Origin: Gemmobacter fulvus | GTDB lineage: Bacteria > Pseudomonadota > Alphaproteobacteria > Rhodobacterales > Rhodobacteraceae | Direction: 5' to 3' | NCBI RefSeq assembly: GCF_018798885.1 | Contig: NZ_CP076361.1 | Span: forward strand, 3,253,501-3,317,500 | DNA length: 64,000 nt | Shown here: piece after piece, positions 1-64,000 of the stretch | Layout of the letters: each line of letters opens with the position of its first letter | Position numbering within the stretch: the first letter of the stretch is position 1 | Made by a program: the position numbers and the translations under genes | Notes under the pieces: model-generated | The model's database searches: none | Seen by the model: the letters and a program-made list of their open reading frames with translations, nothing else | What the model was told of the DNA's origin: nothing

Positions 1-5
1 CCAGC

Positions 6-782
6 GTGCCGGTGATCGAAGCCAAGGGGCTGGATCTGGTGTTTGACACCAATGACGGGCCGGTTCATGCGTTGAAGGATGTCAATCTTCAGATCAACAA
101 GGGCGATTTCGTCAGTTTCATCGGGCCGTCGGGCTGTGGCAAGACCACCTTCCTGCGCTGTATCGCAGCGCTGGAGCAGCCGACCGGCGGCAGCTTGACG
201 GTGAATGGCATGACCCCGGATGAGGCCCGGAAATCAAGAGCTTACGGCTATGTCTTTCAGGCGGCGGGGCTGTATCCTTGGCGCACCATCGCGGGCAATA
301 TCCGCCTGCCGCTGGAGATCATGGGGTTTTCGCGCGCCGAACAGGATGAGCGCGTGAAGAACGTGCTGCAACTGGTTGATCTGGAAGAGTTTGGCAAGAA
401 ATTTCCGTGGCAGCTTTCGGGCGGGATGCAGCAGCGGGCCTCGATCGCGCGGGCGCTGGCCTTTGATGCCGATATTCTGCTGATGGACGAGCCCTTTGGC
501 GCGCTGGACGAGATTGTGCGCGACCACCTGAACGAGGAAGTGCTCAAGCTCTGGGCGCGGACCGAAAAGACCATCGGCTTTGTCACCCATTCGATTCCCG
601 AAGCGGTGTATCTGTCGACCAAGATCGTGGTGATGAGCCCGCGTCCGGGGCGGATCACCGATGTGATCGACAGCCCCTTGCCGAAGGAACGGCCGCTGGA
701 CATCCGCGACAGCCGCGAGTTCATCGAGATTGCGCATCGGGTGCGCGACGGGCTGCGGGCGGGGCATGGCGATGCGATCTGA
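6..782 (+). CDS. ABC transporter ATP-binding protein, NitT/TauT (SsuB/TauB) type
   Basis: This is the nucleotide-binding subunit of an importer whose two permeases and binding protein follow directly. Visible motifs are Walker A GPSGCGKTT (residues about 40-48), the Q-loop, the signature LSGGMQQR (about 139-146), Walker B ILLMDEP and the switch histidine in FVTHS. At 258 residues it is a normal length for the family. It is read from a GTG at position 6, but only five bases of upstream sequence are in the window, so the true start could lie outside. The family is certain; the substrate is inferred only from the NMT1/THI5-type binding protein three genes downstream. Confidence 0.9.
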   Translation: MPVIEAKGLDLVFDTNDGPVHALKDVNLQINKGDFVSFIGPSGCGKTTFLRCIAALEQPTGGSLTVNGMTPDEARKSRAYGYVFQAAGLYPWRTIAGNIRLPLEIMGFSRAEQDERVKNVLQLVDLEEFGKKFPWQLSGGMQQRASIARALAFDADILLMDEPFGALDEIVRDHLNEEVLKLWARTEKTIGFVTHSIPEAVYLSTKIVVMSPRPGRITDVIDSPLPKERPLDIRDSREFIEIAHRVRDGLRAGHGDAI

Positions 783-827
783 GCGCGGCACCTTGGCGGT
801 TCTGTCGGTGCAGGAGGGGTGGCCTGC

Positions 828-1691
828 ATGAAATCCATTCTGCCGATTTTCACCGTTCTGACCGTGATCTGCCTGCTGTGGTATGCGGCGGCGGTCTGGA
901 TGAATGCGACCTGGGTCTATGATCAGGCAGAGCGCGCGGGCACGACGGTGCGCTTTGCCGAGGTCGTGGGCCAGACTCTGACACAAGAGCGCCCGGTGCT
1001 GCCTGCGCCGCATCAGGTGGCCAAGGGGCTGTGGGACGGCGTGACCGGGCAGGCGATCACCTCGAAGCGCAGCCTTGTCTATCACGGCTGGGTGACGCTG
1101 TCCGCCACGCTGCTGGGCTTTGCCTTCGGGTCGGCGGCGGGCATCCTGCTGGCAGTGGGCATCGTCTATAACCGCGCGATGGACATGAGCGTGATGCCCT
1201 GGGCGATTGCCAGCCAGACCATTCCGATTCTGGCGATTGCGCCGATGATCATCGTGGTGCTGAATTCGATGGGGGTGACGGGGATCGTGCCGAAGGCGAT
1301 CATTTCGGCCTATCTCAGCTTCTTTCCGGTGGTTGTCGGCATGGTGAAGGGGCTGCGTGCGCCGGATGCGATGCAACTGGATCTGCTGCGCACCTATAAT
1401 GCCAGCGGGGCGGCAACCTTTGGCAAGCTGCGGCTGCCCTCGTCGATGCCCTATCTGTTTGCATCGTTGAAAGTGGGCGTGGCGGCATCGCTGGTCGGCA
1501 CGATTGTCGGGGAATTGCCGACGGGGGCGGTGGCCGGGCTTGGCTCGCGCCTGCTGTCGGGCAGCTACTACGGGCAGACGGTGCAGATCTGGGCGGCACT
1601 GTTCGCGGCGGCGCTTGTGGCGGCAAGTCTGGTGGCGATCATCGGTCTGGTGGAGCGGCTGACGCTGAAGCGGATGGGGATGGCGCGATGA
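828..1691 (+). CDS. ABC transporter permease, NitT/TauT (BPD_transp_1) type
   Basis: This is the first of two inner-membrane subunits of the NMT1-type importer. It has an N-terminal membrane segment (residues about 4-22), a hydrophilic stretch of some 65 residues, then the usual permease core, with the EAA-like coupling loop around the segment ending in LRLPSSMPY. The ATG at 828 is preferred over the GTG at 819 because AGGAGG at 812-817 is well spaced for it and the resulting N-terminus is a clean hydrophobic segment. Its stop overlaps the start of the next permease by four bases, which indicates translational coupling. Confidence 0.88.
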   Translation: MKSILPIFTVLTVICLLWYAAAVWMNATWVYDQAERAGTTVRFAEVVGQTLTQERPVLPAPHQVAKGLWDGVTGQAITSKRSLVYHGWVTLSATLLGFAFGSAAGILLAVGIVYNRAMDMSVMPWAIASQTIPILAIAPMIIVVLNSMGVTGIVPKAIISAYLSFFPVVVGMVKGLRAPDAMQLDLLRTYNASGAATFGKLRLPSSMPYLFASLKVGVAASLVGTIVGELPTGAVAGLGSRLLSGSYYGQTVQIWAALFAAALVAASLVAIIGLVERLTLKRMGMAR

Positions 1692-2617
1692 AAGCCGTGA
1701 AATCGCATGTCATGGGGTTTCTGAAAGCCGGGGAACCGCATGCCACAATCTATGCCCTCATCATCCTGGCGGGGTTCTTTGACATTTGGCTGGCCATGAT
1801 CCTTGCTGTCTGGCTTTTGGCCTGGAGTTTCAATGCCTCGTTGGCAACACTCGATGGAACCTGGCCGAGAAAGGTCGTGCCTGCGATCTTTGGCCTGACG
1901 CTGCTTGTGCTATGGCAGATGGCGGTGCGGCTTTATGACATCAGCCCGGTGATCCTGCCCGCGCCCAGCGACATCGGGCTGCGGATCCTGTCGAGCCTGC
2001 CGGTGCTCTGGGCGGATTTCGTGCAGACCTTCGTCAAGGGGGCGCTGTCGGGGTATGTGATCGGCTGCGGTGCGGCTGTGGTGACGGCGGTGCTGATCGA
2101 CCGCTCGCCCTTTCTGCAGCGGGGTCTGCTACCGGTGGGCAATTTTGTGGCCGCATTGCCCATCGTGGGCATCGCGCCGATCATGGTGATGTGGTTCGGG
2201 TTCGACTGGCACTCCAAGGCGGCGGTGGTCGTGGTGATGGTGTTCTTTCCGGTTCTGGTGAACATGGTGGCGGGGCTGAAAGCCTCGGACTCCATGCAGC
2301 GCGACCTGATGGCGACCTATGGCGCGAGTTACTGGCAGACGCTGGTCAAGCTGCGGCTGCCGGCGGCGCTGCCCTTTCTGTTCAACGGCCTGAAGATTGC
2401 GACCACATTGGCGCTGATCGGCGCGATTGTTGCGGAATTTTTCGGCAGCCCTATCGTGGGCATGGGCTTTCGCATCACGGCCGAGATCGGGCGGCTGGGG
2501 CTGGACATGATCTGGGCCGAGATTGCGGTGGCGGCGCTGGCGGGATCGGCCTTTTACGGGCTGGTGGCGTGGATCGAGGCGCGGATGACCTTCTGGCATC
2601 CGTCGCAACGAAAGTAA
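1688..2617 (+). CDS. ABC transporter permease, NitT/TauT type, second subunit
   Basis: This is the second permease of the same importer and the partner of the preceding one. Hydrophobic helices run along the protein, and the cytoplasmic coupling loop is near KLRLPAALPF, where the ATPase docks. Two closely spaced hydrophobic segments come before the BPD_transp_1 core, so the 309 residues slightly exceed the roughly 250-270 usual for SsuC/TauC. The ATG overlaps the upstream stop (ATGA). Having two different permease genes suggests a heterodimeric channel. Confidence 0.88.
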   Translation: MKAVKSHVMGFLKAGEPHATIYALIILAGFFDIWLAMILAVWLLAWSFNASLATLDGTWPRKVVPAIFGLTLLVLWQMAVRLYDISPVILPAPSDIGLRILSSLPVLWADFVQTFVKGALSGYVIGCGAAVVTAVLIDRSPFLQRGLLPVGNFVAALPIVGIAPIMVMWFGFDWHSKAAVVVVMVFFPVLVNMVAGLKASDSMQRDLMATYGASYWQTLVKLRLPAALPFLFNGLKIATTLALIGAIVAEFFGSPIVGMGFRITAEIGRLGLDMIWAEIAVAALAGSAFYGLVAWIEARMTFWHPSQRK

Positions 2618-2654
2618 GCAGAACCGGGCAAATCCGGGCAACATGGAGGTTTGA

Positions 2655-3629
2655 ATGAAAAAGCTACTGACGGGCGCGATGTTTGCCGCACTGGCAACGG
2701 GCGCACAGGCAGCCGATGATGTGACGCTGCAACTGAAATGGGTCACGCAGGCACAGTTTGCCGGTTACTATGTGGCGCAGGCCAAAGGGTTTTACGAGGA
2801 AGAGGGGCTGAATGTCACCATCCTGCCAGGTGGCCCGGATGTGGCACCGACGCAGGTGATTGCGGGCGGTGGTGCCGATGTGGTGGTGGACTGGATGCCC
2901 TCGGCGCTGGCCGCGCGTGAAAAGGGGCTGGCGCTCGTCAATATCGCGCAGCCGTTCAAATCCAGCGGCATGATGCTGACCTGTCTGAAGGACAGCGGCG
3001 TGGCCACCCCTGCCGATTTCAAGGGCAAGACGCTGGGCGTCTGGTTCGGCGGCAACGAATATCCGTTCCTGAACTGGATGAACAAGCTGGGGCTGAAAAC
3101 CGATGGCAGCGATGTCACGGTGCTGAAACAGGGGTTCAACGTCGATCCGCTGTTGCAGAAACAGGCGGCGTGCATTTCGACCATGACCTATAACGAATAT
3201 TGGCAGGTGATCGACGCCGGGGTGACGCCGGAGCAGCTGGTCACCTTCAAATACGAGGACGAAGGCGTGGCGACGCTGGAGGACGGGCTTTATGTGATGG
3301 AGGAGAAGCTCACAGATCCGGCCTTTGAAGAGAAGATGGTGAAATTCGTCCGTGCCAGCATGAAAGGCTGGAAATATGCCGAGGCCAATTCGGATGAAGC
3401 GGCGATGATCGTGCTGGAGAATGACGAGACCGGCGCGCAGACCGAAACGCATCAGAAGCGCATGATGGGCGAGATTGCCAAGCTGACGGCGGGCAGCAAT
3501 GGCGCGCTGGATGCGGCGGATTATGACCGCACGGTGGCGGCGCTGATGTCGGGCGGATCTGATCCGGTGATCACCAAGGCGCCGGAAGGGGCCTGGACGG
3601 CAGCCATCACCGACAAGGCGCTGAAGTAA
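2655..3629 (+). CDS. ABC transporter substrate-binding protein, NMT1/THI5-like
   Basis: This is the periplasmic binding protein of the importer. It has a short signal peptide (MKKLL, then a hydrophobic run ending in AQA about residue 19), followed by the NMT1/THI5 N-lobe pattern LKWVTQAQFAGYYVAQAKGF and a glycine-rich ligand-loop segment. Relatives such as ThiY bind pyrimidine precursors of thiamine. In Rhodobacteraceae, as I recall, similar four-gene sets lie beside pyrimidine or hydantoin degradation genes. A pyrimidine-like ligand is therefore plausible but not shown by the sequence. AUG is preceded by GGAGG, and the gene ends at a strong terminator. Confidence 0.85.
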   Translation: MKKLLTGAMFAALATGAQAADDVTLQLKWVTQAQFAGYYVAQAKGFYEEEGLNVTILPGGPDVAPTQVIAGGGADVVVDWMPSALAAREKGLALVNIAQPFKSSGMMLTCLKDSGVATPADFKGKTLGVWFGGNEYPFLNWMNKLGLKTDGSDVTVLKQGFNVDPLLQKQAACISTMTYNEYWQVIDAGVTPEQLVTFKYEDEGVATLEDGLYVMEEKLTDPAFEEKMVKFVRASMKGWKYAEANSDEAAMIVLENDETGAQTETHQKRMMGEIAKLTAGSNGALDAADYDRTVAALMSGGSDPVITKAPEGAWTAAITDKALK

Positions 3630-3652
3630 GCAGCGCCGCAGGAGATGCGAGG

Positions 3653-3680
3653 GCGCGCCGGGACAACCGGCGCGCTTTTT
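3653..3680 (+). terminator. Rho-independent terminator after the NMT1-type transporter operon
   Basis: A nine-base-pair GC-rich perfect stem (3653-3661 with 3667-3675) with a five-base loop is followed directly by five T residues. It lies 24 bases past the binding-protein stop codon. Confidence 0.9.
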
Positions 3681-3690
3681 CATGCCGTTT

Positions 3691-3758
3691 GGCTGGGGGG
3701 CTTTGCCCCCGGCTCTGCCAGGGCAGAGCCTCCCCCAGGATATTTGCGCCAAGATGAA
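3691..3758 (-). repeat. Dispersed intergenic repeat, copy 1 (reverse orientation)
   Basis: Read on the minus strand, this begins with TTCATCTTGG, continues with CAAATATCCTGGGGG, and ends in a G-rich/C-rich hairpin containing GGGGGCAAAGCCCCC. The same element occurs on the plus strand at 42210-42258 and 57947-57991. This copy carries an additional internal hairpin (GGCTCTGCC/GGCAGAGCC). All three copies are intergenic and close to gene ends. Confidence 0.8.
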
Positions 3759-3815
3759 TTTGCAGGGATGTGTGAAGCGGGGGGAATGGTGTAAATTCCC
3801 TTTCATGCAGGGGAG

Positions 3816-5108
3816 ATGCCGATGCCATTGGGGGCTTTGACCGGAAGCCGCGTGCGGGAGCGGCGGCTGGCGCTGGGGATGCGGCAGGCCGATCTGGCGC
3901 GGGGGGCGGGGATTTCGGCCTCTTATCTGAATCTGATCGAACATAACCGGCGGCGCATTGCGGGCGAGGTTCTGGCGCGGCTGGCGGCGGCGCTGGGCGT
4001 TGAGGTTTCGGTGCTGGAAGAGGGCGCGGAGGGGGCGGTGGCCGAGGCCTTGCGCGCGGCGGCGGGCGAGGCGGGCTCTGCGGCAGAGCTGGACCGGCTG
4101 GAGGAGTTCATCGGCCGCTTTCCGGGCTGGGCGGCGGTGACGGCGGGGATGCAGCGGCGGGTGGGGCAGCTGGAGCGGGCAGTGGCGGCGCTGAATGACC
4201 GGATCGCCCATGACCCGCATCTGAGCCTGGCACTGCATGAGGTGTTGTCGGCGGTCAGTTCGGTGCGCTCGACCGCAGCGATTCTGGCCGAGACGGAGGA
4301 TATCGAGGCTGATTGGCGGGCGCGGTTCCATGCCAATCTGCATCATGACAGCGAAAGGCTGGCGGGCGGGGCCGAGGCGCTGGTGGCCTATCTGGACGGG
4401 TCGGGGCAGGAGACGGCAGCGGGGGTCGCCTCGCCGCAGGAAGAGCTGGACGATTGGTTGGCGGCGCGCGGTTGGCATCTGGCGGCGCTGGAGATGGGCG
4501 GCGATCTGGAGGCGGAGATTGCGCAACTGGCCTCGGGCGCTGCGCGCGATCTGGCGCGGGCGCATGTGGCGCAGGCGCGGGCGGATGTACAGGCGATGCC
4601 CTTGGCGGAGTTTGTGGCGGCGGTGGCCGCGTTGGGGGCGGATCCGGTCTTGCTGGCGGCGCGGCTGGGCACGCGGGTTCTGGCGGTGATGCGCAGGCTC
4701 GCGACGCTGCCCGGGGCCGTGGAAGGGCTGGTGATCTGCGATGCGGCGGGGGCCTTGCTGTTTCGCAAGCCGGCAGAGGGGTTTCAGCCGCCGCGATTTG
4801 GAGCGGCCTGCGCCTTGTGGCCGCTCTATGCGGCGCTGGCGCGGCCGATGATGCCGGTGGCAGCGCGGATCGAGATGACCGGGCGCAGCGGGCGGCGTTT
4901 TCTGGCGCAGAGCTGGTGCGAAACCGAGTGGCCAGGCGGGTTTGGTGGGGTGGAGGTGCGGGCGGCGGCGATGCTGCTGACGCCGGTTGCGGCGGATGGC
5001 AGCCCGGCGCTGCGCGTGGGGCCGACCTGCCGGATCTGCCCCGAGGCGGGCTGCCCGGCGCGGCGCGAAGCCTCGATCATCAGCGAGGCGGGGGCGCTGC
5101 GCCGCTGA
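3816..5108 (+). CDS. XRE-family regulator with ScfR-like C-terminus and a DHp-like middle segment
   Basis: This is a DNA-binding regulator of 430 residues. Residues about 8-65 form a classic HTH_3 domain (RERRLALGMRQADLARGAGI...YLNLIEHNRRRI). The C-terminus has the CxxCxxxxCP-like cysteine cluster (CRICPEAGCP) seen in DUF2083/short-chain fatty acyl-CoA regulators (ScfR, such as PccR). The usual central ImmA/IrrE-type HExxH segment was not seen. Instead residues about 135-190 resemble a histidine kinase dimerisation/phosphotransfer helix pair, with His141 in HEVLSAVSSVRS. No kinase ATP-binding domain is present. The next genes encode a lone receiver and a transporter-kinase, so a signalling link is plausible. 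The start at 3816 is one of two nearby ATGs (3816 and 3822). Confidence 0.75.
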   Translation: MPMPLGALTGSRVRERRLALGMRQADLARGAGISASYLNLIEHNRRRIAGEVLARLAAALGVEVSVLEEGAEGAVAEALRAAAGEAGSAAELDRLEEFIGRFPGWAAVTAGMQRRVGQLERAVAALNDRIAHDPHLSLALHEVLSAVSSVRSTAAILAETEDIEADWRARFHANLHHDSERLAGGAEALVAYLDGSGQETAAGVASPQEELDDWLAARGWHLAALEMGGDLEAEIAQLASGAARDLARAHVAQARADVQAMPLAEFVAAVAALGADPVLLAARLGTRVLAVMRRLATLPGAVEGLVICDAAGALLFRKPAEGFQPPRFGAACALWPLYAALARPMMPVAARIEMTGRSGRRFLAQSWCETEWPGGFGGVEVRAAAMLLTPVAADGSPALRVGPTCRICPEAGCPARREASIISEAGALRR

Positions 5109-5249
5109 GGCACCCCCAAGAGGACCCCAGACTAAGGCATGAGGCGGCGGGGCATATCGGCTTTTGACAGCGCGAGGTTTTGCGCCGATAGTCTGCCGCA
5201 GGGGCGCTGCCTGCGGGTGGCGGAGGGATGTAGCGGAGGGAACGCGATC

Positions 5250-5618
5250 TTGGCGCGCCATGCCATGCTGATCGAAGACGAGCCGAATATCGCGGAGGCG
5301 ATCCGCTTTCTGCTGCACCGGGATGGCTGGCAGGTGTCGGTGCTGGGCGAGGGGGGCAGTGCCGAGGCGCGGGTGCGCGAGGCGCGCCCGGATCTGGTGA
5401 TCCTGGATCTGATGCTGCCGGGGCGCTCCGGGCTGGAAATCCTTCAGGGCCTGCGGGCCGATCCGCTGACCCAGGGCCTGCCGGTGATGATGCTGACCGC
5501 CAAGGGGCAGGGCCGCGACCGGGCGGCAGCAGAACAGGCCGGGGCCGATCTGTTCATGGCCAAGCCGTTTTCCAATGCCGAATTCGTGGCGGCGGCACGG
5601 TCGCTGATCCCGGTATGA
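5250..5618 (+). CDS. Single-domain response regulator (receiver only)
   Basis: This is a CheY-like receiver of about 122 residues with no output domain. The acidic pocket is at Glu9/Asp10, the phosphoacceptor Asp53 is in VILDLMLPG, Thr83 is in MLTAK and Lys105 is in AKPF, so the phosphorylation site is complete. The TTG at 5250 is chosen because GGAGGG at 5235-5240 is well spaced. A longer reading from 5139 would add an implausible Arg/Cys-rich leader, and the ATG at 5265 would start inside the first strand. The stop overlaps the next gene by four bases, tying it to the small membrane protein and the sensor kinase that follow. It probably relays phosphoryl groups to another protein. Confidence 0.82.
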   Translation: MARHAMLIEDEPNIAEAIRFLLHRDGWQVSVLGEGGSAEARVREARPDLVILDLMLPGRSGLEILQGLRADPLTQGLPVMMLTAKGQGRDRAAAEQAGADLFMAKPFSNAEFVAAARSLIPV

Positions 5619-5890
5619 GGCGGCGGCGCGGGCCGGTGTTTCTGGCGCGGCGCAGCTATCGCTTGCGCCGGATGCGCGATGCCGCCCGCCTGTTGCCGAT
5701 TGCGGGGGCGTTTCTGTTCATGCTGCCGATCCTCTGGTCGCCGGGCGAGAGTGCGGGGCAGGATACCGCGCCGGACGGGATGTATCTGTTCGGGGTCTGG
5801 TTCTGCCTGATCCTTGCGGCGGCACTGATGTCGCGCGGGCTGCGCGCGGCATCGGCGGATGACCCTGCCGGGGCGGAGGGCGACGGCTGA
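5615..5890 (+). CDS. Small two-helix membrane protein of unknown function
   Basis: This 91-residue protein starts with an Arg-rich cytoplasmic segment, then has two hydrophobic segments (about residues 26-43 and 57-74) and an acidic tail. It overlaps the receiver gene by four bases, and its stop shares a base with the kinase start, so the three are certainly co-expressed. No family was recognised. Its position suggests an accessory or assembly role for the transporter-type kinase, but that is inference only. Codon use matches its neighbours, which argues that it is real. Confidence 0.7.
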   Translation: MRRRRGPVFLARRSYRLRRMRDAARLLPIAGAFLFMLPILWSPGESAGQDTAPDGMYLFGVWFCLILAAALMSRGLRAASADDPAGAEGDG

Positions 5891-8589
5891 TGCCTTTCAA
5901 CCTGCTGGTTCTGGCCTGCCTGACCTATGTGATCTTCTTGTTCCTTGTGGCCTTCATGGTGGAACGCCGGGCGGCGCAGGGGGCGGCGCGCTGGCTGCGC
6001 TCGCCGCTGGTCTATACGCTGTCGCTCAGCATCTATTGCACGGCCTGGACCTTTTACGGCGCGGTCGGCTATGCGGCGCGGTCGGGGCTGGAGTTCCTGA
6101 CCATCTATCTGGGGCCGACTCTGGTGTTCGTGGGCTGGTGGTGGATCCTGCGCAAGCTGGTGCATATCGGGCGGCAACAGCGCGTCACCTCGATTGCTGA
6201 CATGATTTCAAGCCGTTACGGCAAGTCGAACCTGCTTGGCGTGATCGTGACGGTGATCTGTGTGGTGGCGGCAACGCCCTATATCGCGCTGCAACTGCAA
6301 TCGGTGACACTCAGCTTCGGGGTGTTTGCCGCCGCGGGTTCCTATGGCTGGGCGATGCCCGATACCAATTCCACCGCCTTCTGGGTGGCCTGCGGTCTTG
6401 CGCTGTTCACCATCCTGTTCGGCACCCGCAATCTGGATGCGAATGAACAGCATACCGGGGTGGTGACGGCGATTGCGGTGGAGGCGGTGGTCAAGCTGGT
6501 GGCGCTGCTGGCGGTTGGCATCTTTGTGGTCTGGTTCGTGGCCTCGGGCCCGGCCGACATCATCATGCGCATCAATTACTCCAAGATCGCGGATTGGGAT
6601 CTGGTGCCGTCGCGCTGGGCCGGGCTGACCTTCCTGTCGGCGGCGGCGGTGATCACGCTGCCGCGCATGTTTCAGGTGCTGGTGGTGGAAAACAGCGACG
6701 AGCGGCATCTGGCGACCGCCAGCTGGGCCTTTCCGCTCTATCTGCTGGGCATGAGCCTGTTCGTGGTGCCGATTGCGGTGGTGGGGTTGCAGGTGCTGCC
6801 CGCCGGGGCGAACCCCGATCTGTTCGTGCTGACCCTGCCGCTGAGCCAGGGGCAGGGCGGTCTGGCGATGCTGGCCTTTCTGGGCGGGTTTTCCTCTGCC
6901 ACATCGATGGTGATCGTGGCGGCGATTGCGCTGGCGACCATGGTGTCGAACCACATCGTGATGCCGCTGTGGTTGAGCATGCGGCCCGCGCAATCGGTTT
7001 CGGGCGATGTGCGGCGGCTGGTGCTGCTGTCGCGCAGGCTGTCGATCGCCGGGGTTCTGGGGCTGGGCTATCTTTACTTCGCGCTGTCGGGCGGTTCGGC
7101 GGCGCTGGCGGCCATCGGGCTGATTTCCTTTGTCGGCGTGGCGCAGATGCTGCCTGCGATGCTGGGCGGCATCTTCTGGCGCGGGGCGACCCGGCAGGGG
7201 GCGGCGCTGGGGCTGGTGCTGGGCTTTGTGGTCTGGGGGTATACGCTGTTCCTGCCCAGTTTCGGGCCGGATGGCGTATTGCCGCTGTCGCTGTTCCAGC
7301 ACGGGCCCTTCGGGATCAGCTGGCTGCGCCCCCGCGCGCTGTTCGGGGTGGAGGGCATGGATCCGCTGGTCCATGCACTGTTCTGGAGCCTGGTGATCAA
7401 CACCACCGCCTTCACGCTCGGATCGCTGCTCAGCTTTCCGGGGCCGGTGGAGCGGGTGCAGGGGCTGGCCTTTGTGAATGTGTTCGATACCGAACGGGCC
7501 GAGCCGCGTGGCTGGGCCCAGGGGCAGGCCGAACCCGAGGCGCTTCTGGTGATGGCGCAGCGGATTCTGGGCGATGAAGCGGCGCTGAATTTCTTTGAGG
7601 CGCAGGCCCGCGCGCAGGGAATGGAAGGGTATCTGCCCGATCCAGTGCCGGAATTTCTGGGCGCGCTGGAACGGCGGCTGGCCAGTTCGGTGGGCGCGGC
7701 CACCGCCCATGCGATGATTTCGGAACTGGCCGGGCGGGCGCGGGTGACGGTGGCCGATCTGATGCGGGTGGCGGATGAAACCGCGCAGATCATGGAATAT
7801 TCCAGCAAGCTGGAAAGCCAGCGTGAAGAAATGACCCGCACCGCCCGCCAATTGCGCGAGGCGAATGAAAAACTGACGCAGATTTCGGTGCAGAAGGATG
7901 CGTTTCTCAGCCAGATCAGCCATGAATTGCGCACGCCGATGACCTCGATCCGCGCGTTTTCCGAGATCATGATGGAAGGCGACATGCCGCCCGAGATGGC
8001 CGAAAACTATGCGCGTATCATCCATGAAGAGGCGATCCGTCTGACGCGGCTGCTGGATGATCTGCTGGATCTGTCGGTGCTGGAAAACGGCACGGTGCAA
8101 TTGAATCTGAAACTCGCCAACCTGTCGGAGCTTCTGGATAAATCCCTGCGTGCGGCGGCGCATACCAAACCCGAGCGGCTGTTTTCGATCAGCCGCGACC
8201 TGCCCGCCGAGGCGATTTTCCTGCGCACCGACCCTGACCGGCTGGCGCAGGTGTTCATCAACCTGATCTCCAACGCGCGCAAATATTGCGATGCGGCGCG
8301 GCCCGAGCTACGCATTTCGGTGCGGCAGAAGGGGGCGCGGGTGGTGGTGGATTTCATCGACAATGGTGGGGGGATTCCCAAGGACAGTCAGGCGCTCATC
8401 TTCGAGAAATTCGCCCGGCTGACCGATCAGACCCGCGCCGGCGGGGCTGGGCTGGGGTTGGCGATCTGCCGCGAGATCATGGCCAATCTGGGCGGCTCCA
8501 TCAGCTATCTGCCCGGGCAGCGCGGCGCGGCCTTCCGGGTGACGCTGCCGTTGCGGCTGGAAAAAATGCCGCCCGAGGTTGCTGCGTAA
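5890..8589 (+). CDS. Sodium/solute symporter-type sensor histidine kinase (CrbS/CbrA-like)
   Basis: This is an 899-residue fusion. Residues 1 to about 490 carry the many hydrophobic helices of an SSS (SLC5) transporter. A linker and coiled coil (about 600-665) lead to a kinase core: H-box SHELRTP with His678, N-box NLISNARKY, G1 DNGGG and G2 GGAGLGLAIC. The transporter half probably senses or moves a substrate and controls kinase activity. Related proteins CbrA and CrbS respond to histidine/carbon status and to acetate respectively. The likely partner is the adjacent receiver. The ligand cannot be read from the sequence, although the ScfR-like regulator upstream hints at short-chain fatty acids. 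Confidence 0.9.
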   Translation: MPFNLLVLACLTYVIFLFLVAFMVERRAAQGAARWLRSPLVYTLSLSIYCTAWTFYGAVGYAARSGLEFLTIYLGPTLVFVGWWWILRKLVHIGRQQRVTSIADMISSRYGKSNLLGVIVTVICVVAATPYIALQLQSVTLSFGVFAAAGSYGWAMPDTNSTAFWVACGLALFTILFGTRNLDANEQHTGVVTAIAVEAVVKLVALLAVGIFVVWFVASGPADIIMRINYSKIADWDLVPSRWAGLTFLSAAAVITLPRMFQVLVVENSDERHLATASWAFPLYLLGMSLFVVPIAVVGLQVLPAGANPDLFVLTLPLSQGQGGLAMLAFLGGFSSATSMVIVAAIALATMVSNHIVMPLWLSMRPAQSVSGDVRRLVLLSRRLSIAGVLGLGYLYFALSGGSAALAAIGLISFVGVAQMLPAMLGGIFWRGATRQGAALGLVLGFVVWGYTLFLPSFGPDGVLPLSLFQHGPFGISWLRPRALFGVEGMDPLVHALFWSLVINTTAFTLGSLLSFPGPVERVQGLAFVNVFDTERAEPRGWAQGQAEPEALLVMAQRILGDEAALNFFEAQARAQGMEGYLPDPVPEFLGALERRLASSVGAATAHAMISELAGRARVTVADLMRVADETAQIMEYSSKLESQREEMTRTARQLREANEKLTQISVQKDAFLSQISHELRTPMTSIRAFSEIMMEGDMPPEMAENYARIIHEEAIRLTRLLDDLLDLSVLENGTVQLNLKLANLSELLDKSLRAAAHTKPERLFSISRDLPAEAIFLRTDPDRLAQVFINLISNARKYCDAARPELRISVRQKGARVVVDFIDNGGGIPKDSQALIFEKFARLTDQTRAGGAGLGLAICREIMANLGGSISYLPGQRGAAFRVTLPLRLEKMPPEVAA

Positions 8590-8624
8590 CGCTTTGGTAA
8601 GACTGTTCTGCGACCAAGAGAAGG

Positions 8625-9611
8625 ATGGTGGCAAGGAAGCGGTCCGTGGATCAGGGTGTGATCAGGCGAAAACTGACAGCGGTTCCGGCGGCGCAGGCGA
8701 TGGCCGAGGGCGGGGCCGCGCGCGTCTGGCCACTGGCGCTGGCGCGGACGGCGCGTGACCGGCTCGGCCTTGGGCTCGACTGCGGGCCGGTGCGGCTGGA
8801 TCGGTTCTCGTTGGCGGAATTGCTGGATCTGCCGCCCGACCGGGCGCTGATCGCGGTGCTGGAAGGCCCGCGCAATGCGATGGGGGTGCTGATCCTCAGC
8901 CCCGAGGTGCTGGCCGCCGTGATCGAAATGCAAACCCTGGGCAAGGTGACGCAGCAGCCGCTGATCCAGCGCAGGCCGACACGGACCGATGCCGCAATGG
9001 TGGCCGACTATCTGGATGCGGTGCTGATCGCGTTTGAAACCGCGCTGGCGGCGGATGCCGATCTGGTCTGGACCGACGGCTTTCGCTACGCCTCGTTTCT
9101 GGAAGAGGCGCGGCCACTGGCGCTGATGCTGGAGGATACGGCCTATAAGGTGCTGCGCTGCGACTGCGATCTGGGCGGGGCGCGGCAGGGCGGGCTGGTG
9201 CTGGCGCTGCCCGCCGAGGGGCATGGGCGGCGACCGGAGCGGGCGCAGGCGCAGCTCGCGCCGGATCCGGGGCTGCGTATGCAGTTTTCGTCAGATCTGC
9301 AGGCGCAGGTTCTGGCGGCAGAGGTGCGGGTTCAGGCGGTTCTGCACCGTGTCAGCCTGCCGCTGTCGGCGGTTCTGGCCTTGCAGCCCGGCGATCTGCT
9401 GCCCCTGCCCACCGCCGCGCTCGACCGGATCGAACTGGCGGGGCAGGATGGGCTGAAGCGCGGTTTGGGCAAGCTGGGCCAGCATCGCGGCATGCGGGCC
9501 ATCCGCCTGCTGGCCGATGATCAGGCGGCGATGCCGACGCCCGCCTTGCCGCAAAGCGCCGATCCGGTGCCCGCACCACCCGCCCGGCTTCCGCTGACGG
9601 GAACGGGCTGA
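8625..9611 (+). CDS. FliM/FliN-family (SPOA domain) protein, isolated from flagellar genes
   Basis: This protein of 328 residues has a FliM-like middle part (about 60-210) and a C-terminal SPOA/FliN-type domain (about 235-300) containing the pattern VSLPLSAVLALQPGDLLPLP. SPOA domains build the C-ring of flagella and the sorting platform of type III secretion. No other flagellar or secretion gene is in the window. It follows the sensor kinase by 35 bases on the same strand and may be read through from it. The ATG at 8625 has AGAAGG just upstream. It might be a degenerate or alternative switch protein; its role is uncertain. Confidence 0.7.
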   Translation: MVARKRSVDQGVIRRKLTAVPAAQAMAEGGAARVWPLALARTARDRLGLGLDCGPVRLDRFSLAELLDLPPDRALIAVLEGPRNAMGVLILSPEVLAAVIEMQTLGKVTQQPLIQRRPTRTDAAMVADYLDAVLIAFETALAADADLVWTDGFRYASFLEEARPLALMLEDTAYKVLRCDCDLGGARQGGLVLALPAEGHGRRPERAQAQLAPDPGLRMQFSSDLQAQVLAAEVRVQAVLHRVSLPLSAVLALQPGDLLPLPTAALDRIELAGQDGLKRGLGKLGQHRGMRAIRLLADDQAAMPTPALPQSADPVPAPPARLPLTGTG

Positions 9612-9622
9612 TGCGGTGGAGG

Positions 9623-10039
9623 TCAGGCCTGTTCCAGCGTCGGGCGCAGCCAGTCGAGGCTATAGCCGAAGCGTGCCGGAATGCCGATCAGATCATCCGC
9701 ACTCATCCGCCCTGCATGGGCCAGCGCCCAGACGACGGAGGAGCGGTTGCCCGAGGCGCAATAAGCAAAGACCGGCCCGGCGGCGCTGTCGATCGCCTGA
9801 CGCTGCGCCGTCACATTGGCCTCGGTCAGCGCGCCGCCGATCACCGGATTGGCGACAAAGGTCAGCCCCAGCGCCTCGGCTGCCGCGCGCATGGCGGCCG
9901 TGTGCAGCGCGCCGGGGATTTCAGCATCCGGGCGGTTGTCGATCACCGTGACGTAACCTGCGGCCTTGATCGCGGGCAGATCCTCCGGCGTGATCTGCGG
10001 CGATACGGCATAGCTCGGGGTCAGGGCGCGGATGTCCAT
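9623..10039 (-). CDS. TIGR01244/DUF442 sulfurtransferase (Blh N-domain type)
   Basis: This small phosphatase/rhodanese-like protein has 138 residues. The active-site loop CASGNRS provides the catalytic Cys and the Arg of the Cx(4-5)R type. In plant-associated bacteria this domain is fused to an ETHE1-type persulfide dioxygenase as Blh, where it transfers sulfane sulfur. Here the dioxygenase-like partner is the separate upstream gene on the same strand, 111 bases away. A role in hydrogen sulfide/persulfide detoxification is therefore likely. It converges with the SPOA gene, their ends 11 bases apart. Confidence 0.82.
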   Translation of the reverse strand: MDIRALTPSYAVSPQITPEDLPAIKAAGYVTVIDNRPDAEIPGALHTAAMRAAAEALGLTFVANPVIGGALTEANVTAQRQAIDSAAGPVFAYCASGNRSSVVWALAHAGRMSADDLIGIPARFGYSLDWLRPTLEQA

Positions 10040-10150
10040 GGGCCTTCGGTCCTTCAGGCAGGCAGCCGGTCGATGCGGCGGCAGTTTACGGGTGAGCGGA
10101 GCATATCCGCCCGCATCAGGAATAGGAAGGGCAGCCCGCTTTTGCAGGCG

Positions 10151-11014
10151 CTACAGCCCGTTCAGCGGCACTTTCAGATAGCGCAGGCCATTGTCCTCGG
10201 GCTCTGGCATCTGGCCCGCGCGCATGTTCACCTGCAGCGACGGGATGATCAGTCGGGGCATGGCCAGCGAGGCATCCCGGCGCTGCCGCATGGCCACGAA
10301 CTCTGCCTTGTCGCGCCCGGCCCCGATATGCACATTGCGGGCCCTCTGCTCGCCCACAGTGCTCTCCCAGGCAAAGACCTCGCGTCCGGGGGCCATGTAA
10401 TCATGGCAGACAAAGATGCGGGTGGCATCGGGCAGGCGCAGGATCTTCTGCACCGAATCATAAAGATCTTCTGCCGATCCGCCCGGAAAATCACAGCGCG
10501 CCGTGCCGAAATCGGGCATGAACAGCGTGTCCCCGACAAAGGCGGCATCGCCGATCACATAGGTCAGGCAGGCGGGCGTATGGCCCGGCGTGTGCAGCAC
10601 ATCGCAACGCATCTGGCCGATCTGCAGGCTGTCGCCATCGCGGAACAGCCGGTCAAACTGGCTGCCGTCGCGCTGGAACCGCGTGCCCTCGTTGAAGATC
10701 TTGCCGAAGGTCGCCTGCACAACGGTGATCCGGTCGCCAATGCCGATCTTGCCGCCCAGACGCTCTTGAATATAGGGCGCGGCAGACAGGTGATCGGCAT
10801 GGACATGGGTTTCAAGGATCCATTGCAGATCAAGATCTTGCGCCTCGATCTGCGCAATCACGGCATCGGCGGAACGGGTATCGGTCCGACCGGAGGCATA
10901 GTCGAAATCCAGAACGGAATCGACAATGGCGCAGGCCCGCCCTTCGGGTTCGCGCAGCAGATAGGTGATGGTATTGGTCGCTTCGTCAAAAAACGCGGTG
11001 ACATGGGGCGACAT
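10151..11014 (-). CDS. MBL-fold persulfide dioxygenase-like protein (ETHE1/Blh type)
   Basis: This is a metallo-beta-lactamase fold protein of 287 residues. It has the ETHE1-family metal motif HVHADH, a second histidine in HTPGHT, the aspartate in FVGDTLF and a final histidine in VCHDY. ETHE1-type enzymes are mononuclear iron enzymes that oxidise glutathione persulfide to sulfite. Its neighbour is the sulfurtransferase domain usually fused to it in Blh. The start is set at the ATG complementary to 11012-11014, because the open frame upstream has no family similarity and contains the regulatory sites described below. A palindrome lies 51-66 bases upstream of the start. Confidence 0.85.
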   Translation of the reverse strand: MSPHVTAFFDEATNTITYLLREPEGRACAIVDSVLDFDYASGRTDTRSADAVIAQIEAQDLDLQWILETHVHADHLSAAPYIQERLGGKIGIGDRITVVQATFGKIFNEGTRFQRDGSQFDRLFRDGDSLQIGQMRCDVLHTPGHTPACLTYVIGDAAFVGDTLFMPDFGTARCDFPGGSAEDLYDSVQKILRLPDATRIFVCHDYMAPGREVFAWESTVGEQRARNVHIGAGRDKAEFVAMRQRRDASLAMPRLIIPSLQVNMRAGQMPEPEDNGLRYLKVPLNGL

Positions 11015-11064
11015 CGGCGGGCCTCGCAGGCTTGGTTCGCGAAGGATATAGGTCCGCCGGATAT

Positions 11065-11080
11065 ATTTCAAGTTTTGAAT
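11065..11080. promoter_or_regulatory. Candidate SqrR/BigR-like operator
   Basis: A perfect inverted repeat TTCAA-GTT-TTGAA (11067-11079) lies within a 16-base segment ATTT-N8-GAAT. That differs by one base from ATTC-N8-GAAT, which I recall as the site of the persulfide-responsive repressor SqrR. It sits 51-66 bases upstream of the persulfide dioxygenase-like gene, as expected for a sulfide-induced operon. No ArsR-type repressor gene is in the window. Confidence 0.5.
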
Positions 11081-11099
11081 GTGAATTTCTCGCCGGGGA

Positions 11100-11140
11100 T
11101 TGACCTGCATCAAGGCTGGCGCAGGCAAAGCCCCTAGTCT
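11100..11140 (+). promoter_or_regulatory. FNR/FnrL-type box with class II promoter geometry
   Basis: TTGAC-CTGC-ATCAA at 11100-11113 fits the FNR consensus TTGAY-N4-RTCAA. TAGTCT at 11135-11140 can serve as the -10 element. A transcription start near 11148 would place the box centre at -41.5, the classic position for FNR activation. The DksA-like gene starts at 11168, about 20 bases further on. Confidence 0.65.
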
Positions 11141-11167
11141 GAAACTGTCAGGATAAAGGAGACAGCC

Positions 11168-11485
11168 ATGGCCACGCTGGCAGAACGCAAGACACAGCTT
11201 GAACGGCGGCTGGGCACATTGCAGGCGCGGCTGACCGCCATCGAGGCCGAACTGGACAGCCATCAGGCGCAAGACTGGGAAGAGCTGGCGGTCGAACGGG
11301 AAACCGATGAGGTGCTGGAGGGCATGGGCCTCTCGGGCCAGCAGGAAATCCGCATGATCGAGGCGGCGCTGGGGCGGATCGCGGCGGGGGATTACGGGAC
11401 ATGCACCAAATGCGGGGCAGAGATCGGCGAGGCGCGGCTGAACGTGCTGCCCTTCACGCCCTTCTGCCGGAACTGCGCAACATGA
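11168..11485 (+). CDS. TraR/DksA-type C4 zinc-finger protein
   Basis: A coiled-coil N-terminal half (residues about 4-60, rich in Glu, Arg and Leu) is followed by a zinc finger with CTKC...CRNC (about 81-103). DksA-family proteins enter the RNA polymerase secondary channel and modulate initiation, often with ppGpp. At 105 residues it is shorter than canonical DksA (about 150) and looks like one of the accessory DksA-like proteins. A good ribosome site (AAGGAG) precedes the ATG. The FNR-type box upstream suggests low-oxygen induction. The next small gene starts 11 bases after its stop. Confidence 0.85.
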   Translation: MATLAERKTQLERRLGTLQARLTAIEAELDSHQAQDWEELAVERETDEVLEGMGLSGQQEIRMIEAALGRIAAGDYGTCTKCGAEIGEARLNVLPFTPFCRNCAT

Positions 11486-11496
11486 GGGAGGTTCAG

Positions 11497-11679
11497 ATGC
11501 CAAAATCACAGACCGAGGGCGCGGGGCTTCTGGCCCTGTTGTCGGAAATGCAGGCGCTGATGGGTATTCTGCCGGTCAGGCCGCAGCCGGTGCCGCAGCC
11601 TGAGAGCGGGCGCGCCGAAGATGTGGCCCGCGCCGAGGAGGATGTGGTGGAGGCCGGTTTCGACAATATGCCGGTCTGA
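11497..11679 (+). CDS. Small hypothetical protein, 60 residues
   Basis: This short frame begins at an ATG preceded by GGGAGG (11486-11491), 11 bases after the DksA-like gene. It encodes a leucine-rich N-terminal half, a Pro/Gln linker and an acidic Glu/Asp-rich C-terminal half. No family was recognised and no membrane segment is evident. The strong ribosome site and tight spacing support translation in an operon with the DksA-like protein. An upstream extension of the frame overlaps the previous gene and is unlikely to be used. Confidence 0.55.
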   Translation: MPKSQTEGAGLLALLSEMQALMGILPVRPQPVPQPESGRAEDVARAEEDVVEAGFDNMPV

Positions 11680-11793
11680 GCCGCGATACGGCGGAAATCG
11701 GCGTGTTATCAAGGCAAAGCCGCGAAGGCGGGATTGCCAAGCGCCCCGTTTGGATTCTTAACTGATCCGGTGGGAATGCAGGGGGCACTCAGG

Positions 11794-13641
11794 ATGGATC
11801 AGCAGGCAGGGCCGCTGCGGCAAGAGCGTCATGGCGCAGTGCTGGTGCTGGTGATCGACGCGCCGCCGGTGAATGCGCTGGGTCATGCGCTGCGTGCCGC
11901 ACTGTGGCAGGCCATCGAGGTCGCCGAGGCGGATGCGACGGTGGGGGCGGTGCTGATCCGCGCCGCTGGCCGCACCTTTCCGGCGGGGGCCGACATCAGC
12001 GAATTCGGCCAGCCGCCGCGCGCGCCGCAATTGCCAGACCTGTGTGACCGGATCGAGGCCTGCCCCAAGCCGGTGCTGGCGGCGATCCACGGCACGGCGC
12101 TGGGCGGCGGGTTGGAACTGGCGCTCGCGGCCCATGCGCGTATTGCGCGGGCCGATGCGATGCTGGGCCTGCCCGAGGTGACGCTGGGCATCCTGCCGGG
12201 GGCGGGCGGCACGCAACGGGTGCCGCGGCTGATCGGGGCCGAGCAGGCGCTGCGGCTGATGCTGACGGGCAAGCCGGTTCCTGCGGCCGAGGCGCTTGCG
12301 CTTGGGCTGCTGGATGGTGTGGTCGAGGATGGTCTGGAGGTGGCGGCGCTGCGGCTGGCCGAAGGGCTGGTGGGGCGGCGGCTGACGGCAACGCGCGACC
12401 GACGCGAGGGGATGCGCGATGGCGCAGCCTATCAGGCGGCGGTGGCGGCGGCGCGACTGGCGCAGGCGGGGGCACGGTTGCCCGCCGGGGCGCGGATCGT
12501 GGATTGCGTGGAGGCGGCGCAGTTGCTGCCGATCGAACAGGGAATGGTGTTTGAACGCGCCGCCTTTGCCGATCTGGTGGCCACACCCGAGGCCGCCGGT
12601 CTGCGCCATGCGTTTTTCGCCGAACGGGCTGCCGCGCGCTTCCCCGAGGCCAAGGCCGAAGCCCGGCCCGTTGCGCAACTGGGCGTGATCGGCGCGGCAG
12701 GATCGGATCTGGCGCTGCTGGCGCTTCAGGCCGGATGTCCGGTGGTGCTGGTGGAGCCGAACCGCCCTCAACTCGTTGAGGCGCTGGAGCGGATCGCTGC
12801 CGCTCAGGAAACCGCCGTGCAGGAGGGGCGGCTGACCCCTGCGGCCCGCGATGCGGATTGGGAGCGGCTGACCCCTGCGCTGGGTGCGGCGGCGCTGGCC
12901 GACAGCGATCTGGTGCTGGTGGCAGATGCGGGTCTGCTGGCCGAGGCCGCCGAAGCGGCGCCGCCCGGCGCGGTGCTGGCGCTGACCGGGCGGGGGGCGC
13001 TGCCGGACAGCCCGCGCGCCAGTGACATGATCGGCCTGCGGCTGGTGGGCGGGCGGCTGGCAGAGCTGGCGGTCGGGCCGCAGACCGCGCCCGAAGCCGT
13101 GGCCACGGCGCGGGCGGTGGCGCGGCGGCTTGGGCTGCTGTGCCTGCGCGCGGCGGCTCCGGGGGGCATTGCCGGGCGGGTGATGCTGGCTGGACGGGCG
13201 GCGGTGACGCATCTTCTGGCACAGGGCGAGGCTCCGGCACGGGTGGCCGGGGCGCTGCGCGGCTTTGGCCTGCCACAGCTTGCGCCCGAGGCCGCGGCGG
13301 AAGCGCCTGAAACCGGTGCATCGGCGGGGCGGATCATCGCGCAGGTGCTGAGTGCTATGGCCAATGAGGGCGCGCGCCTGCTGGAGCGGGGGATTGCACA
13401 GCGCGCCTCGGATATCGACTTTGCGCTGGTGGCGGGTCTTGGTTTTCCGCGCTGGCAGGGTGGCCCGATGTTCTGGGCGGATCAGCGCGGTTTGCTGATC
13501 CTGCGTCGTGATCTGGCGGAATGGGGGCAGGAAGCGCCCGAGATCTGGGCGATGGCCCCGCTGATTGCCGATCTGGCTGCGCAGGGCGGCCATTTTGCCG
13601 ACCATGCCGCGCAGGCGGGATCAGGCCAGAAGGATGCCTGA
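11794..13641 (+). CDS. FadJ/FadB-like fusion: intact enoyl-CoA hydratase half, degenerate hydroxyacyl-CoA dehydrogenase half
   Basis: This 614-residue protein has the layout of the beta-oxidation multifunctional enzyme. The N-terminal crotonase domain keeps both catalytic glutamates (in GGGLEL and GLPEV) and the loop PGAGGTQR. The dehydrogenase half starts at about residue 285, but the nucleotide-binding loop reads GVIGAAGSD rather than GxGxMG. The HFFNP catalytic histidine region reads LRLVGG, and the CPGFFVNR segment reads APGGIAGR. The far C-terminal segment (DIDFALVAGLGFPRWQGGPMFW) is well conserved. It probably still hydrates enoyl-CoA but not oxidises hydroxyacyl-CoA. The ATG at 11794 is chosen because family similarity begins there. 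Confidence 0.8.
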   Translation: MDQQAGPLRQERHGAVLVLVIDAPPVNALGHALRAALWQAIEVAEADATVGAVLIRAAGRTFPAGADISEFGQPPRAPQLPDLCDRIEACPKPVLAAIHGTALGGGLELALAAHARIARADAMLGLPEVTLGILPGAGGTQRVPRLIGAEQALRLMLTGKPVPAAEALALGLLDGVVEDGLEVAALRLAEGLVGRRLTATRDRREGMRDGAAYQAAVAAARLAQAGARLPAGARIVDCVEAAQLLPIEQGMVFERAAFADLVATPEAAGLRHAFFAERAAARFPEAKAEARPVAQLGVIGAAGSDLALLALQAGCPVVLVEPNRPQLVEALERIAAAQETAVQEGRLTPAARDADWERLTPALGAAALADSDLVLVADAGLLAEAAEAAPPGAVLALTGRGALPDSPRASDMIGLRLVGGRLAELAVGPQTAPEAVATARAVARRLGLLCLRAAAPGGIAGRVMLAGRAAVTHLLAQGEAPARVAGALRGFGLPQLAPEAAAEAPETGASAGRIIAQVLSAMANEGARLLERGIAQRASDIDFALVAGLGFPRWQGGPMFWADQRGLLILRRDLAEWGQEAPEIWAMAPLIADLAAQGGHFADHAAQAGSGQKDA

Positions 13642-13836
13642 CACCACCAGCATCAGCCCCAGTGCCGACAGACCAAGCGCGCCCATGTTCACGATGACCA
13701 CACGCTGAAGCCGGGCGCGCAGCTCTTCGTCATTGGACGAGGTCTTGCGCGCTTTCAGCGCCATCAGGATGCACCAGATCAGCCCGACAATTCCGGCAAG
13801 TGCGACGACCGCGCCAATGACGATCAAGATTTGCAT
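13621..13836 (-). CDS. Small two-helix membrane protein, 71 residues
   Basis: Two hydrophobic helices (residues about 2-26 and 47-70) are joined by a basic/acidic cytoplasmic loop (KARKTSSNDEELRARLQR). It is convergent with the FadJ-like gene and shares 21 bases with its 3' end. The ATG (complement of 13834-13836) is preceded by AAGGGG on the coding strand. No function is recognised. It probably has its own promoter in the 152-base gap shared with the divergent nitroreductase gene. Confidence 0.65.
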   Translation of the reverse strand: MQILIVIGAVVALAGIVGLIWCILMALKARKTSSNDEELRARLQRVVIVNMGALGLSALGLMLVVSGILLA

Positions 13837-13988
13837 GGCAGCCCCTTGTTTTCGGCGGTGGCGCAAGGCCACTCTGTCCCTTGCCCTGTCCGGGATTATA
13901 TGCACCCTGCGCCTTCGCGGCGCTTGTCCTAGGGCGTAGCCGAGGGGCTGCGCGCTGGCAAGTCCTGCGTTGATATCGGGCGAAAGGA

Positions 13989-14630
13989 ATGGACATGGCA
14001 GATCAGGAGACGGTGGCGCGGATCGAGGCGGCACGGGCGGAAATGCCCGCCTTGCCACAGGCAGGGTTGGATCTGCTGTTCGAGGTGGCGCAGACCCATA
14101 CCGGCTGGCAGGACCGCCCGGTTGCACCCGCCTTGCTGGAACAGGTGCTGGATCTGGCCAAGATGGGGCCGACCGCGATGAACCAGCAACCGCTGCGGGT
14201 GATCTTCGTGCAATCGACCGAGGCGAAGGCCCGGCTGGCCCCGGCGATGAGCAAGGGCAATCTTGACAAGACCATGGCCGCACCCGCGACCGCGATCATG
14301 TGTTACGATCTGGAATTCTGGCGCAATCTGCCGGAGCTCTGGCCCCATGCTGATGTCAGCGCGGGTTTCCGTGACAAGCCCGAGGTGGCGCGCGACAATG
14401 CGCAGCGCAACGGCACGCTTCAGGCCGGATATTTCATCATGGCGGCGCGGGCGCTGGGCTTGGATTGCGGGCCGATGGGCGGATTTGACCGGGGCAAGGT
14501 GGCCGCCGCCTTTCTGGACGGGCGGCCCTGGGAGGTGAACTTTCTGATCAATCTCGGTTATGGCGATGCCAGCCGCGTGCATCCCCGCAACCCCCGGCTG
14601 CCTTTCGCCCGTATGGCCGAGGTGCTGTGA
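13989..14630 (+). CDS. Nitroreductase-family flavoprotein, RutE-like (malonic semialdehyde reductase type)
   Basis: This FMN-dependent nitroreductase fold protein has 213 residues. It carries the RutE-like pattern GPTAMNQQPLRVIF, the mid-protein helix QRNGTLQAGYFIMAARALGLDCGPMGG, and a C-terminal NLGYG segment. RutE reduces malonic semialdehyde in uracil catabolism; other members reduce quinones or nitro compounds. There is no rut operon nearby, so the substrate is left open, although the NMT1-type importer at the start of the window might concern pyrimidines. The ATG at 13989 has AAAGGA upstream. Confidence 0.8.
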   Translation: MDMADQETVARIEAARAEMPALPQAGLDLLFEVAQTHTGWQDRPVAPALLEQVLDLAKMGPTAMNQQPLRVIFVQSTEAKARLAPAMSKGNLDKTMAAPATAIMCYDLEFWRNLPELWPHADVSAGFRDKPEVARDNAQRNGTLQAGYFIMAARALGLDCGPMGGFDRGKVAAAFLDGRPWEVNFLINLGYGDASRVHPRNPRLPFARMAEVL

Positions 14631-14726
14631 GCGGGCGCTTGATCCGCTTCCGGTCCGGCGCTAGGGAAGGGGCAAGCGCCGGGCCAGACCCGTCCGGCCC
14701 CCCGGATCCCCAATGCAGAGGCAAAG

Positions 14727-14981
14727 ATGAGCGACCTGAACGACGCCTATAACGTGACCGCAGACGAGCTGAAGCAATTCATCGAACGTTTCGAACAGCT
14801 TGAGGCGGAAAAGAAAGATGTGGCCGAACAGCAGAAAGAGCTGATGGCCGAAGCCAAGGGCCGGGGCTATGACACCAAGGTTCTGAAAAAAGTCGTCGCC
14901 CTGCGCAAACGCAGCGCCGATGACATTGCCGAAGAAGAGGCGATCCTGGATCTCTACAAGGCCGCCCTCGGGATGCAATAA
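14727..14981 (+). CDS. gapR: GapR (DUF2312) nucleoid-associated protein
   Basis: This 84-residue, highly charged, mostly helical protein has the DUF2312 core ELKQFIERFEQLEAEKK and YDTKVLKKVVALRK. In Caulobacter, GapR encircles overtwisted DNA ahead of replication and transcription machinery and stimulates topoisomerases. Length and sequence fit the family closely. It is followed at once by a strong terminator, so the transcript is probably monocistronic. Confidence 0.93.
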   Translation: MSDLNDAYNVTADELKQFIERFEQLEAEKKDVAEQQKELMAEAKGRGYDTKVLKKVVALRKRSADDIAEEEAILDLYKAALGMQ

Positions 14982-14987
14982 GACAAG

Positions 14988-15012
14988 CGGGGCCTTAGGG
15001 CCCCGTTTTTTT
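14988..15012 (+). terminator. Rho-independent terminator after gapR
   Basis: A seven-base-pair stem (14988-14994 with 14999-15005, CGGGGCC/GGCCCCG) with a TTAG loop is followed by seven T residues. Confidence 0.93.
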
Positions 15013-15020
15013 CTGCCGGA

Positions 15021-15893
15021 TCAGGGTTCCAGATAGGTCACGCCGGGCAGGGTGGCGATATAGGCCATGTCGCGCTCGTATTGTTCGGTCATCTGCGCCA
15101 CCAGATCATCGGTCCAGCCGGGCAGGGCGAACTGCATGTCCACCTGTTCCGGGCGGGCGAATTTGTCGAGAAAGGCCGAAACGATGCGCCGGCGCTGCGG
15201 AATGGTCTGCGGCGGGTGGCTGTCCATATAGGCGACCATGCGGCGCATCCCGTCTGCCGTCATCAGGGTCGCCAGCAGGTCCGTGCTGTCCTCCAGTTCC
15301 AGCGCTTCGGAATGGCCCGACACGCTTTGCAGCACCTCCGGCCAGATCAGCGGCGTATCCTCATCAGCCCAGACAAAGACCGGCACATCGGGGTTGCGCG
15401 CGCGCAGGCTCAGGATCAGGTCAGACCAGCGCAGCAGGGCCGGATCGGTGCCTTCGATGAATTCGTTATAGTCGCGGCCGCGCTGGCGGCGGTGCAGTTC
15501 CGGCAGATAGGTGGCGGGATTGCGCAGGCCCAGATGGAACTCGGCCTCGATCTCGGGGAAAATCTGGGTGATAGCGCGCATCCGCTCGCCGCCGGTGCGA
15601 TACAGCGCGCCGCGCACCGCCCAGGCCGGGAAGGCCAGAAAATTCTCCCATGACAGGATCAGGCGCTCGGCCACTTCGGCCTCCATGATCTGATCCAGCA
15701 CGATGGCCTGGGTTTCCTGCGTGGCCGCCTGTCCCTTGAGCTGAATGGCCGTGTCGCGGATCAGCGCGCGATAGCGGTTCGGATGCGGCACCTCGATGCC
15801 TTCGGCGGCCAGCGCGGCTGCATTCTTGTGCAGGGTCCGCACAAGGCGGTCGTCATCCGTGCAATGGACGCCGAGATGGTAGGCAATGCGCAT
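15021..15893 (-). CDS. Conserved protein of unknown function, 290 residues
   Basis: The start is set at the ATG complementary to 15891-15893, giving MRIAYHLGVHCTDDDRL. The protein has no signal peptide or membrane helix. The N-terminal strand plus short loop (HLGVHCTDDDRLVRTL) and the later VPVFVWADEDTPL are reminiscent of sulfotransferase-like or P-loop-like folds, but no catalytic motif can be named. I believe similar proteins occur widely in Rhodobacteraceae as hypothetical proteins. It converges on gapR and is divergent from the FbpB-like permease, 94 bases away. Confidence 0.7.
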   Translation of the reverse strand: MRIAYHLGVHCTDDDRLVRTLHKNAAALAAEGIEVPHPNRYRALIRDTAIQLKGQAATQETQAIVLDQIMEAEVAERLILSWENFLAFPAWAVRGALYRTGGERMRAITQIFPEIEAEFHLGLRNPATYLPELHRRQRGRDYNEFIEGTDPALLRWSDLILSLRARNPDVPVFVWADEDTPLIWPEVLQSVSGHSEALELEDSTDLLATLMTADGMRRMVAYMDSHPPQTIPQRRRIVSAFLDKFARPEQVDMQFALPGWTDDLVAQMTEQYERDMAYIATLPGVTYLEP

Positions 15894-15987
15894 CTGAAGG
15901 GCCTGTCTGGCAATTGGTGCTCTTGTGCGCTGACTATACGGGCTTTTCTGGACAGTTAAACCGCTTTCCTGTAAGCGGGCGGGCAAT

Positions 15988-17652
15988 ATGACCCAGCAAA
16001 ACAGTCAGAGAATGCCGCGCAAAGCGGGGCGTCGGCCCGGAATGCCCGATCTGTGGTCGCTTGGCGCGGCGGGGATCGGGCTGGTGGTGCTGGCCCCGCT
16101 GCTGTCGGTGCTGTGGATCGCCTTCCATCCCACCGAAAACATCTGGCCGCATCTGATGGCGACGGTGATGCCGCGCTATATGGCGGCAACGGCGCAGCTG
16201 ATGCTGGGGGTCGGGGTGCTGACGGCGCTGGCGGGCACCGGGGCGGCGTGGCTGGTGGTGATGTATCGCTTTCCGGGGTCGCGCTATCTGGATCATGCGC
16301 TGCTGTTTCCGCTGGCGGTGCCCGCCTATGTCGGGGCCTATGCGCTGGTCGATTTTCTGGATTATTCCGGGGCGTTGCAGGTGTCGCTGCGGGCGGTGAC
16401 CGGCTGGCGCACGGCGGCGGATTACTGGTTTCCGGCGATACGTTCGCCCGCGGCGGCCATCGTGGTGCTGTCGGCGGCGCTGTATCCCTATGTCTATCTG
16501 CTGGCCCGCGCGGCGTTTCGCGAACAGCCCGGCGGATCCTACGAGGTGGCACGGGCGCTGGGGGCAGGGCCTTGGGGCGTGTTCTTCCGGGTGGGCCTGC
16601 CGCTGGCTCGCCCGGCCATTGCGGCGGGGGTGGCGCTGGCGCTGATGGAAACGGTGGCCGATTACGGCACGGTGGCGCATTTTGGTGTGCAGACGCTGAC
16701 CACCGGCATCTTTTCAACCTGGCTGACGGCGGGCAATGCGGGCGGGGCGGCGCAGATTGCGGGCGTGGCGCTGGTGGTGATCGTGCTGCTGCTGTCGCTG
16801 GAGCGGGTAAGCCGCCGCAACGCGCGTTTTCACGGCTCGGCCCGGCAGGCGCGCCCGGTCTCGCCGCAGGTCTTGCGCGGCTGGCGCGGCTGGCTGGCGA
16901 CCGGCCTGTGCCTGATCCCCTTCGGCATGGGTTTTGTGCTGCCGGTGGCGGTGATGGGCGGGCACGCGCTGCGCCATCCCGAAAGCTGGCTGGCACCGGG
17001 TTTGCTGGCGGCGCTGGGCAATACGCTGATGGTGGGTGGCACGGCGGCAGTGCTGACGGTCGCGGCGGCGCTGTTTCTGGTCTATGGACTGCGCATGGCG
17101 GGGCGCGGTGTGCCGCGCTGGATCCTGCCGGTGACGGCGCTGGGCTATGCGGCACCGGGGGCGGTGCTGGCGCTGGGGCTGCTGATCCCGCTGGCGGCGC
17201 TGGATCACCGGCTGGCCGATGCGGTGCTGGCGCTGAGCGGCTGGGATCCGGGCCTGATGCTCACCGGCACCTCGGCCGCCATCGTGCTGGCCTATGTGGT
17301 GCGCTTTTTCGGCATTGCACAGGGCGCGGTCGATGCGGCCTTCGGGCGGGTCTCGCCCAATCTGCCGCTGGCGGCGCGGGCGCTGGGCCGATCGGCGGGC
17401 GGTGTGCTGCGCGAGGTCTATCTGCCGATGATGCGCGGCTCGGTGGCGACGGCGCTGCTGGTGGTCTTTGTCGATTGCGTGAAAGAGCTGCCCGCAACCC
17501 TGTTGCTGCGCCCGTTCAACTTCAACACGCTGGCGACGCGGGTGCATGAGCTGGCCAGTCTGGAGCGTCTGGGCGATGCCGCCCCCGCCGCGCTGCTGGT
17601 GATGGGGGTCGGTCTGGCGGCGGTGGCGCTGATGGCGCGCACCCATCGCTGA
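15988..17652 (+). CDS. Iron(III)-type ABC transporter permease (FbpB/SfuB-like, duplicated)
   Basis: This is a 554-residue inner-membrane permease containing two BPD_transp_1 units (about 60-270 and 335-545), as in FbpB/CysW-type fused permeases for ferric iron. Coupling-loop segments with the pattern ARALGAGPWGVFFRVGLPLARP and ARALGRSAGGVLREVYLPMM are visible in the two halves. No binding protein or ATPase gene lies beside it, which is unusual, since the three are normally adjacent. The start at 15988 gives a basic N-terminus before the first helix. Iron as substrate is by homology only. Confidence 0.85.
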   Translation: MTQQNSQRMPRKAGRRPGMPDLWSLGAAGIGLVVLAPLLSVLWIAFHPTENIWPHLMATVMPRYMAATAQLMLGVGVLTALAGTGAAWLVVMYRFPGSRYLDHALLFPLAVPAYVGAYALVDFLDYSGALQVSLRAVTGWRTAADYWFPAIRSPAAAIVVLSAALYPYVYLLARAAFREQPGGSYEVARALGAGPWGVFFRVGLPLARPAIAAGVALALMETVADYGTVAHFGVQTLTTGIFSTWLTAGNAGGAAQIAGVALVVIVLLLSLERVSRRNARFHGSARQARPVSPQVLRGWRGWLATGLCLIPFGMGFVLPVAVMGGHALRHPESWLAPGLLAALGNTLMVGGTAAVLTVAAALFLVYGLRMAGRGVPRWILPVTALGYAAPGAVLALGLLIPLAALDHRLADAVLALSGWDPGLMLTGTSAAIVLAYVVRFFGIAQGAVDAAFGRVSPNLPLAARALGRSAGGVLREVYLPMMRGSVATALLVVFVDCVKELPATLLLRPFNFNTLATRVHELASLERLGDAAPAALLVMGVGLAAVALMARTHR

Positions 17653-17657
17653 GGGGC

Positions 17658-17683
17658 TGGCAGGGGACAAGTGCCCCCTGCCA
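17658..17683. terminator. Hairpin between convergent genes
   Basis: A nine-base-pair stem (17658-17666 with 17675-17683, TGGCAGGGG/CCCCTGCCA) lies between the permease and the proline-racemase-family gene. There is no T run, so terminator function is tentative. Confidence 0.45.
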
Positions 17684-17700
17684 TTGCGGTGTCAGAAGGA

Positions 17701-18714
17701 TCAGAGCACCTGGAAACCGGCCCCGACCGGATCGTCGCGGTTGATGACCCAGCGCGCCGTGCCCAGAATCTCTGCCGTGCCCTTGACGGTGGGGCGGATG
17801 GCGCGGGTGTTGCCCAGTCTGGTTTCGCCCAGAATACTGCCCTCGAACACACCGGAACCAAGAAGCCCTTCCGAGGTGATGGTCTGCCCGACCTGCATCT
17901 CGCCCCGCGCCTCGAACATCGCCATCATCGCGCTGGTGCCGGTGCCCCCGGGCGAGCGGTCAAGCTGCCCGGCGCTGAACACATGGACATTCTTGTAGAA
18001 GGCGCCCGCGATGCTGGGCTCGTGCCAGAAGGTCACGAAGTTCAGGTTGTTGATATGGGCCTCGGTCGGGTGCTGCACCTTCACCTTGGCGCGGATCGCC
18101 TCGCGCGCGATCAGGCCCATGCGCGACAGTTCGGTGCCGTTTTCCGGGCCGATCCGCAGGCCGGTGCCGCGCAGGTCGATGATGCCGAAATAATTGCCGC
18201 CCCAGACCAGATCCGCCTTCAGGCTGCCATAGCCCGGCAGCTCGAACGCGATGTCCTGTTCGGCCACATAGGCGGGCACGTTTTCAAACCGGGTCCAGAG
18301 CACGCGGTCGCCTTCGGTGGCCACTTCGGCCACGACAAGCCCTGCCGTCGTCTCGAACCGGATCCGGGTGAGGCCGGTGGGCGAACGCCGCACGAAACCA
18401 TGCGCCACCATCGCCATCGCCACCGCAATCGTGCCATGGCCGCACATGTGCGAATATTCCTTGCCGTCGATATAGATCAGGCCGGCATCATAATCTGACG
18501 AGGAGGGCGGGGTGAGGAACACGCCGAACATATCGGCATGGCCGCGCGGTTCACGCATCAGCGCCTTGCGGAGCCAATCATAGTTTTCCTCAAGAAAGCT
18601 GCGCTTTTCGAGGATGGTCGACCCGGCAGGGTATGGGATGCCGCTGTGGATGATGCACAGGGGTTCGCCTTCTGTATGAGTATAGATCACATCATACACG
18701 TCTTGAACGCGCAT
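17701..18714 (-). CDS. Proline racemase-family protein with Cys/Gly active-site pair
   Basis: This 337-residue member of the proline racemase/4-hydroxyproline epimerase/trans-3-hydroxyproline dehydratase family keeps the first catalytic cysteine (Cys91 in MCGHGT). The second motif reads DRSPGGTGT, with Gly256 where racemases and epimerases have Cys and the dehydratase has Thr. It is the last gene of a minus-strand operon with a complete polyamine/opine-type ABC importer, so the imported compound is probably its substrate: a proline derivative, betaine or similar. A two-base racemase reaction seems unlikely without the second thiol; a one-base elimination or epimerisation is possible. The codon is GGG, two changes away from any Cys codon. 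Confidence 0.82.
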   Translation of the reverse strand: MRVQDVYDVIYTHTEGEPLCIIHSGIPYPAGSTILEKRSFLEENYDWLRKALMREPRGHADMFGVFLTPPSSSDYDAGLIYIDGKEYSHMCGHGTIAVAMAMVAHGFVRRSPTGLTRIRFETTAGLVVAEVATEGDRVLWTRFENVPAYVAEQDIAFELPGYGSLKADLVWGGNYFGIIDLRGTGLRIGPENGTELSRMGLIAREAIRAKVKVQHPTEAHINNLNFVTFWHEPSIAGAFYKNVHVFSAGQLDRSPGGTGTSAMMAMFEARGEMQVGQTITSEGLLGSGVFEGSILGETRLGNTRAIRPTVKGTAEILGTARWVINRDDPVGAGFQVL

Positions 18715-18743
18715 TGGTCAGTCTCCGAAGATGAGGGTGGGGA

Positions 18744-19529
18744 TCAGGGTTTGGACAGGAAATCCAGACCGATCAGCAGGTCGATCACGATGATCGCGCA
18801 GGCTGCGGCAAGGATGGTGAGGGCGGACACCGCCGCAATCGAGGGGTCCACGGAATATTGCACATAGTTGAACAGCTGCACCGGGATCGTGTTGAGCGCG
18901 GTGGTGGTGTTGAAGATCGACAGCTCGACGTTGATGAACGAGGTGATGAAGGCAAAGATCGCGCCCGACACCAGACCGGAGCGGATCTGCGGCAACGTCA
19001 CCCGCCAGAAGGTCGTGGCGGCATTGGCCCCCAGATCGCGCGAGGCTTCCTCCAGCGACAGCTGTTCGGGCGAGAACTGTGGCAGGATGCTGCGCAGCAC
19101 GAAGGGGGTGACGATCACCACATGCCCGACCAGCAGCGCGGCAAAGCTGCGCACAAGGCCGATGGCCGCACCATATTGCAGCAGCGCCGCGCCCAGCACG
19201 ATATGCGGCAGCACCAGCGGCGACAGCATCAGCGCCGACAGCAGGCCCTTGCCCCGGAAGGCAAAGCGGGCAATCGCCATGGCCGCAGGCAGTGCCACGA
19301 TCAGCGCGACCAGCGTGGCCGCCGCCGCCAGAACCGCGCTGTTGAGGAACGAGCGCAGATAGGTGGGATCGTTCAGCACCACCTCATACCAGCGCAGCGT
19401 CAGGCCCTCGGGTGGAAAGGCCAGGTATTTGGTTTCGGTCAGCGACCCGCCCACCACCACCAGCAGCGGCAGCAGCAGATAGGCGAGCGTCAGGAATGAC
19501 ACGAGGCGGATTGCGAGGCGGATGGCCAT
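18744..19529 (-). CDS. ABC transporter permease, PotC type
   Basis: This inner-membrane subunit of 261 residues has about six helices and an EAA loop (EEASRDLGANAATTFWRVTLPQI). It resembles PotC/PotI of polyamine importers and permeases of opine and other quaternary-amine systems. It starts one base past the stop of the PotB-type gene and ends 29 bases before the proline-racemase-family gene, so all are in one transcript. Confidence 0.9.
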   Translation of the reverse strand: MAIRLAIRLVSFLTLAYLLLPLLVVVGGSLTETKYLAFPPEGLTLRWYEVVLNDPTYLRSFLNSAVLAAAATLVALIVALPAAMAIARFAFRGKGLLSALMLSPLVLPHIVLGAALLQYGAAIGLVRSFAALLVGHVVIVTPFVLRSILPQFSPEQLSLEEASRDLGANAATTFWRVTLPQIRSGLVSGAIFAFITSFINVELSIFNTTTALNTIPVQLFNYVQYSVDPSIAAVSALTILAAACAIIVIDLLIGLDFLSKP

Positions 19530-19530
19530 G

Positions 19531-20361
19531 TCAGCGCGCTCCCAGACGGATGATGACAGAGGACAGGCCGATCAGCGCCAGGGTAAAGACCAGAAGCGTG
19601 ATCGACAGCGCGCCGCCATAGTTGAAATCGAACACCGTCGCATATTGCTGGAAGGCCAGCATCGACAGCACCGTCACCTTGCCGCCCGACAGCAGGGCCG
19701 GGGTTACATAGGCGCTGATCGCCATGGAAAAGACGATGATCGCCCCGGCCATGACCCCCGGCAGGGTGAGCGGGAAGGTCACGCTCCAGAAGGTATGGGC
19801 GGGCGTGGCCCCCAGATCGCGGGCGGCATGTTCCAGAACTGGCTCCACCCGCGCCAGCGCATTGCCGATGGTCAGCACGGCAAAGGGCAGCAGGATATAG
19901 ACCAGCCCGATCAGAATGCCAGTTTCGGTGCCCAGCAGGCGCAGCGGCCGGGCAATCAGGCCAGAGCCGAGTATCGCCTCATTCATCAGCCCGTTGCGGC
20001 CCAGCAGCACCATCCAGCCGAACGAGCGCACGATGTTGGAGGTGAACAGCGGCAGGATCAGCAGGATCACGCAGATGCGCCGCCAGGCCTGCCATTGCAC
20101 CATACGCACCATATACCAGGCCAGCGGATAACCCAGCAGCAGGCACAGCAGCGTGGCAAGCACCGCAAGGCGGAAGGTGACCAGCATCACCGACCAGTGA
20201 TAGCCATCCAGCAGGATGCGTCCGTAATGGGCAAAGCCAAGGCTGCCCTCGACGGTCAGGCTCGCGACAAACACCACCGCAAGCGGGATCAGGAAAAACG
20301 CGGTGAACACGCTGACCGGCAAGGCCAGCAATCCGAACAGCGCCATGCGAGAGGTGAACAT
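19531..20361 (-). CDS. ABC transporter permease, PotB type
   Basis: This is the first permease of the importer, 276 residues. The N-terminal helix (residues about 10-32) is followed by a periplasmic loop and the five-helix core, with the coupling loop ARDLGATPAHTFWSVTFPLTLP. It forms the channel with the PotC-type subunit. The gap to the ATPase gene is three bases, indicating tight coupling. Confidence 0.9.
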   Translation of the reverse strand: MFTSRMALFGLLALPVSVFTAFFLIPLAVVFVASLTVEGSLGFAHYGRILLDGYHWSVMLVTFRLAVLATLLCLLLGYPLAWYMVRMVQWQAWRRICVILLILPLFTSNIVRSFGWMVLLGRNGLMNEAILGSGLIARPLRLLGTETGILIGLVYILLPFAVLTIGNALARVEPVLEHAARDLGATPAHTFWSVTFPLTLPGVMAGAIIVFSMAISAYVTPALLSGGKVTVLSMLAFQQYATVFDFNYGGALSITLLVFTLALIGLSSVIIRLGAR

Positions 20362-20364
20362 GGC

Positions 20365-21384
20365 TCATCCCTCCAGAATATGCAGATCGGCGGGGCGGAA
20401 GGCGCATTGCGCCACCACGCCTTCCGCGATGCCGTCGGGCAGCGGACCATAGAGCCGGGCATGCAGCCGCAGCCCGCCGTCCTGAAGGTAGATATTGCTG
20501 GTGCCACCGACATAGGTGATCGTCTCGACCCGGGCCGTCAGCGACAACAGCCCCTCCGGCAGGGTGGCCCCGGCGGCAAACAGCGCCAGATTTTCGGGGC
20601 GCAGCACGCCGGTGCGGGGCGCATTGCCCTGCGGGGCGAGGCTCAGGCCAGAGGGTGCCATAGGCAGAAAATTCGCCTCCCCAATGAACTCGGCCACAAA
20701 GCGGCTGCGCGGGTGGTGGTAGATCTGCTTGCCGCCGTCGATCTGTTCGATCCGGCCCGCCGACATCACCGCAATCCGGTCTGACATCACCATCGCCTCT
20801 TCCTGATCATGGGTCACGAAGATGAAGGTGATGCCCAGGTGCGCCTGAAGCTGTTTCAGCTCGATCTGCATCCGCTTGCGCAATTGCAGGTCCAGCGCGC
20901 TCAGCGGTTCGTCCAGCAGCAGAAGCTTCGGGCGGTTGACGATGGCGCGGGCCAGGGCGACGCGCTGTTGCTGCCCGCCCGACATCTGGCGCGGGCTGCG
21001 GTCGGCCAGATGTGCCAGCCCCACCATCTCCAGCGCTTCGCGGGCGCGGACGGTGGCGTCATGGCGGTTCGCCCCCGACCGCATCGGCCCGTAAGCCACG
21101 TTCTGCAGCACGCTCATATGCGGGAACAGCGCGTAGTTCTGGAACACGGTGTTCAGGGGGCGGTGGTTCGGGGGCAGGCGCGTGATGTCCTGCCCCTCGA
21201 TCGTGATCTGCCCGGTATCCGCCGAGGTGAACCCGGCAATGATGCGCAGCAGCGTGGTCTTGCCGCAGCCGGATGGCCCGAGCAGGGAAATGAATTCTCC
21301 CTGCCCGACATCCAGCGACACGTCATCCAGCGCGCGATAGGCGCTGAAGGATTTGGATATGGCGGAGATGCTGAGAAGGGTCAT
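20365..21384 (-). CDS. ABC transporter ATP-binding protein, PotA type
   Basis: This 339-residue ATPase has Walker A GPSGCGKTT (about 36-44), signature MSGGQQQR, Walker B LLLLDEP and switch FVTHD. A C-terminal TOBE-type regulatory domain follows from about residue 270. It energises the two permeases that follow it. The start codon lies six bases after the binding-protein stop. Confidence 0.93.
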   Translation of the reverse strand: MTLLSISAISKSFSAYRALDDVSLDVGQGEFISLLGPSGCGKTTLLRIIAGFTSADTGQITIEGQDITRLPPNHRPLNTVFQNYALFPHMSVLQNVAYGPMRSGANRHDATVRAREALEMVGLAHLADRSPRQMSGGQQQRVALARAIVNRPKLLLLDEPLSALDLQLRKRMQIELKQLQAHLGITFIFVTHDQEEAMVMSDRIAVMSAGRIEQIDGGKQIYHHPRSRFVAEFIGEANFLPMAPSGLSLAPQGNAPRTGVLRPENLALFAAGATLPEGLLSLTARVETITYVGGTSNIYLQDGGLRLHARLYGPLPDGIAEGVVAQCAFRPADLHILEG

Positions 21385-21390
21385 GGTCTG

Positions 21391-22422
21391 TCAGTTCGCG
21401 ATTTCACGGTTCCAGCGGTCGGTCAGGGCGGGGCGCTGGGCGTTCACGGTGGCCCAGTCGAACAGTTTCAGATCCGCCACCGATCCGGTTTCGCCCCAGG
21501 GCAGTTTGCGCGCCACATCGGCCGGCAGATCGACACCCGAGATGGCAGGCCCGAGATAGAGGTTCTCGGCAAGGCAGGTGGCCGCTGCCGGGGTCATGGC
21601 CGTGTCGATGAACTTTGCCGCCGCCTCGGGGGCCTTGCTGCCCTTGACGATGTGCATCCGCGCATCGGTGGCCCAGACGCCTTCCTTCGGCACGGTAAAG
21701 CCGATGGGCAGACCGGCATCAATCAGATCCCAGGCCCCGACGTTGAAATGCGCGCCGATGGCCACTTCGCCATTCTGGAACGCATTGCTGGCCGCGCCCG
21801 AGGTGTCATAAAGCAGCCCGGCATCCAGCGTGGCCAGCTTGGCAAATACCGCGTCCTGCGTGCTGTCGCCCGCACCATAGAGGTCGTTCAGAAACAGGAT
21901 GAACGGCACCCCGGCGGAATTGTTGGGCGAAGGAATGGCGACGGCCCCGGCATAGGCTTCGTCCCACAGCGCATCCCAGCTTTCGGGCGCGCTGGGCACT
22001 TCGAGGGTGCTGTAGGTCAGGCCCAGCGAATAATATCCGGCGCTGACGGCAAAGACGTGATCGCCGTTGCGATAGGCGGCCTTTGGCAGCAGCGATTTTG
22101 CATGGGCCATCGTCTCCAGCGGGATCGGGGCCAGCACACCGGCGGCCTCTGCGATTTCGCTGATCCCGCCATCCATATAAGCGACATCAATCGTGGCAGC
22201 CCCGGCCTGTTGTTGCAGCTTCGACAGCGTGGTGGTGGAATTGCCGATTTCCGCGATCACTGCGATTCCGGTGGTGGCAGTGAACGGCTTGGCCACGCAG
22301 GCATCAAAGGCCTCGCCCCAGTTGCCGCCATAATAAGCCACGGTCAGCGTTTCGGCTGACAGCGCCTGTGCGGCGCCGACCAGACCGGCTACGGAGGCAA
22401 ACAGCATATGTTTCGTGCGCAT
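21391..22422 (-). CDS. ABC transporter periplasmic binding protein, PotD/opine-type
   Basis: This secreted binding protein of 343 residues has a signal peptide (about 1-22, ending near LSA). The mature part starts LTVAYYGGNWGEAFDACVAKPF, typical of PotD/spermidine-putrescine-like and opine-binding proteins (SBP_bac_8 type). It is the first gene of the five-gene minus-strand operon and the likely determinant of substrate. The PotD acidic residues for polyamines could not be confidently mapped. With a hydroxyproline-type enzyme in the operon, an amino-acid derivative is as likely as a polyamine. Confidence 0.85.
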   Translation of the reverse strand: MRTKHMLFASVAGLVGAAQALSAETLTVAYYGGNWGEAFDACVAKPFTATTGIAVIAEIGNSTTTLSKLQQQAGAATIDVAYMDGGISEIAEAAGVLAPIPLETMAHAKSLLPKAAYRNGDHVFAVSAGYYSLGLTYSTLEVPSAPESWDALWDEAYAGAVAIPSPNNSAGVPFILFLNDLYGAGDSTQDAVFAKLATLDAGLLYDTSGAASNAFQNGEVAIGAHFNVGAWDLIDAGLPIGFTVPKEGVWATDARMHIVKGSKAPEAAAKFIDTAMTPAAATCLAENLYLGPAISGVDLPADVARKLPWGETGSVADLKLFDWATVNAQRPALTDRWNREIAN

Positions 22423-22560
22423 CGTGTTTTTCCCTGTTGGTGTCGCGGATGTTGATCCATCGCGGTTCTAGGCCTTCTGAGTAGCGCCTATGCTGACATG
22501 ACTATTGAACGGGGTGGCCATTTATTTGAATATTTTCGACATCACCAGAGGCGAGGCCCC

Positions 22561-23547
22561 ATGACCAATCCCCATCTGACCGGCGGCCAGGATCTGCGCA
22601 TCGGCTTTTTGTTGTTGAACAAGTTCACCTTGGCGGCCTTTTCCGGCCTGATTGATGCGCTGCGGCTGGCGGCAGATGACGGTGGCAAAAGCCGGCAGAT
22701 TCGCATCGGCTGGCACGTCATGAGCCATCGGCAAAGCAGTTGCGTATCAAGCTGCGGGGTGCGGGTTGAAACCCTGCCGGATCTGCACCCGCCGGAGGAC
22801 TTCGATTATCTGGCGATTTGTGGCGGCAACAGCTATTCCGATGAATACCTGATCCCCGCCGTGTCGGATTACATCAAGCAGGCGCATGGGGCAGGGGTGC
22901 GGCTGCTGGGGGTCTGCACCGGCAGCTTTGCCATTGCGCGGGTTGGCCTGACCGACGGGCGCACCTATTGTGTGCATTGGAATGTGCTGGATGCCTTTAC
23001 GGCGCAATTTCCGACCGCGCGCACTTCGGTAGAGCGTATCTTCATCGACGAGGGCGATATCATCACCTGCGCCGGATCGACGGCGGCGATTGATCTGGGG
23101 CTGTATCTGATTGCGCGCCATTGCGGGCGCGACCGGGCGCAGCAGGCGATGCGCCACATGATGCTGACCTCGATCCGCTCTCCCAGCGTGCCGCAGGCGC
23201 ATTTCATGGATCTGCCCACCGGCGAGGCAGAGGTGGACATCCGGGTGCGCAAGGCGCTGCATTTCATGGAGCAGCAGATCGACCATCCGCCCAATGCCAG
23301 CGCTATTGCGCGCTATTGCGGCGTCAGCCTGCGGCAGCTTGAGCGGCTGTTTCAGGCCGCCATCGGCATCACGCCGGTGCAGGCCTATCGGCGGATGCGG
23401 CTGAACTACGGGCGCTGGTTGCTGGACAACAGCAGCAGTTCGGTGACGGAAATTGCCTATATCACCGGCTTTTCGGATACGGCGCATTTCTCGCGCGAAT
23501 TCACGCGGGAATTTGCCACCTCGCCCCGGCGCTATCGCAGCCGCTGA
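22561..23547 (+). CDS. GlxA-type AraC-family transcriptional regulator
   Basis: This regulator of 328 residues has an N-terminal DJ-1/PfpI-like amidotransferase fold (about 10-190) containing the nucleophile-elbow-like segment LGVCTGSFAIA. A C-terminal AraC double helix-turn-helix follows (about 225-325; VTEIAYITGFSDTAHFSREF). Relatives control catabolism of carnitine, glycine betaine, arginine or opine compounds. It is divergent from the ABC/proline-racemase operon, so it probably senses the imported substrate and activates that operon. The ATG at 22561 with GGCGAGG upstream is preferred to the ATG at 22498. Confidence 0.85.
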   Translation: MTNPHLTGGQDLRIGFLLLNKFTLAAFSGLIDALRLAADDGGKSRQIRIGWHVMSHRQSSCVSSCGVRVETLPDLHPPEDFDYLAICGGNSYSDEYLIPAVSDYIKQAHGAGVRLLGVCTGSFAIARVGLTDGRTYCVHWNVLDAFTAQFPTARTSVERIFIDEGDIITCAGSTAAIDLGLYLIARHCGRDRAQQAMRHMMLTSIRSPSVPQAHFMDLPTGEAEVDIRVRKALHFMEQQIDHPPNASAIARYCGVSLRQLERLFQAAIGITPVQAYRRMRLNYGRWLLDNSSSSVTEIAYITGFSDTAHFSREFTREFATSPRRYRSR

Positions 23548-23700
23548 TTTTTCAGTGGCATATGGGCTGGGGCCATGCGCAGATACCGCTGTGGCAGCGC
23601 AGATTTCGGCACAAGCGGCACCTGCGCGTCGCAATCAGAAGAGGCAGCCCGTGCCCTGCCGCGCCATGCTGATCCTGACAGCATCACACAGAGGTAAGGT

Positions 23701-26550
23701 TTGGCCCCGCAACCGCAGATCGACCTGTCGCCCCCGGTGTCGGACGAGATCCGCCGCACCACCTGTTACATGTGTGCCTGCCGCTGTGGCATCAATGTGC
23801 ATCTGAAAAGCGGCGCGGTCAGCTATCTCGAGGGCAATCGCGACCATCCGGTGAACAAGGGGGTTCTCTGTGCCAAGGGGGCCTCGGGGATCCAGCAGGT
23901 GACGGCCCCGTCGCGGCTGCGCGCGCCCTTGCGCCGGGTCGGGCCGCGCGGGTCGGGTGCCTTCGAGGAAATCAGCTGGGACGAGGCGCTGGCGCTGGCG
24001 GTCAGCTGGATGAAACCGCTGCGCGACACCGCGCCCGAGCGTTTCGCCTTTTTCACCGGGCGCGACCAGAGCCAGAGCCTGACCGGCTATTGGGCGCAGA
24101 TGTTCGGCACGCCCAATTACGCGGCGCATGGCGGGTTCTGCTCGGTCAATATGGCGGCGGCGGGCATCTACACCATGGGCGGCGCGTTCTGGGAGTTCGG
24201 CCAGCCGGATTGGGAGCATACGAAGCTGTTCGTCATGTTCGGCGTGGCCGAAGACCATGACAGCAACCCGATCAAGATCGGTCTGGGCAAGCTGAAGGCG
24301 CGGGGGGCCAAGGTGATCGGCGTCAATCCGATCCGCACCGGCTATAACGCGGTGGCGGACGACTGGTATGGGGTGACGCCCGGCACCGACGGGCTGCTGA
24401 TCCTCGCGCTGATCCATTGCCTGCTGGAGGCGGGCAAGGTCGATCTCGATTATCTGGCGCAATGGACCAATGCCGCCTGTCTGGTGAACGAAGATCCGGG
24501 GGCGGAACATGGCCTGCTGCTGAAAAACGCCGAACGCCAGCCCTTTGTGATCGACCGGCGCAGCGGGATGCCTGCAAGCTGGGATGGCCGCGATGTGCAG
24601 CCCGATCTGGGTGCCACATGGCAGGGGCATCGCACGGTGTTCCGGCATCTTGCGGAACGCTATCTTGCCCCCGACTATGCCCCCGAGGCGGTGGCCGACC
24701 GCGTGGGCATTCCGGCGGCGCGGATCCGCGGGCTGGCGGCAGAGCTGGCCGAGGTGGCCTTTGGCGCGCCAGTCGTGCTGGAGCGGCCCTGGGTCGATTT
24801 TCGCGGCAACGCACATGCGCGCATGATCGGTCGCCCGGTGAGCTTTCATGCGATGCGTGGCATTTCGGCCCATTCCAACGGGTTTCAGACCGCGCGCGCG
24901 CTGCATCTGCTGCAAATCCTGCTGGGCACGGTGGAAACGCCGGGCGGTTATCGCTTCAAGCCGCCCTATCCCAAACCCGTCGAGGCGCATCCCAGCCCGC
25001 ATTTCCGGGTGACGCCCGGCGCGCCGCTGGACGGGCCGCATCTGGGCTATGTGCGGGGGCCGGAAAGCCTGTGTCTGCATCCCGATGGCCGCCCGGCGCG
25101 GATCGACAAGGCCTATAGCTGGGAAAACCCGCTGTCGGCGCATGGGCTGATGCATATGGTGATCCCCAATGCGGTGGCGGGCGATCCCTATCCGATCGAC
25201 ACGCTGTTTCTGTATATGGCGAACATGGCGTGGAATTCGTCGATGAATACCGCCGCCGTGATGGAGATGCTGACCCGGACGGGGGCGGACGGGGCCTATG
25301 CCATTCCGCACATCATCTATTCCGATGCCTATGCGTCGGAAATGGTGGCCTATGCCGATCTGATCCTGCCCGATACCACCTATCTGGAGCGGCATGATTG
25401 CATCAGCCTGCTGGACCGCCCGATTTCCGAACCGGGGGCGGCGGGTGATGCGATCCGCTGGCCGGTGGTGGAGCCGGACCGCGATGTGCGCGGCTTCCAG
25501 TCGGTGCTGATTGATCTGGGCGCGCGGCTGGGCCTGCCCGGCTTTGTCGATGCCGAGGGGCAGCCGCTGTACGCCGATTACGCCGATTACATCACCCGCC
25601 ATCAGCGCCGCCCCGGTGTCGGGCCATTGATGGGCTATCGTGGCAGCGGCGAGGAGACCGGGCGCGGCGCCCCCAACCCCGATCAACTGGCGCGCTATAT
25701 CGAAAACGGCGGTTTCTTTCAGGCGCATGTGCCGGAAGATGCCGCCTATTTCAAACCGTGGAACAGCGCCTATCAGGACTGGGCGGTGGAGATGGGGTTT
25801 TACGACAGCCCGCAGCCCTATCTGTTCTCGATCCTGTCAGAGCCGATGCGCCGCTTTCAACTGGCCGCCGAAGGGCATGGCCCGATCCAGCCACCCGATG
25901 CGCTGCGGGCGCGGCTGAAGCTGGCGATGGACCCGCTGCCCGTCTGGTATCCGCCGCTGGATGATGCGGGCGAGTATCCGATCCATGCCCTGACGCAGCG
26001 CCCGATGGCGATGTATCATAGCTGGGGCAGCCAGAACGCCTGGCTGCGCCAGATCCATGGGCACAATCCCCTGTATCTGCCGACGAAACTCTGGCAGGCG
26101 CATGGCTTTGCCGAAGGCGATTGGGCGCGCGTCACCTCGCGCAATGGCGAGATCGTGGTGCCGGTGGCGCATATGGCGGCGCTGAATGAGCATACGGTCT
26201 GGACCTGGAACGCCATCGGCAAACGCAAGCACGCCTGGGGACTGGACGCCTACGCCCCCGAGGCCACAAGGGGCTTTCTGCTCAACCCGCTGATTTCAGA
26301 GCTTTTGCCGGAACGCGGCGATGGGCTGCGCTGGTCGAACTCGGATCCGGTGACGGGGCAGGCGGCGTGGTTCGATCTGCGGGTGCGGATCGAGAAGGCC
26401 GCACCGCAGACCGGGTCGCAACCCGCTTTCGCGCCGCTGCCCGATCCGCCGCGCGCAGGCGGCGGGCGCGGAGCGGATCAGGCGCAGGCCAAACCCTTGG
26501 CCGGGTTTTTCAGCCGGTTGCTGGGCACTTCGGGAAAGGACACAGCATGA
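23701..26550 (+). CDS. soeA: Molybdopterin oxidoreductase catalytic subunit, SoeA-like sulfite dehydrogenase
   Basis: This is a 949-residue DMSO-reductase-family catalytic subunit. The N-terminal [4Fe-4S] site is Cys22, Cys25, Cys29 and Cys57. Cys147 in HGGFCSVN is the likely molybdenum ligand. The guanine dinucleotide-binding C-terminal domain is present. There is no twin-arginine signal peptide, so the protein faces the cytoplasm, as described for SoeABC, which oxidises sulfite to sulfate. Two overlapping genes encode the ferredoxin-like and DmsC-like subunits. The start is TTG at 23701, with AGAGGTAAGG upstream. Another substrate within the polysulfide/tetrathionate branch cannot be excluded. 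Confidence 0.72.
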   Translation: MAPQPQIDLSPPVSDEIRRTTCYMCACRCGINVHLKSGAVSYLEGNRDHPVNKGVLCAKGASGIQQVTAPSRLRAPLRRVGPRGSGAFEEISWDEALALAVSWMKPLRDTAPERFAFFTGRDQSQSLTGYWAQMFGTPNYAAHGGFCSVNMAAAGIYTMGGAFWEFGQPDWEHTKLFVMFGVAEDHDSNPIKIGLGKLKARGAKVIGVNPIRTGYNAVADDWYGVTPGTDGLLILALIHCLLEAGKVDLDYLAQWTNAACLVNEDPGAEHGLLLKNAERQPFVIDRRSGMPASWDGRDVQPDLGATWQGHRTVFRHLAERYLAPDYAPEAVADRVGIPAARIRGLAAELAEVAFGAPVVLERPWVDFRGNAHARMIGRPVSFHAMRGISAHSNGFQTARALHLLQILLGTVETPGGYRFKPPYPKPVEAHPSPHFRVTPGAPLDGPHLGYVRGPESLCLHPDGRPARIDKAYSWENPLSAHGLMHMVIPNAVAGDPYPIDTLFLYMANMAWNSSMNTAAVMEMLTRTGADGAYAIPHIIYSDAYASEMVAYADLILPDTTYLERHDCISLLDRPISEPGAAGDAIRWPVVEPDRDVRGFQSVLIDLGARLGLPGFVDAEGQPLYADYADYITRHQRRPGVGPLMGYRGSGEETGRGAPNPDQLARYIENGGFFQAHVPEDAAYFKPWNSAYQDWAVEMGFYDSPQPYLFSILSEPMRRFQLAAEGHGPIQPPDALRARLKLAMDPLPVWYPPLDDAGEYPIHALTQRPMAMYHSWGSQNAWLRQIHGHNPLYLPTKLWQAHGFAEGDWARVTSRNGEIVVPVAHMAALNEHTVWTWNAIGKRKHAWGLDAYAPEATRGFLLNPLISELLPERGDGLRWSNSDPVTGQAAWFDLRVRIEKAAPQTGSQPAFAPLPDPPRAGGGRGADQAQAKPLAGFFSRLLGTSGKDTA

Positions 26551-27284
26551 CCTGTCTGCCGGGCAAGACCGACCGGGCGCTGGGCCTTGTGATCGACCTT
26601 GACACCTGCGTCGGCTGTCATGCCTGCGTGACCGCCTGCAAGGGCTGGAACGATCAGGGATATGGGGTTGCGCTGTCGGATCAGGATCCTTACGGGGCTG
26701 ATCCCTCCGGCACCTTCCTCAATCGGGTGCACAGCTATCAGCTGACACCCGATGATGCCGCGCCGCAGATCGTGAACTTTCCGCGCTCTTGCCTGCATTG
26801 CGCCGATGCACCCTGCGTGACCGTCTGCCCCACCGGGGCCAGTTACAAGCGGGTCGAGGATGGCATCGTTCTGGTGAACGAGGCCGCCTGCATCGGCTGC
26901 GGCCTGTGTGCCTGGGCCTGCCCTTATGGCGCGCGCGAACTGGATCAGGCGGCGGGGGTGATGAAGAAATGCACGCTCTGCGTGGACCGCATCTATAACG
27001 AAACCCTGCCCGAAGAGGATCGCGAGCCCGCCTGTGTGCGCACCTGCCCGACGGGCGCGCGGCATTTCGGTGATCTGGCCGATCCTGACAGCGCGGTCAG
27101 CAAGCTGGTGGCAGAGCGCGGGGGGTATGATCTGATGCCCGAACAGGCGACGCGGCCCACCAATAAATACCTGCCGCCCCGGCGCAAGGATGCCCCGCAG
27201 CGCAGCCTGCTGGAGCCGTTGCTGGATGTGCAGGCCACTGGCCTTGCGGGCTGGCTGGACCGGCTGCTGGGGAAACTGCCATGA
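26547..27284 (+). CDS. soeB: Four-cluster ferredoxin subunit, SoeB-like
   Basis: This 245-residue electron-transfer subunit has four cysteine groups: CVGCHACVTAC, CLHCADAPCVTVC, CIGCGLCAWAC, and CTLC plus CVRTC. They are sufficient for four [4Fe-4S] clusters in the DmsB/NrfC pattern. It should pass electrons from the molybdenum subunit to the membrane anchor. The ATG overlaps the soeA stop by four bases. A longer in-frame reading from 26367 lies inside soeA and is discounted. Confidence 0.85.
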   Translation: MTCLPGKTDRALGLVIDLDTCVGCHACVTACKGWNDQGYGVALSDQDPYGADPSGTFLNRVHSYQLTPDDAAPQIVNFPRSCLHCADAPCVTVCPTGASYKRVEDGIVLVNEAACIGCGLCAWACPYGARELDQAAGVMKKCTLCVDRIYNETLPEEDREPACVRTCPTGARHFGDLADPDSAVSKLVAERGGYDLMPEQATRPTNKYLPPRRKDAPQRSLLEPLLDVQATGLAGWLDRLLGKLP

Positions 27285-28144
27285 ACCCGGCTCCTTCCGT
27301 CATCCTGTTCACCGTGCTGTCAGGTCTGGGCTTTGGTTATCTGGCCCTGCTGGGTTTTGGTATTGTGCAGCCACAGGGCGGATGCGCCTTTCTGGCATGG
27401 GGGCTTGGCTATGCGCTGTCCGTGATAGGGCTGCTGGCCTCCACCTTCCATCTGGGGCGGCCCGACCGCGCATGGCGCGCCTTCAGCCAATGGCGCAGCA
27501 GCTGGTTGTCGCGCGAGGGATGCGCTGCGGTTGCCACGCTGCTGTTGCTTGCGCCTCAGGCCTTGAGCGATTGGCTCGGGCTTGGCTGGCCGCGGCTGTT
27601 TGGCGTGGCGGGGGCGGGGTTGGCGCTGCTGACCGTGCTGTGCACGGCGATGATCTATGCCCAGCTGAAAACCGTGCCGCGCTGGAATCACTGGACCACC
27701 GTCGCGCTGTTTCTGGGGGTCAGCCTGACGGGCGGCAGCCTGCTTGCGGCGGAACGCCTGCTGGCGGTGCCGCTGGGGCTGGCGCTGTCGGTGCTGCTGA
27801 CTATCAGCTTTCGTCTGGGCGACGGGCGGTTTGCGGCGCGGGGGCATGATCTGGCCACAGCCACCGGGCTGCGCCATGCCGCCGTGTTTGAACAGCCGCA
27901 TACCGGCAGCAATTACCTGACGCGCGAGATGATCTTTGTCGTCGGGCGCAAACATGCACGGCGGCTGCGGGCGATTGCGGTGATCTGCGCCGGGTTGCTG
28001 CCCGCGCTGCTGATCGCGCTGGGCAATGGCCCCGCCATGGTGGCGCTGGCGGTGGCGCTGCATCTGCTGGGGGCCTCTGCCGCGCGCTGGCTGTTTTTTG
28101 CCGAGGCCGAGCATGTGGTCGGGCTCTATTACGGGCGGCGCTGA
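27281..28144 (+). CDS. soeC: DmsC-family membrane anchor, SoeC-like
   Basis: This 287-residue protein has about eight hydrophobic helices of the DmsC type. It anchors the molybdoenzyme to the inner membrane and exchanges electrons with quinone. The segment near [19 protein letters not shown] resembles the conserved DmsC loop. Its ATG overlaps the soeB stop (ATGA), completing a tight three-gene operon. No molybdenum cofactor chaperone gene is adjacent. Confidence 0.85.
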
Positions 28145-28203
28145 TCCGGCTTGGCAAAGGCGCGATTTTCGCCCAAAAGGCCCGCTGCAACAGAGGTGGC
28201 GCG

Positions 28204-29334
28204 ATGGACGGTAAATTCTCATTCCAGATCAACGGCACGGATGGTCTGGCCCGCACCGGGGTCATTTCCACCCCGCGCGGCGAGATCCGCACCCCGGCCT
28301 TCATGCCGGTGGGCACCGCCGCCACGGTGAAGGCAATGCTGCCGGAATCGGTGCGCGCCACTGGGGCGGATATCCTGCTGGGCAATACCTATCACCTGAT
28401 GCTGCGCCCCACCGCCGAACGCATCGCGCGGCTGGGCGGGCTGCATCAGTTCATGAACTGGCAACGCCCGATCCTGACCGATTCCGGCGGGTTTCAGGTG
28501 ATGAGCCTCGCCTCGCTGCGCAAGCTGACCGAAGAGGGTGTGCGCTTCTCCAGCCATATCGACGGCAGCAAACACATGCTGTCGCCCGAACGCAGCATGG
28601 AGATCCAGAAGCTGCTCGGCTCTGACATCGTGATGTGTTTCGATGAATGTCCGGCCTTGCCCGCCACGGATGAGGCGGTGGCGAAATCCATGCGGCTGTC
28701 GATGCGCTGGGCGCAGCGGTCGCGCGATGCCTTTGGCGACCGGCCCGGCCATGCGCTGTTCGGCATCATGCAGGGCGGCGTGAACCGCGAGCTGCGCGCG
28801 GAATCGGCCGAAGCGCTGCAGGCCATCGGTTTTGACGGCTATGCGGTGGGCGGTCTGGCCGTGGGCGAGGGGCAAGAGGCGATGTTCGGCGTGCTGGATT
28901 ATGCGCCGGGCTTCCTGCCGCAGGACAAACCGCGCTATCTGATGGGGGTGGGCAAACCCGATGACATCGTGGGCGCGGTAGAGCGGGGCATCGACATGAT
29001 GGATTGTGTTCTGCCCTCGCGCTCAGGGCGCACCGGGCAGGCCTGGACGCGGCGCGGGCAGGTCAACATCAAGAACGCCCGCCATCAGGACGACCCGCGT
29101 CCGCTGGATGAACATTGCACCTGCCCGGCCTGCCGCAACTACAGCCGCGCCTATCTGCATCATGTGTTCAAGGCGCAAGAGATGATTTCGGGGATGCTGC
29201 TGACCTGGCACAACCTGCATTATTTCCAGGAGCTGATGCAGGGTCTGCGCGATGCGATTGCCGCCGGGAATCTCGCGGGCTTTGTCGCCGCCTTCCACGC
29301 GCAGCGCGCGGAAGGCGATATTGATCCGCTCTGA
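28204..29334 (+). CDS. tgt: tRNA-guanine(34) transglycosylase (queuine tRNA-ribosyltransferase)
   Basis: This 376-residue enzyme exchanges guanine 34 for preQ1 in Asp, Asn, His and Tyr tRNAs. Visible features are the substrate-pocket aspartate in [12 protein letters not shown], the segment [32 protein letters not shown] with the catalytic region, and the zinc site CTCPAC...H near residues 304-335. Length is typical. The ATG at 28204 follows CAGAGGTGGCG. No other queuosine gene is adjacent. Confidence 0.96.
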
Positions 29335-29346
29335 CCGGGGAGGGGG

Positions 29347-30039
29347 TCAGCGTTTGAACAGCATGTCCATCGCCTGTTTGTCCATGACCGGCTGGCGGGC
29401 TTCGGCTCCCACGGCGCGGCCCTTCTGAAATGCCGGGCGCGCCGCCAGCGCCTCCAGCCAGCGGGCGAGGTGCGGCTTGTCGTCGAGGCTCTGCTGCTGG
29501 CCTTCCCAGCCCATCGCCCAGGGCCAGATCGCGATATCGGCGATGGTCAGGCTGTCACCCGTGACAAAGCTCTTGTCCGCCAGTTGCCGGTCCAGCACGC
29601 CGTAAAGCCGCCCGACCTCGCGCCGATAGCGGTCCTGCGCATAGGGCAGCACCTGCGGCGGATCCATCTGCGGCGCGTATTTCAGAAAGTGATGCGCCTG
29701 TCCGGCCATCGGCCCGACACCGCCCATCTGCCACATCAGCCATTGATCCACCGCCACCCGCTCGCGTTCGCTGCGGCCATAGAGCTGGCCGGTCTTGCGG
29801 GCCAGATATTGCAGGATGGCGCCGGATTCAAAGATGGCGATCGGGGCCCCATCCGGGCCATCGGGATCGACAATCGCGGGCATGCGGTTGTTGGGCGCAA
29901 TCGCCAGAAACTCGGGCTTGAACTGATCGCCCGCGCCGATGTTCACCAGTTTGACCGTATAGGGCAGGCCCAGCTCTTCCAGCGCGATGCTGATCTTGTG
30001 GCCATTGGGCGTGGGCCAGTAATGCAGGTCGATGGTCAT
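29347..30039 (-). CDS. Glutathione S-transferase family protein (YfcG/YghU-like)
   Basis: This 230-residue protein has a thioredoxin-fold N-terminal domain starting MTIDLHYWPTPNGHKISI, with the glutathione-contact cis-Pro in NNRMPAIVD and the ESGAI motif. An all-helical C-terminal domain follows. YfcG/YghU relatives are disulfide-bond oxidoreductases using glutathione. The start codon (complement of 30037-30039) has AAGGAG upstream. The gene is convergent with tgt and divergent from the riboswitch-controlled metZ. Confidence 0.9.
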   Translation of the reverse strand: MTIDLHYWPTPNGHKISIALEELGLPYTVKLVNIGAGDQFKPEFLAIAPNNRMPAIVDPDGPDGAPIAIFESGAILQYLARKTGQLYGRSERERVAVDQWLMWQMGGVGPMAGQAHHFLKYAPQMDPPQVLPYAQDRYRREVGRLYGVLDRQLADKSFVTGDSLTIADIAIWPWAMGWEGQQQSLDDKPHLARWLEALAARPAFQKGRAVGAEARQPVMDKQAMDMLFKR

Positions 30040-30099
30040 GGCAGCTCCTTTTTGCGGCGATGAAAGCGCATCGGGCCGGTGCAGGCAAGCCACATGGCG

Positions 30100-30128
30100 T
30101 TGACCTTTGCGCGAGCCGGGAGTAAGGC
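30100..30128 (+). promoter_or_regulatory. Candidate sigma-70 promoter for the SAM-II/metZ transcript
   Basis: TTGACC (30100-30105) and TAAGGC (30123-30128) are separated by 17 bases. The predicted transcription start near 30135 coincides with the first paired base of the riboswitch. Confidence 0.6.
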
Positions 30129-30134
30129 CACATC

Positions 30135-30188
30135 CGTGGCGCTTTGTGACCGGATTGCGGGCCACGTTAAACAAACCGCTAAAAGGGC
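30135..30188 (+). ncRNA. SAM-II riboswitch
   Basis: The P1 stem CGTGGC (30135-30140) pairs with GCCACG (30161-30166). The loop contains the conserved ACCGGATTGCGG-like segment, whose GCGG can pair with CCGC (30176-30179) to form the pseudoknot. The A-rich 3' strand ends CGCTAAAAGGG, matching the SAM-II consensus. It binds S-adenosylmethionine and lowers expression of the O-succinylhomoserine sulfhydrylase gene just downstream. Confidence 0.9.
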
Positions 30189-30198
30189 AAGGGATCGA

Positions 30199-30228
30199 CC
30201 CTGAAGCCTTTCGGTCTTCGGGGTTTTT
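30199..30228 (+). terminator. Intrinsic terminator between the SAM-II aptamer and metZ
   Basis: An eight-base-pair stem (30199-30206 with 30216-30223, one G-T pair) has a nine-base loop and five T residues. It stands in the metZ leader, before the ribosome site GGAGGA (30237-30242), so it may act as an attenuator. Confidence 0.75.
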
Positions 30229-30248
30229 CTTTGTCCGGAGGACGGAAC

Positions 30249-31430
30249 ATGAGCAACACTTGGAAAACACGCACCACGCTGGTGCATGAGGGCAGCCGCC
30301 GCAGCCAATATGGCGAGATGGCCGAAGCGATCTTTCTGACGCAGGGTTTTGCCTATCCCACCGCCGAAAGCGCCGAGGCGCGCTTTCTGAAGGCGGGCGA
30401 GGATGAGTTCATCTATGCCCGGTATGGCAACCCCACCACGCGCAGCTTTGAAGAGCGGATTGCCGCGATTGAAGGCACCGAGGATGCCTTTGCCACCGCA
30501 AGCGGCATGGCGGCGGTGAATGGTGCGCTGGTGTCGATGCTGCGGGCCGGGGATCATGTGGTCTCGGCGCGGGCGCTGTTCGGCTCCTGTCTTTATATCC
30601 TCGAAGAGGTTCTGGGGCGCTATGGCGTCGAGGTCACCTTTGTCGACGGGGCTGATCTCGCGCAATGGCGCGCGGCGGTGCGGCCCGATACCAAGGCCGT
30701 GTTCTTTGAAAGCATGTCGAACCCGACGCTGGAGCTGGTGGATATTCGTGGCGTGGCCGAGATTGCCCATGCCGTCGGCGCGCTGGTGATCGTGGACAAT
30801 GTGTTTGCCACGCCGATCTTTTCGCGCGCCGTTGATCAGGGCGCGGATGTGGTGGTCTATTCGACCACGAAACACATTGACGGGCAGGGCCGGGCGCTGG
30901 GGGGCGTGATCTGCGGCACCACCGAGTTCATCCGCAAGGTGGCCGAGCCTTACATGAAACACACGGGCGGCTCGATGAGCCCGTTCACGGCGTGGATCAT
31001 GCTCAATGGCATGGCGACGCTGGATCTGCGCTGCCGGGCGATGGCCGACAGTGCGGCGCGGATCGCCGCCGCGCTGACCACGCATCCCGGCCTGTCGAAG
31101 GTGATCTATCCGGGGCTGGACAGCCATCCGCAGCATGATCTGGCCATGGCGCAGATGGGCTCGGGCGGGACGATGATTGCCTTTGACGTGACGGGCGGCA
31201 AGGATGCGGCGTTCCGCTTTATGAACGCGTTGGAAATCATCAAGATTTCCAACAATCTGGGCGATGCCAAATCCATCGCCACCCATCCGGCGACGACCAC
31301 GCACCAACGCCTGTCGCAAGAGCAGAAAGACAGCCTTGGCATCACGCCAGGCCTGATCCGGCTGTCGGTCGGCCTGGAAGATGCCGAGGATCTGATCACC
31401 GATCTGACCCGCGCCCTCGCTGCCGTCTGA
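30249..31430 (+). CDS. metZ: O-succinylhomoserine sulfhydrylase
   Basis: This 393-residue PLP enzyme of the Cys/Met metabolism family makes homocysteine from O-succinylhomoserine and sulfide. The PLP lysine lies in YSTTKHIDGQGR, and other family blocks include YARYGNPT, ASGMAAVN and LSVGLEDAEDLI. The ATG at 30249 is preceded by GGAGGACGG; an in-frame GTG at 30231 is discounted. Control by the SAM-II riboswitch in its leader fits the methionine pathway and supports the assignment over cystathionine synthase or lyase relatives. Confidence 0.93.
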   Translation: MSNTWKTRTTLVHEGSRRSQYGEMAEAIFLTQGFAYPTAESAEARFLKAGEDEFIYARYGNPTTRSFEERIAAIEGTEDAFATASGMAAVNGALVSMLRAGDHVVSARALFGSCLYILEEVLGRYGVEVTFVDGADLAQWRAAVRPDTKAVFFESMSNPTLELVDIRGVAEIAHAVGALVIVDNVFATPIFSRAVDQGADVVVYSTTKHIDGQGRALGGVICGTTEFIRKVAEPYMKHTGGSMSPFTAWIMLNGMATLDLRCRAMADSAARIAAALTTHPGLSKVIYPGLDSHPQHDLAMAQMGSGGTMIAFDVTGGKDAAFRFMNALEIIKISNNLGDAKSIATHPATTTHQRLSQEQKDSLGITPGLIRLSVGLEDAEDLITDLTRALAAV

Positions 31431-31450
31431 GGGGGCCGGGCCTGAACACC

Positions 31451-31480
31451 CCGGACGAAGCGCCCTGGCGCTTCGTCCGG
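31451..31480. other. Perfect 14-bp inverted repeat after metZ
   Basis: Arms 31451-31464 and 31467-31480 are exact reverse complements with a two-base centre (CT). There is no T run. It may protect the metZ mRNA 3' end or act as a factor-assisted terminator. Confidence 0.7.
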
Positions 31481-31638
31481 TGGCGCGCAAAGCGGCCTCG
31501 TGCTTTCTTGTCCTTGGGTGATCCGATGTCGGCTTTGTGCCGTAAAACAGCGGCAAGGGTTGGATATCGGTGCAAAATGCCCCATATGATAGCCCTGCGA
31601 CCATGGCATATGCCAAGACCGATGCAGGGGGGCGCGCG

Positions 31639-32727
31639 ATGAATATCCATACGCCGGAAATCGACCGGAAACCCAGCCGTGAAGAGGCCGAGGCCGCTCT
31701 TGCGGTGCTGCGCCAATGGGCGGGCAAAGCCACCGATGCCGAAATTGCGGCGGTCGATCCGGCAGCACGCGCCTTGGCCGGGGATGGCTATCCCGATCTG
31801 AGCCGTGATTATCCGGCAGAATTTCAGGTGGATGCCGCCTACAAGGACACTCTGCCCGATCTGCAAAATGGCCCGGCCAGCCTGATCCGGGGCGCGCGCA
31901 CGCAGATCCAGCATGTCGGCATTTCCAATTTCCGCCTGCCGATCCGCTATCGCACCCGCGATGCGGGCGAGGTCTTGCTGGAAACCAGCGTGACCGGCAC
32001 CGTCAGCCTTGAGGCGGAGAAGAAGGGCATCAACATGAGCCGCATCATGCGGTCGTTCTATGCCCATGCCGAACGCGATTTCAGCTTCGAGGTGATCGAA
32101 CACGCGCTGGAAGATTACAAACGCGATCTGGAAAGCTTTGATGCGCGCATCCAGATGCGGTTCAGCTTTCCGGTGAAGGTGCAATCGCTGCGCTCGGGCC
32201 TCAGCGGCTGGCAATATTATGACATCGCGCTGGAACTGGTGGATCGGGCAGGCGAACGCCTGAAGATCATGCATCTGGATTACGTCTATTCCAGCACCTG
32301 CCCCTGCTCGCTGGAGCTTTCGGAACATGCGCGGCGCATGCGCGGGCAACTGGCCACGCCGCATTCGCAACGCTCGGTCGCGCGGATTTCGGTGGTGCAG
32401 CAACCGGGCCGCTGCCTGTGGTTCGAGGATCTGATCGCGCTCTGCCGCGACGCCGTGCCGACCGAAACGCAGGTGATGGTGAAGCGCGAGGATGAGCAGG
32501 CATTTGCCGAGCTCAATGCCGCCAACCCGATCTTTGTCGAGGATGCGGCGCGGCTGTTCTGTGCCCAACTGCAATCCGATCCGCGCATCGGGGATTTTCG
32601 CGTGGTCGCCAGCCATCAGGAAAGCCTGCACAGCCATGATGCGGTCAGCGTGCTGACCTCTGGCCCGACCTTTGCGCAAGCCAGCCTCGATCCGCGGCTG
32701 TTTGGCACCTTGTTCCACATCGGCTGA
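31639..32727 (+). CDS. folE2: GTP cyclohydrolase FolE2 (type IB)
   Basis: This 362-residue member of COG1469 converts GTP to dihydroneopterin triphosphate, the first step of folate synthesis, with metal flexibility unlike FolE. Visible family segments include VGISNFRLPIRYR, LEAEKKGINMSRIMRSFY, the cysteine in STCPCSLELSEHAR, and the C-terminal VVASHQESLHSHDA. The ATG at 31639 is preferred over frames from 31570 or 31603, because similarity and a G-rich ribosome site (GGGGGGC) start there. folB and folP lie 13 kb further on. No obvious Zur site was seen upstream. Confidence 0.92.
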   Translation: MNIHTPEIDRKPSREEAEAALAVLRQWAGKATDAEIAAVDPAARALAGDGYPDLSRDYPAEFQVDAAYKDTLPDLQNGPASLIRGARTQIQHVGISNFRLPIRYRTRDAGEVLLETSVTGTVSLEAEKKGINMSRIMRSFYAHAERDFSFEVIEHALEDYKRDLESFDARIQMRFSFPVKVQSLRSGLSGWQYYDIALELVDRAGERLKIMHLDYVYSSTCPCSLELSEHARRMRGQLATPHSQRSVARISVVQQPGRCLWFEDLIALCRDAVPTETQVMVKREDEQAFAELNAANPIFVEDAARLFCAQLQSDPRIGDFRVVASHQESLHSHDAVSVLTSGPTFAQASLDPRLFGTLFHIG

Positions 32728-32785
32728 GGGCAGGACGGTGGCTGCGCTTGACAAAAGCGCGGCCACGTCAGAGGTCTGGCGCACC

Positions 32786-34234
32786 ATGATCGACCTTGCG
32801 CCCGTTGCCCATATCCTTGGCCGTCTGCTGCTGCTTCTGGGCGGGCTGATGCTTGTTCCGGCGGGGCTGGACTGGGCGTTGCAGAACGGCAATGCCGAAG
32901 CCATGCTGCAATCGGCGCTGATCACATCTGGCGTGGGCGGGCTTGTGGTCCTCTCTACCCAAGGCTCGCTGGGGCGCGCCTTTGACATCCGCACCGCGTT
33001 TCTGCTGACCTTCGGCATCTGGGTGCTGACGCCGCTGGCCGGGGCCTTGCCGATGATGCTGGGCGCGCCGGGGCTGGGCTTTACCGACGCCTATTTCGAG
33101 GCGGTGTCGGGCATCACCACCACCGGATCGACGGTGATCGTGGGGCTGGCTGACCAGCCGGCGGGCATGAACCTGTGGCGCGGCATGCTGAACTGGCTGG
33201 GCGGGCTGGGCATCGCCTTTATTGCGATGATCTTCCTGCCGGTGATGCGGGTGGGAGGGATGCAGTTCTTCCGCACCGAGGGGTTTGATACCTTTGGCAA
33301 GATCCTGCCGCGCGCCAGTGACATTGCGCTGTCGCTGGTGGGGGTCTATGCCGGGCTGACGGTGGCCTGCCTGCTGGTGTACAAGGCCATCGGCATGTCG
33401 GCGCTGGATGCGGTGGTCCATGCCTTTGCCACCATCGCCACCGGGGGCTTTTCACCGCAGGACAGCTCGTTCAGCGTGTATCCGGGCGCGGGCGAATATG
33501 CGGGGGCGTTTTTCATGGCCATCGCGGCGCTGCCCTATATCCGTTATGTGCAGATGGTCACCGGCCGCAAGGATGCGCTGTGGCGCGACCCGCAGGTCCG
33601 CTCTTACCTCGTGTGGATGGCGGTTTTTGTGCTGGTGGTGACGGGCTGGCGCGTGCTGAGCAGCGACATGGCGCTGGAACCCGCCTTCCGCGAAACCCTG
33701 TTCAATATGGTGTCGATCATGACCGGCACCGGCTTCTTTTCCGGCAGTTTTGCCGCATGGGGCGGGTTTGCACTGGTGCTGGCCTTTGTCGTCGGGGTGA
33801 TCGGCGGCTGTTCCGGCTCCAGCTCCGGCGCGCTGACGGTGTTCCGGGTGCAGGTGGCGATGGGGGCGGTGCGCGCGCAGGTGCGCAAGATCGCCCTTCC
33901 ACATCGGGTGGAGCCGGTGCGTTATGCGGGCCGCGCCATTGATTTTGAAACGCTGAACGGGGTCACGATGTTTGTGACCTCTTATATCCTGCTGATCGGC
34001 GTGCTGAGCGTGGCGATGACATTGGCGGGTGTCGATCTGCAATCGTCGCTGTTCGGCATCTGGTCGTCGCTGGGCAATATCGGCTATGGGATCGGCCCGA
34101 TGGTGGCCCCGACCGGCACCTATATCGACTTCCCGGTGCTGGCCAAATGGGTGATGATCGTCACCATGCTGCTGGGGCGGCTGTCGCTTCTGGCGATCTT
34201 TGTTCTGGTGCTGCCGCGTTTCTGGCGCGGTTGA
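32786..34234 (+). CDS. trkH: TrkH-family potassium uptake protein, copy 1
   Basis: This 482-residue ion-conducting subunit of a Trk system has repeated membrane-pore-membrane units with filter-type glycines (SGITTTGSTVI, IATGGFS, TGTGFFSGS, LGNIGYG). TrkH works with a cytoplasmic TrkA ring that binds nucleotides; no trkA is in the window. The ATG at 32786 places a hydrophobic helix right after MIDLAPVAHILGR, the same as in the downstream paralogue, supporting this start. It follows folE2 closely and is 31 bases from copy 2. Confidence 0.9.
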   Translation: MIDLAPVAHILGRLLLLLGGLMLVPAGLDWALQNGNAEAMLQSALITSGVGGLVVLSTQGSLGRAFDIRTAFLLTFGIWVLTPLAGALPMMLGAPGLGFTDAYFEAVSGITTTGSTVIVGLADQPAGMNLWRGMLNWLGGLGIAFIAMIFLPVMRVGGMQFFRTEGFDTFGKILPRASDIALSLVGVYAGLTVACLLVYKAIGMSALDAVVHAFATIATGGFSPQDSSFSVYPGAGEYAGAFFMAIAALPYIRYVQMVTGRKDALWRDPQVRSYLVWMAVFVLVVTGWRVLSSDMALEPAFRETLFNMVSIMTGTGFFSGSFAAWGGFALVLAFVVGVIGGCSGSSSGALTVFRVQVAMGAVRAQVRKIALPHRVEPVRYAGRAIDFETLNGVTMFVTSYILLIGVLSVAMTLAGVDLQSSLFGIWSSLGNIGYGIGPMVAPTGTYIDFPVLAKWVMIVTMLLGRLSLLAIFVLVLPRFWRG

Positions 34235-34265
34235 CAGTCGGGCTGTCGGGGGCGAGTGTCGGGCC

Positions 34266-35738
34266 ATGGTGGATCTGCGTCCTGTCGGTCATGTTCTGGG
34301 TCTGCTTCTGGTCGCCTTAGCGGCACTGATGCTGTTGCCGATGGGGCTGGACCGCTTCACCGGCCATGGCAACTGGCTCGCGTTTCTTTATGCCGGGGCG
34401 GTGACCGGCGTGTCGGGCGGAGTGCTGGCGCTGGCCTGTGCCAATGCCATGGGATCCGGGCTGACGCTGAAACAATCCTTTGTGCTGACCACGGCGGTCT
34501 GGGTAATCCTGCCTGCCTTCGGGGCGCTGCCCCTGATGATGGGCGCGCCGCAGCTTGGCCTGACCGACGCCTATTTCGAGGCGGTGTCGGGCATGACCAC
34601 CACCGGCACCACTGTGATCGGCCCGGACCGGATGACCGGCGCGCCGGGGCTGGATCATCTGCCGATGGGCACCAATCTGTGGCGGGCGATGCTGCAATGG
34701 CTGGGCGGTCTGGGCATCGTGATCGTGGCGCTGATCTTCCTGCCGGTGATGAAGGTCGGCGGCATGCAGTTCTTCCGCAGCGAGGGCTTTGACACGCTGG
34801 GCAAGATCCTGCCCCGCGCCTTCGAGATCTCGGTGGCCCTGATCCAGATTTATCTTGGCCTGACAGTCGCTTGTGCGATGGTGTTCCATTGGCTTGGCAT
34901 GAGCGGCTTCGATGCGGTGGTCCATGCGCTGACCTGCGTGTCGACGGGTGGCTTTTCCAGCTATGACATCAGCTTTGGCGCCTATCTCGGCGCGCCGCAG
35001 GTGGCGGCGACGCTGTTCATGATCCTCGCCTCGCTGCCGTTCATCCGCTATGTGCAGGTGATGCGGGGCGATGTGCTGCCGCTGTGGCGCGATGGGCAGG
35101 TGCGCGCCTTCCTGCGCTGGATCGGCTATGCGGCGCTTGGCATCGTGGCGGTGACGATGTGGCGGCAGGGGGCGGATGCGCTGTACATGCTGCGCGAGGC
35201 GGCGTTCAACGTCGTGACCATCATGACCGGCACCGGATATGCCTCGGTCGATGTGACGGCCTGGGGCGGCTTTGCCTTTGTGGTGCTGCTGACGGTCGGG
35301 CTGATCGGTGGCTGCACCTCGTCAACCGTCTGTTCGGTCAAGGTGTTCCGGTATCTGATCGTGATCGAGGCGGTGCGTATCCAGCTGCGCCGCCTGCGCC
35401 AGCCGCGCGCCATTCACCAGATGCGCTATCAGGGCCAGCCGGTCACCGATGACGTGCTGGATTCGGTCATCGTGTTTTTCACCATGTTCGTGCTGACCTT
35501 TGGCGCGCTGGTGGTGGGGTTGGCGCTGGCGGGCCTGTCGGACCGCGCGGCGCTGACCGGGGCCTGGACCGCGATTGCCAATATCGGCCCGGTCTGGGGG
35601 GCAGAGGTCGGGCCGAGCGGGGCGGTGGATGCCTTTCCGCTGGCTGCCAAATGGCTGATGATCCTCGGCATGATCCTGGGGCGGCTGGAATTGCTGTCGG
35701 TCTATGTGCTGCTGATGGCGCGGTTCTGGCGCGACTGA
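34266..35738 (+). CDS. TrkH-family potassium uptake protein, copy 2
   Basis: This 490-residue paralogue is co-linear with the upstream copy. N-termini align (MVDLRPVGHVLG against MIDLAPVAHILG), and pore segments SGMTTTGTTVI, VSTGGFS, TGTGYAS and IANIGPVWG correspond. In the third pore region this copy has a shorter, different loop, and the glycine-to-proline step in IANIGPVWG differs from copy 1 (LGNIGYGIG). Differences near the filter may alter ion selectivity or affinity. The stop codon sits inside a 13-base tandem repeat. Confidence 0.88.
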   Translation: MVDLRPVGHVLGLLLVALAALMLLPMGLDRFTGHGNWLAFLYAGAVTGVSGGVLALACANAMGSGLTLKQSFVLTTAVWVILPAFGALPLMMGAPQLGLTDAYFEAVSGMTTTGTTVIGPDRMTGAPGLDHLPMGTNLWRAMLQWLGGLGIVIVALIFLPVMKVGGMQFFRSEGFDTLGKILPRAFEISVALIQIYLGLTVACAMVFHWLGMSGFDAVVHALTCVSTGGFSSYDISFGAYLGAPQVAATLFMILASLPFIRYVQVMRGDVLPLWRDGQVRAFLRWIGYAALGIVAVTMWRQGADALYMLREAAFNVVTIMTGTGYASVDVTAWGGFAFVVLLTVGLIGGCTSSTVCSVKVFRYLIVIEAVRIQLRRLRQPRAIHQMRYQGQPVTDDVLDSVIVFFTMFVLTFGALVVGLALAGLSDRAALTGAWTAIANIGPVWGAEVGPSGAVDAFPLAAKWLMILGMILGRLELLSVYVLLMARFWRD

Positions 35739-35783
35739 CCGGGGCGACTGACCGGGGCGACTGACCGGGGCGACTGGCCGGGG
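35733..35783. repeat. 13-bp tandem repeat overlapping the trkH copy 2 stop codon
   Basis: Four units of GACTGACCGGGGC (the last with one change and one base short) lie at 35733, 35746, 35759 and 35772. The first unit contains the functional stop codon TGA at 35736-35738. Confidence 0.9.
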
Positions 35784-35795
35784 AACGCATGAAAA

Positions 35796-35824
35796 GGGCC
35801 GCCCCGATCAGGGCGGCCCTTTCT
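35796..35824. terminator. Bidirectional terminator between trkH copy 2 and the trypsin-like gene
   Basis: A nine-base-pair perfect stem (35796-35804 with 35811-35819, GGGCCGCCC/GGGCGGCCC) has a T-rich side on the plus strand and AAAA before it, which reads TTTT on the minus strand. Confidence 0.85.
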
Positions 35825-35842
35825 GCGATCCGGCGCGCGGGC

Positions 35843-37639
35843 TTACCAGCAGGACACCAGAACCGTCATGCCCTCGGCCAGCCGGTTCAGATCCTCGGGG
35901 GCCAGCGCCCCCTGGCGGTTGGCGGCCCGCGGCGGCACGCCCGCTTCGGTCAGGCGTTTGGCCAGATTGGCGGCCTGCGCAGCATATGACACTTCCAGCG
36001 GCAGCTTGCGTGCGCTGGCCTCATTGCGCGGCAGCAACATGCCGATCACCGCGCCCGCACCATCGAGCACCGGCCCACCCGCATCGCCCGGCAGGGTTTC
36101 CATCGACAGACGGGTGATGCCGGCCTCGCCATCCAACCCCTTCATGTCCTCCAACGTGCCGAAGGTCAGGGTGGGCGCGGGCAGGGTGTCTTCATAGCTG
36201 TAACCCGACACCGCCACTTCCTGCCCCAGACGCGGCTGGCCGGTCAGCAGTTCGGCCACGGCGGGGGGCGACAGCGGCTGTTTCGGTTTCACCAGCGCCA
36301 GACCCGAGGTGGCATCGGTAAAGATCACCTCTGCCTCGCTGCGCAGATCCAGCGTGATGCGGTTGCAGCCCTCCACCACCTCATGCGTGGTCAGCACGGT
36401 GCCATTGGCATCGACATAAAAGCCCGAGCGCGACAGTTCGGGGCGGCGCACTTCCAGACCGGACAGCAGGCCGCGGCGGCTTTCTTCGGGCAGCGGCACC
36501 AGACCGGGATCCAGTGCCTTGTCGCCCAGCGACCGGAAGCTGGACTTCATCGCCGCCAGCACCCGTTCCATGCGCGCGTCATCCTTCGGATCCCAGACGA
36601 GCATATAGCCCTTCACCAGCCCCTTGGAGAGTTCGGCATAGGTATGGCTTGCCACGCCGCCATTGCGCCCGTCGATGGTAAAGCTGCGCTCGGACCGCGA
36701 GCGTTCACCCTGCAGCGGCACGGCCTCCAGCGTTTGCAGCACGTCATAAAGGCCATAAAGCGTCGATTGGTCGCCCGGTTGCGAAATCAGGATGACCTTG
36801 ACGCCCGAGGCGGCCTTTTCGCGGTAATGCACGAAGGGCGGCTCGTAATGGTCGAATTCCACCAGCGCAGTGGGCAGGGTGATCTCGATCCCGGCTTCGG
36901 CCTCGGTCACGGTGGCCAGACCCAGTTCCGCCTGTGCCTGGCCATAGGCCGCCACCAGCGTTTCGCGTTGCAGGGTGGTCAGCACGCCGGTCGGCTCCAC
37001 CGCATTGGCCTCTTGCCAGGCGGCCATGCTCTTGCGGGTGCCGGGGCCAAAGGCGCCGTCGATCCTGGCATCATAGAAGCCGAACCATTGCAGGGCGGTT
37101 TGCAGCAATTGCCGGTCGGTGCCCGAAAGCGCGGCCTCGGCGGCGCGGGCTTCGGCAAGGGTTTCCTGCGGGATGACAGCGGGTTCCGGGGCGGGCAGGG
37201 CTTCGGCCACCGGCGCTGTGGGGGCAGGTGCATCCGCCAGCGGGGTTTCAAGAATGGGCGTGTCCGGCACAGGCGCTGACGGCGCGGCGGGCAGGGCCGG
37301 TTGCGTGTCCATGCCGACGGGCCAGAACGGCTGGCCGAAGCTGCGGCCTTCGGCAATATAGCTGTCGCCCGGCACCAGCGCCTCGCGTTTCAGCTGCGAC
37401 AGGCGCACCGCCGCCGCCGCGCGGTCCTGATAGGGGCCAAGGGCGATGGCATACCAGCCGCCGCCGGTGGCAAACCCGGCCACATCGGGAAACAGCGCCG
37501 AATAGGCGCGCGCGCGGTCTTCGGCTTCGCGCAGGGTCGGCTGCGCCTCGATCTGAAGCCAGAGCTGCTGTTGTGCCTGCGCGGCCTGCCCGATGCCCAT
37601 CATCAGCACCAGCCCGAGCAGAAAAATCACTTGTTTCAT
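35843..37639 (-). CDS. Secreted SPOR/peptidoglycan-binding protein with an inactive trypsin-like domain
   Basis: This exported protein has 598 residues. The signal peptide (1 to about 22) is followed by a SPOR-like segment (about 25-85), a Pro/Ala linker, a PG_binding_1 domain (about 175-230), a middle domain of unknown type and a C-terminal trypsin-like fold (about 400-560). His419 of the catalytic triad is present (TTHEVV). The Asp position reads Gly446 in TSGLALV, and the Ser motif reads GDAGGPV with Ala520. It is therefore probably a non-proteolytic peptidoglycan-associated protein. The start is the ATG complementary to 37637-37639; longer frames lack a signal peptide at their N-terminus. 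Confidence 0.82.
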   Translation of the reverse strand: MKQVIFLLGLVLMMGIGQAAQAQQQLWLQIEAQPTLREAEDRARAYSALFPDVAGFATGGGWYAIALGPYQDRAAAAVRLSQLKREALVPGDSYIAEGRSFGQPFWPVGMDTQPALPAAPSAPVPDTPILETPLADAPAPTAPVAEALPAPEPAVIPQETLAEARAAEAALSGTDRQLLQTALQWFGFYDARIDGAFGPGTRKSMAAWQEANAVEPTGVLTTLQRETLVAAYGQAQAELGLATVTEAEAGIEITLPTALVEFDHYEPPFVHYREKAASGVKVILISQPGDQSTLYGLYDVLQTLEAVPLQGERSRSERSFTIDGRNGGVASHTYAELSKGLVKGYMLVWDPKDDARMERVLAAMKSSFRSLGDKALDPGLVPLPEESRRGLLSGLEVRRPELSRSGFYVDANGTVLTTHEVVEGCNRITLDLRSEAEVIFTDATSGLALVKPKQPLSPPAVAELLTGQPRLGQEVAVSGYSYEDTLPAPTLTFGTLEDMKGLDGEAGITRLSMETLPGDAGGPVLDGAGAVIGMLLPRNEASARKLPLEVSYAAQAANLAKRLTEAGVPPRAANRQGALAPEDLNRLAEGMTVLVSCW

Positions 37640-37750
37640 TGCGGTCACTATCCCGTCACGTCCCATTGCCTGCAGCGTTACACGCGGGCGCGTGCCAGTG
37701 CAAACAGGCTGTGGCTGCGGAATTCTGACAGTTGCGCGAGCAGGGCCGCA

Positions 37751-37779
37751 TTGACCCTTTCGCGCCTTCTGCCTATTGG
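37751..37779 (+). promoter_or_regulatory. Candidate promoter for the glyQ operon
   Basis: TTGACC (37751-37756) and TATTGG (37774-37779) are 17 bases apart. They lie 52 bases upstream of the glyQ start in the gap between divergent genes. Confidence 0.5.
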
Positions 37780-37830
37780 AGACACAGCTTTGAACCGGCC
37801 CGTGCCAAAGGCCCGTCAGTGAGGTCTGCC

Positions 37831-38760
37831 ATGTCTGCATCCAATCCGCCCCGCAGCTTTCAGGAAATCATCCTGCGCCTGATGACCTATTGGGGCGACA
37901 AGGGCTGCGCCGTGTTGCAACCCTATGACATGGAGGTGGGGGCAGGCACCTTCCATCCGGCCACCACCCTGCGCAGCCTTGGCAGCAAACCCTGGGCCGC
38001 CGCCTATGTGCAGCCCTCGCGCCGTCCGACCGACGGGCGCTATGGCGAGAACCCGAACCGCCTGCAACATTATTACCAGTATCAGGTGCTGATCAAACCC
38101 TCGCCGCCCGATCTGCAAGACCTCTATCTCGGCTCGCTCAAGGCCATTGGCATCGACACCGATCTGCATGACATCCGCTTTGTCGAGGATGACTGGGAAA
38201 GCCCGACGCTGGGCGCCTGGGGGCTGGGCTGGGAGGTCTGGTGCGATGGCATGGAAGTCAGCCAGTTCACCTATTTCCAGCAGGTCGGCGGACATGACTG
38301 CCGCCCGGTGTCGGGCGAGCTGACCTATGGGCTGGAGCGGCTGGCCATGTATGTGCTGGGCGTCGATCACGTCATGGACATGCCGTTCAACAACCCCGAT
38401 GCGCCGATTGCGCTGACCTATGGCGACGTGTTCCGCCAGACCGAACAGGAATACAGCCGCTGGAACTTCGATCAGGCCGATACCGACATGCTGTTCCAGC
38501 ATTTCAAGGATGCCGAGGCCGAATGCGAACGCATTCTCGCCGCACCGGAGCTGGACAAGGCAGGCCGCCGCATCATCATGGCGCATCCCGCCTATGACCA
38601 GTGCATCAAGGCCAGCCACCTGTTCAACCTGCTGGACGCGCGCGGCGTGATCTCGGTCACCGAACGTCAGGCCTATATCGGGCGGGTGCGGGCGCTGGCC
38701 AAGCAATGCGCCGATGCCTTCGTGCAGACCGAAGTCGCCGGGGGCGGCGTCGCGGCATGA
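37831..38760 (+). CDS. glyQ: Glycyl-tRNA synthetase alpha subunit
   Basis: This is the 309-residue class II catalytic subunit of the heterotetrameric bacterial GlyRS. Typical segments are [33 protein letters not shown], with motif-2-like [23 protein letters not shown], and motif 3 [12 protein letters not shown]. It activates glycine and charges tRNA-Gly with GlyS. The ATG at 37831 is chosen because the family begins there; the frame upstream is just leader. It overlaps the methyltransferase gene by four bases. Confidence 0.96.
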
Positions 38761-39434
38761 GTGGCGATCTGGACCACGAACGCTGGCGGGTGCGGCTGCG
38801 TCATCTGTGGCGCACTGTCACCCTGCAACGCCGGTTTGACAAGGCGCAGGCGCGGCGCGCGTTTCTGGCCGCCGTCGCCGGTTTGCGGCCCGGCGATCTG
38901 GCGATTGATCTGGGGGCCAATGTCGGCCGCTTCACCCGCCCGATGGCCGAGACCGGCGCGGATGTCATTGCGTTCGAGCCCGATCCCCATGCCTTCGGCC
39001 TGCTGCAAGCCGCGCTGCGTCCCTATACCAATGTCACGCTGATGGCTGCGGCGGCGGGCGATCAGGATGGCGAGATCACGCTTTATCGCCATGCCGCCTT
39101 TGACGAGGCCCCCGATACGCGCACCAAATCCTCCTCCATCATCGCGGGCAAGGCGAATGTGGCGGGCGGGCAGGCGATCCCGGTGCAGGTGATTGATTTC
39201 ACCCGCTTCCTGCGCGAGCTTGACCGCGATGTGGCGCTGCTGAAGATCGACATCGAAGGGGCCGAAGTGCCGCTGATGGAGGCGCTGCTGGCCAGCGGGG
39301 CTGCCGCGCGCATCGGCCATATCTTCATCGAGACGCACGAACGCGGCATCCCCGCGCTGGCCCGCCGCACCGATGCGTTGCGTGCGGCCACGGCAGGCTG
39401 GACAAAGCCTGTCGTCAACTGGAACTGGCACTGA
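38757..39434 (+). CDS. FkbM-family methyltransferase
   Basis: This 225-residue SAM-dependent methyltransferase has motif [15 protein letters not shown], motif II IAFEPDP and the later [16 protein letters not shown], typical of the FkbM family. These enzymes methylate hydroxyls of sugars, polyketides or lipids; the substrate here is unknown. It lies between glyQ and glyS and is translationally coupled to glyQ (ATGA overlap). That is unusual, since glyQ and glyS are normally adjacent or separated by one small gene. Confidence 0.85.
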
Positions 39435-39435
39435 T

Positions 39436-39909
39436 ATGAGCGGCAAGATAATTGCGATAGGCTTGGTCATGATAGCAGCGATTGCGGGCATCGCCCTCTA
39501 TTACCTCCAGATCTATGCCTTCTACGAACCCGTGCGGTTCGAGCCGGGCGCCGAGATCCGCCTGACCCCGATCATCGGCGACGCGCCCGAGGTCATTCTG
39601 GCCGAAAACGTGCAGGGCATCGACGCCAGCTCGTCGCCGCTGCGCTTCCGTGCCTGTTTCCACACGCCGATGTCGCAGGGCATGCTGACCGAAACCTACA
39701 AGGTCTATGACGCCGCCGAACCGCTGGTCGCCCCCGGCTGGTTCGACTGTTTCAACGCCGAAAAGATCGGCACGGCCCTGGAAACCGGCGAGGCCATTGC
39801 CTTTTTGTCGGAACCCGAAATCGCCCCGGGTGTCGATCGTGTTGTCGCGGTATTCCCCGATGGCAGCGCCTATGCCTGGCACCAGCTCAACGCTTCGCTG
39901 AAAGACTGA
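39436..39909 (+). CDS. DUF6446-type membrane-anchored protein
   Basis: This 157-residue protein has one N-terminal membrane helix (about 4-26) and a periplasmic domain with two cysteines (Cys in FRACFHTPMSQG and WFDCFN). As I recall, proteins of this type sit before glyS in many Rhodobacteraceae and are sometimes mislabelled as histidine kinases; no kinase motif is present. It starts one base after the methyltransferase stop and ends three bases before glyS. Function is unknown. Confidence 0.8.
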   Translation: MSGKIIAIGLVMIAAIAGIALYYLQIYAFYEPVRFEPGAEIRLTPIIGDAPEVILAENVQGIDASSSPLRFRACFHTPMSQGMLTETYKVYDAAEPLVAPGWFDCFNAEKIGTALETGEAIAFLSEPEIAPGVDRVVAVFPDGSAYAWHQLNASLKD

Positions 39910-39912
39910 CCC

Positions 39913-42195
39913 ATGCCCGATTTGCTGATTGAACTCTTCTCCGAGGAAATTCCGGCGCGGATGCAGGGCCGGGCGCGCGAGGATCTGAAGAAACTGGTGA
40001 CGGATGGTCTGGTCGAGGCCGGGCTGACCTATGACTCGGCTGGCGCCTTCTCGACGCCGCGCCGTCTGGTGCTCAGCCTCACCGGCCTGACCGCCGAAAG
40101 CCGCCCCGTGCGCGAAGAGCGCAAGGGCCCGAAAACCGATGCCCCCGCTGCGGCGATTGACGGCTTCCTGCGCGCCACCGGGCTGACGCTGGATCAGCTT
40201 GAGGCGCGCGACGAAAAAAAGGGCCAGACCTATTACGCCGTGGTCGAAAAGCCGGGCCGCAAGGCGGCAGAGATCGTGGCCGAGGTGCTGGACCGCACCA
40301 TCCGCAGCTTCCCCTGGCCGAAATCCATGCGCTGGGGCACGGGCAGCCTGCGCTGGGTGCGCCCGCTGCATTCGATCCTCTGCCTGCTGTCGGACGAAGG
40401 CGGGGCCGAGGTCGTGCCGCTCACAGTCGACGGCATCGTGGCGGGCAACAGCACCGGCGGCCACCGCTTCATGGCCCCCGCCCGGTTCAGCGTGACCGGC
40501 TTTGACGATTACGCCGCCAAGCTGCGCCGCGCCTTCGTGATGCTCGACAGCGCCGAACGCGAGGCACATATCTGGAATGACGCGCAAAATCAGGCCTTTG
40601 CACGGGGTCTTGAGGTCGTGCCCGACGCAGGCCTGCTGACCGAAGTGGCCGGACTGGTCGAATGGCCGGTGGTACTGCTGGGCGCGATTGGCGAGGCCTT
40701 CCTCGGCCTGCCGCCCGAGGTGCTGCAAACCTCGATGCGCGAACATCAGAAGTTCTTCTCGGTGAAAAACCCGAAAACCGGCCGGATCGAAGGCTTCGTG
40801 ACCGTCGCCAACCGCGAAACCGCCGACCACGGCGCGACCATCCTGAAGGGCAACCTCAAGGTGCTGTCGGCCCGGCTTTCAGATGCGAAATTCTTCTGGG
40901 AGAATGACCTGCGCGAGGCGAAAACCGGCATGGCGGCCTGGGAGGACGGGCTGAAAGCCGTGACCTTCCACAACAAGCTGGGCAGCCAGTCCGACCGCAT
41001 CGCCCGCATTGCCGCTCTGGCGCGCGACATTGCGCCGCTGGTCGGCGCGGAGGCGGACCAGGCCGAACGCGCCGCGAAACTGGCAAAGCTCGACCTGCGC
41101 TCGGCCATGGTCGGTGAATTCCCCGAACTGCAAGGCACCATGGGCCGCTATTACGCGCTGGAGGCGGGCGAACCCGAAGCCATCGCCAACGCCGCCCGCG
41201 ACCATTACTCGCCGCTCGGCCCCTCGGATGCCGTGCCCAGCGATCCCGTCTCGGTCGCCGTGGCGCTGGCCGACAAGATCGACACGCTGACCGGCTTCTG
41301 GGCCATCGACGAGAAACCCACCGGCAGCAAAGACCCCTTCGCCCTGCGCCGCGCGGCGTTGGGCGTGATCCGGCTGGTGCTGGGGAATGGGGTGCGGGTT
41401 GGGTTTGAGTCAGTATTTGCGAAAGCAATTCTCGACCTCTTGGATCGAGCGTTCGACAAGTTGGCGTCTGGCACACAAGAGGAATGGATTGCTCGTTGGT
41501 CCAATCGGGAAGGCGGTAGCATCGAGCACGCTGCCGCAATGCTCAGGAACTTCAAGAAATTCCTTGTCGTAGATTTGGCCTCACGTTCCCTAGAGGCACA
41601 GGGCAAATTTGATGAAGCGTCGGCGCTCAAAGAAACGCATAAGATCAATTTTGAAGCCGAGCGCGATGAAGTTAGCCTCCTCTCATTCTTCCATGACCGC
41701 CTCAAAGTCTTCCTCCGCGACCAGGGCATCCGCCACGATGTGATCGACGCCTGCCTCGCCATGCCCGGCAATGACGATCTCACCCTCTTGGTGAAACGCG
41801 CCGAAGCCCTGCAAACCTTCCTCAAGACCGAGGATGGCACCAACCTGCTGCAAGGCTTCAAACGCGCCAACAACATCCTGACCCAGGCCGAGGCCAGGGA
41901 TGGCGTGGAATATTCCTTCGGCGCCGATCCGAAATTCGCCGAAACCGACGCAGAACGCGCCCTCTTCTCCGCCCTCGACGCAGGCGAGGCCGCAATCAAA
42001 CCGGCAATGGCCCAGGAAGATTTCGCCGCCGCCATGGCCGCCATGGCCCAACTGCGCGCCCCGATCGACGCCTTCTTCACCGCCGTTCAGGTGAACAGCG
42101 ACAATCAGATCGTGCGCCGCAACCGGCTCAACCTGCTGCACCGCATCCGCACGCTGGTGGCCCAGGTGGCCGATCTGACCAAAGTCGAAGGCTGA
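39913..42195 (+). CDS. glyS: Glycyl-tRNA synthetase beta subunit
   Basis: This 760-residue tRNA-recognition subunit of GlyRS starts with the family pattern MPDLLIELFSEEIPARMQGRA. It includes MREHQKFFSV and FALRRAALGVIRLVL, and ends with the anticodon-binding-like helices (RRNRLNLLHRIRTLV). It is longer than the E. coli protein (689). The extra length is mostly in residues about 495-595, whose DNA (41401-41700) is about 51% GC by hand count against roughly 70% just before it, with different codon use. The frame stays open, so function is probably kept. Confidence 0.95.
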   Translation: MPDLLIELFSEEIPARMQGRAREDLKKLVTDGLVEAGLTYDSAGAFSTPRRLVLSLTGLTAESRPVREERKGPKTDAPAAAIDGFLRATGLTLDQLEARDEKKGQTYYAVVEKPGRKAAEIVAEVLDRTIRSFPWPKSMRWGTGSLRWVRPLHSILCLLSDEGGAEVVPLTVDGIVAGNSTGGHRFMAPARFSVTGFDDYAAKLRRAFVMLDSAEREAHIWNDAQNQAFARGLEVVPDAGLLTEVAGLVEWPVVLLGAIGEAFLGLPPEVLQTSMREHQKFFSVKNPKTGRIEGFVTVANRETADHGATILKGNLKVLSARLSDAKFFWENDLREAKTGMAAWEDGLKAVTFHNKLGSQSDRIARIAALARDIAPLVGAEADQAERAAKLAKLDLRSAMVGEFPELQGTMGRYYALEAGEPEAIANAARDHYSPLGPSDAVPSDPVSVAVALADKIDTLTGFWAIDEKPTGSKDPFALRRAALGVIRLVLGNGVRVGFESVFAKAILDLLDRAFDKLASGTQEEWIARWSNREGGSIEHAAAMLRNFKKFLVVDLASRSLEAQGKFDEASALKETHKINFEAERDEVSLLSFFHDRLKVFLRDQGIRHDVIDACLAMPGNDDLTLLVKRAEALQTFLKTEDGTNLLQGFKRANNILTQAEARDGVEYSFGADPKFAETDAERALFSALDAGEAAIKPAMAQEDFAAAMAAMAQLRAPIDAFFTAVQVNSDNQIVRRNRLNLLHRIRTLVAQVADLTKVEG

Positions 42196-42209
42196 CCGCC
42201 CCGGCGGGC

Positions 42210-42258
42210 TTTCATCTTGGTCCAAATATCCTGGGGGTCCGGGGGCAAAGCCCCCGGC
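42210..42258 (+). repeat. Dispersed intergenic repeat, copy 2
   Basis: This copy begins TTTCATCTTGG, continues CAAATATCCTGGGGG and ends in a hairpin with GGGGGCAAAGCCCCC. It matches the elements at 3691-3758 (reverse) and 57947-57991. It lies 15 bases after the glyS stop and may contribute to transcript ending. Confidence 0.85.
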
Positions 42259-42399
42259 CTTTCCGTAAAAACCTACCGGTCGTTCCCGCCACGGCCCTTG
42301 GCAAACCACCGGACCTTGTGCAAATGACGCCTCGCCCCCACTATCGCTTGCACCACCTTGCGATAAGCGTATTCTGCCCGCGAACCAAAGGGTGCCGCA

Positions 42400-44937
42400 G
42401 TGCAGAAACACGATCTTCTTACCGATTTCACCACCATCACCCCCTCGGCCCGGATCACCACGCCCAGCCACGGCTGGCGCGCGAAATGTCTGCAACGGCT
42501 GGTTCGCCTTGATCTTCCGGTGCCGGGCACGGTGGCGCTGCCTGCGGCAACCGTGCGGGCCATCGCCTCGGGGCAGATGGTGGATTGCCCGGCGATCCTC
42601 GCGCATTTCGGCAGCGACCCGCTGATTTCGGTGCGCCCTTCGCCGGAGAACCCCGATTGGGGCGGCCCCGCCACCATTTTAAACATCGGCTTCAACGCCG
42701 CGCGCCATGCGCGGCTGGCTGAAACCCATGGGCAGGCGGCGGCAGATGCGCTGTATCTGCGTTTCGTGCAGGGCTATGCGATCCATGTGGCGCGGCTGGA
42801 CCCGGACATGTTCGAAGGGGTGGAGCCCTCTGCCCAGTCGCTGCGCGATGCGCTGCGCAGCTATCAGTCTGAAATGGATGAGGCCTTTCCCGAAGATCCG
42901 GCCCGGCAACTGGCCGATGTGCTGCGCTCCATGGCCCGCGCCTGGGAAGGCACGACCGCCCGCCTGCTGCGTCAGGCAAAGGGTGCGCCTGCCGAAGCGG
43001 CGCTGGGGCTGGTGGTGCAACAGATGGCGCAGGGCATCGGGCAGGGCATTTCCGGCTCGGGTGTCATGCAGTTTGTCGATCCGGTCACGGGTGATCCGCT
43101 GATCAAGGGGCGCTATCTGGGGCAAAGTCAGGGCCGCGATGCGCTGTCGAAAACCGAAGCGATCTATCTGACGCGTGACAAGCGCGGCCCGTCGCTGGAG
43201 GATCTCGCGCCCGAGATTTTTGCCGCGCTGACCCGCCACGGCGCAATCTGCCGCCAGAAGCTGCGCGAAGAGATGCAGATCGAATTCACCATCGAGGACG
43301 GGCATCTGTCGGTTCTGGATGCGGTCAAGGTGGCGCGCTCGTCGCGGGCCGGGCTGAAAATCGCGGTGGCTCTGGCCAAGGATGGCGTGATCACCCCCGA
43401 AGAGGCGGTGCTGCGGGTGGAACCGCGCGCGCTGTCGGAACTGCTTCACCCGCAGGTCGATCCGCGCGGCGCAAGGGATGTGTTCGTGCGCGGCATTGCG
43501 GCGTCGCCGGGCGCGGCCACCGGGCGGATCGCGTTTTCGTCGCAGGCGGCGCAGGCCTTTGCCGCGCGGGGTGAGCCCTGCGTGCTGGTGCGGCGTGAAA
43601 CCGCGCCCGAGGATATTCGCGGCATGCATTCGGCAGTGGCCGTGCTGACCGAGCGCGGCGGCATGACCAGCCACGCGGCGGTGATCGGGCGGGGGCTGGG
43701 CCTGCCCTGTATCGTGGGTGCATCCGATATCCGTCTGGATACAAAGGATAAAAAGCTCGTCGCCCGCGATGGCCGCCTGTTTCGCGAAGGTGATATCATC
43801 ACCGTGGATGGCACCACCGGCGAGGCGCTGGTGGGGGCCACCGACATGCTGCCCCCGGCGCAGGATGATGCGTTCCGGCAATTGCTGGCCTGGGCCGATG
43901 GCTTTCGTGACATCGGCATCCGCGCCAATGCCGACACCCCGACCGATGCGCAGACGGCGCGCGATTTCGGCGCGCAGGGCATTGGCCTCTGCCGCACCGA
44001 ACATATGTTCTTTGACGAAGACCGTCTGGTCGCCATGCGCGAGATGATCTTTGCCGATACGCCCGCCGACCGGGCCGCCGCCCTGACGCGCCTGCTGCCG
44101 ATGCAGCGCGCGGATTTCGGGCAGCTGTTCGAGATCATGTCGGGCCTGCCGGTCTGCATCCGGCTGTTCGACCCGCCGCTGCATGAATTCCTGCCACATT
44201 CCCGCGAAGGTCTGCGTGAGTTGGCCGAGGCGCTGGACCGTCCGCTGTCCGAGGTGACGCGCCGGGCCGAGGCGCTGGCCGAGTTCAACCCGATGCTTGG
44301 GATGCGCGGGGTGCGGCTTGGCGTGGTGCTGCCGGAAATCTATGACATGCAGGCCCGCGCGATTTTCGAGGCCACGGTGGAATCGGTGCGCAAGGGCGCG
44401 CCGGTGGTGCCCGAGATCATGATCCCGCTGGTTTCGGCGCGGCGCGAGGTGGAGCTGGTCAAGGGCCGCATCGACGCGCTGGCCGCCGCCGTGCGCAGCA
44501 AGACCGGGGTGGCCTTCGACTATCGGCTGGGTGTGATGGTGGAAACACCGCGCGCGGCGCTGCGCGCGGGCGAGATTGCGCAACATGCCGCCTTCCTGTC
44601 ATTCGGGACCAATGACCTGACGCAGATGACCTATGGTCTGAGCCGGGATGATGCGGGACGTTTCATGAACACCTACGTTCAGCAAGGTGTCTTTCCCGAA
44701 GATCCGTTCCATATTCTGGACGTGGACGGGGTGGGGGAATTGCTGCTGATCGGGGCGGAACGGGGCCGTGCGACTCGGGCAGACCTGACCCTCTCAATTT
44801 GTGGTGAACATGGCGGAAATCCCGAATCAATCGCCTTCTGCCGTAAGGCCGGCTTCGATTATGTGAGCTGTTCGCCCTACCGTGTGCCCTTGGCCCGGCT
44901 GGCGGCGGCGCATCTGGCGCTAACTGACCCAAGGTAA
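42400..44937 (+). CDS. Pyruvate, phosphate dikinase-like protein with degraded ATP site
   Basis: This 845-residue protein is co-linear with PPDK. The phosphohistidine domain has His425 in GGMTSHAAV. The PEP/pyruvate barrel has GIGLCRTEHMF and the catalytic Cys824 in VSCSPYR, preceded by CGEHGGNPESIAFC. The N-terminal ATP-grasp region is poor: the glycine-rich GGKGANLAEM segment is not recognisable, and the SVRSGAxxSMPGMMD motif reads SVRPSPENPDWGG. IEFTIE is kept, but the following LQTRxGKR motif reads LDAVKVA. Phosphotransfer from ATP is therefore doubtful, while PEP binding should remain. The start is GTG at 42400. Confidence 0.8.
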   Translation: MQKHDLLTDFTTITPSARITTPSHGWRAKCLQRLVRLDLPVPGTVALPAATVRAIASGQMVDCPAILAHFGSDPLISVRPSPENPDWGGPATILNIGFNAARHARLAETHGQAAADALYLRFVQGYAIHVARLDPDMFEGVEPSAQSLRDALRSYQSEMDEAFPEDPARQLADVLRSMARAWEGTTARLLRQAKGAPAEAALGLVVQQMAQGIGQGISGSGVMQFVDPVTGDPLIKGRYLGQSQGRDALSKTEAIYLTRDKRGPSLEDLAPEIFAALTRHGAICRQKLREEMQIEFTIEDGHLSVLDAVKVARSSRAGLKIAVALAKDGVITPEEAVLRVEPRALSELLHPQVDPRGARDVFVRGIAASPGAATGRIAFSSQAAQAFAARGEPCVLVRRETAPEDIRGMHSAVAVLTERGGMTSHAAVIGRGLGLPCIVGASDIRLDTKDKKLVARDGRLFREGDIITVDGTTGEALVGATDMLPPAQDDAFRQLLAWADGFRDIGIRANADTPTDAQTARDFGAQGIGLCRTEHMFFDEDRLVAMREMIFADTPADRAAALTRLLPMQRADFGQLFEIMSGLPVCIRLFDPPLHEFLPHSREGLRELAEALDRPLSEVTRRAEALAEFNPMLGMRGVRLGVVLPEIYDMQARAIFEATVESVRKGAPVVPEIMIPLVSARREVELVKGRIDALAAAVRSKTGVAFDYRLGVMVETPRAALRAGEIAQHAAFLSFGTNDLTQMTYGLSRDDAGRFMNTYVQQGVFPEDPFHILDVDGVGELLLIGAERGRATRADLTLSICGEHGGNPESIAFCRKAGFDYVSCSPYRVPLARLAAAHLALTDPR

Positions 44938-45042
44938 CAATTTTATGTGCAATATCAACGCGCAGCCTTGTATCGGTGCAAGATTCCACTTGCAGTTTTT
45001 AAAAGTGCTTCGGCTGATTTCCGCGCAAAATTAACCGATTCA

Positions 45043-45062
45043 TTGTGGCAATTTTGCCACAA
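45043..45062. promoter_or_regulatory. Palindromic operator candidate upstream of the SleB-type hydrolase
   Basis: TTGTGGCAA-TT-TTGCCACAA has two perfect nine-base arms. TTGCCA within it (45055-45060), with TATTTC at 45079-45084 (18-base gap), could be a promoter. The palindrome would then overlap the -35 region and could repress transcription. No regulator is identified. Confidence 0.5.
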
Positions 45063-45169
45063 GACTGGACTCACAGGGTATTTCTGGTCTAAGCCCCGCG
45101 ACTGTTGCCGGTGACAGGGGTGTTTTTCCCGTCGCGGGCGGCGCTGAAATAGACCGGGAACACACGTTA

Positions 45170-45856
45170 ATGCGCTTGCTACAAAGCTGGACGGCGGCCG
45201 CTGCGGCCTCGCTTGTCCTGGGAGGAGCGGCCTTCGCCGATGTCACGGTGAGCCAGTCGAACGATCCAACAGCCTCTTTGGGGGGGAGGATGACCTCGCT
45301 TCTGGGGGTGGAACGGACGGCACTGGATCAGGTTGCGCCGATGCGGCTTGCCGCGCTGGCCGATGGGGTGGCGACACCCCGCAAAGTGAAAAAGACAGCT
45401 CTGCCAGAGATTTCCGAGCCGAAGCTCATCCGCTACGATTCGTCGTTTGTGGATACCGCGCCGACGGCTTCGGGGGATGCACAATGGCAGTGCCTGACCA
45501 ACGCGCTGTATCACGAGGCGCGGGGGGAAACCATCAAGGGGCAGTTCGCGGTCGCCGAAGTGATCCTGAACCGGGTCGACAGCCCGGCCTATCCGCGCTC
45601 CGTCTGTGGCGTGGTCAATCAGGGCGGCGGCGGCGGGTGCCAGTTTTCTTTCACCTGTGATGGCAAATCCGACCGGGTGAGCGAAAAGGCCGCCTGGACC
45701 CGGGCGGGCAAGATTGCCCGGCTGATGCTGGACGGCGCGCCGCGCGCGCTGACCCAGGGGGCCACGCATTTTCACACCGTGGGCGTGCGGCCCAGTTGGT
45801 CGCGCAGCTTTGCGCGCACGGCGGCCATTGGCGCGCATCTGTTCTATCGGCCCTGA
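45170..45856 (+). CDS. Cell wall hydrolase, SleB type
   Basis: This 228-residue exported protein has a signal peptide (about 1-23, ending in AFA) and a C-terminal Hydrolase_2/SleB domain (about 105-228). The domain pattern is LTNALYHEARGE with the likely catalytic glutamate, then AVAEVILNRVDSPAYPRSVCGVV, and later CQFSFTCDG and ATHFHT. SleB-like proteins are lytic transglycosylases or amidases acting on peptidoglycan. The gene stands alone after a 232-base gap that holds a palindrome. Confidence 0.9.
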   Translation: MRLLQSWTAAAAASLVLGGAAFADVTVSQSNDPTASLGGRMTSLLGVERTALDQVAPMRLAALADGVATPRKVKKTALPEISEPKLIRYDSSFVDTAPTASGDAQWQCLTNALYHEARGETIKGQFAVAEVILNRVDSPAYPRSVCGVVNQGGGGGCQFSFTCDGKSDRVSEKAAWTRAGKIARLMLDGAPRALTQGATHFHTVGVRPSWSRSFARTAAIGAHLFYRP

Positions 45857-45971
45857 GCGGGTCAGAACCGCCGCAATGTCGGGTCTTGGGCCTTGCCTGC
45901 CGCTGGCGGGCAGGGCATAGCGCGGCGGATGCGGCTAGAGTCGCCTCAGTTCTGCGGCCCGGAGGGCGACC

Positions 45972-46880
45972 ATGACCAGCGATATCCGCCTTGCTTTTGC
46001 ACATCCCGAAGAGCGCGCCGCCGCCTCGGCCAGTGCCGATCCGCGCGACCGCATTTCCTTGCGCGACCATATTGTCGAGGCCGATATCGGTGCCTTCCAG
46101 CAAGAGCGCGGCCATAAGCAGCGGCTGCGCTTTGATGTGGTTGTCGAGGTGCGCCCGCATCCGGCCCCGGTCGATGACGATGTGGACCGGATCCTGTCGT
46201 ATGACCGGATCACCGAGGCCATCGCCGCCGAACTGGCCGAAGAACGGCTCAACCTGCTGGAAACGCTGGCCGAAAAGGTGGCAGAGCGGGTGCTGGACGA
46301 ACCGCAGGCAATGCGCGCCTTCGTGCGGATCGAAAAGCTGGATCGCGGTCCGGGGGCGCTTGGGGTGGAAATCGTGCGTTCGCGTGCCGCTGCACCGCTG
46401 AACGCGCTGGGGCAGGATGGCGACATGACGGCGCTGCATCCGCTGGTGGCCTATTTTGATAATGCGACGATTGCCGCCGCCGATCTGGCAGCGCGGCTGG
46501 ATGCCTTGCAGGCGCGGGGCCTGCCGGTGATCCTGACAGTGGGCCTGCCCGATTTTCCGCGCGCGACCACAGGGCACAAACCGACGCAGCGCCGCATCGA
46601 CCTGCTGGCCATCGAACAGAACGCCTGGACCCTGGCTGCGCGCGATGACCGCTGCGTTGTGGTGGCGACCCGGACCGAGATCGACTGGGCGATGAAACAT
46701 GGCAAGATGATCGTCTGGGCGCCTTCGAAGCTGGTGCTGGACGCGGTGGACGGTCCGCATTCGCGCGAGCCGGTGGCGCTGGCGCTGTGGCTGGCCGAGT
46801 TGACGGCGGCCGAGCGGATGGTTGTTCACGGCGATGTAACACTTCCGGCAGGAAGCCGCGTGAGGGTTGAGCGCGGCTGA
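45972..46880 (+). CDS. folB: Dihydroneopterin aldolase with an extra C-terminal domain
   Basis: Residues about 25-140 form the FolB tunnelling fold (ISLRDHIVEADIGAFQQERGHKQRLRFDVVVEV...LSYDRI...LNLLETLAEKVAERVL), which cleaves dihydroneopterin to hydroxymethyl-dihydropterin. About 150 further residues follow, with no recognised family (segments such as LPVILTVGLPDFPRA and IDWAMKHGKMIVWAPS). Canonical FolB is about 120 residues, so the protein is a fusion or extended form. It lies 45 bases upstream of the assigned folP start, on the same strand. The start is ATG at 45972 with GGAGGG upstream. Confidence 0.88.
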   Translation: MTSDIRLAFAHPEERAAASASADPRDRISLRDHIVEADIGAFQQERGHKQRLRFDVVVEVRPHPAPVDDDVDRILSYDRITEAIAAELAEERLNLLETLAEKVAERVLDEPQAMRAFVRIEKLDRGPGALGVEIVRSRAAAPLNALGQDGDMTALHPLVAYFDNATIAAADLAARLDALQARGLPVILTVGLPDFPRATTGHKPTQRRIDLLAIEQNAWTLAARDDRCVVVATRTEIDWAMKHGKMIVWAPSKLVLDAVDGPHSREPVALALWLAELTAAERMVVHGDVTLPAGSRVRVERG

Positions 46881-46925
46881 GCAGCGGGCTTGCCTGATCT
46901 GCGCCTTGGGCCTAATCGAATGCGC

Positions 46926-47951
46926 ATGACCTATTATCGCCCCATCCCGATGCATGATGCCGCCCGGCCCGCCGATGCCCTGACATTGGCGGGGGGCTGG
47001 CTGTGGTTCAGCTTTGTCGAAGTGCTGGAACGCGGGGCAGCACCCCGTCTGATGCCCGCGCGCGATCTGCCCGAGGTCGTGCGCCAGCGGCTGACCACGC
47101 CGCGCGCCGCCTTTGCCGGGTTGACGCTGGACCGGCCGCGCCTGATGGGCATCCTGAATGTGACTCCCGACAGCTTTTCGGATGGCGGGCAGTTCCTTGC
47201 GCCCGAGGCGGCGGTGGCGCAGGGCCGCATGATGGCCGGGGCCGGGGCCGAGATCATCGACGTGGGCGGCGAAAGCACACGGCCCGGTGCGGCCGAGGTG
47301 GCAGTGGCCGAAGAAACCGCCCGCACTGCGCCGGTGATTGCCGCGCTCAGGGCCGGCGGGATCGACACCGCCATTTCGATCGACACACGCAAGGCGGCGG
47401 TGGCCCGGGCGGCGCTGGCGGCGGGGGCGAGCTTCGTCAACGATGTGTCGGCCTTCACCTATGATGCGGCGATGGCGGCAACGGTGGCCGGGGCGCAGGC
47501 GCCCGTTTGCCTGATGCATGCGCAGGGCACGCCGCAGACCATGCAGGCGGATCCGCAGTATGAGGATGTGCTGCTGGATGTGTATGATTTTCTGGCGGCC
47601 AAGGTCGCCGAGGCCGAGGCGGCGGGCATTCCGCGCGATAGGATCATGGTCGATCCCGGCATCGGTTTTGGCAAGACGCTGGATCATAACCTGACGCTGA
47701 TCCGAGGTCTGAGCCTGTTTCACGGGCTTGGCTGCCCGATCCTGCTTGGGGTCAGCCGCAAGAAATTCATCGGCACTCTGGGCGGTGAGGCGGATGCCGC
47801 CCGGCGCGCGCCGGGGTCAGTCGCCGTGGCGCTGGCCGGGGTGGCGCAGGGCGCGCAGGTGTTGCGCGTGCATGATGTCTGGGAAACCCGGCAGGCCATG
47901 ACCTTGTGGCGGTCGGTCACGGGCGAAATTCTGGAAGGAGCGCGGGCATGA
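46926..47951 (+). CDS. folP: Dihydropteroate synthase
   Basis: This 341-residue enzyme condenses 4-aminobenzoate with hydroxymethyl-dihydropterin diphosphate. The motifs are [56 protein letters not shown] and GVSRKKFIG. An N-terminal extension of about 70 residues precedes the TIM barrel. The start is uncertain: ATGs at 46920 and 46926 are both possible and no strong ribosome site is visible; 46926 is used here. It overlaps glmM by four bases. Confidence 0.94.
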
Positions 47952-49297
47952 GCCGCAAACTGTTTGGCACCGATGGCGTGCGGGGCCGCGCCAATACCTA
48001 TCCGATGACCGCCGAAATGGCGCTGCGCCTTGGCGCGGCGGCGGGGCGGTTTTTCCGCCGTGACGGCAGTTCCGCGCATCGGGTGGTGATCGGCAAGGAC
48101 ACGCGCCTGTCGGGCTATATGCTCGAAAACGCGCTGACGGCGGGGCTGACCTCGACCGGCATGAATGTGCTGCTGCTGGGCCCGGTGCCGACGCCGGCGG
48201 TCGGCTTTCTCACCCGCTCCATGCGGGCGGATCTGGGTGTGATGATTTCCGCCAGCCACAATCCGCATCAGGACAATGGCATCAAGTTCTTTGGCCCCGA
48301 CGGGTTCAAACTGTCGGACGAGGCCGAGGCCGAAATCGAGGCCATTCTGGCCGGGGATGTGCCGCCGGCCAAGCCGGAGAACATCGGCCGGGCCAAGCGG
48401 ATCGAGGATGGGCGCGGGCGGTATCAGGAATATGCCAAGACCACCTTCCCGGCAGGGCTTCGGCTGGACGGGCTGAAAGTGGTGATCGACTGCGCCAATG
48501 GTGCCGCCTACAAGGCCGCCCCCGAAGTGCTGTGGGAACTGGGCGCCGAGGTGATCCCGGTGGGGGTCACGCCCAATGGCACCAATATCAACGACCGGTG
48601 CGGATCGACCTATACCCAGACCGCAGCCGAGGCCGTGGTGGCGCATGGCGCGGATGTGGGGATCTGTCTGGATGGCGATGCCGACCGGGTGATGATCCTT
48701 GATCAGGCCGGGCGCGTGGCCGACGGCGATCAGATCATGGCGCTGCTGGCGGGCCGCTGGGCCGAAGAGGGGCGGCTGGCCGGGGGTACGCTGGTCGCCA
48801 CCGTGATGTCGAACCTCGGGCTGGAGCGGTATCTGAACGGACGTGGCCTGCATCTGGAGCGGACGGCGGTGGGTGACCGTTATGTGGTCGAGGCGATGCG
48901 GCGCGGCGGCTTCAATCTGGGCGGCGAACAGTCGGGCCATATCGTGATGACCGATTACGCCACCACCGGCGACGGCCTGATTGCCGGGCTGCAATTCCTG
49001 TCGGAAATGGCGCGCACCGGCGTGGCTGCATCGGAACTGGCGCAGACCTTTGAAACCGTGCCCCAGCTTCTGAAGAACGTGCGCTATGGCGCGGACAAGG
49101 CACCGCTGTCCGAAGTGTCGGTGAAGGCCCGCATTGCCGAGGCCGAGGCGCGGCTGAACGGCAAGGGGCGGCTGCTGATCCGCAAATCCGGCACCGAGCC
49201 ACTGATCCGCGTGATGGCGGAATGCGAGGACGAGGCGCTGCTGCGGCAAGAGGTGGATGGCATCGTGGCGGCGGTCGAGGCGGCGGTTCTGGTATGA
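47948..49297 (+). CDS. glmM: Phosphoglucosamine mutase
   Basis: This 449-residue enzyme interconverts glucosamine-6-phosphate and glucosamine-1-phosphate for peptidoglycan and lipopolysaccharide precursors. It starts [12 protein letters not shown]. The phosphoserine loop is [16 protein letters not shown], the metal loop is DGDADR, the sugar loop is GGEQSGH, and the phosphate-binding loop near the C-terminus is [14 protein letters not shown]. Its order after folP is common in proteobacteria. The ATG overlaps the folP stop, and its own stop overlaps the glycosyltransferase start. Confidence 0.97.
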
Positions 49298-50193
49298 TGG
49301 CGCCGGATGTCACGCTGGTCTTTGACCGGGGGTTTCTGCGCCCGTCGCTGATTGCCGCCTATTCGGTGCTGAAACACCGGCCAAAGGATGTGACGCTGCG
49401 CTTTCTGGTGACAGAACCGGTGCCAGACCTGATCCCGGCGCTGACCCGTCTGCGCGCGGCCTTTCCGGGGGCCGAGATCCTGTCGCAGCAGGTCGATGTG
49501 CCGCCGCTGGAAGTGGGCGGGCATGTGTCGCCCGCCACGCTGGCCCGGCTCGCCCTGCCACGGTTGCTGGAGCGGCCGACGCTTTATATCGACGGTGATA
49601 CGATGATCCGCCGCGATATCGGCCCGGTCTTTGCCACCGATCTGAAGGGGCTGCCGGTCGCGGCCTGTCTGGATACCGGCATCCGCAAGGCGCTGTGGCA
49701 TCGCAAGCGCGGCAGCCGCCTGATCTCGCGCAAATCGGCGCGGCATCTGGCCGATCTCGACAAGATCGCCGGACTGGTTGACCCCGAAACCTATATCAAC
49801 GCCGGGGTGTTCCTGTTCGATCTGCCGCGCATCCGCGCGCTTGGGCTGGATGTGCCGATGGGAGATGCGGCAGGGGCGGTGGCGCTGCGCAAGCAATATG
49901 GGCTGCGGTTCAACGATCAGAACTGGCTGAACAAGGTGTTCAAGGGACAGATCGCGCCGCTGGACCCGATCTGGAACGCGCTCTGGGGCAATCGCGCCAC
50001 TGGGCGGTCACCGTTTCCGCCGGAAGAGCAGGCTCGCTTTGCCGAGTCGCGCCGCGATCCTGGGCTGGTGCATTTTACCGGACGGCTGCGGCCCTGGGAT
50101 ATCCGCTATCCGATCTTTTACCCCAAGCGGCGGCCCTGGCTGGCCGAATACAAGGTCTTGCAGGCCGAGGCCGAGCCGGTTCTGGGCCTGTGA
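49294..50193 (+). CDS. Glycosyltransferase, GT8-like
   Basis: This 299-residue protein has a nucleotide-sugar binding N-terminal region and a DxD metal motif in LYIDGDTMI (about residue 96). It also has the acceptor region [29 protein letters not shown] and a C-terminal HFTGRLRPW, all typical of family 8 (glucosyl- or galactosyl-transferases of lipopolysaccharide core). It is coupled to glmM by overlap (ATGATG over the glmM stop). The sugar and acceptor are unknown; a role in cell-surface glycan assembly is likely. Confidence 0.85.
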
Positions 50194-50214
50194 CGCGCCG
50201 CCGATGAAATCGAA

Positions 50215-50244
50215 AAAGGCCGGGGATTACCCCGGCCTTTCTTG
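50215..50244. terminator. Bidirectional terminator between the GT8 gene and ilvC
   Basis: An eleven-base-pair perfect stem (50215-50225 with 50230-50240, AAAGGCCGGGG/CCCCGGCCTTT) has an ATTA loop and a T-rich flank on both strands. Confidence 0.92.
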
Positions 50245-50259
50245 TCATGGGTGCGCAGA

Positions 50260-51339
<1,080 letters not shown>

Positions 51340-51388
51340 TCAGTGCAAAAATCTCTGAATGATCGTGTTGTGTCGAAAAATCATGCGT

Positions 51389-51404
51389 TATATTGTTTAA
51401 TATA
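51389..51404. promoter_or_regulatory. AT-rich palindrome between ilvC and the Lrp-type pair
   Basis: TATATT-GTTT-AATATA has perfect six-base arms in otherwise GC-rich DNA, 107 bases upstream of the ilvC start. Lrp-type regulators often bind such AT-rich inverted repeats. Confidence 0.5.
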
Positions 51405-51575
51405 GAAATTTTCATTCACGCCGCGATGCGATGGGCGCAGAGATCGTGCAGGCTCAGCCTCTGGGGCAGCTGGCCCGGCCGCCGCATCAGCCGGGCTTCG
51501 GTGGGCAGCGGGATTGACGATATTTCACGCATGATGCAAAATTCATGTGCGGTTGTGGCGCTTGGTGGAATGGTC

Positions 51576-52031
51576 ATGCTTGATGATACGGATCGGCGGC
51601 TGTTGCGCCAGCTTCTGGCGGAACCCAGTCTGGGCACATCGGATCTGGCCGAACGGGCCGGGCTGACCACCGCAACCTGCTGGCGGCGGCTGGAAAAACT
51701 GCAGGCGGCAGGGGTCATCACGGCGCGGCAAGCGGTGATCGACTGGCGCGCGCTGGGATATGCGGTCGAGGTGTCGCTGCGCTTCACGCTGGACAAGACC
51801 GAACCGCGCGCCTTTGACGAATTTCTGGAGGCGGCGCGGCAGGTGCCCGAGGTGATCGGGATCGAGACGTTTCTGGGGCGCGTCGATGTCCGGCTGAACG
51901 TGATTGCCCGCGACATGGCGCAGTATCAGGAGATTTATCGCCGCCGCATCCTCACCCTGCCGCATATCGCCGATATCGAGGCGCTGATGCTGATTGCCAC
52001 CATCAAGGATTCCGCGGGGTTGCCGCTGTGA
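51576..52031 (+). CDS. Lrp/AsnC-family transcriptional regulator, copy 1
   Basis: This 151-residue protein has an N-terminal helix-turn-helix (about 4-60; LDDTDRRLLRQLL...TSDLAERAGLTTATCWRRLEKL) and a C-terminal RAM ligand-binding domain (about 65-145). These proteins form octamers that sense amino acids. The start is placed at 51576; an ATG two codons earlier (51570) is equally possible. Its stop overlaps the second regulator's GTG start, so the two are co-translated and may form mixed oligomers. Confidence 0.88.
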   Translation: MLDDTDRRLLRQLLAEPSLGTSDLAERAGLTTATCWRRLEKLQAAGVITARQAVIDWRALGYAVEVSLRFTLDKTEPRAFDEFLEAARQVPEVIGIETFLGRVDVRLNVIARDMAQYQEIYRRRILTLPHIADIEALMLIATIKDSAGLPL

Positions 52032-52486
52032 TCGACCTGGACGATATCGACCGGGCGTTTCTGCGCGATCTGGCGCGCGATGGCACGTTGGCCGCAGGCG
52101 AGCTCGGCCGTCGCCACGGGCTGAGCCAGCCTGCCGCCTGGCGGCGGGTGAAGCGGATGGAAGAGGCCGGGGTTCTGGCCGGGCAGCGGGTACTGGTCGA
52201 CCGCGCGGCGCTGGGGTTCGGGGTCACGGTGTTTCTGGGCATCAAGCTGGCCACCAAGGGCCGGGTCAGCCTTGAGGATTTTGAACGCGCCGTCACCGCC
52301 ATCCCCGAGGTGCAGGTGGTGCAGCATGTGCTGGGCCTGTTCGATTACCGGCTGCGGGTGGTGGCTCGCGACATTGCCGATTTTGAACGGGTGCTGCGGC
52401 GGCGGATCATGACGCTGCCGGGGGTGGGGCAGGTGGAGGCCAATGTGGTGCTGACCGAAGAGGCCCGACCCGGCCCCTTGGGCTGA
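52028..52486 (+). CDS. Lrp/AsnC-family transcriptional regulator, copy 2
   Basis: This 152-residue paralogue of the preceding regulator starts at GTG 52028. The helix-turn-helix part reads LDDIDRAFLRDLARDGTLAAGELGRRHGLSQPAAWRRVKRM, and the RAM-type domain contains PEVQVVQHVLGLFDYRLRV. Tandem Lrp genes with overlapping stops suggest a heteromeric regulator. The most natural targets are ilvC on one side and the aminotransferase on the other, but only context supports this. Confidence 0.88.
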   Translation: MIDLDDIDRAFLRDLARDGTLAAGELGRRHGLSQPAAWRRVKRMEEAGVLAGQRVLVDRAALGFGVTVFLGIKLATKGRVSLEDFERAVTAIPEVQVVQHVLGLFDYRLRVVARDIADFERVLRRRIMTLPGVGQVEANVVLTEEARPGPLG

Positions 52487-52602
52487 CCCGGTGGCGGCGC
52501 GATAAACAGCTTTGCGGTTTTCCGTATAATCCGTGTCGGAAACCGGGGGACTGGCGCCGCGCTTCTGCGCTAGGATCGGCGCAATCAGCATGGGAGGCTT
52601 TG

Positions 52603-53730
52603 ATGCCCGGACTTCGCCCCGACGTGGATCCAGATGGTTTGCAGGAATTCTCGGTCGTGTTCACCGACCGCTCGCTCAACCATATGTCTGCGAAATTTCA
52701 GACAGTTATGCGCGAAATTTCATCCATGCTGCGCGAGGTTTATCACGCCGAGGCGGTGGCTCTGGTGCCCGGTGGCGGCTCTTATGCGATGGAGGCGGTG
52801 GCGCGGCAGTTCGGCAGTGGGGCCCATGCGCTGATCGTGCGCAACGGCTGGTTTTCCTATCGCTGGACCCAGATTTTCGAGGCGGGCGGCTTTGCCGGGC
52901 AGACCACGGTGGTGATGGCGCGGCCTGCGGGCAATGGCGCGCGCGCGCCCTTTGCACCGCCGCCGATCGACGAGGTGGTGGCCCGGATCCGGTCGGAAAA
53001 GCCGGATGTGATCTTTGCGCCGCATGTCGAAACCTCGGCCGGGTTGATCCTGCCCGATGACTACATCACTGCCATGGCCGCCGCCGCGCATGAGGTCGGC
53101 GCGCTGATGGTGCTGGATTGCATCGCCTCCGGCGCGATCTGGGTGGATATGCAGGCGACCGGCGTGGATGTGCTGATCTCGGCCCCGCAAAAGGGCTGGT
53201 CGGCGTCGCCTTCGGCCGGGCTGGTGATGATGTCCGCCGCGGCGGTGGCGCGGCTGGAGGCGACGAGTTCCAGCAGTTTCGCACTGGATCTGAAGAAATG
53301 GCGCGCGATCATGGCCGCCTATGAGGGGGGCGGCCATGCCTATCACGCCACCCTGCCGACCGATGCCTTGCTGGGCTTCCGCGATGCGATGGCCGAAACG
53401 CAGGCGCTTGGCTTTGACAGCCTGAAGGCCGCGCAATGGCAGCTTGGTCACGGCGTGCGGGCGATGCTGGCGGCCAAAGGGGTGCAATCGGTGGCCGCTG
53501 ACGGCTTTGGCGCGCCGGGTGTGGTGGTGAGCTATACCGATGACCCGGAGATCCAGACCGGCCGTAAATTTCTGGCCGAAGGCTTGCAGATCGCGGCGGG
53601 CGTGCCGTTGCAGGTGGGCGAGGGCAGCGCGTTCCAGACCTTCCGCCTCGGCCTGTTCGGCCTTGATAAACTGACAGATGTAGAGGGCACGCTGGCCCGT
53701 CTGCGCCCGGTCGTCGACAAACTGCTGTAA
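52603..53730 (+). CDS. Class V aminotransferase (alanine-glyoxylate/serine type)
   Basis: This 375-residue PLP enzyme has a fold-type I pattern. The cofactor region is ALVPGGGSYAMEAVARQF, an aspartate segment is LMVLDCIASGAIWVDMQATGVDVLISAPQKGWSAS in which the Lys of QKG should bind PLP, and a small C-terminal domain follows. Alanine-glyoxylate and serine-pyruvate transaminases belong here; the donor and acceptor are not evident. The ATG at 52603 has GGGAGG upstream (52592-52597). A TATAAT at 52525-52530 may be its -10, but no convincing -35 is visible. Confidence 0.85.
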   Translation: MPGLRPDVDPDGLQEFSVVFTDRSLNHMSAKFQTVMREISSMLREVYHAEAVALVPGGGSYAMEAVARQFGSGAHALIVRNGWFSYRWTQIFEAGGFAGQTTVVMARPAGNGARAPFAPPPIDEVVARIRSEKPDVIFAPHVETSAGLILPDDYITAMAAAAHEVGALMVLDCIASGAIWVDMQATGVDVLISAPQKGWSASPSAGLVMMSAAAVARLEATSSSSFALDLKKWRAIMAAYEGGGHAYHATLPTDALLGFRDAMAETQALGFDSLKAAQWQLGHGVRAMLAAKGVQSVAADGFGAPGVVVSYTDDPEIQTGRKFLAEGLQIAAGVPLQVGEGSAFQTFRLGLFGLDKLTDVEGTLARLRPVVDKLL

Positions 53731-53737
53731 GCCGAAG

Positions 53738-53770
53738 CCCGGCCTTTTGATAGCGTGTCAAAAGGCCGGG
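53738..53770. terminator. 13-bp hairpin after the aminotransferase gene
   Basis: Arms 53738-53750 and 53758-53770 (CCCGGCCTTTTGA/TCAAAAGGCCGGG) are perfect complements with a seven-base loop. T-rich stretches fall within the arms; the classical T run after the stem is missing. Confidence 0.65.
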
Positions 53771-54302
53771 ATCTGATCCGGATGCCGCCCTGTTCTGCGG
53801 TGCAGCACCATGTCGCAAAAACCCATATCTGCGGTGTGCCATTGTATACCTGACAGGCGTGGCCGCGTTGTGCCCACCAGCGCCACCGGATCTTCTGCAT
53901 GGCGCGAATGGCGGATGGAATGCCGGTCCTGCGCAAGATCACGGTGCTGGCGGCCTGATTCCCGGCCTCAGGGCCGATCCGCCGAAAGATGCCCGATTGC
54001 TGGGCGCTCGCGCCCCGAAATGCCCGGATCCTGTGCAGATTCGCGGTAATTGACCCCCATAGACACCTGATTCTGCGGGCACTTTGGCGAAGGCGGCCCG
54101 GTGTGATCCATGCGGTTAGCGCTATCGGAAACGAAAAGCGCCGCTTTGCAGCGTCCAAGTGTCGTTTTATTTCCCGTAGCAAAGCTTTGACGCAACGACA
54201 CTAAGGCCAGTGACAAGCCCGTTGCAATGCGGCGTCGGTTTCGCTTAAGTCGAATGAATACAAAAGCGCAGGACGACCTGCCGGATACACAGGGAGACAG
54301 GG
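53771..54302. other. Long intergenic region without a recognised gene
   Basis: About 530 bases lie between the aminotransferase and the PotA-type ATPase. Frames crossing it on either strand show no family pattern, poor start sites and atypical residue composition (many Arg, Trp and Cys). The right end holds the inverted repeat at 54158-54202 and presumably the promoter of the transporter operon. A decayed gene cannot be excluded. Confidence 0.5.
54158..54202. promoter_or_regulatory. Inverted repeat upstream of the second polyamine-type transporter operon
   Basis: AGTGTCGTT (54158-54166) and AACGACACT (54194-54202) are perfect nine-base arms 27 bases apart. The palindrome CAAAGCTTTG (54180-54189) lies inside the spacer. 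Either two operator half-sites or an RNA structure in a leader is possible. Confidence 0.45.
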
Positions 54303-55406
54303 GTGGCCACAGTGACCCTCAGCGACGATTTCGTCGTATTCGACCATGTTCAAAAAAGTTATGATGGCGTTTCGCTGGTCGTCAAAGATCTTAATCTGAA
54401 GATCGGCAAAGGCGAATTTCTGACGATGCTCGGGCCGTCCGGCTCTGGCAAGACCACCTGCCTGATGATGCTGGCGGGGTTCGAGACGGCCACGAATGGC
54501 GAGATCCGCCTCGATGGCCGCAACATCAACCTCGTGCCGCCGCACAAGCGCGGCATCGGCATGGTGTTCCAGAACTACGCGCTGTTCCCGCATATGACCG
54601 TGGGCGAAAACCTGTCCTTCCCGCTGGAAGTGCGCGGCATGGGCAAGGATGAACGCGAAGCCAAGGTCAAGCGCGCGCTCGACATGGTGCAGATGTATTC
54701 CTTCATTAACCGCCGTCCGGCCCAGCTTTCGGGCGGGCAACAGCAGCGGATCGCGCTGGCACGGGCCCTGGTGTTCGACCCGTCGCTGGTGCTGATGGAC
54801 GAACCGCTGGGCGCGCTGGATAAACAGCTGCGCGAACATATGCAGTTTGAAATCAAGCACCTGCACGAAAGCCTCGGCATCACCGTCGTCTATGTCACCC
54901 ATGATCAGGGCGAGGCGCTGACGATGAGCGACCGCGTGGCGGTGTTCAACGATGGCAAGATCCAGCAGCTTGCCCCGCCCGCCGACCTGTATGAACGCCC
55001 CGAGAACAGCTTTGTTGCGCAGTTCATCGGTGAAAACAACAAGCTGCCCGGCACCATCGAAGAGCTGAGCGGCGACAAGGCACTGGTGCGCCTGTCCACC
55101 GGCGAGCTGATCGACGCGACACCGGTCAATGTGACGGCGAAAGGCCAAAAGACCCTCGTGTCGATCCGGCCGGAGCGGGTGGAGTTCAAGCCCGAAATGA
55201 TGCCGCCCGGCGCGCATATGATCGGCGCGGATGTGATCGAGGTCATCTATATGGGCGACATCCTGCGCGCCCGCCTCAAGGTGGCCGGGTCCGATGATTT
55301 CGTGATGAAGATGCGCAACACGCTGGGGCAGACCAAGCTGGAGGCTGGCCAGAAGATCAGCATCGGCTGGCACCCGCAGGACGCGCGTGCGCTGGAACCA
55401 ATGTGA
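54303..55406 (+). CDS. ABC transporter ATP-binding protein, PotA type, second system
   Basis: This 367-residue ATPase has Walker A GPSGSGKTT (about 41-49), signature LSGGQQQR, Walker B LVLMDEP and switch YVTHD. A C-terminal TOBE region contains VSIRPERVEFK. It starts at GTG 54303, with GGGAGACAGG just upstream. The system is separate from the one at 18.7-22.4 kb, and the two ATPases are clearly diverged. The following genes supply the binding protein and both permeases, giving a complete spermidine/putrescine-type importer. Confidence 0.92.
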   Translation: MATVTLSDDFVVFDHVQKSYDGVSLVVKDLNLKIGKGEFLTMLGPSGSGKTTCLMMLAGFETATNGEIRLDGRNINLVPPHKRGIGMVFQNYALFPHMTVGENLSFPLEVRGMGKDEREAKVKRALDMVQMYSFINRRPAQLSGGQQQRIALARALVFDPSLVLMDEPLGALDKQLREHMQFEIKHLHESLGITVVYVTHDQGEALTMSDRVAVFNDGKIQQLAPPADLYERPENSFVAQFIGENNKLPGTIEELSGDKALVRLSTGELIDATPVNVTAKGQKTLVSIRPERVEFKPEMMPPGAHMIGADVIEVIYMGDILRARLKVAGSDDFVMKMRNTLGQTKLEAGQKISIGWHPQDARALEPM

Positions 55407-55484
55407 GATTTCTGGCGGATCTTCCGCCGGAATGCCGCAAGGACGCGGCCCGATAAAAAGTCCTGTCAACCTGGGAGACAACGA

Positions 55485-56555
55485 ATGAAGAAACTTCTTG
55501 CCCTGTCCACTGCCCTGACCGCTGTGGCCGTATCGGCCTCTGCGGATGTCACGGTCATGTCCTGGGGCGGCTCCTACGGCACCAGCCAGATGGAAGCCTA
55601 TATCAAGCCCTATATCGCCGAAACCGGCGTCAAGGTCACTATGGTGGATGCCGACAACCCGGCAACCCCGGTGAAGGCGATGGTCGAGGCGAACAACGTC
55701 ACCGTCGATGTGGCCGACGTGGAATATGCCGATGCGATCCGCCTGTGCGATGAAGGCATGCTGGAAGAAATTGATCCGGCCATCCTGCCCGCCGCCCCCG
55801 ATGGCACCCCGGCGACCGAAGACTTCCTGCCGGGCGCGCTGACCGATTGCGCCGTGGCAACCATCGTGTTTTCGACCGTGTTCGCCTATGACAGCTCCAA
55901 ATTCCCGGAAGGCCCGAAAGCCATTTCCGACTTCTTCGATCTGGAGAAGTTCCCGGGCAAACGCGCGATGCGCAAGGGTGCGAAAGCCAACCTTGAAATG
56001 GCGCTGATGGCAGATGGTGTGCCGGCGGCGGATGTCTATGCCACGCTGGAAACCCCCGAAGGCGTGGACCGCGCCTTTGCCATGCTCGACAAGATCAAGA
56101 AAGACACGATCTGGTGGGAAGCCGGTGCCCAGCCGCCGCAACTGCTCGCCGATGGCGAAGTGGCGATGACCACCGCCTATAACGGCCGGATCTTTGCCGC
56201 CGCCGTGTCGGAAAACAAACCGTTCAACGTGGTCTGGGATGGCCAGGTCTATGAATATGACCTGTTCGTGATTCCGAAGGGCGCGCCCAATCTGGAAGAC
56301 GCGAAAAAGTTCCTGGCCTATGCCACGGATACCCAGCGCCTTGCCGATCAGGCCAAATGGATCAGCTATGGCCCGGCGCGCAAATCCTCCGGCCCGCTGG
56401 TCGGCATGTTCATGGATGGCAAGACCGAAATGGCGCCGCATATGCCCACTTCGGCGGCCAACCTGACCAATGCGCTGGCCTCGTCCTATGAATTCTGGGT
56501 CGACCGCGATTCCGAGCTGAACGAGAAGTTCAACGCCTGGCTCGCCGCCAACTGA
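55485..56555 (+). CDS. ABC transporter periplasmic binding protein, PotD/PotF type
   Basis: This 356-residue secreted binding protein has a signal peptide of about 20 residues (MKKLLALSTALTAVAVSASA), and the mature part begins DVTVMSWGGSYGTSQMEAYI. Further blocks such as IWWEAGAQPPQLLADGEVAM and MTTAYNGRI match PotD-type proteins. The ligand is probably a polyamine or similar cation, by homology only. GGGAGA precedes the ATG at the usual distance. Confidence 0.9.
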   Translation: MKKLLALSTALTAVAVSASADVTVMSWGGSYGTSQMEAYIKPYIAETGVKVTMVDADNPATPVKAMVEANNVTVDVADVEYADAIRLCDEGMLEEIDPAILPAAPDGTPATEDFLPGALTDCAVATIVFSTVFAYDSSKFPEGPKAISDFFDLEKFPGKRAMRKGAKANLEMALMADGVPAADVYATLETPEGVDRAFAMLDKIKKDTIWWEAGAQPPQLLADGEVAMTTAYNGRIFAAAVSENKPFNVVWDGQVYEYDLFVIPKGAPNLEDAKKFLAYATDTQRLADQAKWISYGPARKSSGPLVGMFMDGKTEMAPHMPTSAANLTNALASSYEFWVDRDSELNEKFNAWLAAN

Positions 56556-56680
56556 TGGCCTTTCGGGCCGGGGCTTGCCCCGGCCCGCGTTTTGCCCCGG
56601 CCCGCAGCTTTCGCGCATGTCTTGCGCCTGTCCGGTGACATTTCAGCCTTCCCCGCATCAGCCTTCCACAAGGACTGACA

Positions 56681-57928
56681 ATGACCGATATTTCCGCATC
56701 TCTTACCACCGCAGATGGCCGCCCGCTGAAGGCGGCGCTGGCCGCAGCGCAAGGCCGCGCCCGCCGCAAGGCATTTTTCCTGGTGGCCCCGCTGTTGCTG
56801 TTCGTGGTGATCACCTTCATCCTGCCCATCGGCCAGATGCTGCAACGCTCGGTCTATCACGATGGCTTTTCCAAAGCGGCCCCCAACCTCGCGGCCTGGT
56901 TCGAGGCCAATGCCTCGGATGTGGCACCCGATGAGGCCGCCTTTGCCGCACTCGCCGCCGATCTGGCGCAGATGAAGGCCGACAAGACCGCAGGCGAGGC
57001 GGGCACCCGCATCAACTATACCGTGCCGGGCACCCGCTCGCTCTTCACCTCGGCGGCGCGGGGAGCAGACAAGCTGACCCCGCCGTTCAAGGAGGCGCTG
57101 CTGGCACAGGATGCGAAATGGGGCCAGCCGATCATCTGGCAGGCGATGCGCGCCGCCGCCTCGCCCTATACCACCGATTTCTACCTGATCGCGACCGACC
57201 GCGCCCGCGCCGATGATGGCTCCATCGTGCAGGTGCCGGAAAATGAACGGATCTATCTCTGGCTCTTTGGCAAGACCTTCATCCTGTCGGGCCTGATCAC
57301 CTTCATCTGCCTCCTGCTCGCCTTCCCGATCGCCCATCTGCTGGCAACCCTGCCGATGGCGAAATCCAACCTGCTGATGATCCTCGTGCTGCTGCCGTTC
57401 TGGACCTCGCTTCTGGTGCGCACCACCTCCTGGATCGTGCTGCTGCAAGGGCAGGGCGTGGTGAACAATGTGCTGGTCTCGCTGGGCGTGGTCGGCGACG
57501 ATGGCCGCCTGTCGATGATCTACAACCAGACCGGCACGATCATCGTGATGACACATATCCTGCTGCCCTTCATGGTGCTGCCGCTCTATTCGGTGATGCG
57601 CACGATCAAACCGGCCTATGCCCGCGCCGCACGCAGTCTGGGCGCAACCAGCTGGACCACCTTCCGCCGCATCTACCTGCCGCAAACCCTGCCCGGCATC
57701 GGGGCGGGCGCGCTGTTGGTGTTCATCCTGGCCGTCGGCTATTACATCACCCCGGCACTGGTCGGCGGCGCCAGCGGTCAGCTGATCTCGAACCTGATCG
57801 ACTTCCACATGGACAAATCGAACTGGTCGCTGGCGGCCGCCCTCTCGGCCATGCTGCTGGCCGGGGTGCTGGTGCTCTACTGGCTTTATGATCGCCTTGT
57901 TGGCATCGACAAACTGAAACTCGGGTAA
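56681..57928 (+). CDS. ABC transporter permease, PotB type, with large periplasmic insertion
   Basis: This 415-residue permease has a first helix at about 28-50. Roughly 135 mostly hydrophilic residues follow before the second helix (from about 192), and then the usual five-helix core with coupling loop ARSLGATSWTTFRRIYLPQ. Ordinary PotB proteins are about 280 residues, so the difference lies in the first periplasmic loop. That loop may contact the binding protein. The gene starts 125 bases after the binding-protein stop. Confidence 0.88.
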   Translation: MTDISASLTTADGRPLKAALAAAQGRARRKAFFLVAPLLLFVVITFILPIGQMLQRSVYHDGFSKAAPNLAAWFEANASDVAPDEAAFAALAADLAQMKADKTAGEAGTRINYTVPGTRSLFTSAARGADKLTPPFKEALLAQDAKWGQPIIWQAMRAAASPYTTDFYLIATDRARADDGSIVQVPENERIYLWLFGKTFILSGLITFICLLLAFPIAHLLATLPMAKSNLLMILVLLPFWTSLLVRTTSWIVLLQGQGVVNNVLVSLGVVGDDGRLSMIYNQTGTIIVMTHILLPFMVLPLYSVMRTIKPAYARAARSLGATSWTTFRRIYLPQTLPGIGAGALLVFILAVGYYITPALVGGASGQLISNLIDFHMDKSNWSLAAALSAMLLAGVLVLYWLYDRLVGIDKLKLG

Positions 57929-57946
57929 GACGCGCCCGCGCCTGCC

Positions 57947-57991
57947 TTTCATCTTGGCCCAAATATCCTGGGGGTGCGGGGGCCAGCCCCC
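57947..57991 (+). repeat. Dispersed intergenic repeat, copy 3
   Basis: This copy runs TTTCATCTTGG, CAAATATCCTGGGGG and a closing hairpin (GGGGGCCAGCCCCC). It sits between the PotB- and PotC-type genes, ending 26 bases before the next start codon, so it lies inside a transcribed operon. Confidence 0.85.
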
Positions 57992-58017
57992 GTCGCCGCC
58001 CACCACAGGAGATCCCG

Positions 58018-58971
58018 ATGGCTCTTCCCGCCTATGCCGATCCGCTGGAGCGCATCTGGTATTACACCTATCATGCGATCTGCATCACGATCTTCGTGTT
58101 CCTCATCGCACCGATCCTGATAGTGATGCCGCTCAGCTTCAACGCCGAGCCGTATTTCACCTTTACCGAAAAGATGCTGACGCTCGATCCCGACGGCTAT
58201 TCGCTGCGCTGGTATGATCTGCTGCTGACCTTCGGCATGTCCGCCCCCGATCTGCCGCGCGATGGCACCTGGTGGTCGGATGTCTGGCAGAATGCCACCT
58301 GGGTGAAGGCGGCCAAGAACTCGATCATCATCGGCTTCTGGTCCACCATCGTGGCCACCGTGCTGGGCACGCTGGCAGCGCTTGGCCTGTCGCGGCCGGA
58401 GATGCCCTATCGGCGGCTGATCATGGCCATCCTGATCTCGCCGATGATCGTGCCGATCATCATCATCGCGACCGGGTTGTTCTTCTATTACTCGGATCCC
58501 TGCGCGCCGCTGGGCTGGGTGGGGATTGACCTGAACTGTGGTCGCCTGACCTCGACCTATACCGGCGTGATCCTCGCCCATGCCACGCTGGGGATCCCCT
58601 TCGTGATCATCACAGTGACGGCGACGCTGATCGGTTTCGATCAGTCGCTGAGCCGAGCCGCGGCCTCGCTCGGGGCCTCGCCGCAGCGGACCTTCTTCAA
58701 GATCATCCTGCCGCTGATCCTGCCGGGCGTGGTGTCGGGCGCGTTGTTTGCTTTCGTCACCTCGTTTGACGAGGTGGTGGCCGTGCTGTTCATCGCCGGG
58801 CCGGAACAGCAAACCATCCCGCGCCAGATGTGGAACGGTATCCGCGAGGCGATCAGCCCGGCGATCCTGTCAGTCGCCACGATCCTCGTGCTGATTTCGA
58901 TCTGCCTGCTGGCCACCGTCGAAGTCCTGCGCCGCCGGTCTGAACGGTTGCGCGGTGTGACACCGCAGTAA
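58018..58971 (+). CDS. ABC transporter permease, PotC type, second system
   Basis: This 317-residue permease has about six helices and coupling loop SRAAASLGASPQRTFFKIILPLILPG. It is the last gene of the importer operon and is followed by a strong hairpin terminator. The ATG at 58018 is preceded by ACAGGAGAT, so translation is independent of the upstream gene. An extra periplasmic segment of some 30 residues lies in the first half (APDLPRDGTWWSDVWQNATW). Confidence 0.9.
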   Translation: MALPAYADPLERIWYYTYHAICITIFVFLIAPILIVMPLSFNAEPYFTFTEKMLTLDPDGYSLRWYDLLLTFGMSAPDLPRDGTWWSDVWQNATWVKAAKNSIIIGFWSTIVATVLGTLAALGLSRPEMPYRRLIMAILISPMIVPIIIIATGLFFYYSDPCAPLGWVGIDLNCGRLTSTYTGVILAHATLGIPFVIITVTATLIGFDQSLSRAAASLGASPQRTFFKIILPLILPGVVSGALFAFVTSFDEVVAVLFIAGPEQQTIPRQMWNGIREAISPAILSVATILVLISICLLATVEVLRRRSERLRGVTPQ

Positions 58972-58988
58972 GCGGGGTCACAGGGATG

Positions 58989-59030
58989 TCCTGAAAACGC
59001 CCGGTCCGAATGGACCGGGCGTTTTCAGGA
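58989..59030. terminator. Bidirectional terminator after the second polyamine-type operon
   Basis: A 19-base-pair perfect stem (58989-59007 with 59012-59030) with a GAAT loop carries AAAA and TTTT inside the arms, so it can end transcripts from both sides. It lies between the permease and the convergent AEC gene. Confidence 0.85.
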
Positions 59031-59146
59031 CTGAAGGGCACGGGGCAGCCCCGTGCGGACGCATCACAGGGCGCGGTTGTGTGGGCTGGCGGCGGGGCTG
59101 TGAGTATTTATGCAAAATGCAAGTTATGGCCGCAAAGCGGGGCGGC

Positions 59147-60082
59147 TCAGGGCAGGATGGTGAGCCAGAGCCAGATGGTGCCGATGGAGCCTGCGGTGGC
59201 CAGCAGCACGCTGGAGGCGGTAACCCGTTTGGCGACGCCATACATATGGGCAAACAGATAGGCATTGACCCCGGGTGCCATCGCCCCGGTCAGAACGGCA
59301 GAGCGGAGTTGATCGGTGTCGAGGCCGAAGACCCGTGTGCCCAGAAGATAGGTGAGGCCCGGGTGCAGCAGCAGCGACAGGGCCATGACCATGGCGATGG
59401 CGCGGCCATCGCCTTCGGGGCGGTAGCGCAGCAGCACGCCGCCGAGGCCGAACAGCGCCGTGGGAATGGCCGCCCCGCCGACCATTTTCAGCGCATCCCA
59501 GGCAAAGCCGGGCAGGGGCAGGCCGCTCAGGTTCACCGCAAAACCGGCGCTGATGCCCAGCACCATCGGTTGCGTGAAGATGGCGCGCAGGACCTGACGG
59601 GCCAGCCGATGCGCGGGCAGGCCCTGACCGTGGCTGCGTGCCAGTTCCATTGCCATGATGCCAGTCGCATAAAGCAGCGGCGAATGGATGGAGATGATCG
59701 CAAAGTTGCCCGCCAGCGCCGCACTGCCATAGGCGCGTTCGGTGATCGGCACGCCGAGCAGCAGTGAGTTCGAGAACATGCAGGCAAAGCCGATGGCCAC
59801 GGCATCGGTGGCGGGCCGACCGAGCAGGCGCGCGCCAAGAAAGCCGAGGCCGAAGCCCGCAAAGGCCCCGGCGTAAAAGCTGGCAAACAGCGCCGGATCA
59901 TAGGCGGCCACCAGATCGAGCCGCGAAATCGACAGGAACAGCAGCACCGGCACGGCGATGCTTTGCGCGAACCGCATCAGCGCATCCACCGCCGCATCGG
60001 ACAGAAGGCCGGTGCGCGCCGCGATCCAGCCGCCGCCGATGACCAGAAACACCGGCATGATGACATCCAGCAGGGCGTTCAT
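59147..60082 (-). CDS. AEC-family transporter (auxin efflux carrier type)
   Basis: This 311-residue membrane protein has about ten helices. It has the N-terminal AEC pattern PVFLVIGGGWIAARTGLLSDAAVDALMRFAQSIAVPVLLFLSI, and the C-terminal half includes GVNAYLFAHMYGVAKRVTASSVLLAT. Members move carboxylates such as malonate or other organic anions. It is the last gene of a minus-strand series and overlaps the MBL-type hydrolase gene by four bases. Confidence 0.88.
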   Translation of the reverse strand: MNALLDVIMPVFLVIGGGWIAARTGLLSDAAVDALMRFAQSIAVPVLLFLSISRLDLVAAYDPALFASFYAGAFAGFGLGFLGARLLGRPATDAVAIGFACMFSNSLLLGVPITERAYGSAALAGNFAIISIHSPLLYATGIMAMELARSHGQGLPAHRLARQVLRAIFTQPMVLGISAGFAVNLSGLPLPGFAWDALKMVGGAAIPTALFGLGGVLLRYRPEGDGRAIAMVMALSLLLHPGLTYLLGTRVFGLDTDQLRSAVLTGAMAPGVNAYLFAHMYGVAKRVTASSVLLATAGSIGTIWLWLTILP

Positions 60083-60873
60083 GGCGCAGGCAGTTCCAGG
60101 ATCATGCCGTCATAGGCGGGGCAGATATGGTCGGGCAGTTCGGCGGCGAGCGTCGCATAATCCAGATCGAGGTGCATATTGGTCAGCACGCCGCGGGTGG
60201 GTTTGGCCCGGGACATCCATTCCAGCGACAGTGCCAGATGCGCATGGGTCGGATGCGGTTTGCGGCGCAGCGCATCCAGCACCCAGATCTCCAGCCCGAT
60301 CAGCAGGGGCCAACTCGTCTCGGGGATCGCCACCACATCGGGCAGATAGGCCAGACCGCCGATGCGGAACCCCAGCGCGTCGATGGAGCCGTGATCGGCC
60401 AGAAACGGCGTCAGCGTCACCGGCCCCCCGGCGCCCTGAATGGTGAAGGGGCCGTCGATCGTGTGCAGGTCGAGGATTGGCGGATAGGGCGAGCCTTCGG
60501 GTTGGACAAAGGCATAGGCAAACCGGTCCAGCAGCGCGCCCTGCGTCGGGCCGTCTGCCCAGACCGGCAGGCGGCGGCGCAAGTTGAACACGATCTGTCG
60601 CAGATCGTCGATACCATGCACATGATCGGCATGGCTATGGGTATAGGCCACGGCATCCAGCGTGCCGATCCCGGCATCCAGAAGCTGGTCGCGCATGTCG
60701 GGCGAGGTGTCGATCAGCACGCGGGTGATGCCCTCGGCCCCGATCCGTTCCACCAGCATCGAACAGCGGCGGCGGCGGTTTTTGGCATTGGTCGGATCGC
60801 AATCGCCCCAATCGCCGCCCAGCCGGGGCACGCCACCGGAGGAGCCGCAGCCAAGAATGGTGAAACGATACAT
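60079..60873 (-). CDS. MBL-fold metallo-hydrolase, PhnP-like
   Basis: This 264-residue metallo-beta-lactamase fold protein has a glycine-rich start (ILGCGSSGGVPRLGG), the metal motif THSHADHVHGIDDL and later histidines in FLADHGS and NMHLDLDYA. PhnP relatives are cyclic phosphodiesterases. In alphaproteobacteria this gene regularly follows tatD, but its real substrate is unsettled. Start and stop are shared with its neighbours by overlapping bases. Confidence 0.88.
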   Translation of the reverse strand: MYRFTILGCGSSGGVPRLGGDWGDCDPTNAKNRRRRCSMLVERIGAEGITRVLIDTSPDMRDQLLDAGIGTLDAVAYTHSHADHVHGIDDLRQIVFNLRRRLPVWADGPTQGALLDRFAYAFVQPEGSPYPPILDLHTIDGPFTIQGAGGPVTLTPFLADHGSIDALGFRIGGLAYLPDVVAIPETSWPLLIGLEIWVLDALRRKPHPTHAHLALSLEWMSRAKPTRGVLTNMHLDLDYATLAAELPDHICPAYDGMILELPAP

Positions 60874-61676
60874 CAGGCGGCCTGTGCCCGGTCAGCGGCC
60901 TTGGTGAACAGCCGGTCGAAATTGGCGGTGGTGGCGGCTGCGAACTCCTCGACGCTCAGCCCGAACAGGGCTGCTCCGGCCTTGGCGGTGAAGGCGGTAT
61001 AGGCGGGTTCGTTGCGTTTGCCGCGATGGGGCACGGGGGCAAGATAGGGGCTGTCGGTTTCCAGCAGGATCCGGTCCAGTGGTGCAGCGGCGAAAATGTC
61101 GCGCAGCTCCTGGCTTTTGGGAAAGGACGCGATGCCGGACATCGACAGATAGAAGCCCAGATCCAGCGCCGCGCGCGCCAGTTCGGCAGAGGAGGAGAAG
61201 CAGTGCATCACACAGGCATAGGGCTGGTGTCGCCAGCCTTCGGTCAGGATGCGCGCCATGTCGTCATCGGCGGCGCGGGCATGGATGATCAGCGGCAGGC
61301 CGGTGTCCTGCGCCGCCTCGATATGCAGGCGGAGCGAGGCTTTCTGCACCTCGGCGCTCTCGGCGGTATAGTGGTAGTCGAGGCCGGTTTCGCCGATGCC
61401 CACGAATTTCGGGTGTTTGGCCAGCGCCACCAGCTGATCCACCGTGACCAGCGGGTCTTCATGCGCCCGCATCGGATGGATGCCTGCGGCGTAGAACACG
61501 CCTTCGTAGGCCTCGGCAATGGCGCGCACGGCGGGTTCGCTGTGCAGCCTGGTGCAGATGGTCACCATGCGGCGCACCCCGGCGGCCCGGGCGGCGGCGA
61601 TGATACGCGGCAATTCCCCGTCAAAATCCGGGAAGTCGAGATGGCAATGGCTGTCAACGAGGTCGGGCAGGGTCAT
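60873..61676 (-). CDS. TatD-family metal-dependent hydrolase
   Basis: This 267-residue TIM-barrel enzyme has the metal motif DSHCHLDF at residues about 7-14, GETGLDYHY, PLIIHARAAD, CVMHCFSSS and the closing LLETDSPYLAPVPHRGKRNEP. TatD proteins are 3'-5' DNA/RNA exonucleases linked to repair. The position directly after holB fits the alphaproteobacterial order, although metG, often found between them, is absent here. Confidence 0.93.
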   Translation of the reverse strand: MTLPDLVDSHCHLDFPDFDGELPRIIAAARAAGVRRMVTICTRLHSEPAVRAIAEAYEGVFYAAGIHPMRAHEDPLVTVDQLVALAKHPKFVGIGETGLDYHYTAESAEVQKASLRLHIEAAQDTGLPLIIHARAADDDMARILTEGWRHQPYACVMHCFSSSAELARAALDLGFYLSMSGIASFPKSQELRDIFAAAPLDRILLETDSPYLAPVPHRGKRNEPAYTAFTAKAGAALFGLSVEEFAAATTANFDRLFTKAADRAQAA

Positions 61677-61682
61677 GCGGGC

Positions 61683-62813
61683 TCACCTTGAGGCGAGCGT
61701 GCCCGCCGTCTCTTCGATCCTGAGAAGCATATCCATCAGAAGCGCGGCAGGGTCAAGGTTGACCGCCTTGCCCCGACGCGCCCGCGCCGACAGGCTTTGC
61801 GCCAGATCGGCCCATTGGCGGGCGGCCCAAGGGTCGGGGGACAGCCGCGCCAGCAGTGCCGCCTCGCCTTGGCAGGCCTCGGGTGGGGTGGTGCCAAGCG
61901 TGCCTGCGCGGGCCAGACGGGCCAGCAGCAGATCCATCAGCGTCAGTGCCAGATCAAAGCGCGGCTCGTTGCCCTTGCCGCTGCCGGTTTCGGCAAAGGC
62001 CAGCAAGCGGGGCCGATCCATGCGGGGCAGGCCGCCGAACAGCGCGATCAGAGTGCGGTAAAGCGCCATGCCCTCCAGATTGGTGATGCGCATGGCCTCG
62101 CCGACCGAGCCGCCCGCCAGTTCGGCCATCGCTTCGGGGGCGTCGATCACGGCCCCGGCCTGCGCCAGCGCCTCGGCCATCGGGCGCGCGGGCAGGGCGG
62201 TCAGCCGCAATTCGCGGCAGCGCGAGCGGATGGTGGGCAGCAGGCGGAAGGGCTGGTGCGAGATCAGGAAGAACGTGACGCCGGCAGGCGGTTCCTCCAG
62301 CAGCTTCAGCAGCGCATTGGCGGCATTGGTGTTCAGCTCGTCGGCGCTGTCGACAATCGCCACCCGGCGACCGCCATCGGCGGCGGCCATGGTGAAGAAT
62401 TCCTTCAGCTTGCGGACCTCTTTCACCAGAATGTCCTGCGCCGGGGCCTTTTCTGTTTCGTTCAGGCCGCGTCGCAGCAGATAGGCACGCGGATCCGACA
62501 GGGCGGCCAGACGGCGGGTGACGGGGTGATCGGCGGGCACGTCCAGCGTGGCGGGCGGCGGTGGGGCGAACATGCCGCCATCATGTTCGGGCGTGGCCAG
62601 CAAAAACCGCGCCAGCCGCCAGGCCAGCGTCGCCTTGCCCACGCCGCGTGGCCCGGTGATCAGCCAGCCGTGATGCAGCCGCCCGGCATTGAAGCTGTGC
62701 AGAAAATCGGCCTGTGCCGCCTCGTGCCCGATCAACTGCGCGGTTTCGCGCGGATGCGGCGCGCCTTCGATCCGGTCGGGTTCCGGGAAATCGCCAAGAT
62801 AGACGGACGGCAT
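61683..62813 (-). CDS. holB: DNA polymerase III delta' subunit
   Basis: This 376-residue clamp-loader subunit starts MPSVYLGDFPEPDRIEGAPHPRETAQLIGHEAAQADFLHSF. It has a Walker-A-like loop ITGPRGVGKATLAWRLA and the segment LLKLLEEPPAGVTFFLISHQPFRLLPTIRSRC, typical of delta' proteins. The start is the ATG complementary to 62811-62813; a longer frame runs into tmk and is discounted. It is separated from the tmk stop by one base. Confidence 0.92.
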   Translation of the reverse strand: MPSVYLGDFPEPDRIEGAPHPRETAQLIGHEAAQADFLHSFNAGRLHHGWLITGPRGVGKATLAWRLARFLLATPEHDGGMFAPPPPATLDVPADHPVTRRLAALSDPRAYLLRRGLNETEKAPAQDILVKEVRKLKEFFTMAAADGGRRVAIVDSADELNTNAANALLKLLEEPPAGVTFFLISHQPFRLLPTIRSRCRELRLTALPARPMAEALAQAGAVIDAPEAMAELAGGSVGEAMRITNLEGMALYRTLIALFGGLPRMDRPRLLAFAETGSGKGNEPRFDLALTLMDLLLARLARAGTLGTTPPEACQGEAALLARLSPDPWAARQWADLAQSLSARARRGKAVNLDPAALLMDMLLRIEETAGTLASR

Positions 62814-62814
62814 C

Positions 62815-63441
62815 CTAGAGCCCCAGATGCGCGCGGGCGCAGGCCAGCACATCCGCCGCCACCGCCTCGGGCGGGCGGGCGCCATCAATCACGCGGAACC
62901 GTGCGGGATGGGCCTTTGCCAGCGCCAGAAAGCCGCTGCGCATCGCGCGTTGCAGATCCAGCCCCATATCCTCGAACCGCTGTTCCGGGCCAGACCGGGC
63001 CACGGCGCGCGACAGGCCCAACGCGGGATCAATGTCGATCAACAGCGTCAGATCCGGCTCCAGCCCGATCATCAGCGCATGCAGCTGATCGACGGTCGCC
63101 GCCAGATCGCCGCGCGAAATGCCCTGATACATGCGGGTGCTGTCGGCAAAACGGTCGGTGATGACCACATCGCCCCGGTCCAGCGCCGGGCGGATGGTCT
63201 TTTCCATATGGTCGCGCCGGGCGGCGGTGAACAGCAGGATCTCGGTTTCTGCCGACCAGCGGGCGGGATCACCCTCCAGCACCAGACGGCGGATCTCTTC
63301 GGCCCCCGGACTGCCACCGGGTTCGCGGGTCAGCGCCACGCTTTGCCCCATGTCACGCAAAGACGCGGCCAGAAGCCGCGCCTGAGTGCTTTTGCCCGAA
63401 CCGTCGATGCCCTCGAAACTGAGGAAACGCCCTTGCACCAT
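62815..63441 (-). CDS. tmk: Thymidylate kinase
   Basis: This 208-residue enzyme phosphorylates dTMP to dTDP. The P-loop is FEGIDGSGKST (about 8-18), followed by the substrate motif LTREPGGSPGAEEIR and DVVITDRFADSTRMYQG. Length is standard. It starts at the base next to the carboxypeptidase stop, so the block dac-tmk-holB-tatD is a single transcription unit on the minus strand. Confidence 0.95.
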   Translation of the reverse strand: MVQGRFLSFEGIDGSGKSTQARLLAASLRDMGQSVALTREPGGSPGAEEIRRLVLEGDPARWSAETEILLFTAARRDHMEKTIRPALDRGDVVITDRFADSTRMYQGISRGDLAATVDQLHALMIGLEPDLTLLIDIDPALGLSRAVARSGPEQRFEDMGLDLQRAMRSGFLALAKAHPARFRVIDGARPPEAVAADVLACARAHLGL

Positions 63442-64000
63442 TCAGCTCGCCGGGGTTTCGGCGGGGAAGAAGCGCGCCATCAGCACCTGTGCCGCCGTGA
63501 CCAGCTTCTTGCCAAAGCCACCCTTGGGCACATCGGCCTCGGCCACCAGCGGGATGCGGGCATCCGGCAGATCGGGGATATGCACCAGCAGTTCCGCAAT
63601 CTGTTGCCCCTTGGTGATCGGGGCGTTGATAGGGCCTTTATAGACCACTTCGGCGGTCATCTGATCCTGCGCCAAGGCGGGCAACAGCCGGGTCACGTCC
63701 GTCGCGGGCACCAGACCCACGCGGTCGGCATCGCCCAGCCAGACATCGGCCTCGGCCACGCGGGTGCCACCCTTGACGATGGTTTTCAGCGAAAACTGCC
63801 GAAAGGCCCAGTTGACGATCCGCTCGCTTTCTTCGGCGCGGGCCTTTTCGGACGGCAGGCCGGTGATGGCAAACACCACGCGGCGGTCGCCCTGCACGGC
63901 CGAGCCGACAAGCCCGTAGCCCGCTTCCTGCGTATGGCCGGTTTTCAGGCCATCTGCGCCGATATTCAGCTTCAGCAAGGGGTTGCGGTTGAAGCGGTTG
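63442..64000 (-). CDS. D-alanyl-D-alanine carboxypeptidase (PBP5/6 type), C-terminal part
   Basis: This is the C-terminal about 186 residues of a penicillin-binding protein; the N-terminus, with the SxxK and SxN motifs, lies beyond the window edge. The third active-site motif is visible as GLKTGHT. A PBP5_C beta-rich domain follows (about SLKTIVKGGTRV onward), with a short amphipathic end that would anchor it to the membrane. It trims pentapeptide stems of peptidoglycan. The reading frame is open to the last base of the window. Confidence 0.9.
   Translation of the reverse strand, partial: NRFNRNPLLKLNIGADGLKTGHTQEAGYGLVGSAVQGDRRVVFAITGLPSEKARAEESERIVNWAFRQFSLKTIVKGGTRVAEADVWLGDADRVGLVPATDVTRLLPALAQDQMTAEVVYKGPINAPITKGQQIAELLVHIPDLPDARIPLVAEADVPKGGFGKKLVTAAQVLMARFFPAETPAS

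Follow-up and report, generated by a model that had tools for sequence, protein, structure and literature searches.

A DHp domain of histidine-kinase type within an ScfR-derived regulator encoded beside a lone receiver

The output of a bacterial two-component system is usually a receiver and an effector on one chain. In the stretch of DNA analysed here (the window, 64,000 nucleotides of Gemmobacter fulvus), the gene for a receiver lies between those for a DNA-binding regulator and a histidine kinase. The receiver has no output-domain match in Pfam and stands alone, and it is the effector that bears the kinase-type half of the interface, an arrangement that recurs in many alphaproteobacterial families. 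The locus raises the question of what this kinase-like segment of the regulator is, how it came to be there, and whether it could be the point at which a lone receiver acts on gene expression.

Domain layout of the regulator and its neighbours

The features of the locus are collected in Table 1. The regulator begins with an HTH_3 domain and ends with a ScfRs domain, PF09856, which was matched in 28/28 orthologues (E<=10). The three cysteines of its C-X2-C-X4-C motif are kept in 106-107 of 108 close orthologues, the remainder being gaps; the same motif has been described for relatives of PrpR (PMC6765138). Both terminal domains, with the cysteine cluster, bear out the first-pass annotation of this DNA, and so does the absence of an ATP-binding domain: hmmscan gave the window regulator no match to HATPase, receiver (Response_reg), M78 or HisKA families, and HATPase_c was neither among the families listed (25 of 38) for 28 orthologues nor listed for the 20 long or divergent homologues that were scanned. 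When a profile of the 28 orthologues was compared with Mycobacterium tuberculosis PrpR, residues 229-424 were matched, 58-134 were matched very weakly (12 bits) and 135-228 were unmatched. PrpR also ranked first in a Foldseek search with the full AF2 model (6cz6, E 6.7e-9).

The true start of the regulator may be the second ATG (3822) of an in-frame pair at window 3816-3824, because the first abuts a Shine-Dalgarno-like AGGGGAG. The second has the better Shine-Dalgarno spacing, and the script-placed starts of several orthologues fall at the ATG aligned with it. An antisense open frame of 884 aa (window 2664-5318, minus strand) overlaps the gene and is most likely a high-GC artefact. Upstream dyads, sought in 80 loci, were weak, mostly GC-rich repeats, and occurred in at most 8/80 loci.

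The genes for the receiver, a small ORF and the kinase all lie downstream of the regulator on the same strand. Between the regulator and the start of the kinase gene lie 0.8 kb, not the 2 kb first supposed, and the His678 codon of the kinase is about 3.7 kb from that of His141 in the regulator. We take this kinase to be of the SLC5 type. The label is given by analogy with the CbrA/CrbS kinases (PMC9100948, PMC7918813), and the N-terminal part of the kinase matched no transporter family in Pfam. Among 175 aligned tandem receivers the acidic pair, the acceptor Asp and the Lys are invariant, and the fifth site is Thr (169) or Ser (6). The 91-aa ORF between receiver and kinase was matched by tblastn in 70/80 loci at E<=1e-3 and in 24/50 at E<=1e-2; it has no NCBIfam match at E<=1 and no Pfam match at E<=0.01, and recalls cbrX, a small ORF upstream of cbrA (PMC6591292). 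The product of the gene after the kinase (window 8625-9611) has a C-terminal domain of FliM/FliN type (FliMN_C, 40.6 bits) and scores far under the NCBIfam cut-off for FliM (39.9 against 219.6 bits).

Table 1. Features of the regulator locus, in window coordinates
Feature	Position	Strand	Basis or remark
Regulator gene, ScfR-derived with DHp-like insertion, 430 aa	3816..5108	+	start possibly 3822
HTH_3 DNA-binding domain, residues 13-66	3852..4013	+	Pfam 47.9 bits, cut-off 23
DHp-like helix 1, residues 134-159	4215..4292	+	AF2 model; profile match to kinase DHp
His141 codon, candidate phospho-acceptor	4236..4238	+	conservation across orthologues
DHp-like helix 2, residues 165-199	4308..4412	+	AF2 model; confidence 61 over 191-200
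Reduced IrrE-like DIII remnant, residues about 207-297	4434..4706	+	alignment with canonical and long homologues; no Peptidase_M78 match
ScfRs C-terminal domain PF09856, residues 306-421	4731..5078	+	41.5 bits, cut-off 24; PrpR homology 229-424
C-X2-C-X4-C, Cys405/408/413, candidate [4Fe4S] ligands	5028..5054	+	conservation
Receiver-only response regulator	5139..5618, possible start 5265	+	PF00072 85.2 bits; acceptor Asp codon 5406-5408
Small 91-aa ORF with hydrophobic segments, between receiver and kinase	5615..5890	+	tblastn match in 94/130 loci
Transporter-like (SLC5/CbrA-type) histidine kinase, 899 aa	5890..8589	+	residues 6-460 vs PDB 10ed_A 'histidine kinase', E 1.1e-67
Partner-kinase HisKA (DHp)	7894..8091	+	62.3 bits; His678 at 7921-7923
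Partner-kinase HATPase_c	8227..8556	+	87.9 bits

Fold, homology and origin of the hairpin

A two-helix hairpin, the fold that the first-pass annotation had named beforehand as a check on its reading, is indeed what AF2 predicts (80 sequences, mean pLDDT 88.8): the two helices of Table 1 pair with each other after a long helix, 103-132. Over ten-residue blocks the pLDDT is 77, 90, 95, 97, 95 and 86 across 131-190, and 61 across 191-200; the segment modelled in isolation again formed two long helices. Submitted to Foldseek by itself, the hairpin found no match at E<=0.001; nine of the first ten rows were two-component chains (E 0.1-0.5), with other helical bundles lower.

Residues 135-190 had been read at first pass as HisKA-like, aligning position by position with the DHp of the neighbouring kinase. 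The likeness did not appear in direct hmmscan of the window protein, nor was HisKA among the families listed (25 of 38) for 28 close orthologues, and it was recovered with an orthologue profile and through the homologues. The pairwise local alignment of the two segments covers about 47 residues with one gap, at a score reached by 1/2000 shuffles, which by itself is suggestive; it is the profile evidence that settles homology. A hairpin profile was built from close orthologues, with long homologues excluded, and run against the 9,493 six-frame ORFs of the collected loci. At E<=1e-3 the matches were 94 ORFs of regulators and 64 of kinases, the latter with 62 distinct segments and a best whole-sequence E of 8e-11; up to E=10 nothing in this set beyond regulators and kinases was matched. 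The window's own partner kinase was matched at 1.7e-4; of the 23 other HisKA loci of the same genome, a single one fell below E=1 (L122, 0.03). When the comparison was turned round, 63/63 regulator hairpins scored higher with a profile of partner-kinase DHp domains than with a profile from 15 other kinases. A Pfam scan of 20 long or divergent homologues listed HisKA in 15 and placed it above the gathering cut-off in four (L170, 33.8 bits; L247, 33.0; L249, 38.7; L250, 31.9), all four of which also pass the cut-offs for HTH_3, M78 and ScfRs.

By profile homology, then, the hairpin is a DHp domain, closest to the DHp of the partner kinase. Chance resemblance is ruled out by the profile matches together with the uniform preference for the partner-kinase profile. 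In a FastTree phylogeny of 131 sequences the 63 regulator hairpins form one clade (local support 0.974), and the tree does not resolve the source kinase.

How the domain came to be in the regulator can be read from its relatives. The zone aligned to residues 128-205 has 78 residues in the window regulator and 9-12 in five canonical ScfR paralogues (L111-L113, L177, L178), giving about 65-70 extra residues. We read these as an insertion, because long homologues combine HTH, HisKA, IrrE-like and ScfR domains in one chain and the canonical paralogues are without the hairpin. That the hairpin might be a diverged piece of DIII was rejected on the same alignment, in which the long homologues have both. 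The DIII zone itself (206-262) has 57 residues in the window regulator. The five canonical paralogues have 130-137 there, and five long hairpin-bearing homologues 134-142, implying that about 75-85 residues of the IrrE-like domain are missing from the window type; lengths of 89 (L174) and 113 (L173) are intermediate. Peptidase_M78 was above its cut-off in all 15 homologues longer than 500 aa among the 20 scanned, was listed in none of the five shorter ones, and was found in 1/28 orthologues (E 4e-4). These comparisons go beyond the earlier annotation: in longer homologues the hairpin is inserted beside the IrrE-like domain, and the window protein seems to have lost its middle domain later.

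Two of the long homologues deserve separate mention. In L249 (7984-9612, minus strand) the hairpin, HELRTFLTSIRSFSEIL, is a kinase-type H-box except at Pro(+5), on the same chain as HTH, M78 and ScfRs, and it may closely resemble the ancestral form. In L170 (4915-10569) the regulator gene is convergent with the kinase and receiver genes, and the hairpin is among the most kinase-like.

Within the window's family, an orthologue was found at E<=1e-60 in 32 of 37 genomes (G000-G036), some in split frames; G014, G018 and G027 carry a divergent or longer form of the regulator. A class-wide search of 385 genomes gave a near-full match to a model of DII plus hairpin in 44, of which 39 belong to families other than the window's, spread over 20 family codes. 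When 299 genomes across the phylum were searched, no listed match from outside the class spanned the whole of that model, and the strongest of those listed fall in frames of about 900 aa, like partner-type kinases.

Conserved residues and gene order

Conservation was followed in several sets of sequences. The 80-locus set was drawn from the matches listed, and at least 577 relatives were confirmed; set A2 omits L075 (short), and set A4 holds the hairpins from 55/80 A2 rows. The regulator could be extracted from 208 of 211 loci (L067, L069 and L302 yielded none), and six of the 208 duplicate another sequence, leaving 202 distinct. The set of 108 close orthologues omits L001, which duplicates the window, and L020 and L027, whose frames are broken or split.

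The candidate acceptor, His141, sits within HEVLSAVSSVRS. Its conservation among orthologues had been set as a further check and proved complete, at 108/108 close orthologues (104 distinct sequences). Across all extracted members the His is kept in 199/208 (193/202 distinct), and in 42/50 divergent ones. The nine exceptions (four Phe, three Tyr, two Gln) represent about five lineages only, three without and two with a tandem receiver. Since two of the nine His-less members have a tandem receiver, the acceptor His is not always needed.

The surrounding H-box has lost residues that the kinases keep. Partner kinases retain His, Glu(+1), Arg(+3), Thr(+4) and Pro(+5) in 182/182 cases; among regulators Pro(+5) occurs in 0/202 distinct sequences and Arg(+3) in 6/208. 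An acid at +1 is kept as Glu/Asp in 107/108 close orthologues, and in divergent members it is Glu in only 9/50. Position +4 is Ser, Thr or Asn in 107/108 close and 49/50 divergent regulators, most commonly Ser (153/208). In CrdS and HK853 the +1 acid is needed only for kinase activity, and the +4 Thr/Asn of HisKA domains has been assigned to phosphatase activity only (PMC3510030). With the acid drifting and the His and Ser/Thr/Asn(+4) kept in divergent members, phosphotransfer or receiver chemistry fits the hairpin better than autokinase activity. The retention of the acid in close orthologues does not discriminate, and pure phosphotransfer does not require it.

The face that a receiver would meet is shared with the partner kinases. 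Arg(+10) is found in 153/166 regulators and 164/166 partner kinases, against 3/19 other kinases of the same genome, and Ile(+15) in 166/166 regulators and 159/166 partner kinases. At position +8, 164/166 regulators have Ala/Ser and 165/166 kinases have Ser; this position corresponds to A268 of HK853, which is changed in PDB 4jau, an entry titled as a rewired interface. In the core of the hairpin, Ile156, Phe171 and Leu182 are present in 50/50 divergent members.

Gene order is conserved too. The receiver gene follows the regulator in tandem in 183/208 loci, 179 of which also have an SLC5-type kinase. The acceptor His is kept in 181/183 tandem loci and in 18/25 others (Fisher p 5e-6, uncorrected for relatedness and with few independent losses). 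Counting distinct sequences only (202), 175 of 177 tandem and 18 of 25 non-tandem members have it; among non-tandem rows with at least 1,500 bases downstream the figure is 17/20 (p 0.007). In four loci under one family code (L252-L254, L256) the His is replaced by Phe, and receiver and kinase lie 7.5-8.3 kb off on the opposite strand. These loci are a natural test group for docking-only or decayed function. Mutual information, computed across 166 loci between regulator, receiver and kinase, gave as its top pairs mostly columns of the regulator's HTH and C-terminal parts; the kinase-DHp positive control failed, the top pairs lying in the CA domain.

A proposed route, its rivals and known systems

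On these observations (DHp homology, insertion, a conserved His, loss of kinase-specific residues and conserved gene order) we base a proposal. The regulator is quite probably a two-component output protein whose input arrives by way of a DHp and not of a receiver domain; a signal would pass from the kinase to the lone receiver, on to the hairpin and so to DNA. The first-pass annotation had suggested, with a hedge, that this transcription factor either takes up phosphate or is a docking site for a receiver, and the DHp homology, the conserved His, the drift of the +1 acid and the prevalence of the lone receiver support that suggestion.

The intact domains suggest that the SLC5-type kinase would autophosphorylate and pass its phosphate to the lone receiver. 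The phosphorylated receiver would then bind the dimeric DHp-like hairpin, docking as it would on its own kinase; the shared H-box face and the tandem genes point to this step, and we consider it likely that the receiver engages the hairpin. Most likely the phosphoryl group would go on to His141, making a His-Asp-His relay that ends on a DNA-binding protein. Phospho-dependent docking alone would also suffice as the last step, and we regard the case for transfer from receiver to His141 as evenly balanced. From the hairpin the signal could run via helix 103-132 to the HTH domains and alter DNA binding. The C-terminal ScfR/Fe-S part may supply an acyl-CoA or iron input; CoA binding by the window protein is uncertain, and doubtful, because DIII is reduced. 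Kinship with ScfR and the analogy with CrbS/RpuS suggest that the subject of the system is small carboxylate or acyl-CoA metabolism. The complete picture would have a DHp inside a DNA-binding protein as the last acceptor of a His-Asp-His phosphorelay, an acyl-CoA/Fe-S regulator having acquired this DHp as a copy from the partner kinase, and an external solute signal and the internal acyl-CoA state meeting on one factor. We advance it tentatively, as falling a little short of an even prospect.

If true, two-component systems would have a third kind of ending, and gene control by some lone receivers without an output domain would be explained. The regulator would show, from nature, how a kinase domain can pass into the transcription factor of its own pathway, and would connect acyl-CoA regulators with a sensor kinase that resembles a transporter.

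The main rival is an allosteric one, in which the phosphorylated receiver docks on the hairpin and its state is passed on with no phosphate reaching His141. Caulobacter DivL has Tyr in place of the His, and its DHp senses a receiver in a phospho-specific way (PMC4211667); Tyr stands at this site in three of our 208 members, two of them with a tandem receiver (L168, L299); these variants may work by docking without chemistry, as DivL does. Docking alone, however, does not demand the His that is retained throughout nearly all tandem loci, and the Y550H change in DivL left DivK~P binding unchanged (PMC4211667), so we hold this reading to be possible but unlikely. Information could also flow in the opposite direction, with the acyl-CoA/Fe-S domain informing the two-component system, if the hairpin dephosphorylated or titrated the receiver. 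The +4 residue would suit such a phosphatase, being Ser/Thr/Asn almost throughout, where phosphatase-competent HisKA domains have Thr/Asn; but Ser, the commonest residue here, is absent among the substitutions reported in the available part of PMC3510030, and the lone receiver would be left without an identified output. We think this improbable.

Three further readings were weighed. A DHp is a dimerisation domain, and its core positions are kept in divergent members as well as the His or better, so the hairpin might merely dimerise, with His141 retained for packing or dimer geometry; that the H-box face (His141, Ser/Thr at +4, Arg(+10)) is conserved together with an adjacent receiver speaks against this, and makes it quite improbable. 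Mixed bundles with the DHp of the partner kinase, modulating that kinase, would be natural for a hairpin nearest to it in sequence, but are very unlikely given that Pro(+5) is always and Arg(+3) nearly always replaced. His141 might, lastly, be an acyl-CoA pocket residue, equivalent to RamB His143 or PrpR Phe155, and not a phospho-acceptor. It lies at a comparable distance from the N-terminus, and MtRamB has a His in place of PrpR Phe155, a residue of DIII helix 1 discussed as an acyl contact (PMC6765138). Canonical ScfR paralogues, however, lack the hairpin, their DIII start aligns after it, and long homologues have both; the RamB His143/PrpR Phe155 position falls after the hairpin in the alignment, and we rejected this reading as scarcely credible.

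The proposed output protein, with its DHp input, combines parts that are familiar separately. We know of no described DNA-binding regulator of such design, and the titles and abstract beginnings listed by searches of open-licence papers described none with a DHp input domain. ScfR/IsaR regulators (PrpR, RamB, PccR, MccR) have the same N-terminal HTH and PF09856 C-terminus with its C-X2-C-X4-C motif, whereas the window type has a DHp-like hairpin before DIII, a reduced DIII, and a gene beside those of a receiver and an SLC5-type kinase. Pden_1785 of Paracoccus denitrificans is presumably an orthologue of the window regulator. It has been presented as a member of the ScfR network whose gene is clustered with a two-component system, and was set aside there (PMC10370305); the word histidine is absent from the main text of that paper, which does not discuss a DHp.

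With the HisKA/DHp domains of SLC5 (CbrA/CrbS-type) kinases the hairpin shares homology at profile level, the H-box His, the hairpin fold and the Ile-Arg face, but it belongs to a DNA-binding protein that has no CA domain and has lost Pro(+5) and almost always Arg(+3). Spo0B is a dimeric DHp acting in a phosphorelay; ChpT and Spo0B carry a degenerate CA-like domain after the DHp and pass phosphate to another receiver, whereas the regulator's hairpin precedes DIII/ScfR in a DNA-binding protein. ChpT, too, offers a dimeric DHp to a phosphorelay (PMC3433190). DivL uses its DHp as a receiver input, as we propose for the regulator (PMC4211667), but is not an HTH regulator, keeps PAS and CA domains, and has Tyr at the site where the window protein, like most members, has His. 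Finally, in CrbS/R and RpuS/R an SLC5-type kinase likewise controls carbon use (PMC9100948); their receivers are LuxR-family regulators, whereas here the receiver stands alone and the DHp sits on the DNA-binding part.
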